Below are positions 1-64,000 of a stretch of DNA of 64,000 nucleotides, one piece after another; within the stretch, counting starts at the first letter, position 1; each line of letters starts with the position of its first letter. The notes beneath the pieces are model-generated. The model was not told the DNA's origin. It worked only from the letters and a program-made list of their open reading frames with translations, and made no database searches. Origin of the DNA: Ramlibacter pinisoli (GTDB lineage: Bacteria > Pseudomonadota > Gammaproteobacteria > Burkholderiales > Burkholderiaceae_C); NCBI RefSeq assembly GCF_009758015.1, contig NZ_WSEL01000009.1, positions 2,033,501 to 2,097,500 of the forward strand, given 5' to 3'. Position numbers and translations under genes: made by a program.

Positions 1-720
1 CGTGTCCTCATCCCCCGTCGCAGCCTCGTCCTGCCGAGGCGTCGGCGCAACGGCGGACTTCCTGCGCGATTCGCGCACCCGCTTGGCCGCCTGCTTCAGT
101 TCCTCCTTGCCGCCAGTGGCTGCGGCCACCTGTTCTTCGCGGGGCAGGCTGGCGACCGTGGCCGCTGCATTGATCGAGATCTCACCTGCCTTGACGGCAG
201 CGACCACTTCGGGCGCGGCCTGCTTCTGGATTCTCTCGATCTGCATCACCTGGCTGCTGCTCAGGCGGGCCACCCGGGCCAGTGCCTCGCGCGTGTTCTC
301 CCGCGCCCCGGCGGCGGGGACGGGCGCGGATTCTTCAGCAGACGCTGACTCGGCGGCGAGCGCCTCAGGACCCGCTTCCGGCGCCGTGCGCGCCAGCCGC
401 TCGGCAACGATCTCGCGCTTGCGCAGGGCCAGCACGCCGCGCTGGAAGTCCGACAGGCTGCGGCGCCCCAGGTGCTGGTCGATCATCCACAGGTGCACAT
501 CCTCGATCGAGCGAAAGCGAGTGCTCTGCACCGTCTGGAACGGCAGGTCGTGCTGGCGGCAGATCGCGTGGCGATTGTGGCCGTCCACCAGCATGTTGCC
601 CCACAGCACCAGCGCGTCGCGGCAGCCCTCGGCCAGGATGCTGCGTTCGAGCGCGCTGTACTCCTCGGGAGTCAGTGGATCGATGTAGGCCTTGATCTCT
701 TCGTTGACGACGATGTCCAT
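1..720 (-). CDS. ParB-like N-terminal domain protein, 3' end cut by the window
   Basis: The gene starts at an ATG at 720 and reads open for 240 codons to the window edge, so its C-terminus is missing. Residues 1-100 resemble the ParB/sulfiredoxin-like domain of plasmid partition and replication-control proteins: a short motif with DGHNRH around residue 48, followed by a segment (VHLWMIDQHLGRRSLSDFQR) that resembles the part leading into the ParB helix-turn-helix. Residues 110-240 are Ala/Glu/Lys rich, with a possible HTH near 150-195, and become charged and disordered. Such proteins occur on plasmids, integrative elements and phages as well as on chromosomes. DNA binding is a family inference; the replicon it serves cannot be told from this window. 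Confidence 0.72.
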   Translation of the reverse strand, partial: MDIVVNEEIKAYIDPLTPEEYSALERSILAEGCRDALVLWGNMLVDGHNRHAICRQHDLPFQTVQSTRFRSIEDVHLWMIDQHLGRRSLSDFQRGVLALRKREIVAERLARTAPEAGPEALAAESASAEESAPVPAAGARENTREALARVARLSSSQVMQIERIQKQAAPEVVAAVKAGEISINAAATVASLPREEQVAAATGGKEELKQAAKRVRESRRKSAVAPTPRQDEAATGDEDT

Positions 721-968
721 CGGGGAATGCGGGACTGGATGAATGCGGGGGACGCGCATTGTAGGCAGCGGAGTGTCGGCTCCTGGCCGGGATCGGCCCT
801 GGCGGACGCGCCTGGTCTTTCAAGCTGCACGCGCGATCTGGCTTGTCCAAACTGGCATGGACAGCAAGCTGCGCGGCTGTGATCTCACCGGGTTGCGACT
901 GCGGCGTGATGCAGTCGCGTCGCGGCGGCAGGACGGCCAGGGGTGGCAGGCCGATCCACCAGAAAAAT

Positions 969-988
969 CGCCCGCGGGGTCGCGGGCG
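969..988 (-). terminator. Rho-independent terminator after the FG-GAP lipoprotein gene
   Basis: An 8-bp GC-only stem (969-976 with 981-988) has a 4-nt loop. On the minus strand it is followed by the run ATTTTTCT. It lies about 40 bp past the stop of the gene ending at 1026, so it should end that transcript. Confidence 0.75.
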
Positions 989-1025
989 CTCCGGAACCGG
1001 GGACCCTGGCCGGGCCCTGCCGGAA

Positions 1026-2657
1026 TTACTGCTTGTCGTAGGTGGTGTAGCCCTCGGTCAGGTCGCTCGGATACACCGTGGAGGACGACACCCCGGCGTC
1101 GTCGAAGTCGACGAACAGCTGGCCGTTGGGAAGGACCGTCGCCATCCACTTGATGATGCCGATACCGCTGTCGACGTTGGCCGTGACCTGGTCGAGGCTC
1201 ACCGGCAGGCCCGACTTCATGACGCTGACCTGGCCGTCGATGCTGATGGTGGCGTTGAACGTCTGGGTGCTCGTCGGGGCGCCCGTGCAGCTCGGGTTGC
1301 CATACGACTTCTGGACGACCTGGCCCGTCAGGTGCGTCGCGTCCGTCTTGGTGAGCGTGAAGGTCTCGGTCTCGGAGCCCGAGCAGGCCATGTTCCAGGT
1401 GCCGACGTACTTGTCGGCTGCCGGGCCGTAGGCGATGTCGATGGAGGCGACATCGACGTCATCGCTGACCAGCTTGGGCGTGCCGTTGATGACCGCGGGG
1501 ATCATCCAGGCCTGCCACTGTTGCGGGCGCTTGTATGCCGCCACCGTGCTCGCCAGCGACGGCCAGCGCACCTTCTGCACGACCAGACTCTGGTAGAAGG
1601 TGCCGTCGCCACCTGACGTCCGCAGCAGCCAGGCAGCGCGGTCGACGCCGGTGCCCGTCACCGCGATGTCCAGGACGACGCCTTCGTTCGCGACGGCTGG
1701 CAGCACCGTTCCCGCCACGCTGGTGAAGTTGTTGTTCCCCGGGTTGACGTACACGGTCGGCTTGGCGTTCTCCCACTCGTGGCCGCCGACGAACAGGTCG
1801 AACGTGCCGTCGCCGTCGACATCGGGAACGTCCACGGTGAAGAAATTCGCCTGGCGGCGCAGTTCGTTCGGGACGTAGTCCGTGGTGGGCGTGAACTGGC
1901 CCTGGCCGTTGTTCAGCCAGACCTTGATCGACGGATTGGCCTGGGAGTTCGCGACGACCACGTCGGGGATGCCATCCCCGTTGAAGTCCGCGGCGGCGGC
2001 GCTGTGGAAGAAGCCCACCTCCGTGTTCGCATCCTGGATCAGGTAGGTGCCATTGGGCTGGCTGAGCACGACCTTGCTCTTCTCGCCCGGGAAGGGGGCC
2101 GCGTCAAAGCCATGGCAGGCGACGAAGATGTCCAGCTTGCCATCGCCATTGAAGTCGGACAGAACGGCCTTGCGCGGATGCACGCAGGCCCGGTTGCCCG
2201 CGGGCAGCAGCGAGGTGTCCTCCAGCAGCGAGCCATCGGGCTGCTTGCGGTAGAAGCCGAAGCGCGCCGGTTGCGCGGTCGCGGGTGTCGACGTTGCCGG
2301 GTCGTAGAGCATCTGCACCGCGAACGTCTCCAGCACGCCGTCGCCATCCACGTCCAGGTAGGTCCGGGCGTTGTCGTTCGCGCTGCGCGTCTTCTGCGGA
2401 ACGAGTCCGCTCTCCTTGAGCAGGGTGTAGGACGTCTTGACGGCGACGGCCGGTGCGGGGGCGGGGCCGGGAGCTGGTGCGGGGGCCGGTCCGGGAGCCG
2501 GCGCCGGCGCGGTACCCGGTGCAGGTGCGGGGGCGGCCACCTGGGCGGTCGGCGCGGAGGTTCCGCCGCCGCCACAGGCGGCCAGGAACACGGCGGCAAA
2601 GAGTCCGCCGAGCGCGTTGCGAGCGTGGCGGGGCAGATGTCTTCCTTGGGATTGCAA
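1026..2657 (-). CDS. Secreted FG-GAP/VCBS-repeat lipoprotein
   Basis: 543 aa with a TTG start at 2657, chosen because AAAGGAGGAG sits 8 nt upstream on the minus strand. Residues 10-28 form a lipoprotein signal peptide ending in the lipobox LAAC (Cys28), so the mature protein should be anchored to a membrane, probably the outer one. A Pro-Ala-Gly linker of PAPAPG-type repeats (about residues 40-72) follows. The body has at least four calcium-binding-like repeats of the form D-x-(D/N)-G-D-G (DVDGDGVLE, DFNGDGKLD, DFNGDGIPD, DVDGDGTFD), typical of integrin-like beta-propellers. The last 170 residues lack the repeats and look beta-rich. Ligand unknown. The gene is monocistronic, with a good terminator. 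Confidence 0.85.
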   Translation of the reverse strand: MQSQGRHLPRHARNALGGLFAAVFLAACGGGGTSAPTAQVAAPAPAPGTAPAPAPGPAPAPAPGPAPAPAVAVKTSYTLLKESGLVPQKTRSANDNARTYLDVDGDGVLETFAVQMLYDPATSTPATAQPARFGFYRKQPDGSLLEDTSLLPAGNRACVHPRKAVLSDFNGDGKLDIFVACHGFDAAPFPGEKSKVVLSQPNGTYLIQDANTEVGFFHSAAAADFNGDGIPDVVVANSQANPSIKVWLNNGQGQFTPTTDYVPNELRRQANFFTVDVPDVDGDGTFDLFVGGHEWENAKPTVYVNPGNNNFTSVAGTVLPAVANEGVVLDIAVTGTGVDRAAWLLRTSGGDGTFYQSLVVQKVRWPSLASTVAAYKRPQQWQAWMIPAVINGTPKLVSDDVDVASIDIAYGPAADKYVGTWNMACSGSETETFTLTKTDATHLTGQVVQKSYGNPSCTGAPTSTQTFNATISIDGQVSVMKSGLPVSLDQVTANVDSGIGIIKWMATVLPNGQLFVDFDDAGVSSSTVYPSDLTEGYTTYDKQ

Positions 2658-3013
2658 CTCGAACTCCTCCTTTGTCAGACCGCCTCTGCAGGCGGAAAAA
2701 ACGCTGGCCGTCTGGCGTACCGCCCAGATTTCGTGGCTCAGCTGGATGGAGTCAAATTATTTACTGACGGTTTGAATGTGTATCTTCGACTTACTGCGAC
2801 TCGCTGCTGCTGCGTCCGCCGCGAGGCATTTCGCCACCAGCGTGTCGGGCTCGTGCAACGGACCCGCTCCAGTGGGTGCACCGGATGGCTTCGAGTAGTC
2901 AGTAGCGTCGGAAGACGCCCTCTTTGAGGAATCGTCCCGGTGGGCGCGGATTATCATTCGCGCAAAACCAAGAGGCGGACTCGACCGATCCTCACAGCAA
3001 TTCGGAAGGTGCG
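2658..3013. other. Intergenic region without a convincing gene
   Basis: About 350 bp between the lipoprotein gene (minus) and the first small plus-strand gene. It is less GC-rich than its surroundings around 2745-2800 and should hold the lipoprotein promoter. A TTGACT hexamer on the minus strand (2755-2750) could be a -35, but no good -10 is spaced with it. No RNA gene or repeat was recognised. Confidence 0.5.
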
Positions 3014-3175
3014 TTGGCTCGCGTGCTGGACACACGTGCCCACCTTCATCGCATGCAAGACCAGGCACATGCCGATGATCGGCCGGCCATGACGCATGCC
3101 TGTGAGCTTCTCATCGCCATTCAGACGGACAAGCTCCGTCAGATTCAGGCCTGCGGCTCAGCCCCGCAGGTTTGA
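3014..3175 (+). CDS. Small hypothetical protein
   Basis: 53 aa from a TTG at 3014, with GGAAGG ending 4 nt upstream; an ATG at 3053 would give 40 aa with no ribosome binding site. The product is soluble and polar with no signal peptide or recognisable motif. Sixty-three bases separate it from the next small gene on the same strand. I do not recognise it; it could be a chance ORF, but the spacing and orientation suggest it is the first member of a three-gene set. Confidence 0.35.
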   Translation: MARVLDTRAHLHRMQDQAHADDRPAMTHACELLIAIQTDKLRQIQACGSAPQV

Positions 3176-3238
3176 GGTCGACGTCATCGCGCTACGTGCA
3201 GGCTGCTGCGTTTGACAAACGCATGAGGTGCCAGCGAC

Positions 3239-3457
3239 ATGTCGGGCCACACGAATGAAGCCTTCAGCGCCTGGAAGAGTGCTGAGGCAGCCGCGCGCGA
3301 GACGGAGCGTCGACTCGCCAGTGCATGGCAGCAATTCGAGCGAACCCTGAAGGATCCCCCCGGTGACGAGTTGTTCGCCGAGTTGAAGCAGCGGAAAGCG
3401 CTCGCGAGCGAAAGACTCGCCGACGCCATGAAGGTCCTCAACCCAGCGGGGCGATAG
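3239..3457 (+). CDS. Small helical hypothetical protein, coupled to the next gene
   Basis: 72 aa starting at an ATG at 3239. It is rich in Ala, Glu and Arg and is predicted to be one or two amphipathic helices (for example AAARETERRLASAWQQFE), with no membrane segment or Cys. Its TAG stop (3455-3457) shares one base with the GTG start of the next gene, so the two are probably translated together. The family is not recognised; short Glu/Arg-rich proteins like this are frequent in Burkholderiales genomes without known function. Confidence 0.6.
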   Translation: MSGHTNEAFSAWKSAEAAARETERRLASAWQQFERTLKDPPGDELFAELKQRKALASERLADAMKVLNPAGR

Positions 3458-3705
3458 TGGATGAGCAGCTTCAGCGGTGGCACGAAGCCGAACGCGCGGT
3501 GAGGGATCTCGAAAGGAAGGTGATGATTGCGCACGCCCTCGAGCGGAGCGGGTCGCTGAGGACGACCGGCCCCTTCCTGGAGCATCAGCTCGTCCAGGCA
3601 CGCGCCGCAGCAGACCAGGCGCTTCAAGACTGCCTGCATCTGGTCGCACAGGAAGTGCGCACAACCGGGCGTCCAGGACCCAACGGCTCGGATGACCGCC
3701 GCTAG
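3457..3705 (+). CDS. Small helical hypothetical protein, second of a coupled pair
   Basis: 82 aa from a GTG at 3457 that overlaps the previous stop by one base. The sequence is helical with heptad-like spacing (RWHEAERAVRDLERKV near the start), a central HALERSGSLRTTGPFLEHQL segment and a disordered basic tail. The overlap and similar composition suggest that this protein and its upstream neighbour form a pair or complex. No function can be assigned. A 174-bp gap precedes the amidohydrolase gene, so they need not share a transcript. Confidence 0.6.
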   Translation: MDEQLQRWHEAERAVRDLERKVMIAHALERSGSLRTTGPFLEHQLVQARAAADQALQDCLHLVAQEVRTTGRPGPNGSDDRR

Positions 3706-3879
3706 GGGCGGGCAGCCAACGGTCATCTCTGTCGTGGGTTGCGAGCGCAAGGCGGATGGACCGCGGGGAGCCCGGCACTCAAGGTCTTCGACACTGCTCA
3801 GCACCCTTGCGTAGTGCGCGCGTGGCGCCGGTGCCTGGTGCGCGGCGTACGATCCCTGTCCTCGGCACGAGGAGGTCTC

Positions 3880-5256
3880 ATGCGACACGATTCCGATGGC
3901 CGCCGCCTTCCCATCAAGCTGGACTCGACCTCCAACGGCGAGGTCGCGCCGATGCCGCTGGAGCGCGTGCACCTGCACGCCAACGCGCTCGCGCACCAGG
4001 TGGCCGACGCCAACGCGAAGCGGCTCGGCCTCTCGCGTCGGCGCCTGCTGGTCTCTGCCGCAGGCGCGGCCGGCACCCTGCTCGCCTTCAACGAGGCCTA
4101 CGCCGCGGCCGGGCGCACCGGCGGCTTCTACGAGATCGAGAAGACGGCGGCGATCGATGTCGAGCAGGCAGCGCAGCGGCTCGGCTCGCGCGAATTCATC
4201 TTCGACGTCCAGGGCCATTTCGTCGGCAGGACCTGGCAGGGGCGCCACGGCCTCGGCGGCGTCGACCAGTTCGTGAAGGACGTGTTCCTCGACTCCGACA
4301 CGGACATGATGGTTCTTTCCTTCATCCCGTCGCGGCGCGAAGACGAGTACCTGCCGATCGCGGAAGCCGCAGCGGTGCAGGAGATCGTGTCGCGCCTGCC
4401 GCGCGGCCAGCGCCTGCTGATCCACGGCCGCGTCAACCCGAACCAGCCCGGCGACATGGAGGACATCGACGCCCTGGCCAGCCGATGGAAAGTGTCGGCG
4501 CTCAAGTGCTACACGCAATGGGGGCCGGACGGCCGCGGCTTCTACCTCACCGACGACATCGCCGTTCGGATGATCGAGAAGGCACGCAGCGTCGGCATCC
4601 GGAACATCTGCGTGCACAAGGGCTTGCCGTTCGGCCGCCAGTCCTACGAGCATTCGACCTGTGCCGACATTGGCCGCGTGGCCAAGATGTTCCCCGACAT
4701 GAATTTCCTGGTCTATCACGCGGGCTACGTGCAGACCGCCAAGGAAGGACCGTACGACCCGACGCGCAGCGATGGCGTCGACCGGTTGATCCGCTCGGTC
4801 GAGGAAGCCGGCCTCGGCAAGGGCAGCAATGTCTACGGCGAACTCGGCAGTACCTGGCGCATGCTGATGCGCGACCCCGACCAGGCAGCGCACGTCGTCG
4901 GCAAACTGGTCAAGCACCTGGGCGAAGGCAACGTGCTGTGGGGGTCGGACTCCATCTGGTACGGCTCCCCGCAGGACCAGATCCAGGCCTTCCGCACCTT
5001 CCAGATCTCGGGCGAATACCAGGAGAAGTTCGGCTACGCACCGATGACCCCGCGGCTGCGGGCGCGCATCTTCGGGCTCAACGGCGCGCGGGTGTACGGC
5101 CTCGATGTCGAGGAAGTCATCCGTCGCGCAGCCGCCGACGAGATCGGCCGGGCCCGCGCCGCCTACGAGCCCGATCCGCATTTCCTGACGTTCGGGCCGA
5201 AGACCCGGGCGCAGTTCCTGCGGTTGCGCGCCGCGCACGGCCATCAGCCGGGCTGA
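3880..5256 (+). CDS. Tat-exported amidohydrolase (amidohydrolase family 2)
   Basis: 458 aa. The ATG at 3880 is chosen over upstream in-frame codons because GAGGAGG lies 5 nt before it. A twin-arginine signal (LSRRRLLVSAAGAAG, about residues 50-64) precedes a hydrophobic stretch ending AYAAA, so export of a folded enzyme to the periplasm is likely. The rest matches the TIM-barrel amidohydrolase_2 family (ACMS decarboxylase/resorcylate decarboxylase-like): DVQGHFV near the start, ICVHKG in mid-protein, YHAGY, and WGSDSIWYG near the C-terminus supplying metal-binding His and Asp. Such enzymes hydrolyse or decarboxylate small, often aromatic, carboxylates; the substrate is unknown. It heads a cluster with a Bug receptor, an FAD oxidoreductase and a LysR regulator. 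Confidence 0.82.
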   Translation: MRHDSDGRRLPIKLDSTSNGEVAPMPLERVHLHANALAHQVADANAKRLGLSRRRLLVSAAGAAGTLLAFNEAYAAAGRTGGFYEIEKTAAIDVEQAAQRLGSREFIFDVQGHFVGRTWQGRHGLGGVDQFVKDVFLDSDTDMMVLSFIPSRREDEYLPIAEAAAVQEIVSRLPRGQRLLIHGRVNPNQPGDMEDIDALASRWKVSALKCYTQWGPDGRGFYLTDDIAVRMIEKARSVGIRNICVHKGLPFGRQSYEHSTCADIGRVAKMFPDMNFLVYHAGYVQTAKEGPYDPTRSDGVDRLIRSVEEAGLGKGSNVYGELGSTWRMLMRDPDQAAHVVGKLVKHLGEGNVLWGSDSIWYGSPQDQIQAFRTFQISGEYQEKFGYAPMTPRLRARIFGLNGARVYGLDVEEVIRRAAADEIGRARAAYEPDPHFLTFGPKTRAQFLRLRAAHGHQPG

Positions 5257-5341
5257 AGCCCGCCGGAGTACTCGCGCACAAGCGGTGCGTGACGAGGCCG
5301 CGCCAAGGCTGGCCGTCCTAGGCCGGAAGGCAGCGGCTGGA

Positions 5342-5362
5342 GCGAGCGAATTTTTCGCTCGC
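5342..5362. other. Hairpin between the amidohydrolase and Bug receptor genes
   Basis: A perfect 9-bp inverted repeat (GCGAGCGAA / TTCGCTCGC) with a 3-nt T loop sits 85 bp after the amidohydrolase stop and 87 bp before the Bug receptor start. There is no T-run after it on the plus strand, although AAAAAA follows at 5371. It may be a processing or partial-termination site that sets the ratio of the two products. Confidence 0.5.
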
Positions 5363-5448
5363 CCGTCACGAAAAAAGGTGCTTTCGAGACCGGGCAATGC
5401 ACGCCTACCATCGCGCCGCGATCGTGCTGGTCGATGCGAAGGAGCCCC

Positions 5449-6459
5449 ATGTCGAATGCCCCACGCTACCCACAACTCTCACGGCGGACGGCGCTGTCCC
5501 GCATCCTCGCGGGCAGTGTCCTGGGCAGCGGCATGCTTGCCTCTCCGGCCAGGGCGCAGGACTTTCCCAACAAGCCGGTGAAGGTCATCCTGATGTACCC
5601 GCCGGGCGGCGGCGCGGACAACCAGGCGCGCGTCATCGGTGAGCAGTTCCGTGCGGCGACGGGACAGGCGATGGTGATCGAAAGCCGGCCGGGCGGCGGC
5701 GGTGGCGTCGCCGCCAATGCAGCCAAGGGAGCGCAACCCGACGGCTACACGCTGCTGAACGGCAATCTCGGGATGATGACGCTGACCCCGGCGTTGAACA
5801 CGGGCATCAACTACTCCGTCGCCGACTTCGTGCCGGTCGCCGCGATTTCCATCATCTATCCACTGCTGGTCGCACGCGCCGACTTTCCCGCGAGCAACCT
5901 CAAGGAACTGGCCGCACTCGCGAAGGCCAAGCCGCGCGAGATCAGCTATGGCACCTGGGGTCTGGGCAGCGTGCCGCACGTCGCCGGCGCATGGCTCGAG
6001 GAGGATGCCGGCATCCAGCTCAGCGCCATTCCGTACCGCGGCGAAGTGCCGATGGTCGTCGACCTGCTGGGCGGCCAGCTGCCACTGGGCTGGGCGTCGC
6101 TGCCTGCGGTGCAGCAGCATGTGAAGGACGGAAAGCTCAAGGTGATCGGCGTAGCGGCCGAGACGAGATTCACGCAATTGCCGGACACCCCCACATTCAT
6201 CGAGCAGGGCCTGCGCGGCTTCGCGATCCCCAGCTGGTTCGGCTATTTCGCACCCAAGGGAACGCCGCCCGCCATCGTGGCCGCGCTCAACGCGAAGATC
6301 AACGAGGCACTGAACACGCCGCACGTGCGCAGCCGGATCGAGGAGCAGGGGCAAGTCGTGCTCGTGCAGTCCAGTAGCCAATTCAACGATTTCATCCAGC
6401 AGAACGCTGTCCGCATCCAGCCGACCCTCACGCGGCTCGCGGCCACGATCCGGCAATGA
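5449..6459 (+). CDS. Bug/TctC-family extracytoplasmic solute receptor
   Basis: 336 aa. The ATG at 5449 is preferred over the ATG at 5434 because GAAGGAG lies 5-6 nt upstream of it. A signal peptide with Tat-like SRR (about residues 10-36, ending SPARA) precedes the mature start QDFPNKPVKVI. The fold is the two-lobed Bug family: the MYPPGGGADNQAR motif after strand 1 and the SRPGGGGGVAAN loop bind carboxylate ligands through main-chain contacts. These proteins deliver dicarboxylates or aromatic acids to tripartite tricarboxylate transporters or act as sensors. No TctA/TctB membrane genes are in the window, so this is an orphan receptor. Twenty-two bases separate it from the FAD oxidoreductase gene, which implies one operon. 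Confidence 0.88.
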   Translation: MSNAPRYPQLSRRTALSRILAGSVLGSGMLASPARAQDFPNKPVKVILMYPPGGGADNQARVIGEQFRAATGQAMVIESRPGGGGGVAANAAKGAQPDGYTLLNGNLGMMTLTPALNTGINYSVADFVPVAAISIIYPLLVARADFPASNLKELAALAKAKPREISYGTWGLGSVPHVAGAWLEEDAGIQLSAIPYRGEVPMVVDLLGGQLPLGWASLPAVQQHVKDGKLKVIGVAAETRFTQLPDTPTFIEQGLRGFAIPSWFGYFAPKGTPPAIVAALNAKINEALNTPHVRSRIEEQGQVVLVQSSSQFNDFIQQNAVRIQPTLTRLAATIRQ

Positions 6460-6481
6460 ATCCGTCCAACAGGAGATGTCC

Positions 6482-7864
6482 ATGAACCGGGTGGGAGACT
6501 GGGTGCAAGAGCCCGCGCAGAGCGTGCGGGTGGCGGCGCAATCCGATGTCGTCGTGGTCGGCGGCGGCCCCGCGGGCCAGGCTGCTGCCGTCGCCGCGGC
6601 ACGCAATGGCGCCAGCGTCACGCTGCTGGAGCGCTACAACCACCTGGGCGGCCTCGCTTCGGGTGGCATGGTTCTCGTGCTCGACGACATGTGGGACAGG
6701 CACCAGAACGAGATCTCCGTGCGGGGCATCTGCCTGGAGATGATCGAGCGCATGAAGGCGCTGGGCCTGGCCGAATACCCGTTGCAACACGAGTGGGGAA
6801 CGCTGCCGGAGTCAGTGCGCCGCTGGAAGCGCTGGGGAACCACCGATTTCCACAGCAAGCAGAAGCCCTCGCCCATCTGCTTCGCGGCCGCGTTCGATCC
6901 CGATGCGTGGAAACGGACTTCGCTGGAGATGGTGATGCGGGCGGGCATCCAGCTGCGGCTGCATTCGTGGTTCTCCAGGGCGATCGTCGAGGATGGGGTG
7001 GTCAAGGGCGTCATCTGCGAGACGAAGAGCGGACGCGAGGCGATCCTCGGCAAGGTCGTCATCGACGCGACCGGCGACCTGGACGTCGCGGCATCGGCGG
7101 GCGCTCCGCACATCAGCGGAAGCTACATCGCGACGACCGTCTTTCGCCTGGGTGGCGTGGACACCCGCGAAGCCGAGCGCTTCGAATTCGAGGAGCCCGA
7201 GGCCTATCGCGCGCTCGACAAGGAAGTCAAGCAGCTGCTCGGCGGCGCCTGGGAGTCGTGGTGGCTCAGGACGCCGCTGCCCGGCGTGGTGTGGTGCAAC
7301 TGCCCGCACATGGCGGGACTGGACGGCCTCAAGGTGGAAGACCTCACACAGGCCGAGATCCAGGGCCGCACCACGATCCACAACGTCATCGAGTTCGTGA
7401 GAGCGAAGCTGCCCGGTTTCCGCAACTGCTACCTGGTCGACATGGCACCACAAACCGGCATCCGCCAGACGCGGCTGCTGGAGGGCGAGTACGTCATGAC
7501 CAAGGAAGACCTGCAGGAGCGCACCCGCTTTCACGACGCCGTTGCCCGCGGCCGCGACTACTACTACCCCTATCGCAGCTTCGTGCCGCTCGGCGTGGAG
7601 AACCTCCTGGTCGCCGGTCGCCACTATTCGGCCACGTCGGCCGCCCAGAAGACGTCTCGTGAAATCCCGCCGTGCATGGCCATGGGCGAGGCCGTCGGCA
7701 TCGCCGCGACGCTCGCGCTCGACGCCGGCGTTTCCGTACGCCGGGTCGACGTCGCCAGGCTTCAGAGGACATTGCGGGCACAGGGAGCCGATCCGGGCGA
7801 CCAGCCGGGTCCGAACCCCGACGTTCCGGCGATCGCGCGCCCCTTCATGGAGGCGGTTGCATGA
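6482..7864 (+). CDS. FAD-dependent oxidoreductase
   Basis: 460 aa. The ATG at 6482 has AGGAG (6471-6475) at 6-nt spacing; the ATG at 6476 would be too close. The N-terminus has the Rossmann dinucleotide motif VVVGGGPAGQAAAVAAARNG followed by the acidic LLE. The C-terminus has a second FAD-contact segment (VENLLVAGRHYSATSAAQ) and CMAMGEAVGIAATLAL, typical of the FAD_oxidored/fumarate-reductase-like family (Pfam PF12831). There is no Fe-S motif and no signal peptide, so it is cytoplasmic. It probably oxidises or reduces the acid brought in by the Bug receptor. The LysR gene starts 25 bp downstream. Confidence 0.85.
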   Translation: MNRVGDWVQEPAQSVRVAAQSDVVVVGGGPAGQAAAVAAARNGASVTLLERYNHLGGLASGGMVLVLDDMWDRHQNEISVRGICLEMIERMKALGLAEYPLQHEWGTLPESVRRWKRWGTTDFHSKQKPSPICFAAAFDPDAWKRTSLEMVMRAGIQLRLHSWFSRAIVEDGVVKGVICETKSGREAILGKVVIDATGDLDVAASAGAPHISGSYIATTVFRLGGVDTREAERFEFEEPEAYRALDKEVKQLLGGAWESWWLRTPLPGVVWCNCPHMAGLDGLKVEDLTQAEIQGRTTIHNVIEFVRAKLPGFRNCYLVDMAPQTGIRQTRLLEGEYVMTKEDLQERTRFHDAVARGRDYYYPYRSFVPLGVENLLVAGRHYSATSAAQKTSREIPPCMAMGEAVGIAATLALDAGVSVRRVDVARLQRTLRAQGADPGDQPGPNPDVPAIARPFMEAVA

Positions 7865-7889
7865 TCGGGGTGGCGAAGGACCACCCGGC

Positions 7890-8804
7890 ATGCACTCCAG
7901 CGTTCTCAGATACTTCATCGAAGTCGCCCGTTGCGGCTCCGTGCGCAAGGCTTCGGAGCGACTTTGCGTTGCATCGAGCGCGGTCAACAGGCAGATCCTG
8001 AAGCTGGAAGAGGAGCTCGGCACCGAGCTCTTCGATCGCTTGCCCGACGGCCTGCGGCTCAATCCGGCCGGTGAACGCCTCCTGAAGCACGCACGGGAAA
8101 CCCTGCACCAGTACCAGGTCGCGCGGGCGGAGATCGATGCGATCAAGGGCGAGAGCACCGGCCACATCAAGGTCGCATCGATGGACCCATTCCTCGATGA
8201 TCTCGTGCCTGCCGTCGTCGAGGAATTCCTGCAAGTCTTCCCCGCGGCGAAATACACCATCGCCCCGGCACAATCGCTCGAAGTCCCCCGCATGGTGGTG
8301 TCCGGCCAGGCGGACATCGGCATCACCTACGTGGGCCGGCTGGCGGCAGGCGTGACGACGGTCGCCGTGGCGAACTGCCCGATCGGTGTCGTGATGCCCC
8401 CGGGTCATCCGCTCGCCGACCAGCCGAGCGTGACGCTGCAGGAATGCGCGCGCCATCGGCTGGTCAGGCCCAGCATGAGCCCGGTCGTGACAGCCGCCCA
8501 GGCGCCCGAGTTCGCGGAGTTCTGGGATGGAATCGAGCCCACGGCCGTCTGCAGCTCCATGCCCGTGCTGCGACGGCTGATCATGGCGGGGTTGGGAATC
8601 GGATGCTTCTCGAAAATCGCCTTCCTGTCCGACCTGCGGCGCGGCGACCTTCTCTGGCGACCACTCGCGGTGGCGGAACTGGCGCAGCTCCAGGTCGGCA
8701 TCCTGGTGCCGACCCAGCGCGCTTTGCCAGGCATGACGCAGAACTTCGTCGATCGCCTGGCTAGGCGCCTGCAGCAGCTGGAGCTTGGCACCGGCGTTGC
8801 GTGA
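7890..8804 (+). CDS. LysR-family transcriptional regulator
   Basis: 304 aa from an ATG at 7890 with GAAGGA 9 nt upstream. Residues 1-60 form the winged HTH (FIEVARCGSVRKASERL, then SAVNRQILKLEEELGTELF). Residues 90-300 form the periplasmic-binding-protein-like effector domain. It lies 25 bp after the FAD oxidoreductase gene on the same strand, which is less common than the divergent layout of LysR genes and suggests it is co-transcribed with the cluster it may control. The inducer is unknown, probably a carboxylate handled by the cluster. Confidence 0.88.
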   Translation: MHSSVLRYFIEVARCGSVRKASERLCVASSAVNRQILKLEEELGTELFDRLPDGLRLNPAGERLLKHARETLHQYQVARAEIDAIKGESTGHIKVASMDPFLDDLVPAVVEEFLQVFPAAKYTIAPAQSLEVPRMVVSGQADIGITYVGRLAAGVTTVAVANCPIGVVMPPGHPLADQPSVTLQECARHRLVRPSMSPVVTAAQAPEFAEFWDGIEPTAVCSSMPVLRRLIMAGLGIGCFSKIAFLSDLRRGDLLWRPLAVAELAQLQVGILVPTQRALPGMTQNFVDRLARRLQQLELGTGVA

Positions 8805-8827
8805 GACGTCACCGACCCTGTCTTGCC

Positions 8828-8849
8828 TTGGATCGCCGCCAGGATCCAA
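8828..8849. terminator. Possible bidirectional hairpin between convergent lysR and glmS
   Basis: An inverted repeat (TTGGATC / GATCCAA, 8-nt loop) lies in the 149-bp gap between two convergent genes. No T-run follows on either strand, so a terminator role is weak. The rest of the gap holds a CT-rich stretch (8910-8935) and nothing else. Confidence 0.25.
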
Positions 8850-8953
8850 CCATGGTTGCCGGTCGGCGGCGCCGTTTTCAGTCAGCGCCGCTGTTTCCCG
8901 CGCACGACTCTGTCACTCTGTCTCTCTCTCTGCTGATCTCGCACGCGCGCCCG

Positions 8954-10804
8954 TCATTCGACGGTCACGCTCTTGGCCAGGTTCCGTGGCTTGTCGACGT
9001 CCGTCCCCCTCGCCACCGCCGTGTGATACGCCAGCAGCTGCAGCGGCACGACGTGCAGCAGCGGCGACAGGGGGCCGTAGTGCTCGGGCATGCGGATCAC
9101 GTGGATGCCCTCTTCGCTCTCGATGCGGGTGTCGGCGTCGGCCAGCACGTACAGCACGCCGCCGCGGGCGCGCACTTCCTGCATGTTGCTCTTGAGCTTC
9201 TCGAGCAGGGCGTCGTTGGGGGCCACCGTGACCACCGGCATCTGGCTAGTCACCAGGGCCAGCGGGCCGTGCTTCAACTCGCCGGCGGCATAGGCCTCGG
9301 CGTGGATGTAGGTGATCTCCTTGAGCTTGAGCGCGCCCTCCAACGCGATCGGGTAGTGCAGCCCGCGGCCGAGGAACAGCGCGTTCTCCTTGGCGGCGAA
9401 GTCCTCCGACCAGCTGATGATCTGAGGCTCCAGCGCCAGCACCGCCGACAACGCCGTGGGCAGGTGGCGCATGGCCTTCAGGTGGGCCGCCTCCTGCGTC
9501 TCGGTCATCCGGCCCTTCACGCCGGCCAGCACCAGCGTCAGCAGGAACAGCCCGGCAAGCTGGGTGGTGAAGGCCTTGGTCGAGGCGACGCCGATCTCGG
9601 CGCCGGCGCGCGTGATGTAGGCCAGCTTGCATTCGCGCACCATGGCCGAGGTCGGCACGTTGCACACCGTCAGCGTGTGCACGTGGCCGAGCTCGCGCGC
9701 GTGGCGCAGCGCCGCCAGCGTGTCGGCCGTCTCGCCCGACTGGCTGATGGTGACCACCAGCGTGCGCGGGTTGGGCACCGACTCGCGGTAGCGGTACTCG
9801 CTGGCGATCTCCACCTGGGTGGGAATCCTGGCGATGCCCTCCAGCCAGTACTTGGCGGTGCAGCCGCTGTAGTAGCTGGTGCCGCAGGCCAGGATCAGCA
9901 CCGAGTCGATCTCCTTGAAGACCGCCAGCGCACCGTCGCCGAACAGCTCGGGCACCACCGACTGCAGGCCTTCCAGCGTGTCCGCGATGGCGCGCGGCTG
10001 CTCGAAGATCTCCTTCTGCATGTAGTGGCGGTAGGGGCCGAGCTCGGCCGCACCGCTGTGCACCAAGACGGTCTTGACCGGCCGCGTGACCGGCTTGTGC
10101 GACTTGTCCTCGATCCAGTAGCGGCCCAGCTGCAGGTCGACCACGTCGCCCTCTTCCAGGTACACGATCTGGTCGGTCACGCCGGCCAGCGCCATCGCGT
10201 CGCTGGCCAGGAAATGCTCGCCGTCCTGCCGCCCCACGCCCAGGATGAGCGGCGAGCCGGCGCGGGCGCCGACCACCCGGTGCGGCTCGTCCTTGCAGAA
10301 CACGGCGATGGCATAGGCGCCGTGCAGGCGGCGGGTGGCGGCCTTCACCGCCTCGAACAGGTCGCCCTCGTAGAGGCTGTCGACCAGGTGCGAGATCACC
10401 TCGGTGTCGGTCTGGCTGCTGAACTGGTAGCCCTTGGCCTTGAGCGCGGCGCGCAGCTCGTCGTGGTTCTCGATGATGCCGTTGTGCACCAGGGCCACGC
10501 GACCGGGGCGGTCGCCTGCGTGCTCACCCGGGCCGTGGCTGAAATGCGGATGGGCGTTGTGCACGGCCGGCGCACCGTGCGTGGCCCAGCGGGTGTGGGC
10601 GATGCCGGTGGTGCCGGCCAGGTGTTCCCGCTCCACCTGGGCCAGCAGTTCGGCCACCCGCGAGGTGCTGCGGGCCCGGCGCAGGCCGCCGGCATGCACG
10701 GCCACGCCGCAGGAGTCATAGCCGCGGTATTCCAGCCGCTGCAGGCCCTGGACGAGGATGGGAACGATGTTGCGGGTGGAGACGGCGCCGACGATGCCAC
10801 ACAT
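8954..10804 (-). CDS. glmS: Glutamine--fructose-6-phosphate aminotransferase GlmS
   Basis: 616 aa, the usual length. It makes glucosamine-6-phosphate from fructose-6-phosphate and glutamine, the first step of UDP-GlcNAc and so of peptidoglycan and LPS synthesis. The N-terminal MCGIVGAVS gives the Ntn glutaminase nucleophile Cys2, followed by EYRGYDS. Two SIS sugar-isomerase domains follow ([19 protein letters not shown]), and the C-terminus ends in the conserved [17 protein letters not shown] lies 8 nt upstream of the start. No glmS ribozyme is expected in this lineage and none was seen. It is divergent from an Lrp-type regulator gene; glmU follows that regulator, so the two amino-sugar genes are close together. 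Confidence 0.97.
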
Positions 10805-10905
10805 GGTTGGAACTCCTTGGGATGGCGGGACTGTAGGCCGGGTCCCGAGAAATAAGCCTGCGAATTAGCACCGCAAACGCAAGATTCTGTCGATATGCTA
10901 GATTT

Positions 10906-10919
10906 AAGGAATATTCTTT
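10906..10919. promoter_or_regulatory. Lrp-type operator candidate in the glmS/regulator gap
   Basis: The 14-mer from 10906 is palindromic except for one central-flank pair, with the core GAATATTC at 10909-10916. It lies in an unusually AT-rich strip (10893-10938), 17 bp upstream of the regulator start and about 100 bp upstream of glmS. Lrp/AsnC proteins bind AT-rich palindromes and often autoregulate. TATGCT at 10894-10899 could be a -10 for the regulator gene. Confidence 0.4.
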
Positions 10920-10935
10920 CTCTGATCGAATTATT

Positions 10936-11427
10936 TTGGAATCATTGGACAGCACTGACCTGGCTCTTTTGGACCAGCTCCAGCAGGATGCCGGGCTGAC
11001 CAACCAGGAACTGGCGGCCCGGGTCCATGTGTCGCCGCCGACCTGCCTGCGCCGGGTGCAGCGCCTGGTGCAGGCCGGTTTCATCGAACGCCGGGTCGCC
11101 ATCCTCGACCGCGACAAGCTGGTGGAGGTGCTCGGCCACGGCCTCGATGCCATCGTCGAGGTGACGCTCGACCGGCAGGACAACGCGTCGATGGAGGCCT
11201 TCGAGGCCCGGGTGGCGGCCGACGAGGCGGTGCAGCAGTGCTACCGCGTCTCCCCTGGCCCTGATTTCGTGCTGGTGATCCGCGCGCCCGACATGCCCGG
11301 CTACCTGGCGCTGGCGCAGCGGCTGTTCACGCAGGACGCCAACGTGCGCAACGTCAAGGCGTACTTCGCCGTGCGCCGCGCCAAGTTCGATCCGCGCGTT
11401 CCCCTGCCGCGCCCGGCGCGGGCCTGA
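10936..11427 (+). CDS. Lrp/AsnC-family transcriptional regulator
   Basis: 163 aa if translation begins at the TTG at 10936; no strong ribosome binding site is visible, and the TTG at 10945 is an alternative. Residues 1-60 form the winged HTH beginning LDSTDLALLDQLQQDAGLTNQELAARV, and residues 65-150 the RAM ligand-binding/oligomerisation domain (VSPGPDFVLVIRAPDMPGY). It is divergent from glmS and convergent with glmU (3 bp between stops). Its position suggests control of amino-sugar or amino-acid metabolism plus itself, but Lrp-type regulators often act elsewhere. Ligand unknown. Confidence 0.9.
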   Translation: MESLDSTDLALLDQLQQDAGLTNQELAARVHVSPPTCLRRVQRLVQAGFIERRVAILDRDKLVEVLGHGLDAIVEVTLDRQDNASMEAFEARVAADEAVQQCYRVSPGPDFVLVIRAPDMPGYLALAQRLFTQDANVRNVKAYFAVRRAKFDPRVPLPRPARA

Positions 11428-11430
11428 CGC

Positions 11431-12831
11431 TCACTTGGGCTGCTTGAGCGGCCGCTTCCAGTTCGGCAACCGGATCTGGCGGCCGCGCGCCACCGCCAGG
11501 CCGCCGGGTTCGGTGTCCTTGGTGATGGTCGAGCCGGCCCCGATCGTGCCGCCCTCGCCGATGCGCACCGGCGCCACCAGCACGCAGTTGCTGCCCACGT
11601 GCACGTCGTCCTCGATCACAGTTCGGTGCTTGTTGGCGCCGTCGTAGTTGGCGGTGATGGAGCCGGCGCCGTAATTCACCCGCGCGCCGACCTGGGTGTC
11701 GCCCAGGTAGGCCAGGTGGTTGGCCTTGGCACCGCGGCCCATGGTCGAGTTCTTCACCTCGACGAAGTTGCCGATGTGCACCTCCGGGCCCAGCCGGGCG
11801 CCCGGGCGCAGCCGCGCGAACGGCCCCACCTGCGCGCCCTCGCCGATGGTGACGCCGGCGCGCTCGCCCTCGATGTGGGTGAAGGCCTGCAGCAGCGCAC
11901 CGGCTTCGATGCTGGCGTTGGCGATCACGCAGTTGGGCCCGATGCGCACGCCGTCGCCCAGCACCACCTGGCCCTCGAACACGCAGTTGACGTCGATCTC
12001 GACGTCCTGGCCGCAACGCAGCGTGCCGCGCACGTCCAGCCGCGCCGGATCGGCGAGCCGCACGCCGGCTTCCATCAACCGCTCCGCATGGCGCAGCTGG
12101 AACGCGCGCTCGAGCTGGGCCAGCTGCAGCGCGCTGTTCACCCCTTCGACCTGCACCCGGTCGGTGCAGGCCACCGCCACCACCGGCGCACCGTCGGCGA
12201 CCGCGTGCTCGACGATGTCGGTCAGGTAGTACTCGCCCTGGGCGTTGTCGTTGGTCAGGCGGGCGAGCCAGCGCTTGAGCAGCGCATTGGGAACCGCCAT
12301 GAAGCCGGTGTAGACCTCATCGATGCGGCGCTGCGTCTCGCCCGCGTCCTTGTGCTCGACGATCCCGGTGACGCGCTGGCCCTCGCGCACGATGCGGCCG
12401 TAGCCGTCCGGATCGGGCAGGGTGACGCTCAGCAGGGCGAGCTTTTCGCCGGCGCAGGCGGCCAGCAGCGCGCGCAGGGTGTCGGGCTGGATCAGCGGCA
12501 CGTCGCCGTTGAGGATGAGCGCGACCCCATCGTCGGGCAGGACCGGCACGGCCTGCTGCACGGCATGGCCGGTGCCCAGCTGCGGCTCCTGCCGCACGAA
12601 CACCGGTGCCGGGCGGCCGGCGCCGGCCGCGCTCGCGGCCACCGCCGCCTCCACCTCATCGGCACCATGGCCGGTGACCACCACCACCCGGCGGGCCTGG
12701 AGCGCCGCCGCACAGTCGGTCACATGGTCGACCAGCGCACGCCCCGCCAATCGATGCAACACTTTGGGCCGCTGGCTCTTCATGCGCGTGCCCTTCCCGG
12801 CCGCCATGATCACCACATCCACTGCTGTCAT
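11431..12831 (-). CDS. glmU: Bifunctional UDP-N-acetylglucosamine pyrophosphorylase/glucosamine-1-phosphate acetyltransferase GlmU
   Basis: 466 aa. The start at 12831 is supported by GGAAGGACAGGAC just upstream. The N-terminal uridylyltransferase domain has the nucleotide-binding loop MAAGKGTRMKSQRPKVLH, and the C-terminal half is a left-handed beta helix of hexapeptide repeats carrying the acetyltransferase active site (about residues 260-450). It converts glucosamine-1-phosphate to UDP-GlcNAc in the cytoplasm and so acts downstream of GlmS. Its ATG overlaps the ATG of the divergent lipoprotein gene by two bases (the shared CATG), so each promoter must lie inside the neighbour's coding sequence or the messages are nearly leaderless. 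Confidence 0.96.
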   Translation of the reverse strand: MTAVDVVIMAAGKGTRMKSQRPKVLHRLAGRALVDHVTDCAAALQARRVVVVTGHGADEVEAAVAASAAGAGRPAPVFVRQEPQLGTGHAVQQAVPVLPDDGVALILNGDVPLIQPDTLRALLAACAGEKLALLSVTLPDPDGYGRIVREGQRVTGIVEHKDAGETQRRIDEVYTGFMAVPNALLKRWLARLTNDNAQGEYYLTDIVEHAVADGAPVVAVACTDRVQVEGVNSALQLAQLERAFQLRHAERLMEAGVRLADPARLDVRGTLRCGQDVEIDVNCVFEGQVVLGDGVRIGPNCVIANASIEAGALLQAFTHIEGERAGVTIGEGAQVGPFARLRPGARLGPEVHIGNFVEVKNSTMGRGAKANHLAYLGDTQVGARVNYGAGSITANYDGANKHRTVIEDDVHVGSNCVLVAPVRIGEGGTIGAGSTITKDTEPGGLAVARGRQIRLPNWKRPLKQPK

Positions 12832-13726
12832 GTCCTGTCCTTCCATCCTGCTGCGCGTCGCATCCAGGTTCGCGGCGATTATCGGTGCGCTCCTGCTTGC
12901 CATGGCGTTGGGCGGCTGCAGCGCCATCAAGCTCGGCTACGCAACCCTGCCCGAGTTGGCCTACTGGTGGCTCGACGGCTACGTCGACTTCGACGACGTG
13001 CAGCGCCTGCGGGTGCGCGAGGACCTGGCGCGGCTGCACGCCTGGCACCGGGCCAGCGAGCTGCCGAGGCTGCTGCCGCTGCTGCAGCAGGCCGAGCAGC
13101 TCGCGCCGGGGGACGTCAGTGCCGAGCAGGCCTGCGCCTTCGAGGCGCCGGTGCGCGAGCGCATCGCCGCCCTGCGCGATCAGGCCGAGCCGGCGCTGAC
13201 CACCACGGCCATCACCCTGAGCGACGCCCAGCTGCGCCATCTCGAACGCAAGTACGCGCAGAAGAACCGCGACTACGCCAAGGAGTGGATCGACATCCCG
13301 CGCGCCGAACAGGCCGACAAGCGCCTGAAGGAGTTGCTGGGCCGCGCCGACACCGTCTACGGCAGCCTGACCGAGACGCAGCGGACGATGCTGGCCCGGC
13401 TGGTGCAGGGCTCGGCCTGGAACCCGTCGCTGCTGCTCGCCGAACGCCGCCGGCGCCAGCACGACACGCTGGCGGTGCTGCGGCGCCTGACGGCCCAGCC
13501 GGGCCCTGCCCTGCACGAGGCACGGCAGGCGGTGCACGAGCTGCTCGAGCGCTACCTCACCTCGCCCGACCCCACCTTCCGCGCCTACGTCGACGTGATG
13601 CGGCAGGAGGCCTGTCGCATCACCTCCGCGCTGCACAACAGCACTAGCACCGCGCAGCGCGACTTCGCGGCGCGGCGCCTGCGGGGCTGGCAGCGCGACA
13701 TCGGCGAACTGGCGGCCCAGCAATGA
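12830..13726 (+). CDS. DUF6279-type lipoprotein
   Basis: 298 aa. The start at the ATG at 12830 is the only one that keeps a full signal peptide (residues 1-25, lipobox LGGC before SAIKLGY); no other ATG, GTG or TTG lies between it and the lipobox. The mature protein begins with YATLPELAYWWLDGYVDFDD, typical of a proteobacterial lipoprotein family of unknown function, and is then helical and charged. Location: lipid-anchored in the envelope. It overlaps the following MFS gene by 4 bp (ATGA), so the two are co-translated. The family name is from memory and should be checked by profile search. Confidence 0.8.
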   Translation: MSCPSILLRVASRFAAIIGALLLAMALGGCSAIKLGYATLPELAYWWLDGYVDFDDVQRLRVREDLARLHAWHRASELPRLLPLLQQAEQLAPGDVSAEQACAFEAPVRERIAALRDQAEPALTTTAITLSDAQLRHLERKYAQKNRDYAKEWIDIPRAEQADKRLKELLGRADTVYGSLTETQRTMLARLVQGSAWNPSLLLAERRRRQHDTLAVLRRLTAQPGPALHEARQAVHELLERYLTSPDPTFRAYVDVMRQEACRITSALHNSTSTAQRDFAARRLRGWQRDIGELAAQQ

Positions 13727-14868
13727 CGGCAGTGGCGTCCCGGGGCGCCATGGGCGTCGTGTGGCGGTTCGCGCTCGCCACCACGCTGATCGTCCTGGCC
13801 TTCGCCATGACCGGCCCGGTGCTGGCCATCAGCCTGCAGCGGGCCGGCGCCAGCACCGCGGCGGTCGGGCTGTTCGCGATGGTGCCCTTCCTGCTGATCG
13901 GCCTCCTGATCCCGGTGGTGCCGCGCATCCTGGCGCGCTGGGGCGTGGTGCGCACCTACCGCGCCGGCTGCCTGCTCGAGCTGGCCGGGGTCGGGCTCTA
14001 CGCCGCCACCGACCACTGGCTGCCGTGGACGGTGGGCGCCGCCGTCAGCGGCATCGGTGCCGCCGGCCTGTGGAACGCCACCGAGGCGCTGCTGGCGCGC
14101 GAGGCGCCGCCGGACCAGCGCGGCCGCGTCATGGGCCTGTACCAGACCTCGCTCGGCGCGGCCCTGGCGCTCGGCCCCTTCCTGCCGGCCCTGCTCGGCT
14201 GGGGCGAGCGGCCGATCCTGTGGGCCGCCCTCGCCCTGGTGACCGGCTGCTGCGCGGTGGCCGTGTCCATCCCCAGCCATGCGGCCGTGGAACCACCGCC
14301 CGGCCAGGCTGGCACCTGGCACGCGTTGCGCCAGGTGCCGCTGCTGGCGCTGATCGCGTTCAGCGGCGGCGTGTTCGAGGCCGGGCTGGGGTCGATCAGT
14401 GCCGCCCACGCCTCCTCGCTCGGGCTGGACCTCAGCAGCGCGGCGAGCGTCGCCGGCGCGATCGGCGTCGGCAGCTTCCTGTGCCAGCTGCCGGCCGGGC
14501 TGGCGGCCGACCGGTTCCCGATGCGGCGCGTCTTCACGGTGGCGGCGCTCGCGCTGCTGGCCGCCAGCGCGGCGCTGGCGTTCGCGGACCGTGGGCCCTG
14601 GCTGCTGTGGGCGGTCGGGGTGGTCTGGGGCGGCGTCGGCGGGGCGCTGTACACGCTCACCATGGTGGAAGTCGCGCACGAGTTCGCCGGCCGCGCCACC
14701 GCGGGTGGCGCGGCCGCCATGATCACCGGCTACACGGCGGGCGGGACGATCGGTCCGGTCGCGAGCGGCTCCGCCCTGCAATGGGGCGGGTTGCTCGGGC
14801 TGGCGGCGCTGCTGGGCGCACTGGCCGGCGCCACGCTGGTGGCGGCGCGCAGCGTGCCGGCGGACTGA
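13723..14868 (+). CDS. MFS transporter, 12-TM-type efflux carrier
   Basis: 381 aa, with about 11-12 hydrophobic segments and the cytoplasmic loop signature RGRVMGLYQTSLGAALALGP. It begins inside the last codons of the lipoprotein gene (4-bp ATGA overlap). The sequence is typical of the small sugar-efflux/drug-resistance MFS group. Substrate cannot be predicted. The coupled lipoprotein may be a partner, but I know of no precedent for that pairing. Confidence 0.85.
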   Translation: MTAVASRGAMGVVWRFALATTLIVLAFAMTGPVLAISLQRAGASTAAVGLFAMVPFLLIGLLIPVVPRILARWGVVRTYRAGCLLELAGVGLYAATDHWLPWTVGAAVSGIGAAGLWNATEALLAREAPPDQRGRVMGLYQTSLGAALALGPFLPALLGWGERPILWAALALVTGCCAVAVSIPSHAAVEPPPGQAGTWHALRQVPLLALIAFSGGVFEAGLGSISAAHASSLGLDLSSAASVAGAIGVGSFLCQLPAGLAADRFPMRRVFTVAALALLAASAALAFADRGPWLLWAVGVVWGGVGGALYTLTMVEVAHEFAGRATAGGAAAMITGYTAGGTIGPVASGSALQWGGLLGLAALLGALAGATLVAARSVPAD

Positions 14869-14878
14869 CGGGCTGCTG

Positions 14879-15175
14879 TCAGTCCTCGCCGCGCGAGTGC
14901 GAGCGGCCTTCGCGCTCCGCCGCTTCCATCTCGCGCGCTTCCTCTTCGGAACGCGGCCGGGCGCGTTCGGCGTCGGACTTCACGTCTGCCTTGTCGAGGT
15001 AGCGTTCGGTGCGCTCCTGGTAGTCACGCGTGCCTTCGTAGCTGCCTTCGCCCATCTGCTGGGGCTTGCCGGGGTCGGGTTGCCGCGGGGCCTGGAACCC
15101 GGTCGAGCCGGACATCTGCTGCTGCTGGGCGACGCGGTCGCCGGGCGGTTGCTGTTGCGGGGATCTGCGGGTCAT
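14879..15175 (-). CDS. Small disordered hydrophilic protein
   Basis: 98 aa from an ATG at 15175, with AGGAG 9 nt upstream. The N-terminal third is rich in Gln and Pro (PQQQPPGDRVAQQQQ), the rest in Glu and Arg. There is no hydrophobic core, Cys or signal peptide, so it is probably disordered in the cytoplasm. It resembles small stress-associated charged proteins common in Comamonadaceae, but I cannot name a family. It converges on the MFS gene (10 bp apart). Confidence 0.6.
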   Translation of the reverse strand: MTRRSPQQQPPGDRVAQQQQMSGSTGFQAPRQPDPGKPQQMGEGSYEGTRDYQERTERYLDKADVKSDAERARPRSEEEAREMEAAEREGRSHSRGED

Positions 15176-15305
15176 CGTGGTGCACTCCTGGGAGCACGCA
15201 GCTTAGGAACTGCACCAGGAGCGGGATGTCGGCGGCCGCGCCGGCCGGCGTCGGAACGCGACGACAGCCACGCGTCGGTGCCTGCCGACGCCGGCGGCCC
15301 CGCGT

Positions 15306-16295
15306 TCAGTCCTGCAGCGAGGCCCACATCTCCTGGTCGCGCTCGGCCGTCCAGATGCGCGGGTTCTTGATGCCCTTGGCCTCGTCGTAGGCCCGGCTGA
15401 CGTCGAACGGCAGGCAGTGCTCGTAGATGAACACATGGCCGAACACCGGGTCCATGGACTTGCGGGTGTGCGCCATCGCGGCCTTCAGGTCCATGCCGGC
15501 GGCGGCGGCCTCCCGGGCGGCGGTGAACAGGGTCTGCACCCAGCGCTTGGTGTAGTCGAGCGCCTGGTTGACCTGCGCGCGGCCCTTCATCGCCGCGCCG
15601 CGTCCCGGCACGATGGCCTCGGCCTCCAGCGCACGCAGCGCCTCCAGCGTGGCCGGCCACTCCTCCAGATGGGCGTCGCCGGTATAGACGCCGGCCTCGT
15701 ACTCGACCAGGTCGCCCGAGAACAGCACCTTCTCCGCCCCGATCCAGGCGATGGTGTCTCCGCGCGTGTGGCCCGGCCCCGGATGCCACACCTCCACCTG
15801 CACCCCGCCCAGGTCCAGTGTCAGGCGGCCGGGCACCTCGCCGCGCACCGGATTGCCGCCGCCGATCACCAGGGTGGGCCAGGTCAGGCCGGGCACGGTC
15901 TCGGCGTTGCGGAACAGCCGCGGGAAGCGCTCCATCTCGGAGCGCATGTCCTGCTCGCCGCGCTCGACGATCAGGTCGTAGGTGCCCTGGCTGGCGATGA
16001 TCTCGGTCGCGCCCTCGTCGACGAACGCGCTGGCGCCCAGCACGCGCACCGCGTGGTAGTGCGTCAGCAGCACGTACTTGATCGGCTTGTCGCTGACGGT
16101 GCGGATGCGCGCGATCAGGTCGCGCGCCATCGCGGGCGTGGCGGTGGCGTCGCTCACCATGATGTAGCGGTCGCCGATGATCACGCCGGAGTTCGGGTCG
16201 CCCTCGGTCGTGTAGGCCCAGCAATGCGGGGACAGCTGCTCGAAGGTGATCGTCTTGTCGGCCAGGTCGGCCTGGCTCGCGAATGCTTTGGACAC
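15306..16295 (-). CDS. Metallo-beta-lactamase-fold hydrolase with an atypical metal motif
   Basis: 329 aa from a GTG at 16295; AAGGAG lies 8 nt upstream on the minus strand and no ATG fits. The MBL fold is clear: strand-loop THYHAVR (residues 78-84), HPGPGHTRGDT (His176, Asp180) and LFSGDLVE (Asp195). The usual HxHxDH is altered: His79 and His81 remain, but Val83 and Arg84 stand where Asp and His bind the second zinc, so it may bind one metal ion. There is no signal peptide. Substrate unknown. An 18-bp palindromic operator lies 54 bp upstream, and the same operator precedes gluconokinase, so co-regulation with sugar-acid metabolism is likely; a lactone or ester substrate is a guess. Confidence 0.85.
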   Translation of the reverse strand: MSKAFASQADLADKTITFEQLSPHCWAYTTEGDPNSGVIIGDRYIMVSDATATPAMARDLIARIRTVSDKPIKYVLLTHYHAVRVLGASAFVDEGATEIIASQGTYDLIVERGEQDMRSEMERFPRLFRNAETVPGLTWPTLVIGGGNPVRGEVPGRLTLDLGGVQVEVWHPGPGHTRGDTIAWIGAEKVLFSGDLVEYEAGVYTGDAHLEEWPATLEALRALEAEAIVPGRGAAMKGRAQVNQALDYTKRWVQTLFTAAREAAAAGMDLKAAMAHTRKSMDPVFGHVFIYEHCLPFDVSRAYDEAKGIKNPRIWTAERDQEMWASLQD

Positions 16296-16329
16296 GGAGG
16301 AAGCTCCTTGCGCCGGGGACGGCGCTGAA

Positions 16330-16385
16330 CGAGGCGGCGATTCTACTTTGCGTAACGCGTTACGCATTGTTGAATCAGTTGCCGG
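16330..16385. repeat. 56-bp direct repeat, copy A
   Basis: Identical base for base to 17064-17119, 734 bp away. It carries the 18-bp palindromic operator and the last codons of gntK. Homology continues at lower identity on both sides (about 16255-16400 against 16990-17135). It marks the boundary of an old tandem duplication. Confidence 0.9.
16349..16366. promoter_or_regulatory. LacI-type palindromic operator A, upstream of the MBL-fold gene
   Basis: A perfect 18-bp palindrome, TGCGTAACGCGTTACGCA, with the central CG typical of LacI-family operators. It lies 54 bp upstream of the MBL GTG and next to a possible -10 (TAGAAT on the minus strand, 16345-16340), a position suited to repression. By analogy with E. 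coli GntR sites and the presence of gntK, a LacI-type gluconate regulator is the likely binder. No such regulator gene is in the window. Confidence 0.7.
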
Positions 16386-16893
16386 CCGGGCGCTGCTGCA
16401 GGCCGGCCAGGGCCGCCGCCACCACGGCGTCCATCGGGAGCGCCGCATCGACGGTGACCACGCCCGGCTCGCCGGCCGGATCCTCCAGCGCGGCGAACTG
16501 GCTGTCCACCAGGCTGGGCGGATAGAAGTGGTCCGCGCGGCCGGCGACCCGCGCCTGCGCCTGCGCCGGCGTGAGCGCCAGGTGGACGAATTGCAGGCCG
16601 GGCGCCGCGGCCCGCAGCCGGTCGCGGTAGGCCACCTTCAGCGCCGAGCAGGTGAGCACCGCGCCGCCGGCATGGCCCGCCAGCTGGTCGCCCAGCACCT
16701 GCAGCCAGCCGGCCCGGTCGGCGTCGTCCAGCGGCAGGCCGCGCGACATCTTGTCGATGTTGGCCGGCGGGTGGAAGCCGTCGCCCTCGACCAGCGGCAC
16801 CCCCAGGGCCTGCGCCAGCCGGGCGCCGACCGCGGACTTGCCGCAGCCCGACACGCCCATGACCACCACCCGCGGGCCGGCAGCGGCGTTCAT
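16375..16893 (-). CDS. gntK: Gluconokinase (gluconate 6-phosphate forming)
   Basis: 172 aa, the normal length for the thermoresistant gluconokinase family. P-loop GVSGCGKS near residues 13-20; EGDGFHPPANIDKMSRGLPLDD binds substrate; CSALKVAYRDRLR and GRADHFYPPSLVDSQFAALE are family signatures. It phosphorylates gluconate with ATP in the cytoplasm, feeding the Entner-Doudoroff and pentose phosphate pathways. Its ATG overlaps the stop of a 46-aa leader ORF by 4 bp (ATGA), so translation may be coupled to that leader. Its stop codon lies inside the 56-bp repeat, 9 bp from operator A. Confidence 0.95.
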   Translation of the reverse strand: MNAAAGPRVVVMGVSGCGKSAVGARLAQALGVPLVEGDGFHPPANIDKMSRGLPLDDADRAGWLQVLGDQLAGHAGGAVLTCSALKVAYRDRLRAAAPGLQFVHLALTPAQAQARVAGRADHFYPPSLVDSQFAALEDPAGEPGVVTVDAALPMDAVVAAALAGLQQRPAGN

Positions 16894-17030
16894 GGCGCCA
16901 GCCCCGGTCCGGGCAGCACCACGACCGGCCCGGCGACGCCGCCCGTACAGGCCCAGTCCTGCGGGAGCAGTTGCCCGGAGGTGCTGGTCTCGTGGTCCGG
17001 GTCGGCCTGGCTCGCGAATGCGTGGGACAT
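16890..17030 (-). CDS. 46-aa leader ORF, truncated copy of the MBL-fold gene start
   Basis: The ORF begins at an ATG at 17030, which corresponds to the MBL gene start codon in the duplicated segment. Its first residues, MSHAFASQAD, match MSKAFASQAD of the MBL protein, and the pattern QLxPxxWAxT continues to about residue 29; after that the two diverge and it ends in a Pro/Val-rich tail. It overlaps gntK by ATGA. It may now serve only to couple translation of gntK to the duplicated operator and start site. It could be counted as a pseudogene; I call it a CDS because the frame is intact and coupled. Confidence 0.55.
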   Translation of the reverse strand: MSHAFASQADPDHETSTSGQLLPQDWACTGGVAGPVVVLPGPGLAP

Positions 17031-17063
17031 GGGGAATGCTCCTGGCGCCGGCGGCGCGTCGGG

Positions 17064-17119
17064 CGAGGCGGCGATTCTACTTTGCGTAACGCGTTACGCA
17101 TTGTTGAATCAGTTGCCGG
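17064..17119. repeat. 56-bp direct repeat, copy B
   Basis: Second copy of the sequence at 16330-16385. Here it lies between the 46-aa leader ORF (minus) and the adenylate cyclase gene (plus). Confidence 0.9.
17083..17100. promoter_or_regulatory. LacI-type palindromic operator B, between gntK leader and cyclase gene
   Basis: Same 18-bp palindrome as operator A. It is 53 bp upstream of the 46-aa ORF/gntK and 51 bp upstream of the divergent cyclase ATG (17152), so one bound repressor could affect both directions. The possible -10 TAGAAT for gntK is repeated at 17079-17074. Confidence 0.7.
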
Positions 17120-17160
17120 GACGCTCCTGCAGGCAGCATCGGGGACCCGCCATGACCTCG
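17109..17160 (-). pseudogene. Possible remnant of a second gntK 3' end
   Basis: Read on the minus strand, the bases just beyond copy B encode LQERPGN followed by a stop, matching the gntK C-terminus LQQRPAGN at the same place relative to the repeat. Weaker similarity extends a further 8-10 codons into the start of the cyclase gene. It is best explained as the tail of a duplicated gntK whose body was lost or replaced. Confidence 0.45.
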
Positions 17161-20100
17161 TCCAGCCTCGCTTGTCCGGCGTGCGGCTTTGGCTGCGAAG
17201 CCGGCTTCGCGTTCTGCCCGCGCTGCGGCGCAGCGCTCGCGCGCGCCGCCCCCGAGCCCGCGGCCGACCGTCGCCAGGTCACCGTGGTGTTCGCCGACCT
17301 GACCGGGTTCACGTCGCTGGCCGAGCGGCTCGACCCCGAAATGCTGCGCACGTTCCAGAACGCGCTGTTCGAGACCCTCGCGCAGGCCGTCGCCCGCCAC
17401 GACGGCTTCGTGGAGAAGTTCGTCGGCGACGCGGCGATGGCGGTGTTCGGCGCGCCCGTCGCGCACGAGGACGACCCGCTGCGCGCGCTCGAGGCGGCGC
17501 GGCAGATGATGGACGGCGTCGAGCGCCTGAGCCGGGCCTGGGCGGGGCGCCTGGGGCGGCCGGTGACGCTGCACATCGGCGTCCACACCGGGGCGGTTGT
17601 CGCCGGCAGCCTCGGGCACGGCGCCGGTGGCGCCTACGCGGTCACCGGGGACACCGTGAACACGGCGGCCCGGCTGCTCGCGGCCGCCGCGCCGGGGACG
17701 GTGCTGGTGTCGGACGCCACGCGCGGGCTGGTGCGGCACCGCTATGCCTTCGAGCCGGCCACCGAACTCGCGCTGCGCGGCAAGGCGCAGGCGGTGCTGA
17801 CCCATCGCCTCGTCGGCGTGCGCAGCGACGCCGGGCCGGCGCGCGGCCTGGCCGAGTTCGGGCTGGCCGCGCCGCTGGTCGGGCGCGACCGGGCGCTGGC
17901 GCAACTGTCGGGCGCATTCGACGGCTTGCAGCGCGGCCGGGCCGCGTTCGTCGTCGTCGTCGGCGAGGCCGGCGCCGGCAAGTCCCGGCTGGTGGCGGAG
18001 TGGTTCGCGCGCCTCGAGCGCGAGGACCGGCTCGGGACCGTCACGGTGCGGCGTGCCAGCTGCGCATCGCTCGGCGAACCGACCTACGGCACCTTCGGCG
18101 CGCTGTTCCGCGAGGCCTACCGGCTCGATGCCGGCGACACGCTGGACGTCGCCCGGCACAAGCTGCAGGAGGGCCTGCAGGCCCTGGGCGCCGACGCCGA
18201 CGAGACCGATGCGGTGGCACGGGTCCTGAACTACCTGCTCGGCATCGACGACACCCGGCCGCGCGACATCGACCCGGAGCAATTGCAGCGCCAGATCACG
18301 CTGGCCGCGCGTGCACTGATCGAGCGGCGGCTGGCCTGCCAGCCGCTGCTCATCGTCATCGACGACCTGCACTGGGCCGATGCGGCGTCGGTGGACCTGC
18401 TGTGCGAGGTCGCCGACCAGCTTGCGGACCGGCCGCTGATGCTGCTCGTCTCCCAGCGTCCGGATGCGCGACTGCCCCGCACCGCGCGGGTGCCGCAGTC
18501 GACGATCGAGCTCGGGCCGCTGGACGACGACGACACGCGCGCGCTCGTGACCCACCTGCTCGGCGCCGCGGCCGGCGACGCCGCGGCGACGGTGCGCGAA
18601 CTGGTCGCGGCGCGGGCCGGCGGCAACCCGCTCTTCGTCGAGGAGATCGTTCGCAGCCTCGCCGCCCGCGGCCAGCTCGCCGGCGGCGACGGCGGCCGGC
18701 GCAGCGACACGCCAGGCGCCGCCGTCGATGTCCCGACGACCCTGTACGGCCTGCTGCTCTCGCGCATCGACCGCCTGCGGCCCGAGGCACGCCGCACCCT
18801 GCAGGAGGCGGCGGTGCTCGGCGCGCGATTCGAGCGCGCGCTGCTGGAGCAGGTGGCGACGGTGCCCCACGCGACCGGCGTCGCGCTCGACCGCCTGGCC
18901 GCGGACGACCTGATCCGCGCCGACGGGCCGGGGGGCCAGCACTGGCGTTTCAGCCACGTGCTGCTGCACGAGGTGGCCTACCAGAACCTGCTGCTGGCGC
19001 GGCGCACCGACCTGCACGAGCGCGTCGGCCGCGCGCTCGAAGCCGCAGCCGGCGGCGAGCCCGGCAACCCGCGGCGCCTGGCCGAGCTCGAAGCCCTGGG
19101 CCACCACTGGAGCCTGTCGCCGGACAAGCTGCGCGGCGCCCGCTACCTGCTGGCGGCCGGCGACTGGGCGCGCGCGGTCTATGCCAACGACGACGCGCTG
19201 CGCCACTACCGGCGCGCGCTGGACACGCTGGGCGAGACGGCTGCGGACGCCGCAGCGCCCGCGGTCGACGCAGTGACCTGCGATGCGCGCGAGCGCCTGG
19301 CCGACCTGCTGGGCCTGCAAGGCCGGCGCGACGACGCCCTCGCGCAATACGACCTCATCCAGCGGGCCGCGCCGGTGGCGCACGATCCGGTGCGCGCGGC
19401 GCGCGTCCTGCGCAAGACCGGAGGCCTGCACTGGGAGGCCGGTGACCGCGAGCGGGCCGGCGTCTGCTTCCGCGCCGGCCTGGAGCGGCTGGGCGACGGC
19501 GGTGATCCGATCGAACGCGCGCACCTGTTCCAGGAGATGGGCCGGCTCGCATTCCGTGCCGGCGACAACGCCCAGGCGCTGGCCCTGGCGCAACGCGCAC
19601 TCGCCGAGTTGCCGGCGAGCGGGGCGACGCGCGACGCCGTCCTCGTCGAGGCCGAGGCCTGCAACACGCTGGGCATCGCGCTGGCCCGCCTGGGCCGGCC
19701 GTCCGAGGCGGTCGAGCAGATCGAGCGCAGCGTGCGCCGGGCCGAGGCCCACGAGATGCTGCAGGCGGCGTGCCGCGGCTACACCAACCTCGGCGTGCTG
19801 TACGCCTCGCTGGACCCGCAACGCAGCATCGACACCTGCCTGCGGGGGCTGGAGACGGCCCGCAAGGTCGGCGACCTGGGCTTCCAGTCGCGCCTGTACG
19901 CGAACCTGGCGGTCGCCTATTGCGCGCTGACGAACCGGTGCGAGGCCGAGGGCGTGGCGGCGGCACGCGCGGCCGCCGCCCTGGACCGCCGGCTCGGGCT
20001 GCTCGACCACCTGGCCGTGCCGCTGATCGTGCTGGGCCAGATCCACCAGTGCCACGGCGACCATGCGCGTGCCTTCGCGTCGTACGAAGAAGCGTTGCAA

Positions 20101-20280
20101 CTCGCCGAGCAGATCGATGAGCCGCAACTGCTGTTCCCCTGCTACGATGGTTTGGCGACGTTGTATCTCGACACGGGGCGGCCTGAGCAGGCTGAAACCC
20201 ACCTCGAGAAGGCGCGGGAGGTCTGCGAACGCGCCGGCCTCGAGCCCGACGCGCTGATGGTGCTTCCATTCCTCTGCTGA
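17152..20280 (+). CDS. Class III adenylate cyclase fused to an AAA/STAND ATPase and TPR domain
   Basis: 1042 aa from an ATG at 17152. Residues 8-25 hold a zinc-ribbon-like CPAC...CPRC. Residues 42-200 are a class III nucleotide cyclase homology domain with a complete catalytic set: metal Asp49 (VVFADLTGF) and Asp93 (KFVGDAAM), purine-reading Lys89 and Asp167, and transition-state Asn170 and Arg174 (GDTVNTAAR). Residues 241-600 are an ATPase with Walker A GEAGAGKS (271-278) and Walker B LLIVIDDLHWAD (399-410). Residues 620-1040 are helical TPR-like repeats. No signal or membrane segment. The protein probably makes cAMP when the TPR/ATPase part senses a ligand or partner. A cNMP-binding membrane protein is encoded 0.7 kb downstream on the other strand. 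Confidence 0.9.
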   Translation: MTSSSLACPACGFGCEAGFAFCPRCGAALARAAPEPAADRRQVTVVFADLTGFTSLAERLDPEMLRTFQNALFETLAQAVARHDGFVEKFVGDAAMAVFGAPVAHEDDPLRALEAARQMMDGVERLSRAWAGRLGRPVTLHIGVHTGAVVAGSLGHGAGGAYAVTGDTVNTAARLLAAAAPGTVLVSDATRGLVRHRYAFEPATELALRGKAQAVLTHRLVGVRSDAGPARGLAEFGLAAPLVGRDRALAQLSGAFDGLQRGRAAFVVVVGEAGAGKSRLVAEWFARLEREDRLGTVTVRRASCASLGEPTYGTFGALFREAYRLDAGDTLDVARHKLQEGLQALGADADETDAVARVLNYLLGIDDTRPRDIDPEQLQRQITLAARALIERRLACQPLLIVIDDLHWADAASVDLLCEVADQLADRPLMLLVSQRPDARLPRTARVPQSTIELGPLDDDDTRALVTHLLGAAAGDAAATVRELVAARAGGNPLFVEEIVRSLAARGQLAGGDGGRRSDTPGAAVDVPTTLYGLLLSRIDRLRPEARRTLQEAAVLGARFERALLEQVATVPHATGVALDRLAADDLIRADGPGGQHWRFSHVLLHEVAYQNLLLARRTDLHERVGRALEAAAGGEPGNPRRLAELEALGHHWSLSPDKLRGARYLLAAGDWARAVYANDDALRHYRRALDTLGETAADAAAPAVDAVTCDARERLADLLGLQGRRDDALAQYDLIQRAAPVAHDPVRAARVLRKTGGLHWEAGDRERAGVCFRAGLERLGDGGDPIERAHLFQEMGRLAFRAGDNAQALALAQRALAELPASGATRDAVLVEAEACNTLGIALARLGRPSEAVEQIERSVRRAEAHEMLQAACRGYTNLGVLYASLDPQRSIDTCLRGLETARKVGDLGFQSRLYANLAVAYCALTNRCEAEGVAAARAAAALDRRLGLLDHLAVPLIVLGQIHQCHGDHARAFASYEEALQLAEQIDEPQLLFPCYDGLATLYLDTGRPEQAETHLEKAREVCERAGLEPDALMVLPFLC

Positions 20281-20302
20281 CCCCGCATGAAGGAGCCTGG
20301 AC

Positions 20303-20962
20303 ATGTCGACCGCCACCCTCACCCATCCGGTCTTGCCGGGCCAAGCGGCGCCCGGCTTCGCGCTCCCGGCGGTGGCCGGGGCCGGAACCGTCTCGCTGGA
20401 CGACTACCGCGGCCGCAGCTCGCTGTTCCTGGCGCTGATGATCGGCCTGTGGTGCCCGTTCTGCCGCCGCCAGCTCGTGCAGCTCGGCAGTTTCGAGAAC
20501 AAGCTGAAGGAGCTCGGCGTCGAGACCCTGGCGGTCGTGGCCACCGCGCCGGAGAACGCGCGCCTGTACTTCAAGTTCCGGCCGACGCGCCTGCGCCTGG
20601 CGTCCGACCCTGGACTGACGACGCACCGCGCCTATGGCGTGCCCAAGCCCGAGCCGACGCCGGCCCTGCTGGACGCGCTGGCGACGACCCGCGTCAACCC
20701 GACCGGCGAGCTGCCCGAACCCTTGCCGGTGCCCGAGGCTGCCAAGGTGCTGGGGGAGCTCGACGGCTACGTCAACACCGCGGCCGACCAGGCCGACATC
20801 GACCAGCAGTGGCCGCAGCTCAAGGCGCTGTACCTGATCGATCGGGAAGGCATCGTGCGCTGGGCCCACATCGAGTGCGCCGATGAAGGGGTGGCCGGGA
20901 TCGGCAAGCTTCCCTCCGAAGAGGTGATCCTCGACGCGGCGCGCGCCTGCGCGGCCGCCTGA
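20303..20962 (+). CDS. Redoxin/AhpC-TSA-family protein with a CPFC site
   Basis: 219 aa from an ATG at 20303, 22 bp after the cyclase stop, so probably in one transcript. A thioredoxin-fold N-terminus (PGQAAPGFALP, GLWCPFCRRQ) has Cys51 and Cys54 in a CxxC arrangement, which is thioredoxin-like rather than the TxxC of classic peroxiredoxins. It lacks a signal peptide. The C-terminal VPEAAKVLGELDGYVNTAADQA region is an insert not usual in small thioredoxins. Likely a thiol-disulfide oxidoreductase or peroxidase in the cytoplasm. The link to cyclic nucleotide signalling is positional only. Confidence 0.8.
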   Translation: MSTATLTHPVLPGQAAPGFALPAVAGAGTVSLDDYRGRSSLFLALMIGLWCPFCRRQLVQLGSFENKLKELGVETLAVVATAPENARLYFKFRPTRLRLASDPGLTTHRAYGVPKPEPTPALLDALATTRVNPTGELPEPLPVPEAAKVLGELDGYVNTAADQADIDQQWPQLKALYLIDREGIVRWAHIECADEGVAGIGKLPSEEVILDAARACAAA

Positions 20963-20965
20963 CCG

Positions 20966-21667
20966 TCAGCGCTCGAGCTTCGAGCTGTTCTGCGCGCGCT
21001 GGACGTCTTCGCCCAGCCGCTGCGCCAGCAGCTGCACCAGGTGGAACGCGAAGGCGGGCTGCTGGAAGAACAGCTGGCGCACGGTGCTCTCGTGGATCTC
21101 GAGGATGAGGCAGTCGGTGACGCAGCGGACCGTGTGCGTGCGGTTGTGGTCGGGCGAGAACAGCGCGACCTCGCCGAAGATGCGGCCCGGAAGCAGCGGC
21201 ACGCCGATGTCGGCAAGCTCCAGTTCGCCTTCGGCCAGCAGGTACAGCCGATCCGCCGGATCGCCTTTCGTGAACAGGGTCCGCCCGGCCTTGAGCCGGC
21301 GCCGCTTCATGTGCGGGCGCAGCCAGAGCGCCGCCATGTCGGCCTGGACACCGGCGCGGGCCACGCGGCGCGTGAGCCGCGTCACCTCGATGGCCCGGAA
21401 CAGGTTGATCGGCAGCAGCGACAACGAGACGATCATCGTGATCGGTGACGGCTGCAGCACGGCGTAGGTCAGCAGTCCGACGTTGCTGCCGACGGCCAGC
21501 CAGCGCAGCGGCAGCATCGTGCGCGTGAGCGCGCCGGCCACCACCAGCCCGACGCCCAGCGCCGCTGCCAGGCCGGCCACCATGTGCGCCGGCGAGGCCA
21601 GCATGCTGGCGACGAAGCCGGCCAGCTGCGACCCGGCGCCCTGGATCAGTTCGCTGCCGCTGGTCAC
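20966..21667 (-). CDS. Membrane-anchored cyclic-nucleotide-binding protein
   Basis: 233 aa from a GTG at 21667. Residues 15-95 hold about three hydrophobic segments (for example MVAGLAAALGVGLVVAGAL and VGLLTYAVLQPSPITMIVSL). Residues 110-225 form a cNMP-binding domain: KAGRTLFTKGDPADRLYLLAEG followed by the phosphate-binding cassette PGRIFGEVALFSPDHNRTHTVR. There is no HTH, kinase or channel filter, so it is not a Crp regulator. It converges on the redoxin gene (3 bp between stops) next to an adenylate cyclase, which suggests it is a receptor for that cAMP. Similar TM-cNBD proteins related to the Popeye fold are known but poorly characterised. Confidence 0.85.
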   Translation of the reverse strand: MTSGSELIQGAGSQLAGFVASMLASPAHMVAGLAAALGVGLVVAGALTRTMLPLRWLAVGSNVGLLTYAVLQPSPITMIVSLSLLPINLFRAIEVTRLTRRVARAGVQADMAALWLRPHMKRRRLKAGRTLFTKGDPADRLYLLAEGELELADIGVPLLPGRIFGEVALFSPDHNRTHTVRCVTDCLILEIHESTVRQLFFQQPAFAFHLVQLLAQRLGEDVQRAQNSSKLER

Positions 21668-21716
21668 CGCGGCGCGCCTCGGCTGGCAGCGCCGGCCGGC
21701 GTGGTGGTCACCGCGT

Positions 21717-21870
21717 TCACCCCGCCAGCCCCTGTTCGAGCAGCGCGATCACCCGCCCGGCGAAGTCGGTGGATGTCATCCGGCCGCCGCGGCGCAGCCA
21801 GGTGAAGGCAGTTGAACATGCCGAGCAGCATCCAGGTCACCGCGTCTCGTTGGCGTCGTCGATCCGCCAA
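21717..21870 (-). pseudogene. TetR/AcrR-family regulator, C-terminal remnant with a frameshift
   Basis: On the minus strand one frame reads AVTWMLLGMFN, a typical TetR C-terminal helix. After a one-base slip near 21797 another frame reads TWLRRGGRMTSTDFAG and continues RVIALLEQGLAG to a stop at 21717. The N-terminal DNA-binding half is absent. The 21871-21978 stretch holds no gene, only an 8-bp hairpin (21952-21971) after the DUF2917 gene stop that might aid termination. Confidence 0.7.
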
Positions 21871-21978
21871 GGATAGGCGCGGCGCAGGAAAAACGGCTAG
21901 CGGCCGGCACCACGTCGCGTTGCGCCGACGCCCCGACCTGCCCTGCCTTCAGCGCCAGCAGGCGCTGGCGCCTGCCCG

Positions 21979-22434
21979 TCAGCGGGCCGGCACGGGCACC
22001 GGCCGCGGCAGCAGCGTGCCGGCCCCGAGCGCCACCAGGGCGCGCGCCAGCCGGCCGGCCGACCGCAGCCCCAGCGCCAGGGCCAGGCGCAGGTCGCTCC
22101 AGGACTGCTCCACCGCCCGCGCCGCTGCCGGCTGCGGGGCGGTCTCGAAGTCCCAGCTGAAATACACCGGCCGCGCGGCGTCGCACGACTCCAGCACCAG
22201 CCGGCGGCCGGCCGCCACCCGCACGGAGTCGCCGGCGCCCAGCACGCGGTCGCCGAAATCGTTGGCGGGCCCGGCGTGCGGGCCGTCGAACGTGAGCCAG
22301 ACCCGCCCGTGGGCGACGCGCAGCACGCCGTCCTCGCGCGGGCGCAGCGTGGTCGCACGGCCCTGCGCCAGCTTCCAGGTGCCGCTCAGGCGGGTGGTCG
22401 ATTGTTGCGGATGCAGCAGCGCGGTCATGGACAT
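21979..22434 (-). CDS. DUF2917 domain protein
   Basis: 151 aa; the start at 22434 is fixed by AGGAG 6-7 nt upstream, although the frame is open further. Residues 15-75 match the cupin-like DUF2917 pattern (TWKLAQGRATTLRP, GRVWLTFDG, DFGDRVLGAGDSVRVAAGRRLVLES). The C-terminal 60 residues are amphipathic and may associate with membranes. Function unknown. Divergent from a GcvA-type LysR gene, a pairing that recurs in Comamonadaceae to my knowledge; a perfect inverted repeat lies between them. Confidence 0.82.
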   Translation of the reverse strand: MSMTALLHPQQSTTRLSGTWKLAQGRATTLRPREDGVLRVAHGRVWLTFDGPHAGPANDFGDRVLGAGDSVRVAAGRRLVLESCDAARPVYFSWDFETAPQPAAARAVEQSWSDLRLALALGLRSAGRLARALVALGAGTLLPRPVPVPAR

Positions 22435-22495
22435 GGCGATCTCCTGGTCTGGCATTGGCGGCAGTGAATGATGGGAGCCGCGCGCTTGTCGGTCC

Positions 22496-22521
22496 AATGA
22501 AATCCAGCTAGGCTTTTCATT
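22496..22521. promoter_or_regulatory. LysR-type operator candidate
   Basis: A perfect 7-bp inverted repeat AATGAAA-N12-TTTCATT lies in the 117-bp divergent gap, 30 bp from the LysR start and about 60 bp from the DUF2917 start. The shape and spacing fit a LysR box (T-N11-A type). It would let the regulator control the neighbour and itself. Confidence 0.6.
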
Positions 22522-22551
22522 CCGATCCCGCATCAATCCCTGGCCCGCCCC

Positions 22552-23535
22552 ATGCTCCACTCCCAGACCCACCTGCGCACCCGCCCGGTGTCGGCCGGCT
22601 ACCTGCGGGCCTTCGAGGCGGTCGCCCGGCACCTGAACTTCCGCGCCGCGGCCGAGGAAATGGCGCTCACGCAGTCAGCCGTCAGCCGCCAGATCCAGTC
22701 GCTGGAAGAGGAAGTGGGCGTGTCGCTGTTCCTGCGGCACACGCGGGCGGTGGAACTCACCACCGCCGGCAGCCAGCTGCTGCTGGCGGTGAACAACGGG
22801 CTGCCGCGCATCGACGCCGCGGTGCGCCAGATCCGCCAGAGCGCCGGCCGCAAGAGCGTGTCCATCACCACCTTCGCCTCGTTCGCCTCGATGTGGCTGA
22901 TCCCGCGGCTGGAGCAGTTCCAGCGCGACCACCCCGACATCGACATCCGCATCGACGCCACCGACACCAGCCTGGACCTGGAGCTGGCCGACGTCGACCT
23001 GGCGCTGCGCTACGGGCCGGCGGCCAACATGCCGCCCAAGTCGGTGCGGCTGTTCGGCGAGCAGCTGACACCGGTGGCCAGCCCCTGGCTGCTCAAGAGC
23101 GGCAGCGCCGTGCACAAGCCGGCCGACCTGGCGCAGTTCGCGTTCATCGAGGCCGGCGACGCCAACCGCTCGCACCTGGAGTGGCTGACCTGGCGCCGCT
23201 GGCTCGACGGCCACCAGCTCACGCGCCTGCAGCCCAAGCGCTGGCTGTACTTCAACTACGCCTACCAGATGGTGCAGGCCGCCCTGACGGGCCAGGGCGT
23301 GGTGCTGGCCCGGCTGCCGATGGTGGCCGAGAGCCTGGCCAACGGCGACCTGATCGAGCCGCTGCCGCGGCTGCGCATCGATTCGCCCATGGCCTACTGG
23401 CTCATCGTCGGTCCGCGCGGCGCCCACCGCCCCGAGATCACCGGCTTTTGCGACTGGCTGCAGTTGCAGGCCCGGTCGACACGCCAGACCATCGGCGAGG
23501 TGCCGGACCCCGACACCGTCGACGACATCGACTGA
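22552..23535 (+). CDS. LysR-family regulator (GcvA-like)
   Basis: 327 aa from an ATG at 22552. HTH: AFEAVARHLNFRAAAEEMALTQSAVSRQIQSLEEEVG, the pattern of the GcvA/AmpR subgroup. The effector domain spans about residues 105-310 (SITTFASFASMWLIPRLEQFQ; LALRYGP). Divergent from the DUF2917 gene, its likely target. The gene converges on the folate enzyme gene (15 bp between stops). Confidence 0.9.
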   Translation: MLHSQTHLRTRPVSAGYLRAFEAVARHLNFRAAAEEMALTQSAVSRQIQSLEEEVGVSLFLRHTRAVELTTAGSQLLLAVNNGLPRIDAAVRQIRQSAGRKSVSITTFASFASMWLIPRLEQFQRDHPDIDIRIDATDTSLDLELADVDLALRYGPAANMPPKSVRLFGEQLTPVASPWLLKSGSAVHKPADLAQFAFIEAGDANRSHLEWLTWRRWLDGHQLTRLQPKRWLYFNYAYQMVQAALTGQGVVLARLPMVAESLANGDLIEPLPRLRIDSPMAYWLIVGPRGAHRPEITGFCDWLQLQARSTRQTIGEVPDPDTVDDID

Positions 23536-23550
23536 GCGGCGCCGCCGGGC

Positions 23551-24138
23551 TCAACCGATCGGCCAGACCACGCCGTTGTCGTTGAGGATGGCGTCCAGCG
23601 GCACGTCGTGCGGCTCGGCCTCGAAATCGTCGAGGAAACCGGTGGTGAAGCCCAGGCCGACCGTGAACGGGCGCGGCTCCAGCTTGGACAGCGTGCGGTC
23701 GTAGAAGCCGCCGCCGTAGCCCAGCCGGTAGCCGCCGGCGCCGTAGCCGACGCAGGGCACGAACAGCAGGGTGGGCACGATGACCTCGGTGTCCTTGGGC
23801 TTGGGGATGCCGTAGGCGTCCTCCTCCATCGGGCAGCCCGGGAACCAGGCGTGGAATTTGAGCGTCTTGTGCAGCTTGTCCACCACAGGCAAGCCGATCC
23901 GGCGCAACTGCGGTTCGCCCTGCAATTCGCCGTCTTCCTTCCAGCGGTGCAGCGCCGGCAGGGGGTCGAATTCGCCCTTGATCGGCCAGTACGCCCCAAT
24001 GGCGGCATCGGGGCGGCCCACCAGCCAGATGCGCATCACGCGCTGCAGCAGGTCGGACCGCCGCTGGCGGTCCGGCAGCGCCAGCCGCTCCTCGACCAGG
24101 CGCTTGCGCAGGGCGTTCTTGTCCTCCGGCTTGTCCAT
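23551..24138 (-). CDS. 5-formyltetrahydrofolate cyclo-ligase
   Basis: 195 aa. It converts 5-formyl-THF to 5,10-methenyl-THF with ATP, recycling a folate storage form in the cytoplasm. Signatures: RKRLVEERLAL at the N-terminus and the ATP/folate loop GYGAGGYRLGYGGGFYDRTL. The start at 24138 (MDKPEDKNALRKRL) lies only 9 bp from the ATG of the divergent transglycosylase gene, so its promoter must lie within that gene or the transcript is nearly leaderless. Confidence 0.93.
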   Translation of the reverse strand: MDKPEDKNALRKRLVEERLALPDRQRRSDLLQRVMRIWLVGRPDAAIGAYWPIKGEFDPLPALHRWKEDGELQGEPQLRRIGLPVVDKLHKTLKFHAWFPGCPMEEDAYGIPKPKDTEVIVPTLLFVPCVGYGAGGYRLGYGGGFYDRTLSKLEPRPFTVGLGFTTGFLDDFEAEPHDVPLDAILNDNGVVWPIG

Positions 24139-24147
24139 AATCCACCG

Positions 24148-26145
24148 ATGAAGTTTCGAACGATTCTGGCACTGATCGCCGTGGGGTTTGCCGCAACCGT
24201 GGCGCAGGCTCAGAACCGGGGCGACGACACCCTCCTCGAGATGGCCCAGGCGTTCCGCCAGGGCAACAAGGCACGGCTGAGCCAGCTGCTGCCGCTGGCG
24301 CGCGGCCACGTGCTGGAACCCTGGGCCGCCTACTGGGAACTGCGCGCCCGCCTCGACACCGCCAGCACCCAGGAAGTGCAGGATTTCCTCGGCCGCTACG
24401 CCGGGACCTACCAGGAAGACCGGCTGCGCAACGACTGGCTGCTGCTGCTGGGCCAGCGGCGCGACTGGACCACCTTCGCCGACGAGCACCCGCGCTTTCG
24501 CATGAACGATGACGGCCAGGTGCGCTGCTATGCCGCACTGGTGCGCCACCTGGTCGAGGGGCCGGCGGCGCCGCCGACCCTGGCCGACGAGGTGCGCCGG
24601 ATCTGGTTCGCCCAGCGCGGCGACGACGACGCCTGCACCCTGGCCGCCAGCCGCTTCCTCACCGAGACCAGCGGCCGCAACCGGATGAGCACCGCCGACG
24701 CCTGGCGCAAGGCCCGGCTGGCGATGGAGGCCAACCGGCCGAAGATGGTGGCCGCGGCGGTCGAGCTGGCCTCGGCCGAGGCCATGCCGCTGCTGGCCGA
24801 GCTGAACGCCAGCCCGGCCCGCTTCCTCACCAGCCGCGCGACCGCCAGCTCGCGGGTGCGGCGCGAGCTGATCGGCCTGGCGCTCATCCGGATGGCCACC
24901 ACCGACCCCGACAACGCGGCCGCGCTGCTCGAGTCCAAGTGGGGCCCGCAGCTCAAGCTCGAGGAACGCAACTGGATCTGGGGCGTGCTCGGCCGCCAGG
25001 CGGCGCAGAAGCTGGACGACGACGCGCTGGCGCTCTACGCCAAGGTCACCCGCGACAGCGACCTGACCGACGACATGCTGGCCTGGAAGGCGCGCGCCGC
25101 CCTGCGCGCGGGCCGCACGCCGCAGTGGCCCACGCTGACCGCCGCCATCGACGCCATGAGCGACGAGGCACGCCGCGACCCGGCCTGGCAGTACTGGAAG
25201 GCGCGCGCCCTGCTGGCCGGCGGCCACGAGGCCCAGCGGGCCGAGGCGCAGAAGCTGCTGGAGGCGCTGGCCTCGCCCACGCGCGGCTTCTACGAGATGC
25301 TGGCACTGGAGGAACTGGGGCAGCGGGTGACGCCGCCGGCGCGCCCGGCACCGCCCACGGCCGAGGAGAAGGAGGCCGCCCGCCAGGACCCCAGCCTGGC
25401 CCGCGGCCTGTACGCCATCGCGCTCGGCCTGCGCGGCGAGGGCGTGCGCGAATGGAACTACGGCACCAACCTGGCCCGGCCCGGCGGCATGGCCGACCGC
25501 GAGCTGCTGGCCGCCGCCCAGGTCGCCTGCGAGCGCGAAGTCTGGGACCGCTGCATCAACACCAGCGAGCGCACCAAGGGCGAGGTCGACATCGAGCAGC
25601 GCTTCCCGCTGCCCTTCCGTGAGCAGGTGGTGCGCCGCAGCCTCGACATCAACCTCGACCCGGCCTTCGTCTACGGCCTGATCCGCCAGGAGAGCCGCTT
25701 CGTGATGGACGCCCGCTCCAGTGTCGGTGCCTCGGGGCTGATGCAGGTCATGCCGGCCACGGCCCGGTGGACGGCGCGCAAGCTCGGGCTGAACGGCTTC
25801 CGGGTCGAACAGCTGGCCGACCGCGACACCAACATCGCGATCGGCACCGGCTACCTGAAGCTGGTGCTCGACGACTTCAGCAACTCGATGGCGCTGGCCG
25901 CCGCCGCCTACAACGCCGGCCCGGGCCGGCCGCGCAACTGGCGCAACGGCCCGGTGATGGAGGCCGCCGCCTGGGCCGAGAACGTGCCCTTCGGCGAGAC
26001 CCGCGACTACGTCAAGAAGGTGCTGGCCAACACCACCCTGTACGCCGCCGTGCTCACCGGCCAGCCGCAGTCGCTCAAGGCCCGGCTGGGAATGGTGGGC
26101 CCGCGCGACATGGCGCTGCCCGAACCCAACCGGGACCTGCCCTGA
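24148..26145 (+). CDS. Soluble lytic murein transglycosylase (Slt70 type)
   Basis: 665 aa with a signal peptide (residues 1-22, cleavage after VAQA). A long alpha-superhelical U/L region (about 30-480) precedes the SLT domain, where Glu515 in LIRQESRF is the catalytic residue, followed by SSVGASGLMQVMPATARW and AAAAYNAGPGRP. It cleaves peptidoglycan glycan strands to 1,6-anhydromuropeptides in the periplasm during recycling. The full Slt70 architecture and length are present. Its stop and the next gene's ATG share one base (TGATG), so the MgtC-like gene is coupled to it. Confidence 0.93.
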   Translation: MKFRTILALIAVGFAATVAQAQNRGDDTLLEMAQAFRQGNKARLSQLLPLARGHVLEPWAAYWELRARLDTASTQEVQDFLGRYAGTYQEDRLRNDWLLLLGQRRDWTTFADEHPRFRMNDDGQVRCYAALVRHLVEGPAAPPTLADEVRRIWFAQRGDDDACTLAASRFLTETSGRNRMSTADAWRKARLAMEANRPKMVAAAVELASAEAMPLLAELNASPARFLTSRATASSRVRRELIGLALIRMATTDPDNAAALLESKWGPQLKLEERNWIWGVLGRQAAQKLDDDALALYAKVTRDSDLTDDMLAWKARAALRAGRTPQWPTLTAAIDAMSDEARRDPAWQYWKARALLAGGHEAQRAEAQKLLEALASPTRGFYEMLALEELGQRVTPPARPAPPTAEEKEAARQDPSLARGLYAIALGLRGEGVREWNYGTNLARPGGMADRELLAAAQVACEREVWDRCINTSERTKGEVDIEQRFPLPFREQVVRRSLDINLDPAFVYGLIRQESRFVMDARSSVGASGLMQVMPATARWTARKLGLNGFRVEQLADRDTNIAIGTGYLKLVLDDFSNSMALAAAAYNAGPGRPRNWRNGPVMEAAAWAENVPFGETRDYVKKVLANTTLYAAVLTGQPQSLKARLGMVGPRDMALPEPNRDLP

Positions 26146-26666
26146 TGGACGTGGTGCTGGCCACGGTCGCCAGCGAGTTCTCCGACATCCGGGACCTGGA
26201 GTCCTTCGTCCGCGCCCTGGTGCGGTTGCTGCTCGCCGCCCTGCTGGGCGGCCTGCTCGGCCTGGAACGCGAGCTGACCGGCAAGCCGGCCGGCCTGCGC
26301 ACCCACATGCTGGTGGCGCTGGGCTCGGCCATGTTCATGCTGGCGGCGCGTCGTGCCGGGCTCGACGAGGAAGGCGTGTCGCGCGTCATCCAGGGACTGC
26401 TGGCCGGCGTCGGCTTCCTGTGCGCCGGCTCCATCCTGAAGGCCGACGACCAGGAGCATGTCTACGGGCTCACCACGGCCGCCGGCCTGTGGATGACGGC
26501 CGCCATCGGCCTGGCCGCCGGCCTGGGCCTGGACGCACTGGCGGTGCTGAGCACGCTGCTGACACTGGGCATCCTGCTCCTGGAGATCCCGCTGCGCAAC
26601 GTCATCCAGAACCAGCGCCGCCGGCGCCGGGCGGCGGTCGACGACGGCGGCCCCGGCGCGAGCTGA
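26145..26666 (+). CDS. MgtC/SapB-family membrane protein
   Basis: 173 aa; the ATG at 26145 overlaps the transglycosylase stop. Four to five TM segments. Family signatures GGLLGLERELTGKPAGLRTHMLVALGSA and GVGFLCAGSILK...GLTTAAGLWMTAAIGLAAG. It is the short form without the C-terminal ACT-like domain. MgtC proteins modulate ATP synthase or Mg2+/phosphate homeostasis in some bacteria; the role here is unknown. Confidence 0.9.
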   Translation: MDVVLATVASEFSDIRDLESFVRALVRLLLAALLGGLLGLERELTGKPAGLRTHMLVALGSAMFMLAARRAGLDEEGVSRVIQGLLAGVGFLCAGSILKADDQEHVYGLTTAAGLWMTAAIGLAAGLGLDALAVLSTLLTLGILLLEIPLRNVIQNQRRRRRAAVDDGGPGAS

Positions 26667-26746
26667 CGCATCAATCGCGGCGCGATTTCGCATCAATGGC
26701 GGCCGGCGCGGCCGCTAGCATCCGCCCATCCCGCGCGGAGGCCCGC

Positions 26747-27430
26747 ATGCTCAAGCTCTACATCGGCAACAAGAACTACTCGTCCTGGTCGATGCGGCCC
26801 TGGGTGCTGCTGCGCCAGGCCGGCATCCCGTTCGAGGAAATCCGGGTCCGCTTCGACTCGTTCGATCCCGGCTCGCAGTTCAAGGCCACCCTGGCCGGCA
26901 TCAACCCGGTGGGCAAGGTGCCGGTGCTGGTGGACGGCGAGCTGGCGGTCTGGGACTCGCTGGCCATCGCCGAGACCGTCGCCGAGGCCTGGCCCGACCG
27001 GCAACTGTGGCCGCAGGACCGCCAGGCGCGCGCCCGCGCCCGCAGCATCTGCGCCGAGATGCACGCCGGCTTCAGCGCCCTGCGGACCCACTGCCCGATG
27101 AACATCGAGGCCCGGCTGCCCGAGGTCGGGGCCCTGGTCTGGCGCGACCGGCCGGCGGTGCGCGCCGACGTCGAGCGGCTGGTGACGATGTGGACCGGCC
27201 TGCTGCGCCAGCACGGCGGCCCGATGCTGTTCGGCGAGTTTGGCATCGCCGACGCCTACTTCGCGCCGGTGTGCATGCGGCTGCGCACCTATGCGCTGCC
27301 GGTGCCCGCCGCGGTGACCGACTACATCGAGCGTGTCTGCTCGCTGCCCGGTGTGGCGGACTGGATCGAGGGCGCGCTGGCCGAACAGGATTTCCTCGAC
27401 TTCGAAGAGCCCTACCGCACCCGGCGCTAG
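26747..27430 (+). CDS. Glutathione S-transferase family protein
   Basis: 227 aa from an ATG at 26747. Thioredoxin-like N-terminal domain ([28 protein letters not shown]) with the Ser-rich active loop of the zeta/beta-like GSTs, [12 protein letters not shown] and the helical C-terminal domain. The SSWSMRP signature is a conserved proteobacterial subfamily. Probably a cytoplasmic glutathione-dependent enzyme of unknown substrate. In the 80-bp gap upstream GCATCAAT occurs twice about 22 bp apart, meaning unknown. Confidence 0.9.
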
Positions 27431-27468
27431 CCCGGCACGCCGCGGGGGGCGGCCCTTACACTGCCGCC

Positions 27469-28722
27469 ATGCAGACGTACATGGTGGGCGGGGCCGTTCG
27501 CGACGCGCTGCTGGGCCGGCCCGTGAACGACCACGACTGGGTGGTGGTGGGCGCCACGCCGCAGGCCATGATCGAGGCCGGCTACCTGCCGGTCGGGCGC
27601 GACTTCCCGGTCTTCCTGCACCCCGACACGCGCGAGGAGTACGCGCTGGCGCGCACCGAGCGCAAGACCGGTCGCGGCTACCACGGCTTCGCCTTCCACG
27701 CCGACCCCGGCGTCACGCTGGAGGAGGACCTGGCGCGGCGCGACCTCACCATCAACGCGATCGCGCAGGACCAGGCCGGCCGCCTCATCGACCCCTTCGA
27801 CGGCCGGCGCGACCTGGCCGGCCGCACGCTGCGCCACGTCACCGACGCCTTCCGCGAGGACCCGGTGCGCATCCTGCGGCTGGCGCGCTTTGCCGCCCGC
27901 TTCGGCGACTTCTCGATCGCGCCCGAGACGCTGGCGCTGATGCGCGCCATGGTCGCCGAGGGAGAGGTTGACCACCTGGTCCCTGAGCGCGTCTGGCAGG
28001 AGCTGGCGCGCGGCCTGATGGAGGACCGGCCCTCGCGCATGCTCACGGTGCTGCGCGACTGCGGTGCGCTGGCACGCCTGCTGCCCGAGGTCGACCGGCT
28101 GTGGGGCGTGCCGCAACGCGCCGAGTACCACCCCGAAGTCGACACCGGCGAACACCTGCTGCTGGTGCTGGACATGAGCGCGCGCCTGCGGGCGCCGCTG
28201 CCGGTGCGCTTCGCCTGCCTCACGCACGACCTGGGCAAGGGCACCACGCCCGCGGAGGTGCTGCCGCGCCACATCGGCCACGAGCAGCGCAGCGCGCGCC
28301 TCCTCAAGCAGGTGACGAACCGGCTGCGGGTGCCGACCGAATGCCAGGAGCTGGCCGACGTGGTGGCGCGCGAGCACGGCAACATCCACCGCAGCGGCGA
28401 GTTCGGCGCGGCGGCGGTGGTGCGCCTGCTCGAACGCTGCGACGCCTTCCGCAAGCCGCAGCGCTTCGCCGACGCCCTGCTCGCCTGCGAGTGCGATGCC
28501 CGCGGCCGCCTCGGCCTGGAGGAGCAGCCGTACCCGCAGCGCGCCCGCCTGCTCGGCGCGCTGGAGGCGGCGCGCCAGGTGCCCACCGCGACGGTCGCGG
28601 CGCAGGCGGCCGAGCGCGGCCTGAGCGGCCCCCAGGTGGGGGAGTGGATCCAGGCCGCCCGGGTGGCGGCGGTGCAGGAGCGGCTGGCCGCCGGTCAGTC
28701 GACCAGCGCCAGCGCGGCGTAG
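27469..28722 (+). CDS. cca: Multifunctional CCA tRNA nucleotidyltransferase
   Basis: 417 aa. Adds and repairs the 3' CCA of tRNAs. Nucleotidyltransferase head: [23 protein letters not shown] carries the catalytic DxD (DHD), and [10 protein letters not shown] and the [16 protein letters not shown] neck follow. The HD domain (CLTHDLGKG, then HIGHEQRS) gives the 2'-phosphatase/phosphodiesterase activity of the long proteobacterial form. The last 28 bp overlap the convergent ROK kinase gene. Confidence 0.95.
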
Positions 28723-29618
28723 TCGCCCACCCGCTCCTGCAGGCCGGCGGGCACCAGCTCGCAGCCGTCGGTGAGCGCCGGCAGGCGGCCCGCCAGCTGC
28801 GCACGCAGGCGCGGCAGCAGGTAGTCGCGGTTGTTGCAGAACACGCTGCCGCCCAGGCTGATGCGCTGCAGGTCCAGCGTCACCACCAGGTTGTAGAGCG
28901 CGCGACCGAGCACCCGGCACAGCTCGTCGACCTGGGCCGCGCAGGCGGCATCCCCGGCCTGGGCCCGCTGCAGCAGCGTCGCGGCATCGGCGCCGAAGCG
29001 GCGCGCCACCGCGTTGCCCGCCACCAGCGCCTCGACGTCGCCGATGTTGCCGCAGCCGCACAGGGCGTCGTCGTTGTCGCTCACGAACGAGTGGCCGGCG
29101 TGGCCGGCGTTGCCATTCTTGCCGCGCAGCACGCGGCCGTCGACGCACAGGCCGGTGCCGATGCCGGTGCTCCAGGTGACATAGGCGCAGTCGGCGACGC
29201 CCTGCAGGGCGCCCCAGCGCCGCTCGGCCTCCAGTGCGCCGATGCAGTCGTTCTCGATGCGCAGGCGGTCGAAGCGCTGCGCCAGCGGCGCCTCCAGCAC
29301 CGCGGTGCGCCAGTCGTTCGGCAGGCCGCGTTCGGGTCCGGCGATGCCGCCGCAGATGTTCGGCGTCGCCAGCTCGATGCGGCCGGCCACCAGCACGAAG
29401 GGGCCGCACGACGCCACGCCGGCGCTGCGCACCGTCTCCGGCGCGATGCCCACCTCGGCGCAGGCGGCGTCGACCATGCGCAGCACCTGCCGCGCGACGG
29501 CATCGTTGCTGCCGGTCTTGGCGGTCGGTTCGCTGCGGCGCGCCAGCAGCTCGTGGCTGCTGCCGTCGTTCAGGCTGACGGCCACCTTGGTGCCGCCGAT
29601 GTCGATGCAGGCTCTCAT
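28695..29618 (-). CDS. ROK-family sugar kinase
   Basis: 307 aa; the start at 29618 is fixed by a 4-bp ATGA overlap with the upstream DUF2905 gene. N-terminal ATP site [13 protein letters not shown]; catalytic Asp in [21 protein letters not shown]. The ROK zinc motif CxCGxxGCxE is partly lost: [10 protein letters not shown] has Asp194 in place of the third Cys, while His173 and His176 remain, so zinc binding may be altered. Likely phosphorylates a hexose such as fructose or glucose. It overlaps the end of cca by 28 bp. Confidence 0.88.
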
Positions 29619-29809
29619 AGGTACTTGGCGATCAGGCTGCACAGCAGGCTCAGCAGGATGGTGCTGGTGAGGGGCACCTGCCAGTCGCGGCCGAACAGGC
29701 GGAAGCGCAGGTCGCCCGGCAAGCGGCCGAAGCCAAGTTTCTGCAGGGCGGGCGTGAGCCAGCTGATCAGCATCAGGGCCAGGAAGACGACGACGAACCA
29801 GCGGATCAT
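29615..29809 (-). CDS. DUF2905 small membrane protein
   Basis: 64 aa with two hydrophobic segments (residues 1-20 and 45-63) around a conserved GFGRLPGDLRF loop, the hallmark of DUF2905. Inner-membrane protein of unknown function. Its stop overlaps the kinase ATG. The methyltransferase gene lies 43 bp upstream on the same strand. Confidence 0.88.
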   Translation of the reverse strand: MIRWFVVVFLALMLISWLTPALQKLGFGRLPGDLRFRLFGRDWQVPLTSTILLSLLCSLIAKYL

Positions 29810-29852
29810 CTGGGCAGTGTAGGCCGTGCGCCGCGGACCGTGGGACCGTGCG

Positions 29853-30950
29853 TCAGAGCCGGCCGGTGCGATCGCCGGCGGCGAACCCGATCGCATCCCA
29901 CCAGTCGCCGCGCGCCAGGCCGATGACCTTGAACAGCTCGCCCATCTCGTGCTCGTTGACCAGCTTCTGGATGGCCGCCTTGTCGCGCAGGCTGGCGTCG
30001 GCGGCCAGTTCCAGCAGGCCGCAGTTGAACAGGAAGCGGGCCTGCGTCGTGTAGCCCAGCACTTCCAGCCCGGCCGCCTGCGCCACCACCGCGATGCCGG
30101 TGAAGTCGACGTGGGCGGTGATGTCCTTGAGGCCGACGTCCTGCAGCGGGTCGGGGTCGGCCCGGTGGCCGCGATGGCACATCAGCGTGCCCATGTGGCG
30201 CTGCACGTGCCAGTACTCCGCCTCCGGGAAGCCGTAGTCGAGGAAGAACGCCGCGCCCGCCTCCAGCCGGTCGGCCAGCGTGCGCACGAAGGCCTGCGCC
30301 TGCGGGTGGATCTCGGTCAGGTAGTCGTGCTCGCCGTCGATCGCGACCGGCGGCCGCAGGTCGGTCGGGCGGTCCTCGAACACCAGCCGGCCGTCCTGCA
30401 GCACGACCCCGCGCTCGTGCCAGCGGCCCTGCCGGCGGTGCAGCAGCTGCACCGGCATGGCGTCGAGCACCTCGTTGCCGACCACCACGCCGGAAAAGCG
30501 CTCCGGCAGCGCGTCCACCCAGGCGACCCGCTCGCCGAAGCCGGCCAGCCGCTCCTGCTGGCGCTGCCGCAGGCTGCCCGACAGGTCGACGATGGTGTAG
30601 CGCTCGATGCGATCGCCCAGGGTCTCCAGCAGCTGCTGCGCCAGCGCCCCGGAGCCGGCGCCGAACTCCCAGACCTGGCGTGTCGCGGTCGCGTCCAGCG
30701 CCTGCACCACCTGCCGCGCCAGCGCCTGCCCGAACAGCGGCGTCAGCTCGGGTGCGGTGACGAAGTCGCTGCCCGATGCCGGCAGCGCGCCGAACTTGCG
30801 CGAGGCGTTGGCGTAGTAGCCCAGCCCCGGCGCGTAGAGCGCCAGCGCCATGAAGCGGTCGAACGGCAACCAGCCGCCGTCGCGGGCGGCCGCCCGGCCG
30901 ATCAGCGCCGCGAGGGCGCTCGTTACACTGCCTGCATCCATCCCGCCCAT
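29853..30950 (-). CDS. SAM-dependent methyltransferase, MidA/NDUFAF7 family
   Basis: 365 aa from an ATG at 30950, or 362 from 30941 (MDAGSV). Family COG1565: LPFDRFMALALYAPGLGYYA at the N-terminus, SDFVTAPELTPLFG, and the SAM-binding EFGAGSGALAQQLL. The mitochondrial homologue methylates an Arg of complex I; the bacterial substrate is not settled. The start codon is 5 bp from the start of the divergent reductase gene, leaving no room for a separate promoter between them. Confidence 0.9.
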   Translation of the reverse strand: MGGMDAGSVTSALAALIGRAAARDGGWLPFDRFMALALYAPGLGYYANASRKFGALPASGSDFVTAPELTPLFGQALARQVVQALDATATRQVWEFGAGSGALAQQLLETLGDRIERYTIVDLSGSLRQRQQERLAGFGERVAWVDALPERFSGVVVGNEVLDAMPVQLLHRRQGRWHERGVVLQDGRLVFEDRPTDLRPPVAIDGEHDYLTEIHPQAQAFVRTLADRLEAGAAFFLDYGFPEAEYWHVQRHMGTLMCHRGHRADPDPLQDVGLKDITAHVDFTGIAVVAQAAGLEVLGYTTQARFLFNCGLLELAADASLRDKAAIQKLVNEHEMGELFKVIGLARGDWWDAIGFAAGDRTGRL

Positions 30951-30955
30951 TGTCC

Positions 30956-31732
30956 GTGAGCACGCCCCCTCCCCTTCGCACCGTGCTGGTGACCGGCGCC
31001 GCGCGCCGGCTCGGACGCGAGATGGCGCTCGGCCTCGCGGCCGCCGGCTGGCAGGTCGCGGTGCACTACCGCAGCTCGGCCGAGGCCGCCCGCCAGACGG
31101 TGGCCGACTGCACGGCGCTGGCCCCGGCCGGCCACCGCTTCGCGGCCGTGGCCGCCGACCTGTCCGACGAGGCGGCCGCGCGCGGCCTGCTGGCGCGCGT
31201 GGTGGCGGAGCTGGGCCCGGTCGAGGCGGTCATCAACAGCGCCTCGCTGTTCGAGCACGACACCGTGCAGAGCTTTTCCTATGCGCGCCTGCAGGACCAC
31301 CTGCTGGCCAATGCCGCCGCGCCCATCGTGCTGGCGCAGGCCCTGCACCAGCACCTGGAGGCGCGCGGCGGCGAGGGCGCGGTGGTCAACCTGCTCGACC
31401 AGAAGCTGTGGAACCCCAACCCCGACTTCCTCAGCTACACGCTGTCGAAGGCGGCGCTGGAGGCGGCCACCACGCTGCTGGCGCAGTCGCTGGCGCCGCG
31501 CCTGCGCGTGGTCGGCGTCGCGCCGGGTCTGACGATCACCAGCCACCTGCTGTCGCAGGAGAAATTCGAGCAGCTGCACCGGCTGTCGCCGCTGGGTCGT
31601 TCGTCGACGCCGCAGGACGTGGTGGCGGCGGTGCGCTTCGCGCTGGAGAACCGCTCGATCACCGGCACCACCCTGCTGGTCGATGGCGGCCAGCACCTGA
31701 TGCGCTTCGAGCGCGACTTCTCGCTGATGTGA
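30956..31732 (+). CDS. SDR reductase, FolM/pteridine-reductase-like
   Basis: 258 aa from the GTG at 30956 (a TTG at 30950 is also possible). The NADPH loop TGAARRLGRE with Arg is typical of FolM and pteridine reductase 1 rather than of ordinary FabG-like SDRs. The active-site Tyr/Lys lie in SYTLSKAALE, preceded by LLDQKLWNPNPDF. It likely reduces dihydromonapterin or dihydrofolate in the cytoplasm. folB starts 16 bp downstream, supporting a pterin role. In FolM-containing bacteria this enzyme can back up dihydrofolate reductase. Confidence 0.82.
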   Translation: MSTPPPLRTVLVTGAARRLGREMALGLAAAGWQVAVHYRSSAEAARQTVADCTALAPAGHRFAAVAADLSDEAAARGLLARVVAELGPVEAVINSASLFEHDTVQSFSYARLQDHLLANAAAPIVLAQALHQHLEARGGEGAVVNLLDQKLWNPNPDFLSYTLSKAALEAATTLLAQSLAPRLRVVGVAPGLTITSHLLSQEKFEQLHRLSPLGRSSTPQDVVAAVRFALENRSITGTTLLVDGGQHLMRFERDFSLM

Positions 31733-31748
31733 GACCAGGACCAACGAC

Positions 31749-32117
31749 ATGGCCAAGGCCGGCAACCAGATCCTCACCCTGACCGGGCTGCGCTTCGACG
31801 CCAACCTGGGCATCCTCGACCACGAGAAGACGGCCCCGCAGCCGATCGCGGTGGATGCCGAGCTCAACCTCGGCACCCAACCACTGCTGCCGCGCGATGA
31901 CGACATCCTGCACGTGCTCGACTACCGCAAGGTGCGCAAGATCATCATCGAGGAGTGCACGGCCGAGCACGTCAACCTGCTCGAGAGCCTGATCGGCAAG
32001 CTGGCGCACCGCCTGATGCAGCTGCCCGGCGTGCTGGGCGTGCGGGTGCGCATCGCCAAGCTGGAAATCTTCGACGACTGCGAAGTCGCCATCCGGGTCG
32101 AAACCGGGCAGTGGTGA
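31749..32117 (+). CDS. folB: Dihydroneopterin aldolase
   Basis: 122 aa, the normal length. Cleaves dihydroneopterin to 6-hydroxymethyl-dihydropterin in folate synthesis. Signatures: LTGLRFDANLGILDHEKTAPQP, DYRKVRKIIIEE and the Glu/Lys active-site region NLLESLIGKLAHRL. It is in tandem with the FolM-like reductase, forming a two-gene pterin operon. The 122-bp gap to the next gene holds no recognised element. Confidence 0.92.
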   Translation: MAKAGNQILTLTGLRFDANLGILDHEKTAPQPIAVDAELNLGTQPLLPRDDDILHVLDYRKVRKIIIEECTAEHVNLLESLIGKLAHRLMQLPGVLGVRVRIAKLEIFDDCEVAIRVETGQW

Positions 32118-32239
32118 GCCACGGCGGCTGCCGTCTGCCCCGGCGCTGAGGCCGCGCCGCCAGCCCATCACTTCCGTCGGTTACAGCTCGCCACCGTCCG
32201 GCCGGGCACGATCCGCCCCACGGTTCAACGGTTGGAGCG

Positions 32240-33967
32240 ATGCCGCCGCCTTTTTTCACCGACAGCGGGGTCGACCGCAGCCCCGGCCTGCCGGGCCTGC
32301 CGCCCGGCGCCCTGCCCGACCCGGTGTCGGGCACGGGTCGTGGCTGGACGTCATCGGCGCTGCGATCCTTCCTGCGCGACTGGAGCGTGCCGCTGGCCGC
32401 CTGCCTGTGGCTGGCCGGGGTCATGGTGTTGCGCTGGCCGGTGTTCCGTGAGCCGGGCTTCAGCTCCGACTCGCCGATCGACGCCGCCTTCTTCGCCTAC
32501 GCCGGCGAGCTGGTGCGCCAGGGCGGCACGCCCTACCTGAGCTTCTGGGACCACAAGGCGCCGCTGATCTTCCTGGTCAACGCCGCCGGCCTCGCGCTGA
32601 GCGGCGGCCAGCCCTGGGGCCTGTGGCTGCTCAACCTCGCCCTGTTCTCGGCCGCCAATGTCCTGGGCTATGCGGCGATGAAGCGCGCCTTCGGCGCCAC
32701 CGCGGCACTGTTCGGCACCGTCTGCTTCGCGCTGCCGGTCGCAGCCATGCTGCCGCTGGGGATGACCGAGGGCTACGTCATCCCGCTGCAATGGGCAGCC
32801 GTGCTGCTGCTGGTGCGCTGGGACGCGGCGCGCCCGACCCGCTTCCTGCCGGCCCTGGCGCTGGGCGTGCTGGGCGCGCTGGCCTTCTACCTGCGCGCCA
32901 ACCTCGCCGGCGCGGCGGTCGCCGTCGGCCTGACCCTGCTGCTGGTGATGCGCGGCGAGCGGCCCGCCCGCGACCGTGCCGTGCTCGTGGCGGCCGGGCT
33001 GGCCGGGCTGGCGCTGGTGACGGCGGCGCTCGTGGGCTACCTGGCCAGCCGGGGCGCGCTGGCGGCGTTCTGGGACCAGGCGTTCCACTACAACGTCCTG
33101 TACGCCCGCTCCGAGCTGCGCACCAAGGCCGGCGCGCTGCACTTCGGCACCACGGTCGCGACCCAGTACGGCTCGGCGGCCATCCTGTTCACGGCCTGGG
33201 TGCTGGGCGTGCTGCGACTGCGGTCCGCCGGCCGCCGCAGCGCGAACCCAGCCCTGCTGCTGGCCGTGCTGTGGTTGCCGATCGAGTTGCTGCTGGCCTC
33301 GACCTCGGGCCGCCACTACGGCCACTACTACGCCACCACCTTCGCGCCCGCCGGGCTGCTGGCCGCGGCCTTCGTGGTCGAACTCGCGGCACTGGTGCCG
33401 GCCGCCCCGGCCCGGCGCCTGCTGGTGGGCCTGCTCGCGGCCGGCGCGGCCCTGTCGGCGGTTGCGGGCACCGCGATGCGGCTGGCCATCGACGTCAACG
33501 AGAAGGCGCGCCGCCAGCAGGTGGCCATCACCGCCGACTACGTGCGCAGCCACACGGCCGCGGCAGACCGGCTGTTCGTCTGGGGCCATGCCGCCGACGT
33601 CCACTTCCTGTCCGGGCGGCCGCCGGCCAGCCGCTTCCTCTACCCGCTGGGCCTGCTGACACCGCGCTACGCCGACGCCGCCCTGGTCGACGGCCTCGTG
33701 GACGAACTGCGCCGCGCCGCCCCGCCGCTGATCGTCGACGCCACGCCCAACGCCATCGAGGGCGAGAACCTGGTGCCCCCGCTGGCGCAGTTCGATCCGG
33801 CCTGGTACTACCCCAAGAACGCCCGACCCGGCCGCCGCTACTGGTCCATGACGCCCGAGCTGCGCGCGTTCTACGACTACGTGCACGGCCACTATGTGCC
33901 GGTGGCGACCGTGGGGCCGCAGCAGTGGGTGGTCTACCAGCGGCTGCCGGAGCCCGCGCCGCGCTAG
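32240..33967 (+). CDS. Multi-pass membrane glycosyltransferase (GT39/ArnT-like)
   Basis: 575 aa from an ATG at 32240. A 45-residue Pro/Gly-rich cytoplasmic N-terminus precedes about 11 TM segments between residues 50 and 425. The first periplasmic loop (SDSPIDAAFFAYAGELVRQG, then SFWDHKAP) carries the acidic residues expected at a GT-C active site that uses polyprenyl-phosphate sugar. The last 150 residues are soluble and periplasmic. It may modify lipid A, a glycan or a protein; acceptor unknown. Convergent with an MFS gene, 4 bp between stops. Confidence 0.78.
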   Translation: MPPPFFTDSGVDRSPGLPGLPPGALPDPVSGTGRGWTSSALRSFLRDWSVPLAACLWLAGVMVLRWPVFREPGFSSDSPIDAAFFAYAGELVRQGGTPYLSFWDHKAPLIFLVNAAGLALSGGQPWGLWLLNLALFSAANVLGYAAMKRAFGATAALFGTVCFALPVAAMLPLGMTEGYVIPLQWAAVLLLVRWDAARPTRFLPALALGVLGALAFYLRANLAGAAVAVGLTLLLVMRGERPARDRAVLVAAGLAGLALVTAALVGYLASRGALAAFWDQAFHYNVLYARSELRTKAGALHFGTTVATQYGSAAILFTAWVLGVLRLRSAGRRSANPALLLAVLWLPIELLLASTSGRHYGHYYATTFAPAGLLAAAFVVELAALVPAAPARRLLVGLLAAGAALSAVAGTAMRLAIDVNEKARRQQVAITADYVRSHTAAADRLFVWGHAADVHFLSGRPPASRFLYPLGLLTPRYADAALVDGLVDELRRAAPPLIVDATPNAIEGENLVPPLAQFDPAWYYPKNARPGRRYWSMTPELRAFYDYVHGHYVPVATVGPQQWVVYQRLPEPAPR

Positions 33968-33971
33968 CCGC

Positions 33972-35375
33972 TCAGGGGACCAGCGGCGGCGCGATCTCCT
34001 CCAGCGCCTTGCGCTCGGCGTCCACGCCCCAGCGCCAGGCCACGGCCGCGGCGCCGATGACCAGCGCGGCGCCGAAGGCATAGCCGGCGAAGACCTGCCC
34101 CCGGCTGCCGCTGTCGACCAGGGCGCCGAAGATCGCCGGCGCCGCGAAGCCGCCGATGCCGGTGCCCACCGCGTAGAACAGCGAGATGGCCAGCGCCCGC
34201 ATCTCGAGCGGGAACACCTCGCTGGCGGTGAGGTAGGCCGCGCTGGCGGCGGCCGAGGCGAAGAAGAACACCAGCGACCAGGCCAGGGTCTGGCTCACGG
34301 CGCCCAGCAGGTCGGCCCAGAAGGCCAGCCCGGTCCCCAGCAGGCCGACGCCGGCCAGCGCGTAGCTGATGCCGATCATGCGGCGCCGGCCGACCTGGTC
34401 GAACGCCGGGCCCAGCACCAGCGGCCCGAGCACGTTGCCGAGCGCGAACGGCAGGATGAACAGCCCCACCCGGGCCGGGTCGACGCCGTGGAAGCGGGTG
34501 AGCACGAGCGCGTAGGTGAAGAAGATGGCGTTGTAGAAGAAGGCCTGCGAGACCATCAGCGCCAGCACCACCAGGCTGCGCTGCCGGTAGCGCCCTGCCA
34601 GCACCCGCGCCACGTCGCGCAGGCTGGGCAGCGGGCGGCGCCCGGCCGCGTCGCGGGCGAGCGACGTGGCCGGGCTGCGCACGCCGGCGGCCGCCTCGAT
34701 GCCGGCCATCACCCGCTCGGCTTCCTCGACCCGGCCATGTGCGAGCAACCAGCGCGGGCTCTCGGGCACGTGCCGGCGCACCAGCAGGATGGCCACCGCG
34801 AGCACGGCGCCGACCAGGAAGCCGGCCCGCCAGCCATCCTGCGGGCCCAGCACCCGGACATCGAGCAGCACCAGGCTCAGCACGGCCCCCAGCGCGGCAC
34901 CGAGCCAGAAGCTGCCGTTGATGGCGAGGTTGACGCGCCCGCGCACCCGGGCCGGGATCAGTTCGTCGATGGCGGAATTGATGGCGGCGTACTCGCCGCC
35001 GATGCCGATGCCGGTGACGAAGCGGCACAGCGCGAAGCCGGCGAAGCCGGTGCAGAAGGCGGTGGCGACCGTCGCTCCCATGTAGACCAGCAAGGTCAGC
35101 AGGAACAGCCGCTTGCGCCCCAGCCGGTCCGCCATCCGGCCGAAGGCCAGCGCGCCGAGCACGGCGCCGGCCACGTACACCGAGCCGGCCCAGCCGACCT
35201 GGGCGGCGCTGAGGCCCAGCGTGTCGGGCCGCTCCAGCACGCCGCCGACCGACCCGACCAGCGTCACCTCCAGCCCGTCGAGCACCCAGGCGATGCCCAG
35301 CGCCAGCACCACGCGCCAATGCCAGCGCGACCACGGCAGGCGGTCCAGGCGCTCGGGCAGCGACGCGGGCTCCAT
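33972..35375 (-). CDS. MFS transporter, metabolite:H+ symporter type
   Basis: 467 aa, 12 TM. Both sugar-porter loop signatures are present: FGRMADRLGRKRLFLL after TM2 and a central loop after PESPRWLLAHGRVEEAERVM. ESPRWL and the cytoplasmic Arg/Glu patches match the metabolite:H+ symporter and sugar porter groups, whose members carry aromatic acids, sugars or dicarboxylates. The 107-bp upstream gap is shared with the divergent ttcA gene. Confidence 0.88.
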   Translation of the reverse strand: MEPASLPERLDRLPWSRWHWRVVLALGIAWVLDGLEVTLVGSVGGVLERPDTLGLSAAQVGWAGSVYVAGAVLGALAFGRMADRLGRKRLFLLTLLVYMGATVATAFCTGFAGFALCRFVTGIGIGGEYAAINSAIDELIPARVRGRVNLAINGSFWLGAALGAVLSLVLLDVRVLGPQDGWRAGFLVGAVLAVAILLVRRHVPESPRWLLAHGRVEEAERVMAGIEAAAGVRSPATSLARDAAGRRPLPSLRDVARVLAGRYRQRSLVVLALMVSQAFFYNAIFFTYALVLTRFHGVDPARVGLFILPFALGNVLGPLVLGPAFDQVGRRRMIGISYALAGVGLLGTGLAFWADLLGAVSQTLAWSLVFFFASAAASAAYLTASEVFPLEMRALAISLFYAVGTGIGGFAAPAIFGALVDSGSRGQVFAGYAFGAALVIGAAAVAWRWGVDAERKALEEIAPPLVP

Positions 35376-35482
35376 ATGGCGCCGATGATGGCCGATTCCG
35401 TGCCGCTGCGCGGCCCTGACACGGGCGTGGCGCGCCGGGCGGCAGCGGCCCCGCCAGCTGGCCGGATGAGAGAATCGGCCCC

Positions 35483-36403
35483 ATGGCCGCCGTCTGGATC
35501 GACACCGAAACCCCTGCCCTGCCGCGCGCGGCGAAGATCGAGCGCGAGGCGCACAAGCTCGAGAAGCGCCTGTGCCGGCTGGTGGGCCAGGCGATCACCC
35601 AGTATTCGATGATCGAGGAGGGCGACCGGGTGATGGTCTGCCTGTCCGGCGGCAAGGACAGCTACGGCCTGCTGGACATCCTGCTGAAGCTGCAGCAGCG
35701 CGCGCCGGTGCGCTTCGAGCTGGTGGCGGTCAACCTCGACCAGAAGCAGCCCGGCTTTCCCGCCCACGTTCTGCCCGATTACCTGACCGCGCTGGGCGTG
35801 CCGTTCCACATCGAGGAGCAGGACACCTACTCCATCGTCAAGGACAAGATCCCCGAGGGCAAGACCATGTGCAGCCTGTGCTCGCGGCTGCGCCGGGGCA
35901 TCCTGTACCGGGTGGCGGACGAACTGGGCGCCACCAAGATCGCGCTCGGCCACCACCGCGACGACATGCTGCAGACCCTGTTCCTCAACATGTTCTTCGG
36001 CGGCAAGCTCAAGGGCATGCCGCCCAAGCTGGTCAGCGACGACGGCCGCCATGTGGTGGTGCGCCCGCTGGCCTTCGTGGCCGAGCAGGACTTGGTGCGC
36101 TGGGCCGCGCAGCGCCGCTTCCCCATCATCCCGTGCACCCTGTGCGGCAGCCAGGAGAACCTGCAGCGCAAGCAGGTCGGCGCCATGCTGCGCGAGTGGG
36201 AGCAGAGGCACCCGGGCCGGCTCGAGAACATGGCCCATGCGTTACAGAACGTCGTGCCTTCTCACCTGGCCGACGGAACGCTGTTCGACTTCGCCGGTCT
36301 GACAGCCACCGGCGTGCCCAGCGCTGACGGCGACAAGGCGTTCGACCCCGAGGCATTCGACGCCCCGCCTGCGCTGCCGGGCCTGTCGGTCATCCAGCTC
36401 TGA
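35483..36403 (+). CDS. ttcA: tRNA 2-thiocytidine(32) synthetase TtcA
   Basis: 306 aa. ATP-dependent thiolation of cytidine 32 in tRNA, using a [4Fe-4S] cluster. PP-loop SGGKDS at residues 55-60; cluster-binding cysteines in MCSLCSR (Cys130, Cys133) and CTLCGSQ (Cys218, plus Cys221); [17 protein letters not shown]. The C-terminal 35 residues are variable and Ala/Pro rich. Followed 21 bp later by a lipoprotein gene on the same strand. Confidence 0.95.
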
Positions 36404-36424
36404 CCCGCCTTCGGGAGGCCCGCC

Positions 36425-37093
36425 ATGCCGCGCTGCCCGCGCGCCCTCGCCATTGCCGTCACCGCCGGCCTGCTGCTGCTCGCCGGCTGTGCCGGCAACC
36501 TGGTGGTCGACAGCACCGTGCAGTCGTTCTCCGGGCTGAAGGCCCTGCCGGCGACGCCGACCTACCGCTTCGACCGCCTGCCGCTGCAGCACACCCAGCC
36601 GGCCCAGGAGCAGGTCGAGGCGCTCGCCGACCAGGCCCTGTTCAAGGCCGGGCTGCGGCGCGACGACCTGGCGCCGGTCTACAGCGTGGAGGTCAGCGCC
36701 CGCGTGCAGCGCACCCTCTCGCCCTGGGCCGACCCCTGGGACAGCTGGGGTTGGGGCGGCGCCGCCTACCCCTGGGGCGGCTACTGGCGGCACGGCTACG
36801 GCTACCCGTACCCGCGCGCCGACTACATCTGGTTCCAGCGCGAGGTGGGCGTGGTGGTGCGCGAGCTCGCCAGCAAGCAGGTGGTGTTCGAGAGCCGGGC
36901 CGCCAACGACGGCCCCTGGGCGGACCATGCCGTCGTGATCGGCGCCATGTTCGATGCCGCCATGGTCGGATTTCCCAACCCGCCCCCCGGCCTGCGCTAC
37001 GTGAACGTGGAGGTGATCCGGCCCCAGGCGCAGGCGGCCGCACCCGCGCCGGAGCGGGCGCCCGCCTCTGCCCCGTCGCCCACCGGCCGGTGA
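36425..37093 (+). CDS. DUF4136-type lipoprotein
   Basis: 222 aa. Lipoprotein signal peptide with lipobox LLAGC (Cys22). The mature part begins VVDSTVQSFSGL and has a central aromatic patch (WADPWDSWGWGGAAYPW, then HGYGYPYPRAD) seen in DUF4136 proteins, and a final Pro/Ala tail. Envelope-located, function unknown. It lies between ttcA and a phosphatase gene on the same strand. Confidence 0.82.
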   Translation: MPRCPRALAIAVTAGLLLLAGCAGNLVVDSTVQSFSGLKALPATPTYRFDRLPLQHTQPAQEQVEALADQALFKAGLRRDDLAPVYSVEVSARVQRTLSPWADPWDSWGWGGAAYPWGGYWRHGYGYPYPRADYIWFQREVGVVVRELASKQVVFESRAANDGPWADHAVVIGAMFDAAMVGFPNPPPGLRYVNVEVIRPQAQAAAPAPERAPASAPSPTGR

Positions 37094-37148
37094 CAACTCG
37101 CAACTTCGGCGGCATGGCAGGCCGAGCCGGCCTGCCTAGAATCGGCGG

Positions 37149-37790
37149 ATGGAAGCCACCCGCATCATTGCGGTCCGCCACGGCGAAACGGAATGGAATG
37201 TCGATGCCCGCATCCAGGGCCAGCTCGACATCGGCTTGAACGAAACCGGGCGCTGGCAGGCGCAGCGGGTGCGCGAGGCGCTCGCCACCGAGCCCATCTC
37301 CGCCATCTATTCCAGCGACCTGTCGCGCGCACATGCCACGGCCGAACCCATCGCCGAGGCCGCCGGCGTGCCCGTGACACCGCACCAGGGGCTGCGCGAA
37401 CGCAGCTTCGGCAAGTTCGAGGGCAAGACCTTCGACGAGATCCACCAGGCCTGGCCCGAGCACGCGCAGAACTGGCGCAAGCGCATCCCCGACTGGACCC
37501 CGCCCGAGGGCGGCGAGTCGCTGCTGCAGTTGCGCGCGCGCGTGCAGCGCACGGTCGAGGAACTGGCCGCCCGCCACCCCGGCGAGCAGATCGTGGTCGT
37601 GGCGCACGGCGGCGTGCTGGATGCGCTGTACCGCGTCGCGACCGGCCAGGAAGTCAATTCCCCGCGCACCTGGGAACTCCCCAACGGTGCCATCAACCGG
37701 CTGCTCTGGACACCCCAGGGCCTCACCCTCATCGGGTGGTCGGACACCAACCATCTCGATGAACCTCCGGCAGACGAAACCTCCACTTGA
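37149..37790 (+). CDS. Histidine phosphatase family protein (phosphoglycerate mutase-like)
   Basis: 213 aa. Catalytic RHGETEWN (Arg10, His11), SSDLSRAHATAEPIAEAAG, acid/base Glu in LRERSFGKFEGK, and second His in VVAHGGVLDALYR. These features fit cofactor-independent acid phosphatases of the PhoE/CobC/GpmB group; the exact substrate cannot be predicted. Its 3' end overlaps the next gene by 32 bp, so the two are co-transcribed. Confidence 0.9.
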   Translation: MEATRIIAVRHGETEWNVDARIQGQLDIGLNETGRWQAQRVREALATEPISAIYSSDLSRAHATAEPIAEAAGVPVTPHQGLRERSFGKFEGKTFDEIHQAWPEHAQNWRKRIPDWTPPEGGESLLQLRARVQRTVEELAARHPGEQIVVVAHGGVLDALYRVATGQEVNSPRTWELPNGAINRLLWTPQGLTLIGWSDTNHLDEPPADETST

Positions 37791-38958
37791 CGATTCCCTG
37801 CGGCAACTGATCGGCCAACCGGTCGCCGCCATCGATACCCCGGCCCTGGTGGTCGACCTCGACGCCATGCAGCGCAACCTGGCGCGCATGGCGGATTTCG
37901 CGCGTAAGCACGGCATCCGCTGGCGCGCCCACGCCAAGATGCACAAGAGCTCGGCCATCGCGCGCCTGCAGGTGCAGGCCGGAGCGGTCGGCGTGTGCGT
38001 GCAGAAGACCGCCGAGGCCGAGGCCATGGTGGCCGGCGGCGTGCACGACGTCTACATCACCAACGAGGTCATTGCGCCGCAGAAGCTGGCGCGGGTGGCG
38101 CAGCTGGCGAGCCGGCTGGCGGTCGACGGCGGCCGGCTGGGCATCGCGGTCGACAGCCGCGAGGGGATCGTCCGGCTGGCGCAGGCCATGAACGACGCCC
38201 GCCAGGCCCTGGGCGGCGGCACGGTGATCGACGTCTACGTCGAGATCGATGTCGGCCAGGGCCGCTGCGGCGTGCCGCCCGGCCGCGCGGCGACCGAACT
38301 GGTGCACGAGATCCGGCGCCACCCCGCGCTGCGCTTCGCCGGCCTGCAGGCCTACCACGGCAAGGCGCAGCACGTGCGCACGCCGCAGGCGCGGCGCGAG
38401 CTGATCGCGCAGGCCGCGCAGGACGCCGCCTTCACCCGCAAGCTGATCGAGGCCGACGGCGTGCCGGTGCCGCTGGTCACCGGGGCCGGCACCGGCAGCA
38501 TGGTCTGCGAGACGGCCAGCGGCGTCTACGGCGAGCTGCAGGCCGGCTCGTTCCTGTTCATGGACGCCGACTACGCGCAGAACGAGCGCGACCCGGCGCA
38601 GCCGAACTTCGAGCACGCCCTGTTCGTCAAGACGCAGGTGATCAGCGCCGGACTGCGGCATGCGGTCTGCGACGCCGGCCACAAGAGCCACGCGATCGAC
38701 TCCGGCCTGCCGACGGTGCACGACCCGGACGGCGAGCATGGCCTGGCATACGACAACGGCGGCGACGAGCACGGCATCCTGCGGCCGCTCCCCGGCCGCC
38801 AGCGGCTGCCCGAGATCGGCCGCACGCTGTGGCTGGTGCCGGGCCATTGCGACCCCACGGTCAACCTGCACGACCACCTGGTCGGCGTGAAGGGCGGCCT
38901 GGTCCAGGGCACCGTCGACCGCATCATCCGGGTCGACGCGCGCGGCGCGCTGACCTAG
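37759..38958 (+). CDS. DSD1-family PLP enzyme (D-threonine aldolase/3-hydroxy-D-aspartate aldolase-like)
   Basis: 399 aa from an ATG at 37759. An alanine-racemase-type N-terminal barrel binds PLP through Lys60 in RAHAKMHKS. The C-terminal domain has the metal-binding [14 protein letters not shown] (His and Cys) of D-threonine aldolases and D-serine dehydratases. It cleaves or dehydrates D-3-hydroxy amino acids with a divalent metal. [16 protein letters not shown] at the N-terminus is the family opening. The 32-bp overlap with the phosphatase gene suggests coupling. Convergent overlap of 4 bp with ruvB. Confidence 0.88.
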
Positions 38959-40037
38959 CCGGCCCCGCCGGCAGCGGCGAACAGGTCGGCGCCGTCGCCG
39001 CGCCCGGCCGGCGGCGCCACGCCCAGGTGGCGGAACGCGGCCAGCGTCGCGATGCGCCCGCGCGGCGTGCGCTGCAGGTAGCCCTGCTGGATGAGATAGG
39101 GCTCGATGACGTCCTCGATGGTGTCGCGCTCCTCGCCGATGGAGGCCGCCACGTTGTCCAGGCCCACCGGCCCGCCGTCGAAGCGGTGGATCACCGCCTC
39201 CAGCAGCTTGCGGTCCATGACGTCGAACCCCTGCGGATCGACGTCCAGCATGGCCAGCGCCTTGTTGGCGATGTCCTGCGTGATGCGGCCGCTGCCCTTG
39301 ACGTCGGCGTAGTCGCGCACGCGCCGCAGCAGGCGGTTGGCCACGCGCGGCGTGCCGCGCGAACGGCGCGCGATCTCGATCGCGCCGGTGTCGTCGATCG
39401 GCGCCTCCAGCAGCGAGGCGCTGCGGCGCACGATGCGCGTGAGGTCCTCGGCGCTGTAGAACTCCAGGCGGGCGACGATGCCGAAGCGGTCGCGCAGCGG
39501 GTTGGTCAGCATGCCGGCGCGGGTGGTGGCGCCGACCAGCGTGAACGGCTGCAGGTCGAGCTTGATCGAGCGCGCCGCCGGGCCCTCGCCGATCATGATG
39601 TCGATCTGGTAGTCCTCCAGCGCCGGGTACAGGATTTCCTCGACCACCGGCGACAGGCGGTGGATCTCGTCGATGAACAGGACGTCGTTCTTCTCGAGAT
39701 TGGTGAGCAGCGCCGCCAGGTCCTTGGGCTTTTCCAGCACCGGGCCGGAGGTCTGGCGCAGGTTCACGCCCAGCTCGTGGGCCACGATGTGCGACAGCGT
39801 GGTCTTGCCCAGCCCGGGCGGGCCGAACAGCAGCACGTGGTCGAGCGCCTCGCCGCGCTTCCTGGCGGCGCCGATGAAGATCTCCAGCTGCTCGCGCGTC
39901 TTGGCCTGCCCCACGTAGTCGGCCAGCAGCTTGGGCCGCAGGGCGCGCTCGATGGCCTCCTCGTTGGGCGAGGCCGGCGCGGCGGACACCACGCGCTGGG
40001 GCGGCGGCAGGCCGAAATCGTCGGTCCGGATGGTCAT
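38955..40037 (-). CDS. ruvB: Holliday junction branch-migration helicase RuvB
   Basis: 360 aa. AAA+ motor of the RuvABC complex. Walker [10 protein letters not shown], Walker [12 protein letters not shown], sensor 1 GATTRAGML, Arg finger region [18 protein letters not shown] and the C-terminal winged helix ([16 protein letters not shown]). The N-terminal segment is slightly extended. It stands downstream of ruvA with a 120-aa ORF in between; ruvC is not in the window. Confidence 0.97.
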
Positions 40038-40040
40038 GCG

Positions 40041-40403
40041 TCAGGCCGGGGCCAGGGTGAGCGGCACCAGCCGCGGTTGCGGGTCGCTGCGCGGGTCGCA
40101 GCGCAGCACCACGTGCCACTGGCGCCCCTCGCTGTCGACCAGCCAGAACTCGGACACCAGCCAGGGCCGGCCGGCGCCGGCGCTGTCGCGCCGGTGGGTC
40201 TCGCGCAGCACCCGGTGCCAGCGGCCGTCGGCCGGCGGCAGCTGGCCGCGCGCCCGCCGCGGGCCGAACAGGCGGCCCAGCGCGGCGCGGTTCTTCTGCT
40301 GCAGCGCCGAGTCGGCCTGGCGGGCGTAGCGCAGGCCAGCGAGCAGGGTGGCGCCGCCGAGGGCGAGCAGCAGCGGGATGCCGAGCAGGTCCGCGGGGTG
40401 CAT
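40041..40403 (-). CDS. Small membrane-anchored protein between ruvA and ruvB
   Basis: 120 aa with one N-terminal hydrophobic segment (LLGIPLLLALGGATLLAGLRYA) and a soluble domain ending in SEGRQWHVVLRCDPRSDPQPRLVPLTLAP. It fits tightly: 4 bp from ruvA and 3 bp from ruvB. I do not recognise a family. Its place inside the ruv operon gives co-expression with Holliday-junction repair, but a functional link is not shown. Confidence 0.75.
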   Translation of the reverse strand: MHPADLLGIPLLLALGGATLLAGLRYARQADSALQQKNRAALGRLFGPRRARGQLPPADGRWHRVLRETHRRDSAGAGRPWLVSEFWLVDSEGRQWHVVLRCDPRSDPQPRLVPLTLAPA

Positions 40404-40407
40404 GGTG

Positions 40408-40986
40408 TCAGCGCGCCAGCGCCTTGAGCGCCAGCTTGATGCCCTCGCTCACGCCGACGTCCCTGGGCAGCGCCTTCAAGGCGGCCTGCGCCTCCTTGTC
40501 GCTGTAGCCCAGGGCCACCAGCGCCTGCAGGATGTCGGCCTGGGCGTCGCTGGCCGGCGCGCCGCCACCGGCGGCGCCCAGGTCGGCGCCGAGCTTGCCC
40601 TTGAGCTCCAGCAGCAGCCGCTCGGCGGTCTTCTTGCCGATGCCCGGCACCTTGACCAGCCGGCTGGCGTCCTGCGCCGTGACGGCGCTGCCGATCTCGG
40701 CGACGCTCATGCCGCTGAGCACCGACAGCGCGGTGCGCGGACCGACGCCGGAAATGCGGATCAGCTGGCGGAAGGCATCGCGCTCGCCGGTGCTGCCGAA
40801 CCCGAACAGCACCTGGGCGTCCTCGCGCACGACGAAATGGGTGAGCAGCGACACCTTCTCGCCGACCCCGGGCAGGTTGTAGAAGGTGCTCATGGGGACA
40901 TCGACCTCGTAGCCCACGCCCTGGCAGTCCACCAGCACCTGCGGCGGGTTCTTGTCGGCCAGCGTTCCGTTCAATCTGCCTATCAT
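40408..40986 (-). CDS. ruvA: Holliday junction DNA helicase subunit RuvA
   Basis: 192 aa from an ATG at 40986. OB-fold N-terminus [28 protein letters not shown]; two HhH motifs ([16 protein letters not shown] and [18 protein letters not shown]); C-terminal domain III that contacts RuvB ([20 protein letters not shown]). RuvA tetramers hold the junction. First gene of ruvA-ORF-ruvB, divergent from the PhoH-like gene (45 bp between starts). Confidence 0.97.
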
Positions 40987-41031
40987 GCGTAGTTCCGGGC
41001 AGCACGCCCCCTCTCCGCACGGATTATCAGC

Positions 41032-41973
41032 TTGATCCTTCGCCACGCCTTCGCGCCACCCAACAACACCCGCCTGGCGCACCTGTGCGGCCCCACAGAC
41101 GAACACCTGCGAACCATCGAGATCGCCCTGCAGGTCAGGATCAGCCGCCGCCAGGAGCATTTCAAGGTGGAAGGCGCCAAGGCCCGCGCCCAGCGCGCCA
41201 TGGACGTGCTGCAGGCGCTGTACGAGATCGCCGCCCGGCCGATCTCGCCCGACAAGGTGCAGCTGATGGTGGCCGGCGAGCAAACGATGGACGAGGACGA
41301 CGAGGGCGCCCAGCTGCTGCACACCCGGCGCTCGGACCTGAAGGCGCGCACGCCCAACCAGAGCGTCTACCTCGACAACATCGCCAACCACGACATCACC
41401 TTCGGCATCGGCCCGGCCGGCACCGGCAAGACCTACCTGGCGGTCGCCTGCGCCGTCGACGCCCTGGAGCGCAGCAGCGTGCAGCGCATCGTGCTCACCC
41501 GGCCGGCGGTGGAGGCCGGCGAGAAGCTCGGCTTCCTGCCGGGCGACCTGACCCAGAAGGTCGATCCCTACCTGCGGCCGCTGTACGACGCGCTCTACGA
41601 CCTCATGGGCTTCGAGCGGGTGGGCAAGGCCTTCGAGCGCAACGCGCTGGAGATCGCGCCGCTGGCGTTCATGCGCGGACGCACGCTGAACAACGCCTTC
41701 GTCATCCTGGACGAGGCGCAGAACACGACGCCCGAGCAGATGAAGATGTTCCTCACCCGCATCGGCTTCGGCAGCAAGTGCGTGGTCACCGGCGACATCA
41801 GCCAGATCGACCTGCCCAAGGGCCAGCTGTCGGGGCTGGTCGAGGCCGAGCACATCCTCAAGCGGGTCAAGGGCATCGCCCACACGCGCTTCACCAGCGC
41901 CGACGTGGTGCGCCACCCGCTGGTGGCGCGCATCGTCGATGCCTACGACGCCGCCCGCAAGCGCGATGCCTGA
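41032..41973 (+). CDS. PhoH-like ATPase (YbeZ)
   Basis: 313 aa from a TTG at 41032; the opening [20 protein letters not shown] is characteristic of Burkholderiales YbeZ and precedes any ATG. Walker [12 protein letters not shown], Walker [12 protein letters not shown], sensor [15 protein letters not shown]-binding ATPase thought to act with YbeY in ribosome quality control and rRNA maturation. ybeY overlaps its end by 8 bp. The corC and lnt genes that often follow are absent. Confidence 0.92.
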
Positions 41974-42418
41974 CGCCGAGCTCGCCCTCGACCTGCAGTT
42001 CGGCACCTTCCCGGGGGCCGCCGAGCACCGCGCGCTGCTGCGCAAGCCGCGCGTGCGGCGCTGGATGGCGATGGCGCTGCAGCGCCCGGGCGAGATCGCG
42101 GTGCGCATCGTCGGCGAGGCCGAGGGGCGCGACCTCAATCGCCAGTACCGCGGCAAGGACTACGCCACCAACGTGCTGACCTTCGACTATGCGCGCGCGC
42201 CGGTGGTCAGCGCCGACCTGGTGCTGTGCGGCCCGGTGCTGGAGCGCGAGGCGGCGGCGCAGCGCAAGCCGCTGGAGGCGCACTACGCCCACCTGCTGGT
42301 GCACGGCACCCTGCACGCGCAGGGCTACGACCACGAGACCGGAGAGCGCGACGCGCTGGAGATGGAGGCGCTGGAGATCCTGCTGCTGGGCGCACTGGGG
42401 TTCCCCAACCCCTATTGA
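41966..42418 (+). CDS. ybeY: Endoribonuclease YbeY
   Basis: 150 aa. Zinc-dependent single-strand RNase for 16S rRNA 3' maturation and 70S quality control. The metal site [12 protein letters not shown] matches HxxxHxxGxxH of the family, and [15 protein letters not shown] is the second signature. The 8-bp overlap with the PhoH-like gene implies coupled translation. Confidence 0.95.
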
Positions 42419-42454
42419 GCCGGCCGGCAGCGCCGCCCTCCCGGACGGCCCGGC

Positions 42455-42895
42455 TCAGCGCATCACCAGCGGGATGGTCACCGGCCCGTCGTTGACCAGG
42501 TGCACCTGCATGGCGGCGCCGAATTCGCCGGTCTGCACCAGCGGATGCGCGGCCCGGGCCCGGGCGACGAAGTCCTCGTACAGGCGCCGGCCCTCGTCGG
42601 GCGGCGCCGCGTTGCCGAAGCCGGGCCGGTTGCCGCCCGAGGTGTCGGCCGCCAGCGTGAACTGGCTCACCACCAGCAGGCCGCCGCCGGTGTCCTGCAG
42701 GCTGCGGTTCATCTTGCCCTCGGCGTCGCCGAAGATGCGCAGCTTGAGCAGCTTGGCCAGCAGGCGCTCGCCCTGCGGCACGTCGTCGCCGCGCTCGGCG
42801 CACAGGAGCAGCAGCAGCCCCGGGCCGATCTGGCCGATGGTGCGGCCCTCCACCACCACCCGGGCTTCGCTCACGCGCTGCACCAGTCCGATCAC
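42455..42895 (-). CDS. dtd: D-aminoacyl-tRNA deacylase Dtd
   Basis: 146 aa from a GTG at 42895, fixed by its 4-bp GTGA overlap with the upstream transporter gene. Removes D-amino acids (and glycine) mischarged on tRNA. Signatures: [14 protein letters not shown], the catalytic [17 protein letters not shown] and the Gly-cisPro motif NDGPVT. Convergent with ybeY, 36 bp apart. Confidence 0.94.
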
Positions 42896-43809
42896 AACGG
42901 GTCCTCCTCGTCCAGCAGGTGCGCCTCGACGTCCTGCGGCAGCAGCTGGATGCTGGCGCGCAGGCCGGGCACGGCGCTCATCAGCGCCTGCTCGACCGAG
43001 GCGCGCAGGGCCGCCGCGCGGCGCAGCGTCCATTCGGCCGGCATGTGCATGTGCAGGTCGACGAAGCGCCGGCTGCCCGAGCGCCGGGTGGTCACGTGGT
43101 CGAAGCGGATCGCCGGGTGCTCGAATCCCTGCAGCACCTTCTCGATCTCGGCCAGCGTGTGGCGGTCGACCCGCTTGTCCATCAGCCCCTGCGACGACGC
43201 CCACACCAGCGCCCAGCCCTCGCGCAGGATGTTCAGCGCCACGGCCGCCGCCACCACCGGGTCCAGCCACAGCCAGCCGGTGAGGGCGACCAGGCCGATG
43301 CCCACCACCACACCGGCCGAGGTCCAGACGTCGGTGACCAGGTGGCGGGCGTCGGCTTCCAGTGCCATCGAGCGGTGCGCCCTGGCCGACTGCAGCATCC
43401 CCCAGGCCAGGGCGCCGTTGCAGGCCGAGCTGAGCACCGACAGCAGCAGGCCGGCGCCGACCTGCTCGATGCCCTGCGGATGCAGGAAGCGTTCGGCCGC
43501 GGCCCACAGGATGGCCAGGGCGGCGACCAGGATGGCCAGCCCCTCGAAGAACGACGAGAAGTACTCGGCCTTGTGGTGGCCGTAGGGATGCTCGGCATCG
43601 GCCGGCCGGGCGGCCACGCGCACCATCAGCAGGGCGAAGGCGGCGCTGGCCAGGTTGACCAGCGACTCCATCGCGTCGGACAGCAGGCCGACCGAACCGG
43701 TGAGCCACCAGGCCAGTGTCTTGAGGCCGATGGTGAGCACCGCGACCCCGATGGACACGCGCAGCCAGACCCCGGGCGGGACGGCGCGTGCTCGGACGGC
43801 GAGGCTCAT
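42892..43809 (-). CDS. Cation diffusion facilitator transporter
   Basis: 305 aa from an ATG at 43809. Six TM segments. TM2 carries [12 protein letters not shown] and TM5 [16 protein letters not shown], giving the Asp/His set of the CDF zinc site (Ala, not His, opens the TM5 motif region but HLVTD is intact). A cytoplasmic His-containing C-terminal domain ([12 protein letters not shown]) completes it. Exports Zn2+, Fe2+ or Mn2+ by proton antiport. Coupled to dtd by a GTGA overlap. Confidence 0.88.
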
Positions 43810-43852
43810 GCGGTCGATTGTGCCGGGAAGGCCCGTGCAAGAATCGTCGGCG

Positions 43853-45304
43853 ATGAGCTCACGCCTGCGTCCTCCCTGGCCGTGGCTGCTCGGCTGGCTG
43901 CTGCTGGCCGTGGCAGGCGGCTGGGTGCTGGCCGCGATCGACCGCGGCCGCGAGCGCGAGGCGTTCGAGAACCAGGCCCGCATCGCGCACCGCCTGCTGA
44001 GCCAGCGCGCCGCGCAGCACGATGCCGTGCTGGCCACCCTCGCCCTGCTGCAGCCCGCGCCCGGTGCCGACGGCATCCAGCGCCTGCCGGCGCTCTATCC
44101 GCAGATCATCGCGGTGCGGCAGTTGCCGGCCGGCGCGGCCTGGCCCTCCGACACCTTCCGGCAGGCGCAGGAGCTGTCGCGACGCGAGCGCCGGCCGGTG
44201 CTGGCGGAGGCCGACCTGGCCCTCGGCCGGGCCTGGCTGCTGCTGGCCGCCGAGCCCGCCAGCTTCGCGCTGCAGGTCGACCTGGTGGCCGCCGTGCCCT
44301 GGAGCGAATGGCCGATGCGGCGCGACGACAACCCGGTGCGGGTGGCGCTGGCGCAGGGCGACGCGGCCCTGGTGCTGCAGCCCGGCCGCGAACCGGCCGG
44401 CCGCGTCGGCGCCTTCAGCCTGCGCAAGCCGCTGGCGTCGCCCAGCCATCCGTTCGACGTCGTCGCCCTCCGCGTGCTGGGCTGGTCGGAGCTGCCCTGG
44501 CTCGCCTGGGCCGGCTGGGGACTGGCCAGTGCCGGCATCGTGGCCGCGCTGGCCGCCTGGGACCGGCAGCGGCAGGCGCGCCGCCGCGCCGAGGACCTGC
44601 TGCGGCTGGGCCAGGTGGCGCGCCTGAACACGCTGGGCGAACTGGCCGGCGGCCTGGCCCACGAGCTGAACCAGCCCCTCACCGCCATGCTGGCCAATGC
44701 GCAGGCGGCGCGCCGGCTGCTCGCCGAGGAGCCGCCCGAGCTGGCGCCGGCGCGCACCGCCATGGGCCAGGCGGCCGAGCAGGCCCGGCGCGCCAGCGAG
44801 GTGGTGGCGCGCCTGCGCCGCACCATCGAGCGGCCGGGGCGCGAGACGGCGCTGCAGCCGGTGGTGCTGCAGGACGCGGTGCGCAACGCGTTCCACCTGC
44901 TCGAGCCCGAGTTCGCCCGCCGCGGGGTGGCGCCGCGCCTGCAGGGCACGGTGCCGGTGGCGGTGCAGGCCGAACCGGTGGCGCTGGAGCAGATCGTGCA
45001 CAACCTGCTGATGAACGCGCTGCAGGCGCTGGAGCAGGTGCCGGCGGCCGAACGCGACCTGGCCGTCGACGTCGCGCAGCGCCCCGAGGGCGGCGTGCTG
45101 TCGGTCGCCGACAGCGGCCCCGGCATCGCGCCGGAGCTGCTGGCGCGCATCTTCGATCCCTTCGTCAGCACGCGCGAACACGGCCTCGGCCTGGGGCTGA
45201 GCCTGTGCGACAGCCTGGCGCAGGGCATGGGCGGCTCCCTGCAGGCCCAGCAGCGGCCACCGCGCGGCGCCCTGTTCCGCCTCACCCTGCCCTCGGCCGC
45301 CTGA
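43853..45304 (+). CDS. Membrane sensor histidine kinase
   Basis: 483 aa. Two TM segments (about residues 10-30 and 216-236) enclose a 185-residue periplasmic sensor region without a recognised fold. The HisKA box [15 protein letters not shown] has His270; the HATPase region shows [28 protein letters not shown] and GLGLGLSLC. FixL/NtrB-like kinase core. It is 4 bp from the response-regulator gene and shares a transcript with it. The periplasmic sensor could contact the secreted HbpS-like protein encoded downstream. Divergent from the CDF gene, 43 bp between starts. Confidence 0.92.
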
Positions 45305-45308
45305 CCCC

Positions 45309-45941
45309 ATGACCAGTCCCCTCGACACCCCTCTGGTCCAGCTGGTCGACGACGACCAGGCGGTGCGCGACGCGCTGGCGCTGCTGATCGGCACCATCGG
45401 CCTGCGCGTGCGCAGCTGGGCCGACCCGCTCGCCTTCCTGCGCGAGGTCGACCGCGAGGCCATCGGCGCCATCGTGCTGGACGTGCGCATGCCGGGCCTG
45501 GGCGGCCTGCAGGTGCTGGAACAGCTGGTCGCGTCCGGCACCGACCAGCCAGTCGTGCTGCTCACCGGGCACGGCACGGTCGAGATGTGCCGGCGCGCGT
45601 TCAAGGGCGGGGCGGCCGAGTTCCTGGAGAAGCCGGTCGACGACGACCTGCTGCTGGAGACGCTGCAGCAGGCGGTGCGCCAGCACGTGCGCTCGCGCGA
45701 GCGCAGCCAGGCCGACCGGGCGGCGCGCGAGCGCCATGCCCAGCTGTCGCCGCGCGAGCACGAGGTGCTGGCGCTGGTGGTGGAAGGCCTGACCAACAAG
45801 GAGATCGGCAAGGCCCTGGGGCTGTCGCCGCGCACCGTCGAGGCACACCGGGCCCACCTCTTCGACAAGCTCGAGGTGGCCTCGCTGGCCCAGCTGGTGC
45901 GCCAGTACGCCGCCCTCGCGGCGGGCGGCGGCACCGCGTAG
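45309..45941 (+). CDS. FixJ/NarL-type response regulator
   Basis: 210 aa. Receiver domain with acidic pocket VDDDQ and phospho-acceptor Asp58 (IVLDVRMPG), plus Lys in FLEKPVDDD. The C-terminal LuxR-type HTH has LSPREHEVLALVVEGLTNKEIGKALGLSPRTVEAHRAHLFDKL. Partner of the preceding kinase. A 20-bp near-perfect palindrome spans its stop codon and could be its own target, upstream of the HbpS-like gene. Confidence 0.94.
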   Translation: MTSPLDTPLVQLVDDDQAVRDALALLIGTIGLRVRSWADPLAFLREVDREAIGAIVLDVRMPGLGGLQVLEQLVASGTDQPVVLLTGHGTVEMCRRAFKGGAAEFLEKPVDDDLLLETLQQAVRQHVRSRERSQADRAARERHAQLSPREHEVLALVVEGLTNKEIGKALGLSPRTVEAHRAHLFDKLEVASLAQLVRQYAALAAGGGTA

Positions 45942-45963
45942 TTCTACGCGGTCGGTGGCGTAG
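45933..45963. promoter_or_regulatory. Operator candidate for the response regulator
   Basis: Perfect inverted repeat ACCGCGTAG-TT-CTACGCGGT at 45933-45952, followed by a third half-site GCGTAG at 45958-45963 that forms a second inverted pair with CTACGC. It overlaps the response-regulator stop and lies about 90-118 bp upstream of the HbpS-like start. LuxR-type regulators bind such short inverted repeats. It could also act as a hairpin, but no T-run follows. Confidence 0.6.
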
Positions 45964-46050
45964 CCGCCCGACTGGCGGTTCCGCCCCCCGCTTCCTACAG
46001 TGGCGGCACGGTTGATTCGCAACCGCCAACCACAACCAAGGAGCCACCGC

Positions 46051-46542
46051 ATGAAAGTTCTCCCCCTGCTGTCCGTCCTGGCCCTGTCCGCCGTTGCCAG
46101 CGCCGCCTCGGCCCAGGGCGTGCGCACGGAACGCAACATCTCGCTCGACCTGGCCAACCAGATCGCGGCCGGTGCCGTCGCCGCCTGCGCGGCCAGCGGC
46201 TACAACGTCGCCGCCACGGTGGTCGACCGCGCCGGCGTCGTGCGCGCCGTCCAGCGCGGCGACAACGCCGGCCCGCATTCGCTGGAGTCCAGCCGCCTGA
46301 AGGCCTACACCTCGGCCTCGGCCAAGAGCAACACCCTGGCCATGATGGAAGGCGCGCAGAAGAACCCGGCCGCGGCCAACCTGGTCAACATCCCCGGCTT
46401 CCTGCTGCTCGGCGGCGGGGTGCCGGTGCGCGTGGGCAACGAGGTCATCGGCGCGGTCGGCGTCGGCGGCGCGCCGGGCGGCAACCTGGACGAGCAATGC
46501 GCGGTGACCGCCCTCGACAAGGTCAAGGAGCAACTGAAGTGA
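46051..46542 (+). CDS. Secreted HbpS/GlcG-family protein
   Basis: 163 aa from an ATG at 46051 with AAGGAG 7 nt upstream. Signal peptide of 22 residues (ends ASA before QGVRTERN). The mature domain matches the GlcG/HbpS (Haem_degrading, formerly DUF336) family: NISLDLANQIAAGAVAAC, VVDRAGVVRAVQRGDNAGPHS and the C-terminal GVGGAPGGNLDEQCAVTAL. In Streptomyces, secreted HbpS binds heme and modulates the SenS kinase. Here it follows a kinase and regulator gene, and its stop overlaps the ankyrin gene by 4 bp (GTGA). Confidence 0.9.
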   Translation: MKVLPLLSVLALSAVASAASAQGVRTERNISLDLANQIAAGAVAACAASGYNVAATVVDRAGVVRAVQRGDNAGPHSLESSRLKAYTSASAKSNTLAMMEGAQKNPAAANLVNIPGFLLLGGGVPVRVGNEVIGAVGVGGAPGGNLDEQCAVTALDKVKEQLK

Positions 46543-47231
46543 AGCGCGCGCTGGTCACCTGGGTGCTGGCGCTGGGTGCGGCCTGCGCCACCCTGCCGGC
46601 GGCCGCCCAGGTCGGCCCCTCGGCGGCGGAAGCGGCCGCCTACACCGGGCTGCACGCCGCCGCGCACAAGGGCGACGTCGACAAGATCCGCCGGCTGGCC
46701 GCGGCGAAGGCCGACCTGAACGCGCGCGACGGCAACGGCCGCACGCCGCTGCACGTGGCGACCTTCGCCCGGCAGCGCGACGCGATCCAGGCGCTGGTGC
46801 AGGCCGGCGCCGCCATCGACCTGCTGGAGAACGACCGCTACGACGCCGTGACCATTGCTTCCGTCGCCAACGACGAGGAGACGCTGCGCCTGCTGCTGTC
46901 CCTGGGGGCCAGCGCCCGGCAGGTCACCAGCCGCTACGACGGCACCGCGCTGATCGCGGCCGCGCACCTGGGCCACGCCGGCGTGGTGGAGCAGCTGGTG
47001 CGCGCCGGCGCGCCGCTGGACCACGTCAACAACCTGCACTGGACGGCCGCCATCGAGGCGGTGGTGCTGGGCGACGGCGGGCCGCGCCACCAGGCCACGC
47101 TCAAGACGCTGGTCGAAGCCGGCGCCAACCTGCAGCTGAAGGACCGCAACGGCAACACGCCGCTGCAGCTGGCGCGCTCGCGCGGCTACACCGAGATGGT
47201 CCGGTTGCTGGAGGCGGGCAAGGCGCGCTGA
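46539..47231 (+). CDS. Secreted ankyrin-repeat protein
   Basis: 230 aa from a GTG at 46539, overlapping the HbpS-like stop; AAGGAG lies 9 nt upstream. Signal peptide residues 1-23 (LPAAAQ). Five to six ankyrin repeats follow (YTGLHAAAHKGDVDKIRRL, NGRTPLHVATFARQRDAIQAL, TALIAAAHLGHAGVVEQL, NGNTPLQLARSRGYTEMVRL). Ankyrin repeats bind other proteins; translational coupling suggests the HbpS-like protein is the partner in the periplasm. Similar periplasmic ankyrin proteins are paired with catalases in some pseudomonads. Confidence 0.9.
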   Translation: MKRALVTWVLALGAACATLPAAAQVGPSAAEAAAYTGLHAAAHKGDVDKIRRLAAAKADLNARDGNGRTPLHVATFARQRDAIQALVQAGAAIDLLENDRYDAVTIASVANDEETLRLLLSLGASARQVTSRYDGTALIAAAHLGHAGVVEQLVRAGAPLDHVNNLHWTAAIEAVVLGDGGPRHQATLKTLVEAGANLQLKDRNGNTPLQLARSRGYTEMVRLLEAGKAR

Positions 47232-47260
47232 CGGCGGCGGCGCCCTAGAATCGGCGCCAG

Positions 47261-48010
47261 ATGGGACTGGAAAAACGCGTCAAGGCCGCTGATCGCACGC
47301 TCGATCTGTTCGAAGCCTTCCAGAAGGCGGGGCGGCCCATGAGCCTGTCCGAGATCGCGCTGGCGATGGACATCCCGGTCAGCAGCTGCCACGGCCTGGT
47401 GAACACGCTGGTGTCGCGCGGCTACCTGGGGCCGGTCGGCGGCCCCAGGTCGTACTACCCATCGCGCCTGCTGTACGAACTCGGGCGCAACCTCCTCGCG
47501 CGGGACCCGGTGCTCTCCAAGGTGACACCCATCCTGGAGGTGCTGCGCGACAAGTGCGGCGAGACGGTGGTCCTGGGTCGCAGGCTGGACAAGTATGTCC
47601 AGTACGTCCATGTGCTGGAGGCCGCCAAGACCATCCGCTACACCGCGTCGGTGTCGGACCTTCGCTCGCTGCACTCCAGTGCATTGGGCAAGGCGCTGCT
47701 GGGCGCCCTCCCGGAAGAACGGCGCGCCGCCCTGGTGCAGACGCTGGACTACGAGCGCGTCACCCCCAACACGGTGCCCAATGCCAAGCGTTTGCTGGCA
47801 GACGTCGCCGCGGGCGAGGCGCGCGGGTGGCACATGACACAAGGCGAGAGCGTCGTCGACGTCGCCGCCGTGGCCAAGTGGGTGCTGCTCGGCGGCGAGC
47901 CCCACGCGGTCGCCATTGCCGGCCCGCTCAACCGCATGGCGCCCCTGATGGAGAAGCACGCGCGCCTGCTCACGGCCGCCAACACGGAGATGGCGGCAGC
48001 CACGTCCTGA
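47261..48010 (+). CDS. IclR-family transcriptional regulator
   Basis: 249 aa. Winged HTH at residues 8-65 (RTLDLFEAFQKAGRPMSLSEIALAMDIPVSSCHGLVNTL) and the IclR effector domain (YTASVSDLRSLHSSALGKALLGALP; AVAIAGPLNRMA). It is convergent with the SDR gene that ends the minus-strand acyl-CoA operon. A 26-bp element shared by the two divergent promoters of the island is the best candidate for its binding site. The effector is probably a carboxylate or CoA-derived metabolite. Confidence 0.93.
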   Translation: MGLEKRVKAADRTLDLFEAFQKAGRPMSLSEIALAMDIPVSSCHGLVNTLVSRGYLGPVGGPRSYYPSRLLYELGRNLLARDPVLSKVTPILEVLRDKCGETVVLGRRLDKYVQYVHVLEAAKTIRYTASVSDLRSLHSSALGKALLGALPEERRAALVQTLDYERVTPNTVPNAKRLLADVAAGEARGWHMTQGESVVDVAAVAKWVLLGGEPHAVAIAGPLNRMAPLMEKHARLLTAANTEMAAATS

Positions 48011-48019
48011 AGGCAAGAC

Positions 48020-48772
48020 TCAGTTCGAGTAGCGCCCGCCGGTCACGTGCAGCAGTTCACCGGTGATGAAGCCGGCGCGTTCGGAAGCCAGGAACAGCAC
48101 GGCATCGGCAATGTCGCGCGGCACGCCCAGGCGCGGCATCGGCGTCGCCTTGAGCCACTTGTCGCGGATCGCGTCGTAGTTCGCCAGGCTGCGCATCAGC
48201 TCGGTCTCGACGAAGCCGGGCGCGATCGCGTTGACCGTGATGTTGAACTTGCCCTCCTCGTACGACAGCGCCTTCGTGAAGCCGACCAGGCCCGCCTTGG
48301 CGGCCGAGTAGTTCGCCTGCCCCGGATTGCCCAGGTGCGCGCGTGACGAGATGTTGATGATGCGTCCCCACTTCTGGGCCATCATGTGCGGCACTGCAGT
48401 TTTGCTGCAGAGGTAGGCACCCTTGAGGATCACCCCGGTGACCAGGTCCCAGTCGGCCTCGGGCATCTTGGTCAGATAGTTGTCCTTCGGGAATCCGGCG
48501 TTGTTGACCAGCACGTGCAGGCCGCCGAACCGCTCCACCGTCTCCCCCACCAGCCGCTCGACGTCGGCAGCGCGCGTGACATCGGCGACCACGCCATGCA
48601 CGTCGAAGCCGTCCGCCTTCAGGGCCTGCGTGGTCGCGGCCATCGTTTCCGGATTGATGTCGGTCACCACCACCCGGGCGCCTTCCTCGGCCAGGGCGCG
48701 CGCCGTCTCGGCGCCGATGCCACGCCCCGAGCCCGTCACCACGGCAACCTTGTTCTCCAGTCCCAGCTTCAC
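48020..48772 (-). CDS. SDR-family 3-oxoacyl reductase/3-hydroxyacyl dehydrogenase
   Basis: 250 aa. NAD(P) loop TGSGRGIGAETARAL, NNAGFPK, active site Ser/Tyr/Lys in NISSRAHLGNPGQANYSAAKAG and the C-terminal VTGGRYSN. FabG-like. In this operon, after a dehydrogenase and a hydratase, it could oxidise the 3-hydroxyacyl-CoA. Last gene of a five-gene minus-strand operon starting at 51582. Confidence 0.88.
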   Translation of the reverse strand: MKLGLENKVAVVTGSGRGIGAETARALAEEGARVVVTDINPETMAATTQALKADGFDVHGVVADVTRAADVERLVGETVERFGGLHVLVNNAGFPKDNYLTKMPEADWDLVTGVILKGAYLCSKTAVPHMMAQKWGRIINISSRAHLGNPGQANYSAAKAGLVGFTKALSYEEGKFNITVNAIAPGFVETELMRSLANYDAIRDKWLKATPMPRLGVPRDIADAVLFLASERAGFITGELLHVTGGRYSN

Positions 48773-48794
48773 GTCAGTCCTCCTTGCGTTCGCG

Positions 48795-49781
48795 TCATTC
48801 GGCCGTGATGTTGGCCTTCTTCACCACCCGTTGCCACTTCTCCAGCTCGTGGCCCAGGTAGGTCGCCAGCTGTTCGGGCGAGCCCGGCGCCACCTCGACC
48901 CCCGCCTGTCCGAGGCGATCGATCACCTGCGGGTCGCGCAGGATCTGCCCGAGTTCCCGGTTCAGGCGCGCAATGGCCGCCGGCGGTGTCTGCTTGGGCG
49001 CGAACAGGGCGAACCAGGCCGACACGTCGTAGCCGGGCACGGTTTCCCCCACGACCGGCACGCCGGGAAAGCTGGCCGAGCGCTGGGCGCCGGTCAGCGC
49101 CAGTGCCCGGACCTTGCCCGAGCGGATGTGCGGCGCGGCCGACACGGCCGGCTCGATCATCGCGTCCACCTGGCCGCCCATCAGGTCGATCAGGGCCGGG
49201 CCGCTGCCCTTGTAGGGGATCTGCCGCAGGCTCACGCCGGCCAGGTCCTCCAGCAGGACACCGGCGACGTGCTGCGAACCGCCGTTGCCACCGGTGGCAT
49301 AGGTGACGGCCCCGGGCTGCTGCCTGGCCAGCGCGATGAATTCCGGGACGGTACGCGCCTTCAGGTCCGGCCGCACGATGAGCGCGAACGGCGTCGAGCC
49401 GATGTAGCCGACCGGCGCGAAGTCGCGCACCGGGTCCCAGGCGAGTTTGCGGTTGACCGCGGGGTTGATCGCGATGCTGCCGATCGTTCCCAGCCCGATG
49501 ACGTGGCCGTCGGCCTCCGCGCGCGCCAGCGCCTCCAGCCCGATGGCGCCGGTCGCGCCCGGCTTGTTGTCGACGATGACGTTCTGGCCCAGCGCCGCAC
49601 CGAGTCGCTCGGCCACGGTGCGAGCGACGATGTCGGTCGAGCCGGACGGCGGGAACGGCACGATCAACCGCAGGGGGCGGTTCGGATACACCGGCTGCGC
49701 CAGCGCAGTTCCGGGGAGCGTGCCAACGCATGCGGCGCCGGCAGTGAACGCGAGCAGGTCGCGGCGGGTCAGGTCCGTCAT
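48795..49781 (-). CDS. Bug/TctC-family solute receptor
   Basis: 328 aa. Tat-like N-terminus TDLTRRDLLAFTAG with a signal peptide ending ALAQ, then the Bug opening PVYPNRPLRLIVPFPPSGSTD and VDNKPGATGAIGLEAL. Periplasmic carboxylate receptor. Its ATG overlaps the stop of the upstream 37-aa ORF by 4 bp. No TctAB genes are nearby. Confidence 0.9.
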   Translation of the reverse strand: MTDLTRRDLLAFTAGAACVGTLPGTALAQPVYPNRPLRLIVPFPPSGSTDIVARTVAERLGAALGQNVIVDNKPGATGAIGLEALARAEADGHVIGLGTIGSIAINPAVNRKLAWDPVRDFAPVGYIGSTPFALIVRPDLKARTVPEFIALARQQPGAVTYATGGNGGSQHVAGVLLEDLAGVSLRQIPYKGSGPALIDLMGGQVDAMIEPAVSAAPHIRSGKVRALALTGAQRSASFPGVPVVGETVPGYDVSAWFALFAPKQTPPAAIARLNRELGQILRDPQVIDRLGQAGVEVAPGSPEQLATYLGHELEKWQRVVKKANITAE

Positions 49782-49891
49782 CGGTCGTTCTCTTCGTAGG
49801 AGATGTCCTTGGCCACCAGGTCCCGGATGTGGCGCACGGTCGGCCGCTCCTGTTCCTCGTGGATGTGGCGAGGCGCCCGCTGGGCGCTCAT
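49778..49891 (-). CDS. 37-aa ORF coupled on both sides
   Basis: MSAQRAPRHIHEEQERP opens a 37-residue, His/Glu/Arg-rich, soluble peptide. Its ATG overlaps the stop of the MaoC gene (ATGA), and its own stop overlaps the Bug receptor ATG (ATGA). Such perfect coupling argues that it is translated. I recognise no family; it may be a small protein in its own right, a translational relay, or the tail of a formerly longer gene. Confidence 0.55.
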   Translation of the reverse strand: MSAQRAPRHIHEEQERPTVRHIRDLVAKDISYEENDR

Positions 49892-50382
49892 GCCGCCGCC
49901 CCGGTGCGGGTCCGCACCACGAGCTGCCACACGCTCTCCATGACGTCCTCGTCGTGCTGGTTCACGGCGACGCGCGAGAAGGTGATCGTTCCCCGGTCGG
50001 GCTTGCGGCCCGGCTGCTTGTCGGTGACGGTCATCCGCACCTTCAGCGTGTCGCCGATCTTGCAGGGCCGGCGGAACCGGCAGTGCAGGTCGGCCAGGCC
50101 CAGGATGGACGGCTCGAGAAACTTCATCACCGGCAGCCGGGTGCACAGGCCCGAACTGATGGCCAGCACCAGAAGGCCGTGCGCGATGCGGCCCTGGTGC
50201 GGCGTGCCGGCGGCGAACGCGGCATCGACATGCAGCGCGTTGTAGTCGGCGGACAGGCCGGCAAAGTTCACCACGTCGGCTTCGGTCACGGTGCGGCCGG
50301 ACGTGGTGAACGTGTCCCCCACGTCAAGGTCCTCGAAGGCCACGACGTAGTCGTCGATCTGGCGCAGCAGGCGCTCGCTCAT
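49888..50382 (-). CDS. MaoC-type enoyl-CoA hydratase
   Basis: 164 aa. Hot-dog fold with hydratase-2 signature: DLDVGDTFTTSGRTVTEADVVNFAGLSADYNALHVDAAFA, with the catalytic Asp/His pair in SADYNALHVD. Hydrates an enoyl-CoA. It lies 21 bp downstream of the acyl-CoA dehydrogenase gene, giving consecutive desaturation and hydration steps. Confidence 0.9.
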   Translation of the reverse strand: MSERLLRQIDDYVVAFEDLDVGDTFTTSGRTVTEADVVNFAGLSADYNALHVDAAFAAGTPHQGRIAHGLLVLAISSGLCTRLPVMKFLEPSILGLADLHCRFRRPCKIGDTLKVRMTVTDKQPGRKPDRGTITFSRVAVNQHDEDVMESVWQLVVRTRTGAAA

Positions 50383-50403
50383 GCAAATCTCCGGATGGGT
50401 TGG

Positions 50404-51582
50404 TCAGTCGGCGGAACCGAAGGCGGACATCCCGAGGAGCTCGCGACCGATGATCAGCGTCTGGATCTCGGTCGTGCCTTCGGGAATGACCGCGCCGCGG
50501 GTGTCGCGGAAGATGCGCTCGATGGGGAAGTCCTCGCTGTATCCCATGCCGCCATGCACTTGCAGAGCGAGGTCCGCCACCTCGTGCGCCGCCTGCGCGC
50601 TGTACAGCTTGGCAATCGAGCACTCCATGCGGCCGGGCTGGCCGCGGTCCAGGGTCCGCGCCGCCCGCCGCACCAGCTGGCGGGCTGCGTCGGTGCGCAC
50701 GCGCATGTCGACCACCATCTTCTGGATCAGCTGGTACGACCCGATGGGCGCGCCGAACTGCCGGCGCGTCTTCGCGTAGTCGATCGACAGGTCCAGCGCG
50801 GCCTGCGCCGCGCCGACGGCCCCGGCCGCAACGCTCAGCCGGCCGAAGCTCAGGGCCAGCAGGATGTTCTTCAGGCCTTTGCCGACGTCACCGAGGACGT
50901 TGGCAGCCGGGATCCGCGTGCCGGCGAAGTTCAGTTCGGAGGTGGTGGTGGCGTGCAGCACCATGGTCTGGACCCGCCGTTTGCCGAAGTCGGTCTCGCG
51001 GCTGTCGACCAGAAAGGCGGTGATGCCGTGCGGCTCGCCCGGCTTGCCGGGCGGGACCTTGGCCATCAGGATGCCGAGCTCGGCGATCGCACCATTGGTG
51101 ATCCACAGCTTGCTGCCATCGATCACCCACTCGTCGCCGTCGCGGGTGGCACGGGTCTCCATGCCGGCAACGTTCGAGCCGTGGTTCGGTTCCGTGATGC
51201 CCACCCACACGCGCAACTCGCCGGCCAGCAGCGGCGCGAGGTAACGTGCCTTCTGCTGCGGCGTGCCCAGGCGCGCGATGAGCAGCGCGGCCATGTTCAT
51301 CGTGTTGAGGATGGCCCGCAGGCTGTGCCAGCAGTAGCCGGCCTCTTCCATCAGGAGCGCGTACTCGGTGTTGGAGATCCCGTAGCCGCCTTCGTCTTCC
51401 CTCAGGAAGCCGCCCAGGTAGCCGAACTCGCGCAGCCGGGCTGGCAGCGTCCAGTCGAATTCGCCGCGCTTCTCGAAGCCAGCCACGGTCGGGCGTACCT
51501 CACGGTCCATGAACTGGGCCACCGACTCACGCAGCAGCCGCTGGTCATGGGTGAGGTCGTCGTCGTGCTCGATGTGTCTCAT
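50404..51582 (-). CDS. Acyl-CoA dehydrogenase
   Basis: 392 aa. FAD enzyme. VGITEPNHGSNVAGMETRA and WVIDGSKLWITNG bind flavin; FGRLSVAAGAVGAAQAALDLSIDYAKTRRQFG, QVHGGMGYSEDFPIERIFRD and PEGTTEIQTLIIGREL, whose Glu is the likely base, complete the family set. TEPNHGSN resembles the glutaryl-CoA dehydrogenase branch, hinting at a dicarboxyl-CoA. First gene of the minus-strand operon; its promoter faces that of the CoA transferase gene across 93 bp. Confidence 0.93.
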   Translation of the reverse strand: MRHIEHDDDLTHDQRLLRESVAQFMDREVRPTVAGFEKRGEFDWTLPARLREFGYLGGFLREDEGGYGISNTEYALLMEEAGYCWHSLRAILNTMNMAALLIARLGTPQQKARYLAPLLAGELRVWVGITEPNHGSNVAGMETRATRDGDEWVIDGSKLWITNGAIAELGILMAKVPPGKPGEPHGITAFLVDSRETDFGKRRVQTMVLHATTTSELNFAGTRIPAANVLGDVGKGLKNILLALSFGRLSVAAGAVGAAQAALDLSIDYAKTRRQFGAPIGSYQLIQKMVVDMRVRTDAARQLVRRAARTLDRGQPGRMECSIAKLYSAQAAHEVADLALQVHGGMGYSEDFPIERIFRDTRGAVIPEGTTEIQTLIIGRELLGMSAFGSAD

Positions 51583-51629
51583 GCGTGCTGCCGGATGCTC
51601 CCGATGGCTTGCGTCGTCCGCTCTTCTTA

Positions 51630-51655
51630 TTCAGAATACTGAAAGTTATTTTTCC
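51630..51655. promoter_or_regulatory. Shared 26-bp element, copy 1 (IclR operator candidate)
   Basis: It begins with the palindrome TTCAG-AATA-CTGAA and continues AAGTTATTTTTCC-like; 22 of 26 positions equal 55599-55624 with no gaps. It lies in the AT-rich 93-bp gap between the acyl-CoA dehydrogenase and CoA transferase genes, where both divergent promoters must be. Confidence 0.7.
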
Positions 51656-51675
51656 AGATAGAAAGTTTGACGTCA

Positions 51676-52878
51676 ATGCAGCAATCGGAAAAACTCGCCG
51701 CGAGCGCGGGCCCGCTGCCGTTCGCAGGGCTGCGGGTGCTCGATGCGAGCCAGGGCCTGGCCGGGCCGTATTGCGGGATGCTGCTGGCCCAGCACGGTGC
51801 CGACGTGATCAAGCTGGAGCCGCCGGAAGGCGACTGGAGCCGCGCCATCGGGCAGCGCCACGGCAGCCATTCGGCCATCGACCTGATGGGCAACCGCGGC
51901 AAGCGCAGCCTGGCCATCGACCTGAAGAAGGACGGCGCCGCGGCAGCCGTGCTGCAGATCGCGGCGAAGTGCGACGTGGTGATCGAGAGCTTCCGGCCCG
52001 GGGTGGCCGCCAAGCTGGGCATCGGCTACGAGCAGGTGCAGGCCTGCAATCCCGGCGTCGTCTACCTGTCCGTCAGCGGCTTCGGTCAGCAGGGCGCCAA
52101 CGCCAACCTGCCCGCCACCGACACGGTCATCCAGGGGTATTCGGGCCTGATGAGCCTGAATGCCGATGGCGAGGGCCGGCCACGTCGCCTCGGCTTCCTG
52201 GCGGTCGACACGCTCAGTGCGCTCTACGCCTTCCAGGCCGTCTCGGCCGCGCTCTACGGACGCCTGCGCGGCTTGCCCGGGCAGCACCTGGACGTCAGCC
52301 TGATGCAATCGACCGCCGCCTTCCTCGCGATGAAACTGGTGGAAACCTCGCTCGAGGGCGAGAGCCCGGTGGCGCTGAACGTGCCGGCGGGTGCCTACCG
52401 CACCCAGGACGGCTGGATCGCCATCACGCTCAGCAAGGAGGCGCACTACGCCGCGCTGTGCCGCGCGACCGACCGGCTCGACCTGGCCGAAGACCCCGCC
52501 TTCGACAGCTTCGTCAAGCGCGCCGGCCACGCCCCGTACCTGCAAGGCCAGTTCGCGGCCGAGCTGCTGCGCCGGGGCACGGACGAGTGGCTGAAGCGGC
52601 TGGCCCAGGCCGGCGTGGTGGCCAGCCGCATCAACACCCTCACCTCGTGGCTGGCCGATCCCAACGTGGTCTCCGGGCAGGCAGCGCCCAGGGTGGCAGA
52701 GCCCGCCACGGGAGGCTTCCATTTCCCGCGCATCCCCGGGACAACGGCGCCCGAGGCCGGTGACAGCCGCTCGCACTGGCCCGACATCGGCAGTGCCAGC
52801 CACCAGATCCTCCAGGAATTCGGTTTCAGCGCCGCGGCCGCCGCCGCACTGCTGAAGCCTGCAGCCGCCACCGCATGA
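51676..52878 (+). CDS. CaiB/BaiF-family CoA transferase (first)
   Basis: 400 aa from an ATG at 51676 (TTG at 51667 also open); a weak ribosome site only. Family III CoA transferase: LRVLDASQGLAGPYCGMLLAQHGADVIKLEPP, NRGKRSLAIDLKK and the catalytic Asp region FLAVDTLSALYAFQAVSAAL. Moves CoA from a donor such as succinyl-CoA to a carboxylate. It precedes a Bug receptor gene and a hydratase gene on the same strand. Confidence 0.92.
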   Translation: MQQSEKLAASAGPLPFAGLRVLDASQGLAGPYCGMLLAQHGADVIKLEPPEGDWSRAIGQRHGSHSAIDLMGNRGKRSLAIDLKKDGAAAAVLQIAAKCDVVIESFRPGVAAKLGIGYEQVQACNPGVVYLSVSGFGQQGANANLPATDTVIQGYSGLMSLNADGEGRPRRLGFLAVDTLSALYAFQAVSAALYGRLRGLPGQHLDVSLMQSTAAFLAMKLVETSLEGESPVALNVPAGAYRTQDGWIAITLSKEAHYAALCRATDRLDLAEDPAFDSFVKRAGHAPYLQGQFAAELLRRGTDEWLKRLAQAGVVASRINTLTSWLADPNVVSGQAAPRVAEPATGGFHFPRIPGTTAPEAGDSRSHWPDIGSASHQILQEFGFSAAAAAALLKPAAATA

Positions 52879-52897
52879 ACGACAAAGGAGACAACGC

Positions 52898-53890
52898 ATG
52901 ACCACCGAACACATCCACCGCCGCCGCGTCCTGCGGCTGGTCGGCGCGGCCGGCCTCGCCGCCATGGCGCCGCTGGCCTGGAGCCAGGGCACGTTCCCGC
53001 AGAAGCCGATGCGCATCGTGGTGCCGTTCGCACCCGGCACCGGGAGCGACGTGATCGCGCGGACCGTCGGCCAGAAGATCACGGAGGAGACCGGCCAGTC
53101 GGTCGTCATCGAGAACCGCGAAGGCGGCGGCGGCATCGTCGGGACGATGAATGCCCTGCAGGCACAGCCCGACGGTTACACCCTGCTGATGGTGGCCAAC
53201 CCGTTCACCATCGTCGCCGGCACCAACCTCAAGCCGCCCTACGACCCCCTGCGCGACTTCTCACCCGTCGCAAAGGTGGCCATCGTTCCGATCGTGCTGA
53301 CGATCGCCAACAACCTGAACATCAACTCCGTCAAGGAATTGGTCGCCTATGCCAAGGCCAACCCCGGCAAGCTGAGCTATGCGTCGTCCGGCCCCGGCAC
53401 GCCCAGCCAGCTGGAGATGGAGCTCTTCAAGCAGGCCGCAGGCGTCGACATTGTCGAGGTGCCGTACAAGAGCACGGCGCAGGCGATGACCGACGTGATC
53501 GGCGGGCAGATCGCGATGTATCCGTCCGCCATGCCGCTGTGCCTGCAGCATGTGAAGGCCGGCCGCGTGCGCGCGCTCGGCCTGTTCGATGCGCAGCGCT
53601 CGCCCGCCCTGCCCGACGTGCCGCATTTCGCCGAAGCGCTGGGGGTGCCGGGCTACGTCGCGACGCCGCTCTGGTATGGATTTGTCACCCGCGCCGGAAC
53701 GCCGCGCGAGACCGTCAGCCGCTTGCGCGACCTGGTCACCAGGTCGATGGCCTCGAAGGACGTGAGCGAGAAGCTCGTGCCCCTGGGCGCGCACCCGATC
53801 ACGCCGAGCAGCGAGGAGTTCACGCAGCAGATGGCGGCCGAGGTGGAGAAATCGGCCCGGCTGGCCAAGACCCTGGGCATCGTCAAATGA
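52898..53890 (+). CDS. Bug/TctC-family solute receptor
   Basis: 330 aa from an ATG at 52898. N-terminal HRRRVLRLVGAAGL signal peptide ending AWSQG, then FPQKPMRIVVPFAPGTGSDVIA and IENREGGGGIVGT. Periplasmic carboxylate-binding. It lies 19 bp after the CoA transferase gene and overlaps the next hydratase gene by 4 bp, so uptake and activation are genetically tied. Confidence 0.9.
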   Translation: MTTEHIHRRRVLRLVGAAGLAAMAPLAWSQGTFPQKPMRIVVPFAPGTGSDVIARTVGQKITEETGQSVVIENREGGGGIVGTMNALQAQPDGYTLLMVANPFTIVAGTNLKPPYDPLRDFSPVAKVAIVPIVLTIANNLNINSVKELVAYAKANPGKLSYASSGPGTPSQLEMELFKQAAGVDIVEVPYKSTAQAMTDVIGGQIAMYPSAMPLCLQHVKAGRVRALGLFDAQRSPALPDVPHFAEALGVPGYVATPLWYGFVTRAGTPRETVSRLRDLVTRSMASKDVSEKLVPLGAHPITPSSEEFTQQMAAEVEKSARLAKTLGIVK

Positions 53891-54351
53891 GCGCCAACCC
53901 GCGCCGCTTCGAGCCGTCGGCGCCAACGTTCGACAGCTTCGTGCCGGGCGATGTGCACGTCAGCTACCGGCGCACGGTGACCGAGACCCACCTGGTCAAT
54001 TTCACGGCGATGGCCGGCCTGCAGTTGCCGCTCTTCATCGACCATGGGCATGCGAAGGAGCAGTCGACCTTCGGCGGCCCCATCGCGCCAGGGTTCCTGA
54101 CCGCATCGCTCTCGGCCGGCATGCTGGAGAGCGTGCTCGGCACCAACACCATCGCGGGCCTGGGCATGGAGGCGTTCCGCTTCCGCGCACCGGTGCGGGT
54201 GGGCGACACGCTGCACGCCGAGGTCGAGGTGCTCGACAAGAAGGACACGCGCGAGCCGGGCCGCGGCGTGCTGACCGTCGGCATCTCGGTGCGCAACCAG
54301 AGCGGAGAGACGGCACTCGAGTACCGCACCAGTGTCCTGATGCGCCGCTGA
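53887..54351 (+). CDS. MaoC-like dehydratase/hot-dog protein
   Basis: 154 aa; ATGA overlap with the Bug receptor gene. Hot-dog features VSYRRTVTETHLVNFTAMAGLQLPLFIDHGHAKE and GPIAPGFLTASLSAGM. The Asp-x-x-x-x-His pair of the hydratase-2 motif is present in altered form (IDHGHA), so activity is likely but less sure than for its minus-strand relative. Convergent with the next CoA transferase gene, 11 bp. Confidence 0.83.
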   Translation: MSANPRRFEPSAPTFDSFVPGDVHVSYRRTVTETHLVNFTAMAGLQLPLFIDHGHAKEQSTFGGPIAPGFLTASLSAGMLESVLGTNTIAGLGMEAFRFRAPVRVGDTLHAEVEVLDKKDTREPGRGVLTVGISVRNQSGETALEYRTSVLMRR

Positions 54352-54362
54352 GGCCCCCGCGG

Positions 54363-55583
54363 TCAGATCACCCGGGCCGCCGCCAACGCGTCGAGCTCGC
54401 TTTGCGCCAGCCCGAGCACATCGCGCAACACCTGCTGCGTGTGCTCGCCCAGCAGCGGCGGGGGGCTGTGATAGGTCACCGGCGTCCTGGACAGGCGCAG
54501 CGGGCTGGCGACCATCGGGGCCGTGCCTTGCGGGTGCGGCATGTCGACCCGCAGTCCCCGGTGTTTGACCTGCGGGTCCTCGAACACCTCCCGGATGTCG
54601 TTGATGGGGCCGCACGCGACCTCGACGGCCTCCAGCCTGTCCTGCCACCAGGCCTTCGGGTGCGCCGCCATGATGTCGCGAAGGATGGGCAGCAGTTCGT
54701 CGCGGTGGATCACCCGACCCGAATTGGTTGTGAACCGGGGGTCGTCGGCCAGTTCCTCGCGGCCGGCGGCCTTGCAGAAGCGCCGGAACTGGGCATCGTT
54801 GGCCACCGCCAGGATCATGTGGCCGTCGGCCGTCGCGAACACCTGGTAGGGGACGATGTGGGGGTGGCCGTTGCCCAGGCGCTTCGGCACCGAGTCGTCG
54901 CAGAAATGGGAGATGACCTGGGTGACATTCACCGCGACCGCCATGTCGAGCAGCGCGCAGTCGATGTACTGGCCTTCGCCGGTGCGCTCCCGGTGCGCGA
55001 TGGCCGCGCACAGCGCGATGCTGGCATTGAGGCCGGTGAGGTAATCCACGATGGGGATGCCGACTTTCTGCGGCCCGCCTCCCGGCAGGCCATCCCTCTC
55101 GCCGGTGATGCTCATCATCCCGCCCATGCCCTGGAAGATGAAGTCATAGCCGGGGCGCTCGGCGTACGGCCCATCCTGGCCGAAACCGGTGACCGAGCAG
55201 TAGATCAGGCCCGGGTTGAGCGGCTGGAGGTCCTCATACGACAGACCGTACCGCTTGAGGTTGCCGACCTTGTAGTTCTCGATCAGCACGTCGCTCACCT
55301 TCACCAGCTCGCGCACGAGGGCCTGGCCCTCGGGGGTGGCGATGTCCAGGGTGACGGACTTCTTGTTGCGGTTGCCGGCCAGGAAGTAGGCCGATTCGCG
55401 CGTGTCGCTGCCGTCACGGTCCTTCATCCACGGCGGCCCGAAGGTCCGGGTGTCATCGCCGCTGCCCGGCTTCTCGATCTTGATCACCTCGGCACCGAGG
55501 TCGGCCAGGTTCTGGGCCGCGAGCGGGGCGGCCAGGATGCGCGAGATGTCGAGCACCCGCAGGTGGGAGAACGGTCCTGGCAC
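54363..55583 (-). CDS. CaiB/BaiF-family CoA transferase (second)
   Basis: 406 aa. [79 protein letters not shown] and catalytic Asp in [13 protein letters not shown]. It resembles succinyl-CoA:dicarboxylate (glutarate/mesaconate-type) transferases, consistent with a dicarboxylate pathway, but the substrate cannot be fixed from sequence. Divergent from the third transferase gene across 83 bp carrying the shared 26-bp element. Confidence 0.92.
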
Positions 55584-55598
55584 GGCTCACTCCTTCGA

Positions 55599-55624
55599 TT
55601 CACTATATTGAAAGTTATTTCTCC
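55599..55624. promoter_or_regulatory. Shared 26-bp element, copy 2 (IclR operator candidate)
   Basis: TTCA-CTATAT-TGAA followed by AGTTATTTCTCC, gap-free match (22/26) to 51630-51655. It sits in an AT-rich divergent gap between the second and third CoA transferase genes. Confidence 0.7.
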
Positions 55625-55666
55625 ATTCTAAAATCACGACCTGAGTGCCACAAGCCCGGATTGCCC

Positions 55667-56782
55667 ATGAACACGACCGAATCCACGTCGCCCCTGCTGC
55701 AGCCGGCCGGCCCCCTGCGGGGCCTGCGGGTCATCGAACTGGCCGGGATCGGGCCGGGACCGTTCGCCGCGATGCTGCTGTCGGACATGGGCGCGGACGT
55801 CGTCCGCATCGATCGCCCCGGGGCCGGCGTGCGGCCGCCGTTCGACGTGGTGTCGCGGGGTCGGCGCGTCGTCGAGATCGACTTGCGCAGCCCCGGCGGC
55901 GCCCAGCAGGCGCTGACCTTGCTGGAGCGTGCCGATGCGCTGCTGGAGGGCTTCCGCCCCGGCGTCATGGAGCGGCTGGGCCTGGGCCCCGCCGCCGTCT
56001 GGCAACGCAACCCGCGGCTCGTGTACGGCCGGATGACGGGGTGGGGCCAGGACGGTCCGTTGGCGGCCACGGCGGGGCACGACATCGACTACATCGCACT
56101 GAGCGGCGCGCTGGCGACCCTCGGCCCGGCCGGCGCGCCGCCGCTGCCACCGATGAACCTGGTGGGCGACTACGGCGGTGGCTCGCTCTATCTCGTGATG
56201 GGGATGCTGGCCGCCTTGCTGGAGGCCCGCTCGAGCGGCCTGGGCCAGGTGGTCGACGCGGCCGTGCTCGACGGCTCGGCGTCGTTGCTCGCCCTCTACG
56301 CCGGGCGGGTGGTGCGGGGCGACTGGTTGCGCGAGCGAGGCGCCAACATGCTGGACGGCGCGCCGCACTACTACCGCTGCTACGAAACGGCCGACGGCCG
56401 GTTCATGGCGGTCGGCGCGATCGAACCGCAGTTCTACGCGACGCTGTGCGAGCGGCTCGGCATCGATCCGGCCAGCATGCCGCAGCAGGACCGTGCGCGC
56501 TGGGCGCACCACGCGGACCGCCTGGCTGCGCTGTTTCGCACCGCCACGCAAGCCGAATGGATCACCCGCTTCGAGGGCAGCGACGCCTGCGTGTCCCCGG
56601 TGCTCCCGATGGACGAAGCGGCCGGCCATCCGCACGTCGCGCATCGGCGCAGCTACACCACGGTCGACGGCGTGCTGCAGCCAAACGCGGCGCCGCGGTT
56701 CTCACGCAGCGGCCAGGCGGTGCAGGGACCGCCGCCGGCCACGCTCAGCACCCCGGACGACATCCTCGCGCACTGGGCCTAG
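55667..56782 (+). CDS. CaiB/BaiF-family CoA transferase, alpha-methylacyl-CoA racemase-like
   Basis: 371 aa from an ATG at 55667. [34 protein letters not shown] and [24 protein letters not shown] match the racemase (AMACR) branch, where the Asp and nearby His are the acid/base pair. It may epimerise a 2-methylacyl-CoA rather than transfer CoA. That would place a methyl-branched intermediate in the pathway. Convergent with tyrS, 39 bp. Confidence 0.9.
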
Positions 56783-56821
56783 CGGCGGGGCACGCTCGGC
56801 GTTCCCGCCGCCTGCGTCCGG

Positions 56822-58057
56822 TCAGCCCAGCGTCACGCGCGCGAACTTGCGCTTGCCGACCTGCACCACGTAGGTGCCGGCGGCCAGCTTCAGCGCCTTG
56901 TCGCTCACCACCGCGGAGTCGACCCGCACGCCACCGCCGTCGATCAGGCGGTTGGCCTCGCTGCTGGAGGGCGCCAGCCCGGCCTGCTTGAGCAGCGCCC
57001 CGATGCCCAGGGGCGCGCCGCCCAGCGTGACGGCCGGGATGTCGTCGGGGATGCCGCCCTTGCTGCGGTTGACGAAGTCCTGCTCGGCGCCGTCGGCGGC
57101 GGCGCCGTCGTGGAAGCGCGCCGTGATCTCCTTGGCCAGGGCCACCTTGGCATCGCGCGGGTTGCGCCCGCCGTCCACCTCGGCCTTCAGCGCGGCGATC
57201 TGCGCCTCGCTCCTGAAGCTCAGCAGCGTGTACCAGCGCCACATCAGCGTGTCCGAGATCGACATCACCTTGGCGAACATGGTGTTGGCGTCCTCGCTGA
57301 TGCCGATGTAGTTGTTCTTGCTCTTGCTCATCTTCTCGACGCCGTCCAGGCCTTCGAGCAGGGGCATGGTGAGGATGCACTGCGGTTCCTGGCCGTATTC
57401 CTGCTGCAGGTGGCGTCCCATGAGCAGGTTGAACTTCTGGTCTGTGCCGCCGAGCTCCAGGTCGCTCTTGAGCGCGACCGAGTCGTAGCCCTGCATCAGC
57501 GGGTACAGGAACTCGTGGATCGAGATCGAGGTGCCGGCCTTGAAGCGCTCGTGGAAGTCGTTGCGCTCCATCATCCGGGCCACCGTGTACTTGGCGGCCA
57601 GCTGGATCATCCCGCGCGCGCCCAGCGGGTCGCTCCATTCGGAGTTGTAACGAAGTTCAGTGCGGGCCGGGTCCAGGATCTTGTAGGCCTGGGCCCGGTA
57701 GGTCTCGGCGTTGGCCTCGATCTGCTCGCGGGTGAGCGGCGGGCGGGTGGTGTTGCGCCCCGAGGGGTCGCCGATCATCGAGGTGAAGTCGCCGATCAGG
57801 AAGATGACGGTGTGGCCCAGGTCTTGCAACTGGCGCAGCTTGTTCAGGACGACCGTGTGCCCGACATGGATATCCGGGGCGGTGGGGTCCAGGCCGAGCT
57901 TGATGCGCAGCGGCGTGCCGCTCGCCTCCGACCGGGCGAGCTTCTTCAGCCACTCGTCCTGGGGAATGAGCTCCTCGCACCCGCGCAGCGTCACGGCCAT
58001 GGCGTCCCGCACGCCGTCTGACACAGCAACAGGTTTTGTTACAAGCTCTTGATTCAT
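56822..58057 (-). CDS. tyrS: Tyrosyl-tRNA synthetase
   Basis: 411 aa. Class I synthetase with HVGH (HIGH motif) in [26 protein letters not shown] and a C-terminal S4 RNA-binding domain ([12 protein letters not shown]). The TyrRS-beta type common in Burkholderiales. Its start at 58057 is 162 bp from the divergent M23 peptidase start, leaving a shared promoter region. Confidence 0.96.
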
Positions 58058-58072
58058 AACGTTTTTTTACTC

Positions 58073-58101
58073 TTCCGACTGGATGTGTCGGTCGCTATAC
58101 T
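58073..58101 (+). promoter_or_regulatory. Sigma-70 promoter of the M23 peptidase gene
   Basis: -10 TATACT at 58096-58101 with a weak -35 TTCCGA 17 bp before it. It lies 119 bp upstream of the TTG start. The leader between is GC-rich, as is usual here. Confidence 0.5.
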
Positions 58102-58219
58102 GGCCCACCACACCGGCGCGGCCGATTCTAAAGACTGCCCACACGCAGGCAGCCTGCCCGCCGACAACCCGCTGCGCAGTGCCGGCCCGGCCGCACTGCC
58201 TGCCTTGAGGACCCGAGGA

Positions 58220-59575
58220 TTGACGACACACGGTCTTGTCACCGCCACCGAAGCTGCGCTCCGCGCGGCGGCCCGGGTGCTCTCCGACCATCCACGCCAG
58301 CTCACGGCCTTGCTGGCCGCCCTGCTCCTGGGCGGCGGTGGCGGCGCCTTCGCCGTGGCTTCGTTCGGCCCTGATCCTTCCGCGCTGCCGGTGCGCGAGG
58401 TGATCGACACCGTCGAACCGCTGGCGCTCGCGCCGCAGGCCGAGGCGCTGGACGCCTACACCTTCAACCTGTACCGCAGCGACATCGTGCGGCCCACCGA
58501 CACGGTCGAATCGCTGCTGGCCCGCGTGGGCGTCAGCGACCCCGAGGCTGCCGCCTTCCTGCGCCAGGATCCCGTCGTGCGCAGCCAGCTGCTGGGCCGC
58601 TACGGCCGCACGCTGCGCGTGGAGGCGACCGACCAGCACGCCCTGCGCAACCTCACGGCGCGCTGGGTGGTCGACGACCGCGGCGGCTTCCAGCGCCTGG
58701 TGGTCGAGCGCAATGCCAGCGGCCGCTTCGCCAGCCGCGTCGAGACGGCGCCGCTGGCCGCCTCCACCCGCCTGGGCAGCGGCACCATCCGCACCTCCCT
58801 GTTCGCCGCGGTCGACGACGCCCGGATCCCCGACGAAGTGGCGATCCAGGTGGCCGACATCTTCTCGGCCGAGATCGATTTCCACCGCGGCCTGCGCAAG
58901 GGCGACCGCTTCAGCGTCGTCTACGAGGCGCTCGAGGCCGACGGCGAGCCGCTGCGCACCGGCCGCGTGCTGTCGGTCGAGTTCGTGAACAACGGCAAGA
59001 CCTTCCAGGCGATGTGGTTCCAGGAACCGGGCAGCAAGGGCGCCTACTACACGCTCGACGGCAAGAGCCTCACCAGTTCCTACCTGGCCTCGCCGATGGA
59101 GTTCTCGCGCATCACCAGCAGCTTCTCGATGCGGTTCCACCCGATCCTCAAGACCTGGCAGGCCCACCTGGGCACCGACTTCGGCGCCCCCACCGGCACC
59201 CCGGTGCGCACGGTGGGTGACGGCGTGATCGAATTCGCCGGCGTCCAGAACGGCTTCGGCAACGTCGTCTTCGTGCGCCACAACGCCGGCGACGTCACCG
59301 TCTATGCGCACCTCTCGCGCATCGACGTGCGCCCGGGCCAGCGCATCGACCAGGGCCAGAGGATCGGCCTGGTGGGCGCCACCGGCTGGGCCACCGGTCC
59401 GCACCTGCACTTCGAGTTCCGCGTCAACGGCGTCAACAAGGACCCGGTCGACGTCGCGCGCCGCAGCCAGGGCATGGCGCTCACCGCCGCCGCCCGGCCC
59501 ACCTTCGACCGCATGGCCGGCGTCATGCGCGCCCAGCTGCAGGCGGCCGGCACCACCTTCGCCCGCGCCGACTGA
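58220..59575 (+). CDS. M23-family peptidoglycan metalloendopeptidase
   Basis: 451 aa from a TTG at 58220 with GAGGA (58207-58211) 8 nt upstream; the open frame back to 58049 lacks such support and runs into the tyrS start. One TM/signal anchor (LTALLAALLLGGGGGAFAVA, about residues 30-50), a coiled/OapA-like middle, then the LytM domain with HLGTDFGAPTGTPV and HLHFEFRVNG as zinc ligands. Inner-membrane-anchored enzyme cutting peptide cross-links in cell-wall growth, MepM/YebA-like. Confidence 0.92.
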   Translation: MTTHGLVTATEAALRAAARVLSDHPRQLTALLAALLLGGGGGAFAVASFGPDPSALPVREVIDTVEPLALAPQAEALDAYTFNLYRSDIVRPTDTVESLLARVGVSDPEAAAFLRQDPVVRSQLLGRYGRTLRVEATDQHALRNLTARWVVDDRGGFQRLVVERNASGRFASRVETAPLAASTRLGSGTIRTSLFAAVDDARIPDEVAIQVADIFSAEIDFHRGLRKGDRFSVVYEALEADGEPLRTGRVLSVEFVNNGKTFQAMWFQEPGSKGAYYTLDGKSLTSSYLASPMEFSRITSSFSMRFHPILKTWQAHLGTDFGAPTGTPVRTVGDGVIEFAGVQNGFGNVVFVRHNAGDVTVYAHLSRIDVRPGQRIDQGQRIGLVGATGWATGPHLHFEFRVNGVNKDPVDVARRSQGMALTAAARPTFDRMAGVMRAQLQAAGTTFARAD

Positions 59576-59605
59576 CGGCGGTCGCCGCGGCGCGACAATG
59601 GCCGC

Positions 59606-60718
59606 ATGCCTGATCTGTCCATCGGCCTGATGTCCGGGACCTCGCTCGACGGAGTCGACGGCGTCCTGGCCGACTTCGACGCCACCCCGCTGCGGGTGCT
59701 CGCCCATGCCACGGCCGGCTTCGATCCGGCCCTGCGCGCCGAACTCCTCGCCCTCAACACGCCCGGCGGCCACGACGAGCTGCACCGCGCGCAACTGGCC
59801 GCCAACGCGCTGGTACGGGTGTACGCACAGGTCGTGCACGAGCTGCTGCGGCAGGCCGGCGTCGCGGCGTCGCAGGTCCGGGCCATCGGCGCCCACGGCC
59901 AGACGGTGCGCCACCGGCCGCAGTTGTTCGACGGCACCGGCTACACCGTGCAGCTGAACCAGCCGGCCTTGCTGGCCGAGCTCACCGGCATCGACGTGGT
60001 GGCCGACTTCCGCACCCGCGACGTCGCCGCCGGCGGCCAGGGCGCTCCGCTGGCGCCGTTCTTCCATCGCGGCATGTTCGGCCGCCCGGGCCGGGTGGTC
60101 GGCGTGCTGAACATCGGCGGCATCTCCAACCTCACGGTGCTGCGGCCCGACGGCAGCCAGATCGGCTTCGACTGCGGCCCGGGCAATGCGCTGCTGGACG
60201 CCTGGACGCAGCGCCACACCGGCCGGCCGTACGACGACCGCGGTGCCTGGGCGGCCGGCGGCCAGGTCGACGCGGCGCTGTTGCAGGACCTGCTGGCCGA
60301 GTCTTACTTCGCCGCGCCGCCGCCCAAGAGCACCGGCCGCGACCTGTTCCATCCCGACTGGCTGGCCGCCCGGCTGGCGCCCCACGCCGGGCTGGCGCCA
60401 CAGGCCGTGCAGGCCACGCTGGCCGAACTCACGGCGCGCTGCTGCGCCGACGACGTGGGCCGCTACCAGCCCGGCCTGCCCGACCTGGTGGTCTGCGGCG
60501 GGGGTGCCCTGAACGACCACCTGCTGGCGCGCCTGCGCGCCCTGCTGCCCGGCACCCGGGTGGTGTCCAGCGCCGAGGCCGGCCTGCCGCCGCTGCAGGT
60601 GGAGGCGGCCGCCTTTGCCTGGCTGGCGCGGCAATGCGTGCAACGCGAACCGCTGGCCCTGGAAAGCACGACGGGCGCCCGAGGCGCCCGTGTTCTGGGG
60701 GCGGTGTGGCCCGCCTGA
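59606..60718 (+). CDS. anmK: Anhydro-N-acetylmuramic acid kinase
   Basis: 370 aa. Phosphorylates anhydro-MurNAc with ring opening to MurNAc-6-P in peptidoglycan recycling. IGLMSGTSLDGVDGVLADFD at the start, GAHGQTVRHRP, NIGGISNLTVL and DCGPGNALLDAW are the family motifs. It follows the M23 peptidase by 30 bp, so cell-wall turnover and recycling genes are together. Convergent with erpA, 6 bp. Confidence 0.96.
   Translation: MPDLSIGLMSGTSLDGVDGVLADFDATPLRVLAHATAGFDPALRAELLALNTPGGHDELHRAQLAANALVRVYAQVVHELLRQAGVAASQVRAIGAHGQTVRHRPQLFDGTGYTVQLNQPALLAELTGIDVVADFRTRDVAAGGQGAPLAPFFHRGMFGRPGRVVGVLNIGGISNLTVLRPDGSQIGFDCGPGNALLDAWTQRHTGRPYDDRGAWAAGGQVDAALLQDLLAESYFAAPPPKSTGRDLFHPDWLAARLAPHAGLAPQAVQATLAELTARCCADDVGRYQPGLPDLVVCGGGALNDHLLARLRALLPGTRVVSSAEAGLPPLQVEAAAFAWLARQCVQREPLALESTTGARGARVLGAVWPA
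60671..60691 (-). terminator. Hairpin downstream of erpA, inside the anmK 3' end
   Basis: A perfect 9-bp stem ACGGGCGCC/GGCGCCCGT with loop CGA. On the minus strand it lies 34 bp after the erpA stop, followed by a weak U-tract (CGTGCTTTCC). It could end erpA messages although it is within anmK coding sequence. Confidence 0.4.
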
Positions 60719-60724
60719 AGCCGC

Positions 60725-61090
60725 TTACGCGCTGAAGCTGGAGCCGCAGCCGCAGGTGCTGGTGGCGTTCGGGTTCTTGATGACGAACTGCGCGCCCTGC
60801 AGGTCTTCCTTGTAGTCGATCTCGGCGCCCACCAGGTACTGGTAGCTCATCGCGTCGATGAGCAGCGAGACGCCGTTCTTGGACATCACGGTGTCGTCCT
60901 CGTTGGCGATCTCGTCGAACGTGAAGCCGTACTGGAAGCCCGAGCAGCCGCCGCCCTGGACGAACACCCGCAGCTTCAGGTCGGGGTTGCCTTCCTCGGC
61001 GATGAGGTCGGCCACCTTCAGGGCCGCGCTGTCGGTGAAGACCAGCGGGGCGGGCATTTCAGACTGGATGGACTCGGCAACAGCGCTCAT
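60725..61090 (-). CDS. erpA: Iron-sulfur cluster insertion protein ErpA
   Basis: 121 aa. A-type carrier with the three conserved Cys: [11 protein letters not shown] and [10 protein letters not shown] at the C-terminus. Delivers [4Fe-4S] clusters to apoproteins, IspG/IspH first of all, in the cytoplasm. Conserved in this position next to bactofilin in Comamonadaceae. Confidence 0.95.
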
Positions 61091-61153
61091 GGACGACCTT
61101 TGGAACCTGGGGAACGACCGTGAATGGTAAGGTAAATGAGTCGGGATTTCCGG

Positions 61154-61555
61154 TCAGCTGTTGTTTGCCGCCAGTTTGAGTAAGGGCTTTTCGTCGCCCT
61201 CGCCCAGCGCCAGCGGCTGCAGCTGGCCGGCAATGACGGCCCCCTGGTGCATCTCGAGCGCGCGGTAGGTGACGTCGCCGGCGATCTGGGCCTTGGGCTG
61301 CAGCTCCAGCAGCTCGCGGGCATGGACCGGGCCGCGCACCGTGCCGTTGACGATGACGTGGTCGGCGTGGATCTCGCCCTGCACCACGGCCGCCTCGGAG
61401 ATGACCAGCATGCTGGGCTCGTCGCTGCGGGCGCGCACGTCGCCGATCACCTCGCCGTCGATGCGCAGGCCTTCGGTGAAGTGCAGATGGCCCTCGATGC
61501 GGGTGCCGTGGGCGATCAGGCTCTTGATGGGGGGTTGCGCTTTCTTGCCGAACAT
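61154..61555 (-). CDS. Bactofilin
   Basis: 133 aa. Beta-helical polymerising cytoskeletal protein: IKSLIAHGTRIEGHLHFTEGLRIDGEVIGDV, NGTVRGPVHARELLELQPKAQIAGDVTYRALEMHQGAVIAG. Membrane-associated filaments placing cell-wall enzymes such as M23 peptidases; an M23 gene lies 2.6 kb away. GAGGAG precedes the ATG. Confidence 0.93.
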   Translation of the reverse strand: MFGKKAQPPIKSLIAHGTRIEGHLHFTEGLRIDGEVIGDVRARSDEPSMLVISEAAVVQGEIHADHVIVNGTVRGPVHARELLELQPKAQIAGDVTYRALEMHQGAVIAGQLQPLALGEGDEKPLLKLAANNS

Positions 61556-61587
61556 CCTGCAGGCTCCTCAGCCGTTCTTCGTGGGCG

Positions 61588-62301
61588 TCAGGCGCCGAGC
61601 CTGATGCTGTGCACCGCCCGGGTCGCCGTTCCTTCCACCACCTTGGCGGAGACGTTTTTTACCATGGCCTGCTCAGGCAGATCGAGCATGCCCTCCAGGC
61701 GGCGGTACTGGCGGAACGAAAGGTCCTGCCCACCGCCGGGCAGGTCCATGGTCCAGGGCTTGCCGGCCAGGGTGCCCACCAGGCTGAGCTGGAGCTTGCC
61801 GCGGAATTCGGGCGCGTTCTTCAGCGGCTGGATCACCAGCACCTGCCAGCGCAGCTGGCCGCCGCCCAGCACCTCGGCCTGCAGGCCGCGGATGGCCACC
61901 GCCTCGGTGCCGCCGGCCGGCACCAGCTTCTCGAAGAAGCCCAGGTCGTCGCGCAGGGCCCGGTTCTCGGTTTCCAGCATGCGGATCTGCGCCACCAGCC
62001 GCTCCTGCGCGGAGCGCTCGGCGGTGATCAGGCTGCCCGAGGTGTTGAGGACCGACTGCACCTTGTCGCGGTCGTCGCGCAGCCGGGCGACCTCGGCGCG
62101 CAGGCGCACGAGCTCTTCGTGGACGTGCTCGCCCTGGCCGGTGAAGTTCTTGCCGAGGTCGTAGGCCCAGACGCACATGGCGGCACAAAAGCCCAGCATC
62201 ATGGCCAGCCCGACCCAGCGCAGGGGCCAGGACAGGGAACTGCGGACCGCGACCTTGGGGGCGCTGATGGTCAGCCGGCGGCGAATCAACTTCCAACGCA
62301 T
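61588..62301 (-). CDS. Membrane-anchored coiled-coil protein (DUF6776-like)
   Basis: 237 aa. One TM segment (about residues 25-48, LRWVGLAMMLGFCAAMCVWA), a coiled coil (55-125, with LVRLRAEVARLRDDRDKV and RMLETENRALRDDLGFFEKL) and a beta-rich C-terminal domain. Consistently next to bactofilin in Burkholderiales, so perhaps part of its envelope complex. Function unknown; the DUF name is from memory. Confidence 0.8.
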   Translation of the reverse strand: MRWKLIRRRLTISAPKVAVRSSLSWPLRWVGLAMMLGFCAAMCVWAYDLGKNFTGQGEHVHEELVRLRAEVARLRDDRDKVQSVLNTSGSLITAERSAQERLVAQIRMLETENRALRDDLGFFEKLVPAGGTEAVAIRGLQAEVLGGGQLRWQVLVIQPLKNAPEFRGKLQLSLVGTLAGKPWTMDLPGGGQDLSFRQYRRLEGMLDLPEQAMVKNVSAKVVEGTATRAVHSIRLGA

Positions 62302-62340
62302 GAGCTGGGCCGGACCTTACCCTGAAAAACCCCACAGACG

Positions 62341-62375
62341 ACAAAGCCGCACAAGCGGGGCTTGTGCGGCTTTGT
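62341..62375 (-). terminator. Strong terminator of the rplM-rpsI operon
   Basis: Perfect 16-bp stem (62341-62356 with 62360-62375) and 3-nt loop, followed on the minus strand, 11 bp further, by GGGGTTTTTC. It lies 20 bp after the rpsI stop. A stem this long is above average even for ribosomal operons. Confidence 0.88.
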
Positions 62376-62394
62376 AACGAGTGCAGCGAAACGC

Positions 62395-62787
62395 TTAGCG
62401 CTTGCTGAACTGCTTGCGGCGGCGGGCGGAGTGCAGGCCCACCTTCTTGCGCTCGACCTCGCGGGCGTCGCGGGTGACGAAGCCAGCCTGGCTGAGCACG
62501 GGCTTGAGCGCCGCGTCGTAGTCGATCAGGGCACGGGTGATGCCGTGACGGGTCGCGCCGGCCTGGCCGGATTCACCGCCGCCGTGCACGTTGACCTGGA
62601 TGTCGAAGGCCTCGGCGTTGTTCGTCAGCAGCAGCGGCTGCTTGACGATCATGATCGAGGTCTGGCGGCCGAAGAACTGCTCGATGTCCTTGCCGTTGAC
62701 CGTGATCTTGCCGGTGCCCTTCTTCAGGAAGACACGGGCCACGCTGCTCTTGCGGCGGCCGGTGCCGTTGTTCCATTCACCAATCAT
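62395..62787 (-). CDS. rpsI: 30S ribosomal protein S9
   Basis: 130 aa. [38 protein letters not shown] and the C-terminal [11 protein letters not shown] that reaches the P-site tRNA. Second gene of rplM-rpsI, 10 bp after rplM. Confidence 0.98.
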
Positions 62788-62797
62788 CGTCGGCTCC

Positions 62798-63226
62798 TTA
62801 CAGTTCCAGCGGCTTGGGTTGCTGGGCGGTGTGCGGGTGCTCCGCGCCGCCGTACACCTTGAGCTTCTTGATCATGGCGTAGCCGAGGGGACCCTTGGGC
62901 AGCATGCCCTTGACGGCCTTCTCGAGCGCGCGGCCGGGGTGCTTGGCCTGCATGTCGCGGAAGTTGGTGGAGTAGATGCCGCCCGGGTAGCCCGAGTGGC
63001 GGTGGTACATCTTGTCCAGTTCCTTGGAACCGGTGACGCGCAGCTTGCTGGCGTTGATGACGACGATGAAGTCGCCCGTGTCGACGTGAGGCGTGTAGAT
63101 GGCCTTGTGCTTGCCGCGCAAACGGAGGGCTGCTTCGCTGGCAACCCGTCCGAGCACCTTGTCGGTGGCGTCAATCACAAACCACTCGTGCTTCACGTCA
63201 GCGGGTTTGGCGCTGAACGTAGACAT
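62798..63226 (-). CDS. rplM: 50S ribosomal protein L13
   Basis: 142 aa. [53 protein letters not shown] and [16 protein letters not shown] are the family blocks. Early-assembly 23S rRNA binder. L13 represses its own operon in other bacteria through the leader; the 200-bp leader here (63227-63425) is where such a site would lie. Confidence 0.98.
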
Positions 63227-63383
63227 GAGATCTCTTTCAAGAGGTGGTTTGTCGGGCCCTTTTCCACGGTCGGTGTCTCTCTGGATGGAGACCTCTTAGG
63301 TGGGTTCTGCGAGCGCCGCGCCCTTGCAAGGCACTGCACTCCTGGCATCCGTCGCGGGGCCGCTAGGCGCTACGGAGCCCAAC

Positions 63384-63413
63384 ATTCTATGCTGAATCAA
63401 GCACTTACCGCAA
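63384..63413 (-). promoter_or_regulatory. Candidate rplM promoter
   Basis: On the minus strand TTGCGG (63413-63408) and TAGAAT (63389-63384) are 18 bp apart, about 160 bp upstream of rplM. The start of the divergent rlmJ gene is 30 bp away. The rest of 63227-63383 holds no gene. Confidence 0.4.
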
Positions 63414-63443
63414 GGCTGGGGCGGCCACGGGTACCATCGGCGG

Positions 63444-64000
63444 ATGTTCAGCTACCGCCACGGCTTCCATGCCGGCAACCACGCCGACGTGCTCAAGCAC
63501 CTGGCGCTGCTCGCCACCCTGCGCCACCTGACCCAGAAGGAAACGCCCCTGTGGGTGGTGGACACGCACGCCGGCGCCGGCCTGTACCGGCTCGACGGCG
63601 ACTATGCCGGCACCTCGGGCGAAGCCGCCGAGGGCCTCCTGAAGCTGGTCGCCGACCTGCCGCCGCCGGGCTCGCCCGGTGAGCAGGCGCTCGCTCCGGC
63701 ACTGGTCGACTACCTGCAACTGGTGCGCAGCTTCAACCGCCAGGGCCAGTGGACGGTCTACCCCGGGTCCCCCTTCGTGGCCCAGGCCACCCTGCGGCAG
63801 GAAGCGCGCGACAAGCTCAGGCTGTTCGAACTGCACCCCAGCGACGCCAAGGCCCTGGCCGGCAACATCGCCCAGCTCGACGCCGGGCGCCAGGTCGCCG
63901 TGGCGCGCGAGGACGGCTTCGAGGCCCTGAAGGCCCTGCTGCCGCCGCCGTCGCGGCGCGCCCTGGTGCTCATCGACCCCAGCTACGAGATCAAGTCCGA
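63444..64000 (+). CDS. rlmJ: 23S rRNA (adenine2030-N6)-methyltransferase RlmJ, cut by the window end
   Basis: 185 complete codons from an ATG at 63444; the 3' end is outside the window (family about 280 aa). MFSYRHGFHAGNHADVLKH is the signature opening, with VDTHAGAGLYRLDG for SAM and IDPSYEIK as the catalytic DPxY motif. Methylates A2030 of 23S rRNA. Confidence 0.93.
   Translation, partial: MFSYRHGFHAGNHADVLKHLALLATLRHLTQKETPLWVVDTHAGAGLYRLDGDYAGTSGEAAEGLLKLVADLPPPGSPGEQALAPALVDYLQLVRSFNRQGQWTVYPGSPFVAQATLRQEARDKLRLFELHPSDAKALAGNIAQLDAGRQVAVAREDGFEALKALLPPPSRRALVLIDPSYEIKS

Follow-up and report, generated by a model that had tools for sequence, protein, structure and literature searches.

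A conserved histidine kinase, response regulator, hbpS and ank gene cluster with a candidate paired operator in Ramlibacter pinisoli and related bacteria

The locus lies within a 64,000-nucleotide stretch of the Ramlibacter pinisoli genome (hereafter the window) and comprises four genes, with a short candidate regulatory region between the second and the third:

43853..45304, + strand: sensor histidine kinase (HK) with HisKA/HATPase_c core and H-box AHELNQPL (H270); Pfam, AlphaFold model
45309..45941, + strand: FixJ-like response regulator (RR), receiver plus LuxR-type (GerE) DNA-binding domain; Pfam, NCBIfam
45937..45948, no strand: candidate operator site 1, CGTAGTTCTACG, overlapping the TAG stop of the RR gene; sequence comparison
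45959..45970, no strand: candidate operator site 2, CGTAGCCGCCCG, a degenerate CGTA-N4-TACG, 22 bp past site 1
45996..46001, + strand: -10-like hexamer TACAGT, exactly 25 nt past site 2; matrix scan of loci
46009..46025, + strand: hairpin CGGTTG-ATTCG-CAACCG close to the inferred start of the hbpS-ank transcript; by eye
46051..46542, + strand: predicted exported HbpS/GlcG-fold protein (PF03928); Pfam, fold, alignment
46539..47231, + strand: predicted exported ankyrin-repeat protein (Ank), GTG start on the hbpS stop (GTGA); Pfam

Open reading frames and Pfam searches bear out the four-gene layout described in an earlier note on this DNA: a 483-residue kinase (HisKA, E = 6.5e-7; HATPase_c, E = 6.7e-22), a LuxR-type regulator starting 4 nt later (Response_reg, E = 8.1e-24; GerE, E = 1.3e-20), an HbpS-like protein (PF03928, E = 8.5e-32) and an ankyrin protein (Ank_2, E = 1.9e-33) coupled to it through a GTGA overlap. 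The HbpS-like protein scores above the PF03928 family cut-off and has the HbpS/GlcG fold. The signal peptides which that note had assigned to the last two proteins were also seen by eye, as MKVLPLLSVLALSAVASAASAQ in HbpS and VKRALVTWVLALGAACATLPAAAQ in Ank, and both proteins are predicted to be exported.

In the AlphaFold model of the kinase, long helices at residues 9-66 and 216-291 flank a mixed alpha/beta domain, consistent with two transmembrane segments (TM1 at ~9-28 and TM2 at ~216-238) around a periplasmic domain (~30-215), the limits being set by eye on the model; structure predictions drew on 26 of 83 HbpS sequences and on 65 kinase sequences. This agrees with the previous description of a two-TM kinase with an unrecognised periplasmic sensor. 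A Pfam search of the full kinase returned no recognised family for the sensor domain, and when 46 sensors were searched alone the best E-values (0.014 in Pfam, 0.03 in NCBIfam and 0.31 in PDB) all belonged to unrelated families, with no sequence match to Cache, CHASE, PAS or 4HB domains; Foldseek and VIA-align matches of the model were confined to the kinase core. A sensor-profile search across the class matched 2 of 369 genomes, but with at most nine candidates scored per genome and the divergent genome G128 missed, this count is uninformative. The core scores 29.8 bits for HisKA (cut-off 26.9) and 16.2 for HisKA_3 (cut-off 24). The SenS kinase of Streptomyces is of the HisKA_3 type. The best NCBIfam matches of the pair were FixL and FixJ, with TtrS and TtrR among the next, and it is in this that the pair resembles these systems; it differs from them in that all scores fall under the curated equivalog cut-offs (127.1 vs. 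850 for FixL, 189.9 vs. 255 for FixJ), no PAS domain was found and a periplasmic sensor is present instead.

In the search for co-occurrence across relatives that the earlier note had proposed, 80 named HbpS loci with the best matches were examined and 69 had HK, RR, HbpS and Ank together, a count which omits HK, RR or Ank matches below 45% identity; L148 and L162 were scored without HK for this reason, and their kinases were found once the threshold was 40%. In 300 genomes of the order, with up to 12 candidates scored per genome, a further 17 HbpS relatives sharing 54% identity or more were found, and all 17 had HK-RR directly upstream. Additionally, an HbpS of at least 58% identity was present in 26 of 28 kinase-positive and in none of the kinase-negative genomes (150 genomes; 10 and up to 24 candidates scored per genome). 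These loci were picked by similarity to HbpS or Ank, and related genomes are not independent. The HK-RR-HbpS unit occurs in several families of the order, and a divergent trio was found in L205 and G128 (kinase core 40%, RR 43% and HbpS 55% identical), while G110 has a kinase (43%) but neither hbpS nor the operator. The trio also occurs at loci without visible ank, and the ankyrin gene is an optional member of the cluster; in two genomes an outer-membrane beta-barrel gene takes its place after hbpS. Clustering of ORFs across the 80 named loci showed no further operon members next to the unit in the majority of them; downstream gene families, antisense ORFs included, reached 27 loci at most.

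It is comparison of these loci that brings out, beside clustering and co-occurrence, a candidate operator and a fixed distance to a -10-like box. What is new here is a conserved hbpS promoter with paired CGTA-N4-TACG-type sites, 22 bp apart. The exact operator, CGTAGNNCTACG-N10-CGTA, is present in 22 of 150 family genomes, at this locus in all 22, every one of them kinase-positive. A 42-bp matrix built from 22 training sites (a few of the 80 named loci being from training genomes, e.g., L142, L145 and L159) scored at least 26 bits in 76 of the 80, against a best other score of 15.9 (1.8 Mb, both strands); because the spacing of 22 bp is part of the matrix, site pairs spaced differently necessarily score low. 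A TACAGT-type box follows site 2 after 25 nt in 77 of the 77 loci (of 80) scoring at least 12. In the low scorers L112 (1.2 bits), L148 (16.5) and L162 (6.3) the first palindrome is visible and the remainder altered, and L231, L236, L242 and L244, 4 of the 17 order loci with HK-RR, score below 1. By eye, the palindrome in L205 and G128 is changed to GGTA-GGAT-TACC, with the same 10/12/25 layout and the same box. The 5' hairpin has loops of differing length in relatives, and RNAalifold, run on 36 sequences, returned no consensus structure for it.

At the stringency searched, the operator appears confined to the hbpS-ank promoter. In the R. pinisoli genome (5.5 Mb) the double-site pattern matches perfectly once and nowhere with a single mismatch, and CGTAGTTCTACG has one perfect copy, operator site 1 itself. 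It is quite unlikely, in our estimate, that the regulator serves a wider regulon through weaker, degenerate or single sites, with hbpS-ank merely its best site. Such a regulon would fit the degeneracy of site 2 in many loci and the 15 single sites with one mismatch in the same genome; against it, a reversed control yields 71 single sites where the true pattern yields these 15 and the perfect one, double sites with two mismatches number 12 vs. 88 for the control, the controls differing in composition from the true pattern, and just two other places reach 12 bits within the 80 named loci.

The operator also follows hbpS-ank when these genes stand apart. The RR-hbpS gap, with a median of 130 in 77 loci, is 1.0-2.2 kb larger in five (L157, L180, L181, L182 and L187), and there the operator remains at hbpS; within the extra DNA, ORFs were called only for L182 and L187, and these are of differing kinds. 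In G133 and Acidovorax sp. sic0104, hbpS-ank is separated from HK-RR and the operator lies at hbpS, not at HK-RR. G134, which has HK, RR and ank and has lost hbpS, carries the operator before ank. Simplicispira metamorpha, the one named genome for which the kinase search (E ≤ 1e-30) came back empty, has hbpS but lacks the operator, and no operator was found at 8 ank-only loci. Confinement to this locus, together with movement with hbpS or ank, argues that hbpS-ank would be the regulator's main, perhaps only, target. That the genes are neighbours by chance, through conserved chromosome order, is very improbable and largely refuted: PhoH, YbeY and a cation-efflux gene do lie upstream in part of the family, but of 72 kinase loci only 29 have the efflux gene immediately upstream, 3 have it elsewhere, and 38 with 1 kb or more of upstream DNA lack it; moreover, the unit occurs in several families, and the operator accompanies hbpS where hbpS is apart.

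If TACAGT is the -10 box, the two sites would be centred near -65 and -43, as for a class-II activator, and operator and promoter geometry strongly suggest that RR activates hbpS; activation rather than repression of hbpS-ank is read from operator position only. The reading we favor, and consider probable, is a dedicated two-component circuit closing a homeostatic loop. The kinase would read a periplasmic cue via its sensor domain without described family and phosphorylate the FixJ-like regulator, which would bind the two tandem CGTA-N4-TACG sites and switch on one promoter, that of hbpS-ank; the exported HbpS and Ank would then act on what the kinase detects, by binding, burying or repairing it, a presumably protective role, and so close the loop, with damping of the kinase by HbpS possible but secondary.

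The nearest precedent is HbpS-SenS-SenR of Streptomyces. Both systems encode an exported HbpS-fold protein, here by prediction, beside a two-component pair. In Streptomyces SenR also activates hbpS (PMC4991794, PMC3754957); a regulator acting on hbpS, shown there, would be the second likeness. According to PMC4991794, hbpS-like genes cluster with senS and senR only in a number of actinobacteria. The differences are several: the kinase here is of HisKA type with another sensor and the regulator is FixJ-like, unlike SenS and SenR; the operator is CGTAGTTCTACG vs. the SenRc repeat CGGGCCGCGTCCCG; the HbpS signal is Sec-like by eye vs. Tat; and an ankyrin protein is added. PMC3754957 places the heme site of Streptomyces HbpS at Thr-113 and its iron motif at E78xxE81. 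The Thr-113 position is F117 in the window and F (46) or Y (37) in the 83 aligned relatives, so that the heme residue is not kept; E78 and E81 correspond to E79 and R82, the acidic pair occurs in 0 of 83, and the E81 position is acidic in one (L139). Sensing of heme or iron in the Streptomyces manner is weakened by this comparison. The earlier note had proposed a SenSR-HbpS-type redox system rebuilt here: SenSR-like wiring of a two-component system with HbpS is well supported, whereas membership in HbpS-SenS-SenR is not, because the kinase and regulator families differ and the heme and iron residues are absent (83 of 83).

The same precedent would allow SenS-like gating, in which HbpS, besides being the RR target, would be needed as an accessory sensor, docking on the periplasmic domain of the kinase and setting the kinase's activity. 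The gene logic, with SenR activating hbpS (PMC3754957, PMC4991794), the near-perfect HK/HbpS co-occurrence and the existence of the trio without visible ank favor such gating, but G134 has lost hbpS and still has HK, RR, ank and the operator, the kinase sensor diverges more than HbpS (mean pairwise identity 0.53 vs. 0.82, both over one set of 62 loci and the window) and the Streptomyces residues are not kept, and we regard it as possible but on balance unlikely. Rather doubtful is that the ligand of HbpS is a small carbonyl or another organic compound, as formaldehyde is for the related EfgA, and that the circuit answers this ligand and not heme, iron or redox stress. K83/D143 can be equated with EfgA K57/D121, by reading and not by residue-level alignment; they do not discriminate, being reported in PMC3754957 as kept in all HbpS-like proteins, and the Ser position appears to be Gly here. 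Unlikely to a similar degree is a three-component loop convergent with SenSR, in which an HbpS oligomer would be both sole output and ligand-loaded co-receptor, the kinase would have a new sensor fold, the ligand would be neither heme nor iron, and Ank would be a partner in many lineages.

No published description of this HK-RR-hbpS-ank cluster was found in a literature search, subscription journals being mostly outside its scope, in line with the prior statement that no described betaproteobacterial example was known. On the comparisons above, many betaproteobacteria appear to link an HbpS-type gene with a kinase and a regulator that belong to other families, and a candidate operator can be defined. 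If this is confirmed, HbpS would have been wired to a two-component system a second time, apparently independently; the regulon, close to a single promoter, would be simple to test, the kinase would have a sensor without matched family, and the circuit would offer a route to asking what HbpS/DUF336 proteins sense in general. In the portions of their descriptions available, the DUF336/PF03928 proteins EfgA, NahX, PduOC and OrfY are not tied to a two-component pair, unlike HbpS here, and EfgA is cytoplasmic.

For Ank, AnkB of Pseudomonas, a periplasmic ankyrin protein needed for KatB (PMC7567364, PMC2830190), offers a likeness, in that both are exported ankyrin-repeat proteins of bacteria. It differs in that ank here has no neighboring catalase gene in its own genome, and a catalase link via AnkB was rejected on finding no PF00199 gene beside the locus: the three of this genome lie at C9:959896, C3:2127475 and C7:69371, and the locus at C9:2079551.

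The kinase, regulator, HbpS-like and ankyrin genes which the earlier note had described are all present in the window with matching domains, and two putative CGTA-N4-TACG-type operator sites and a -10-like hexamer precede hbpS.

Features of the four-gene cluster in the window
43853-45304, + strand: kinase (HK), HisKA and HATPase_c domains
45309-45941, + strand: regulator (RR), receiver and GerE domains
45937-45948: operator site 1, CGTAGTTCTACG
45959-45970: operator site 2, CGTAGCCGCCCG, ten bases past site 1
45996-46001: TACAGT box, 25 bases past site 2
46051-46542, + strand: HbpS-like protein (HbpS), PF03928
46539-47231, + strand: ankyrin protein (Ank), ankyrin repeats, start overlapping the end of hbpS by GTGA

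A cation-efflux (CDF) gene (42895-43809, - strand) diverges from the kinase; of 72 kinase loci, 29 have it immediately upstream. The stretch 47261-49781 holds an IclR regulator 30 bp past ank, followed by an SDR gene and a TctC-type receptor gene on the opposite strand; the relatives' loci showed no match to IclR, so this arrangement looks lineage-specific.

The search for co-occurrence across Burkholderiales that the earlier note proposed showed the cluster in many relatives, with hbpS syntenic with HK-RR. In a named-genome search from which the best 80 of 168 HbpS relatives were kept (top matches, not a random sample), 69 of the 80 loci carried the full set and 77 the regulator; these loci span Acidovorax, Polaromonas, Ramlibacter, Hydrogenophaga and Rhodoferax, among others, and also Rubrivivax, Ideonella, Thauera and Uliginosibacterium. 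Ank was matched in 41 of 150 family genomes (141 genera), 32 of them at an identity of at least 65%. All four genes occur together in 21 of these 32 (own genome counted), while hbpS is missing in genome G134, hbpS-ank lies ~8 kb away from HK-RR in G133, ank occurs without HK, RR and hbpS within the fetched stretch in eight, and G118 has ank where a contig ends, its HK-RR-HbpS being carried by a different contig. Among 300 order genomes, 23 had an HbpS match; HK-RR was directly upstream of hbpS in all 17 relatives with an identity of 54% or more (own locus not counted; G114, G020 and G128 are shared with the family set) and beside none of the six weaker matches. Since ank was not seen in the 1.5 kb fetched downstream in 8 of these 17 order loci (L232, L238-L244), HK-RR-HbpS looks like the core of the unit. 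A beta-barrel gene replaces ank after hbpS in G147 (L095 2116-2817; outer-membrane, OMP_b-brl match) and in Comamonas odontotermitis (L156, about 6450-7160; likeness by eye). The ordinary version of the unit is found in L186, a MAG titled Bordetella parapertussis, a name that looks doubtful.

Under strict cut-offs (kinase E<=1e-60; HbpS at least 58% identical), 28 of the 150 family genomes were kinase-positive, 26 of which had HbpS, and no kinase-negative genome had it. The two without hbpS are G134 and G110, the latter keeping the kinase at 43% identity with no operator in the fetched stretch. A looser HbpS cut-off (E<=1e-25) gave six kinase-negative genomes with HbpS at 34-54% identity, including G128, where a divergent kinase-regulator pair adjoins hbpS.

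DNA alignment of relatives resulted in a conserved block upstream of hbpS, consisting of CTCCGTAGTTCTACGGAG, six variable bases and GCGTAGCCGTACGAATGG, then the TACAGT box. The exact core was present in 22 of the 150 family genomes, each time at the hbpS locus (with one overlapping palindromic extra hit in G105), and a reversed-pattern control gave 17 scattered matches. The own genome has one perfect match, none with one mismatch, and 12 with two mismatches versus 88 for the reversed control. A matrix built from the 22 family sites scored 49.3 (G020), 44.3 (G118), 40.8 (G074), 33.9 (G143) and 26.7 bits (G076) at hbpS in the remaining kinase-positive genomes, with no score in the sixth, G110. 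In 76 of the 80 named loci its score was 26 bits or higher. The first palindrome can still be made out in the lower-scoring L148 (16.5), L112 (1.2) and L162 (6.3); L166 scored -14.8. Four order loci (L231, L236, L242, L244) were below 1 bit, with palindromic variants visible in all of these except L236. In every one of the 77 loci that scored 12 or more, the box follows site 2 at exactly 25 nt (offsets 20-30 searched), reading TACAGT in 56 and TAAAGT in 16. If the box is a -10 element, the sites would be centered at about -65 and -43, where an activator would sit, overlapping -35.

Where genes are rearranged, the operator sits at hbpS: this holds for five loci with 1.0-2.2 kb between RR and hbpS, and where hbpS-ank is apart from HK-RR (G133, Acidovorax sp. 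sic0104), with none at HK-RR. No operator was found at the eight ank-only loci or at the Simplicispira metamorpha hbpS, which neither HK, RR nor ank adjoins; a kinase search of that genome (completeness unstated) found nothing at E<=1e-30. The G128 trio (L205 2603-5378) is 40% (kinase core), 43% (regulator) and 55% (HbpS) identical to its counterparts in the window, and its palindrome is GGTA-GGAT-TACC, with the same box and the same 10/12/25 layout (counted by eye). This changed palindrome fits the expectation if regulator and site changed together, making G128 a possible case of co-evolution. In G134 the operator precedes ank. We conclude that HK-RR-hbpS-ank probably constitutes a dedicated circuit, its output being two proteins predicted to be exported. 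It is possible that HbpS gates the kinase, but G134, one genome, does without HbpS; we prefer a role for the circuit in homeostatic protection.

The predicted HbpS model (pLDDT 71.3) has S. reticuli HbpS as its nearest structure. Residues were compared in 83 sequences (window, the 80 named loci, L092 and L095), with functions as given in PMC3754957. The position of Thr-113, the heme residue of Streptomyces HbpS, is Phe or Tyr in 83 of 83; the E78xxE81 pair occurs in none, K108 in 2, and K83 and D143 (window K84, D147) in all. C46 and C150 are invariant across the set and may form a disulfide. The own genome has four more PF03928 genes (C3:314649, C3:2201770, C9:1080765, C9:1670859); C9:1080765, 37% identical to this HbpS, has both cysteines too. 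In the whole-kinase model (pLDDT 86.6) the sensor is one long helix plus mixed alpha/beta blocks, and 46 kinase sensors had no credible match in Pfam, NCBIfam or PDB sequences.

Of the SenSR-HbpS-type system suggested in the earlier note, the gene logic stands: a two-component system with HbpS, and a regulator which here would act on hbpS. We do not class it as a member of HbpS-SenS-SenR, because the kinase and regulator belong to other families (SenS being a HisKA_3 kinase and SenR a NarL-like regulator), the operator differs from the SenRc repeat CGGGCCGCGTCCCG, and the heme and iron residues of Streptomyces HbpS are not kept. No description of an HK-RR-HbpS-Ank cluster was found in the literature searched; according to PMC4991794, clustering with such a pair is confined to the hbpS-like genes of actinobacteria.

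A hairpin lies at 46009-46025, close to where the hbpS mRNA would begin, and was compared with the DNA upstream of hbpS in L111-L190. RNAalifold gave no consensus for it among relatives. Its arms vary between lineages, often still complementary, and reach at least 5 bp in 45 of 65 loci with a recognized box (50 shuffles: mean 11.6 loci, maximum 20 loci).
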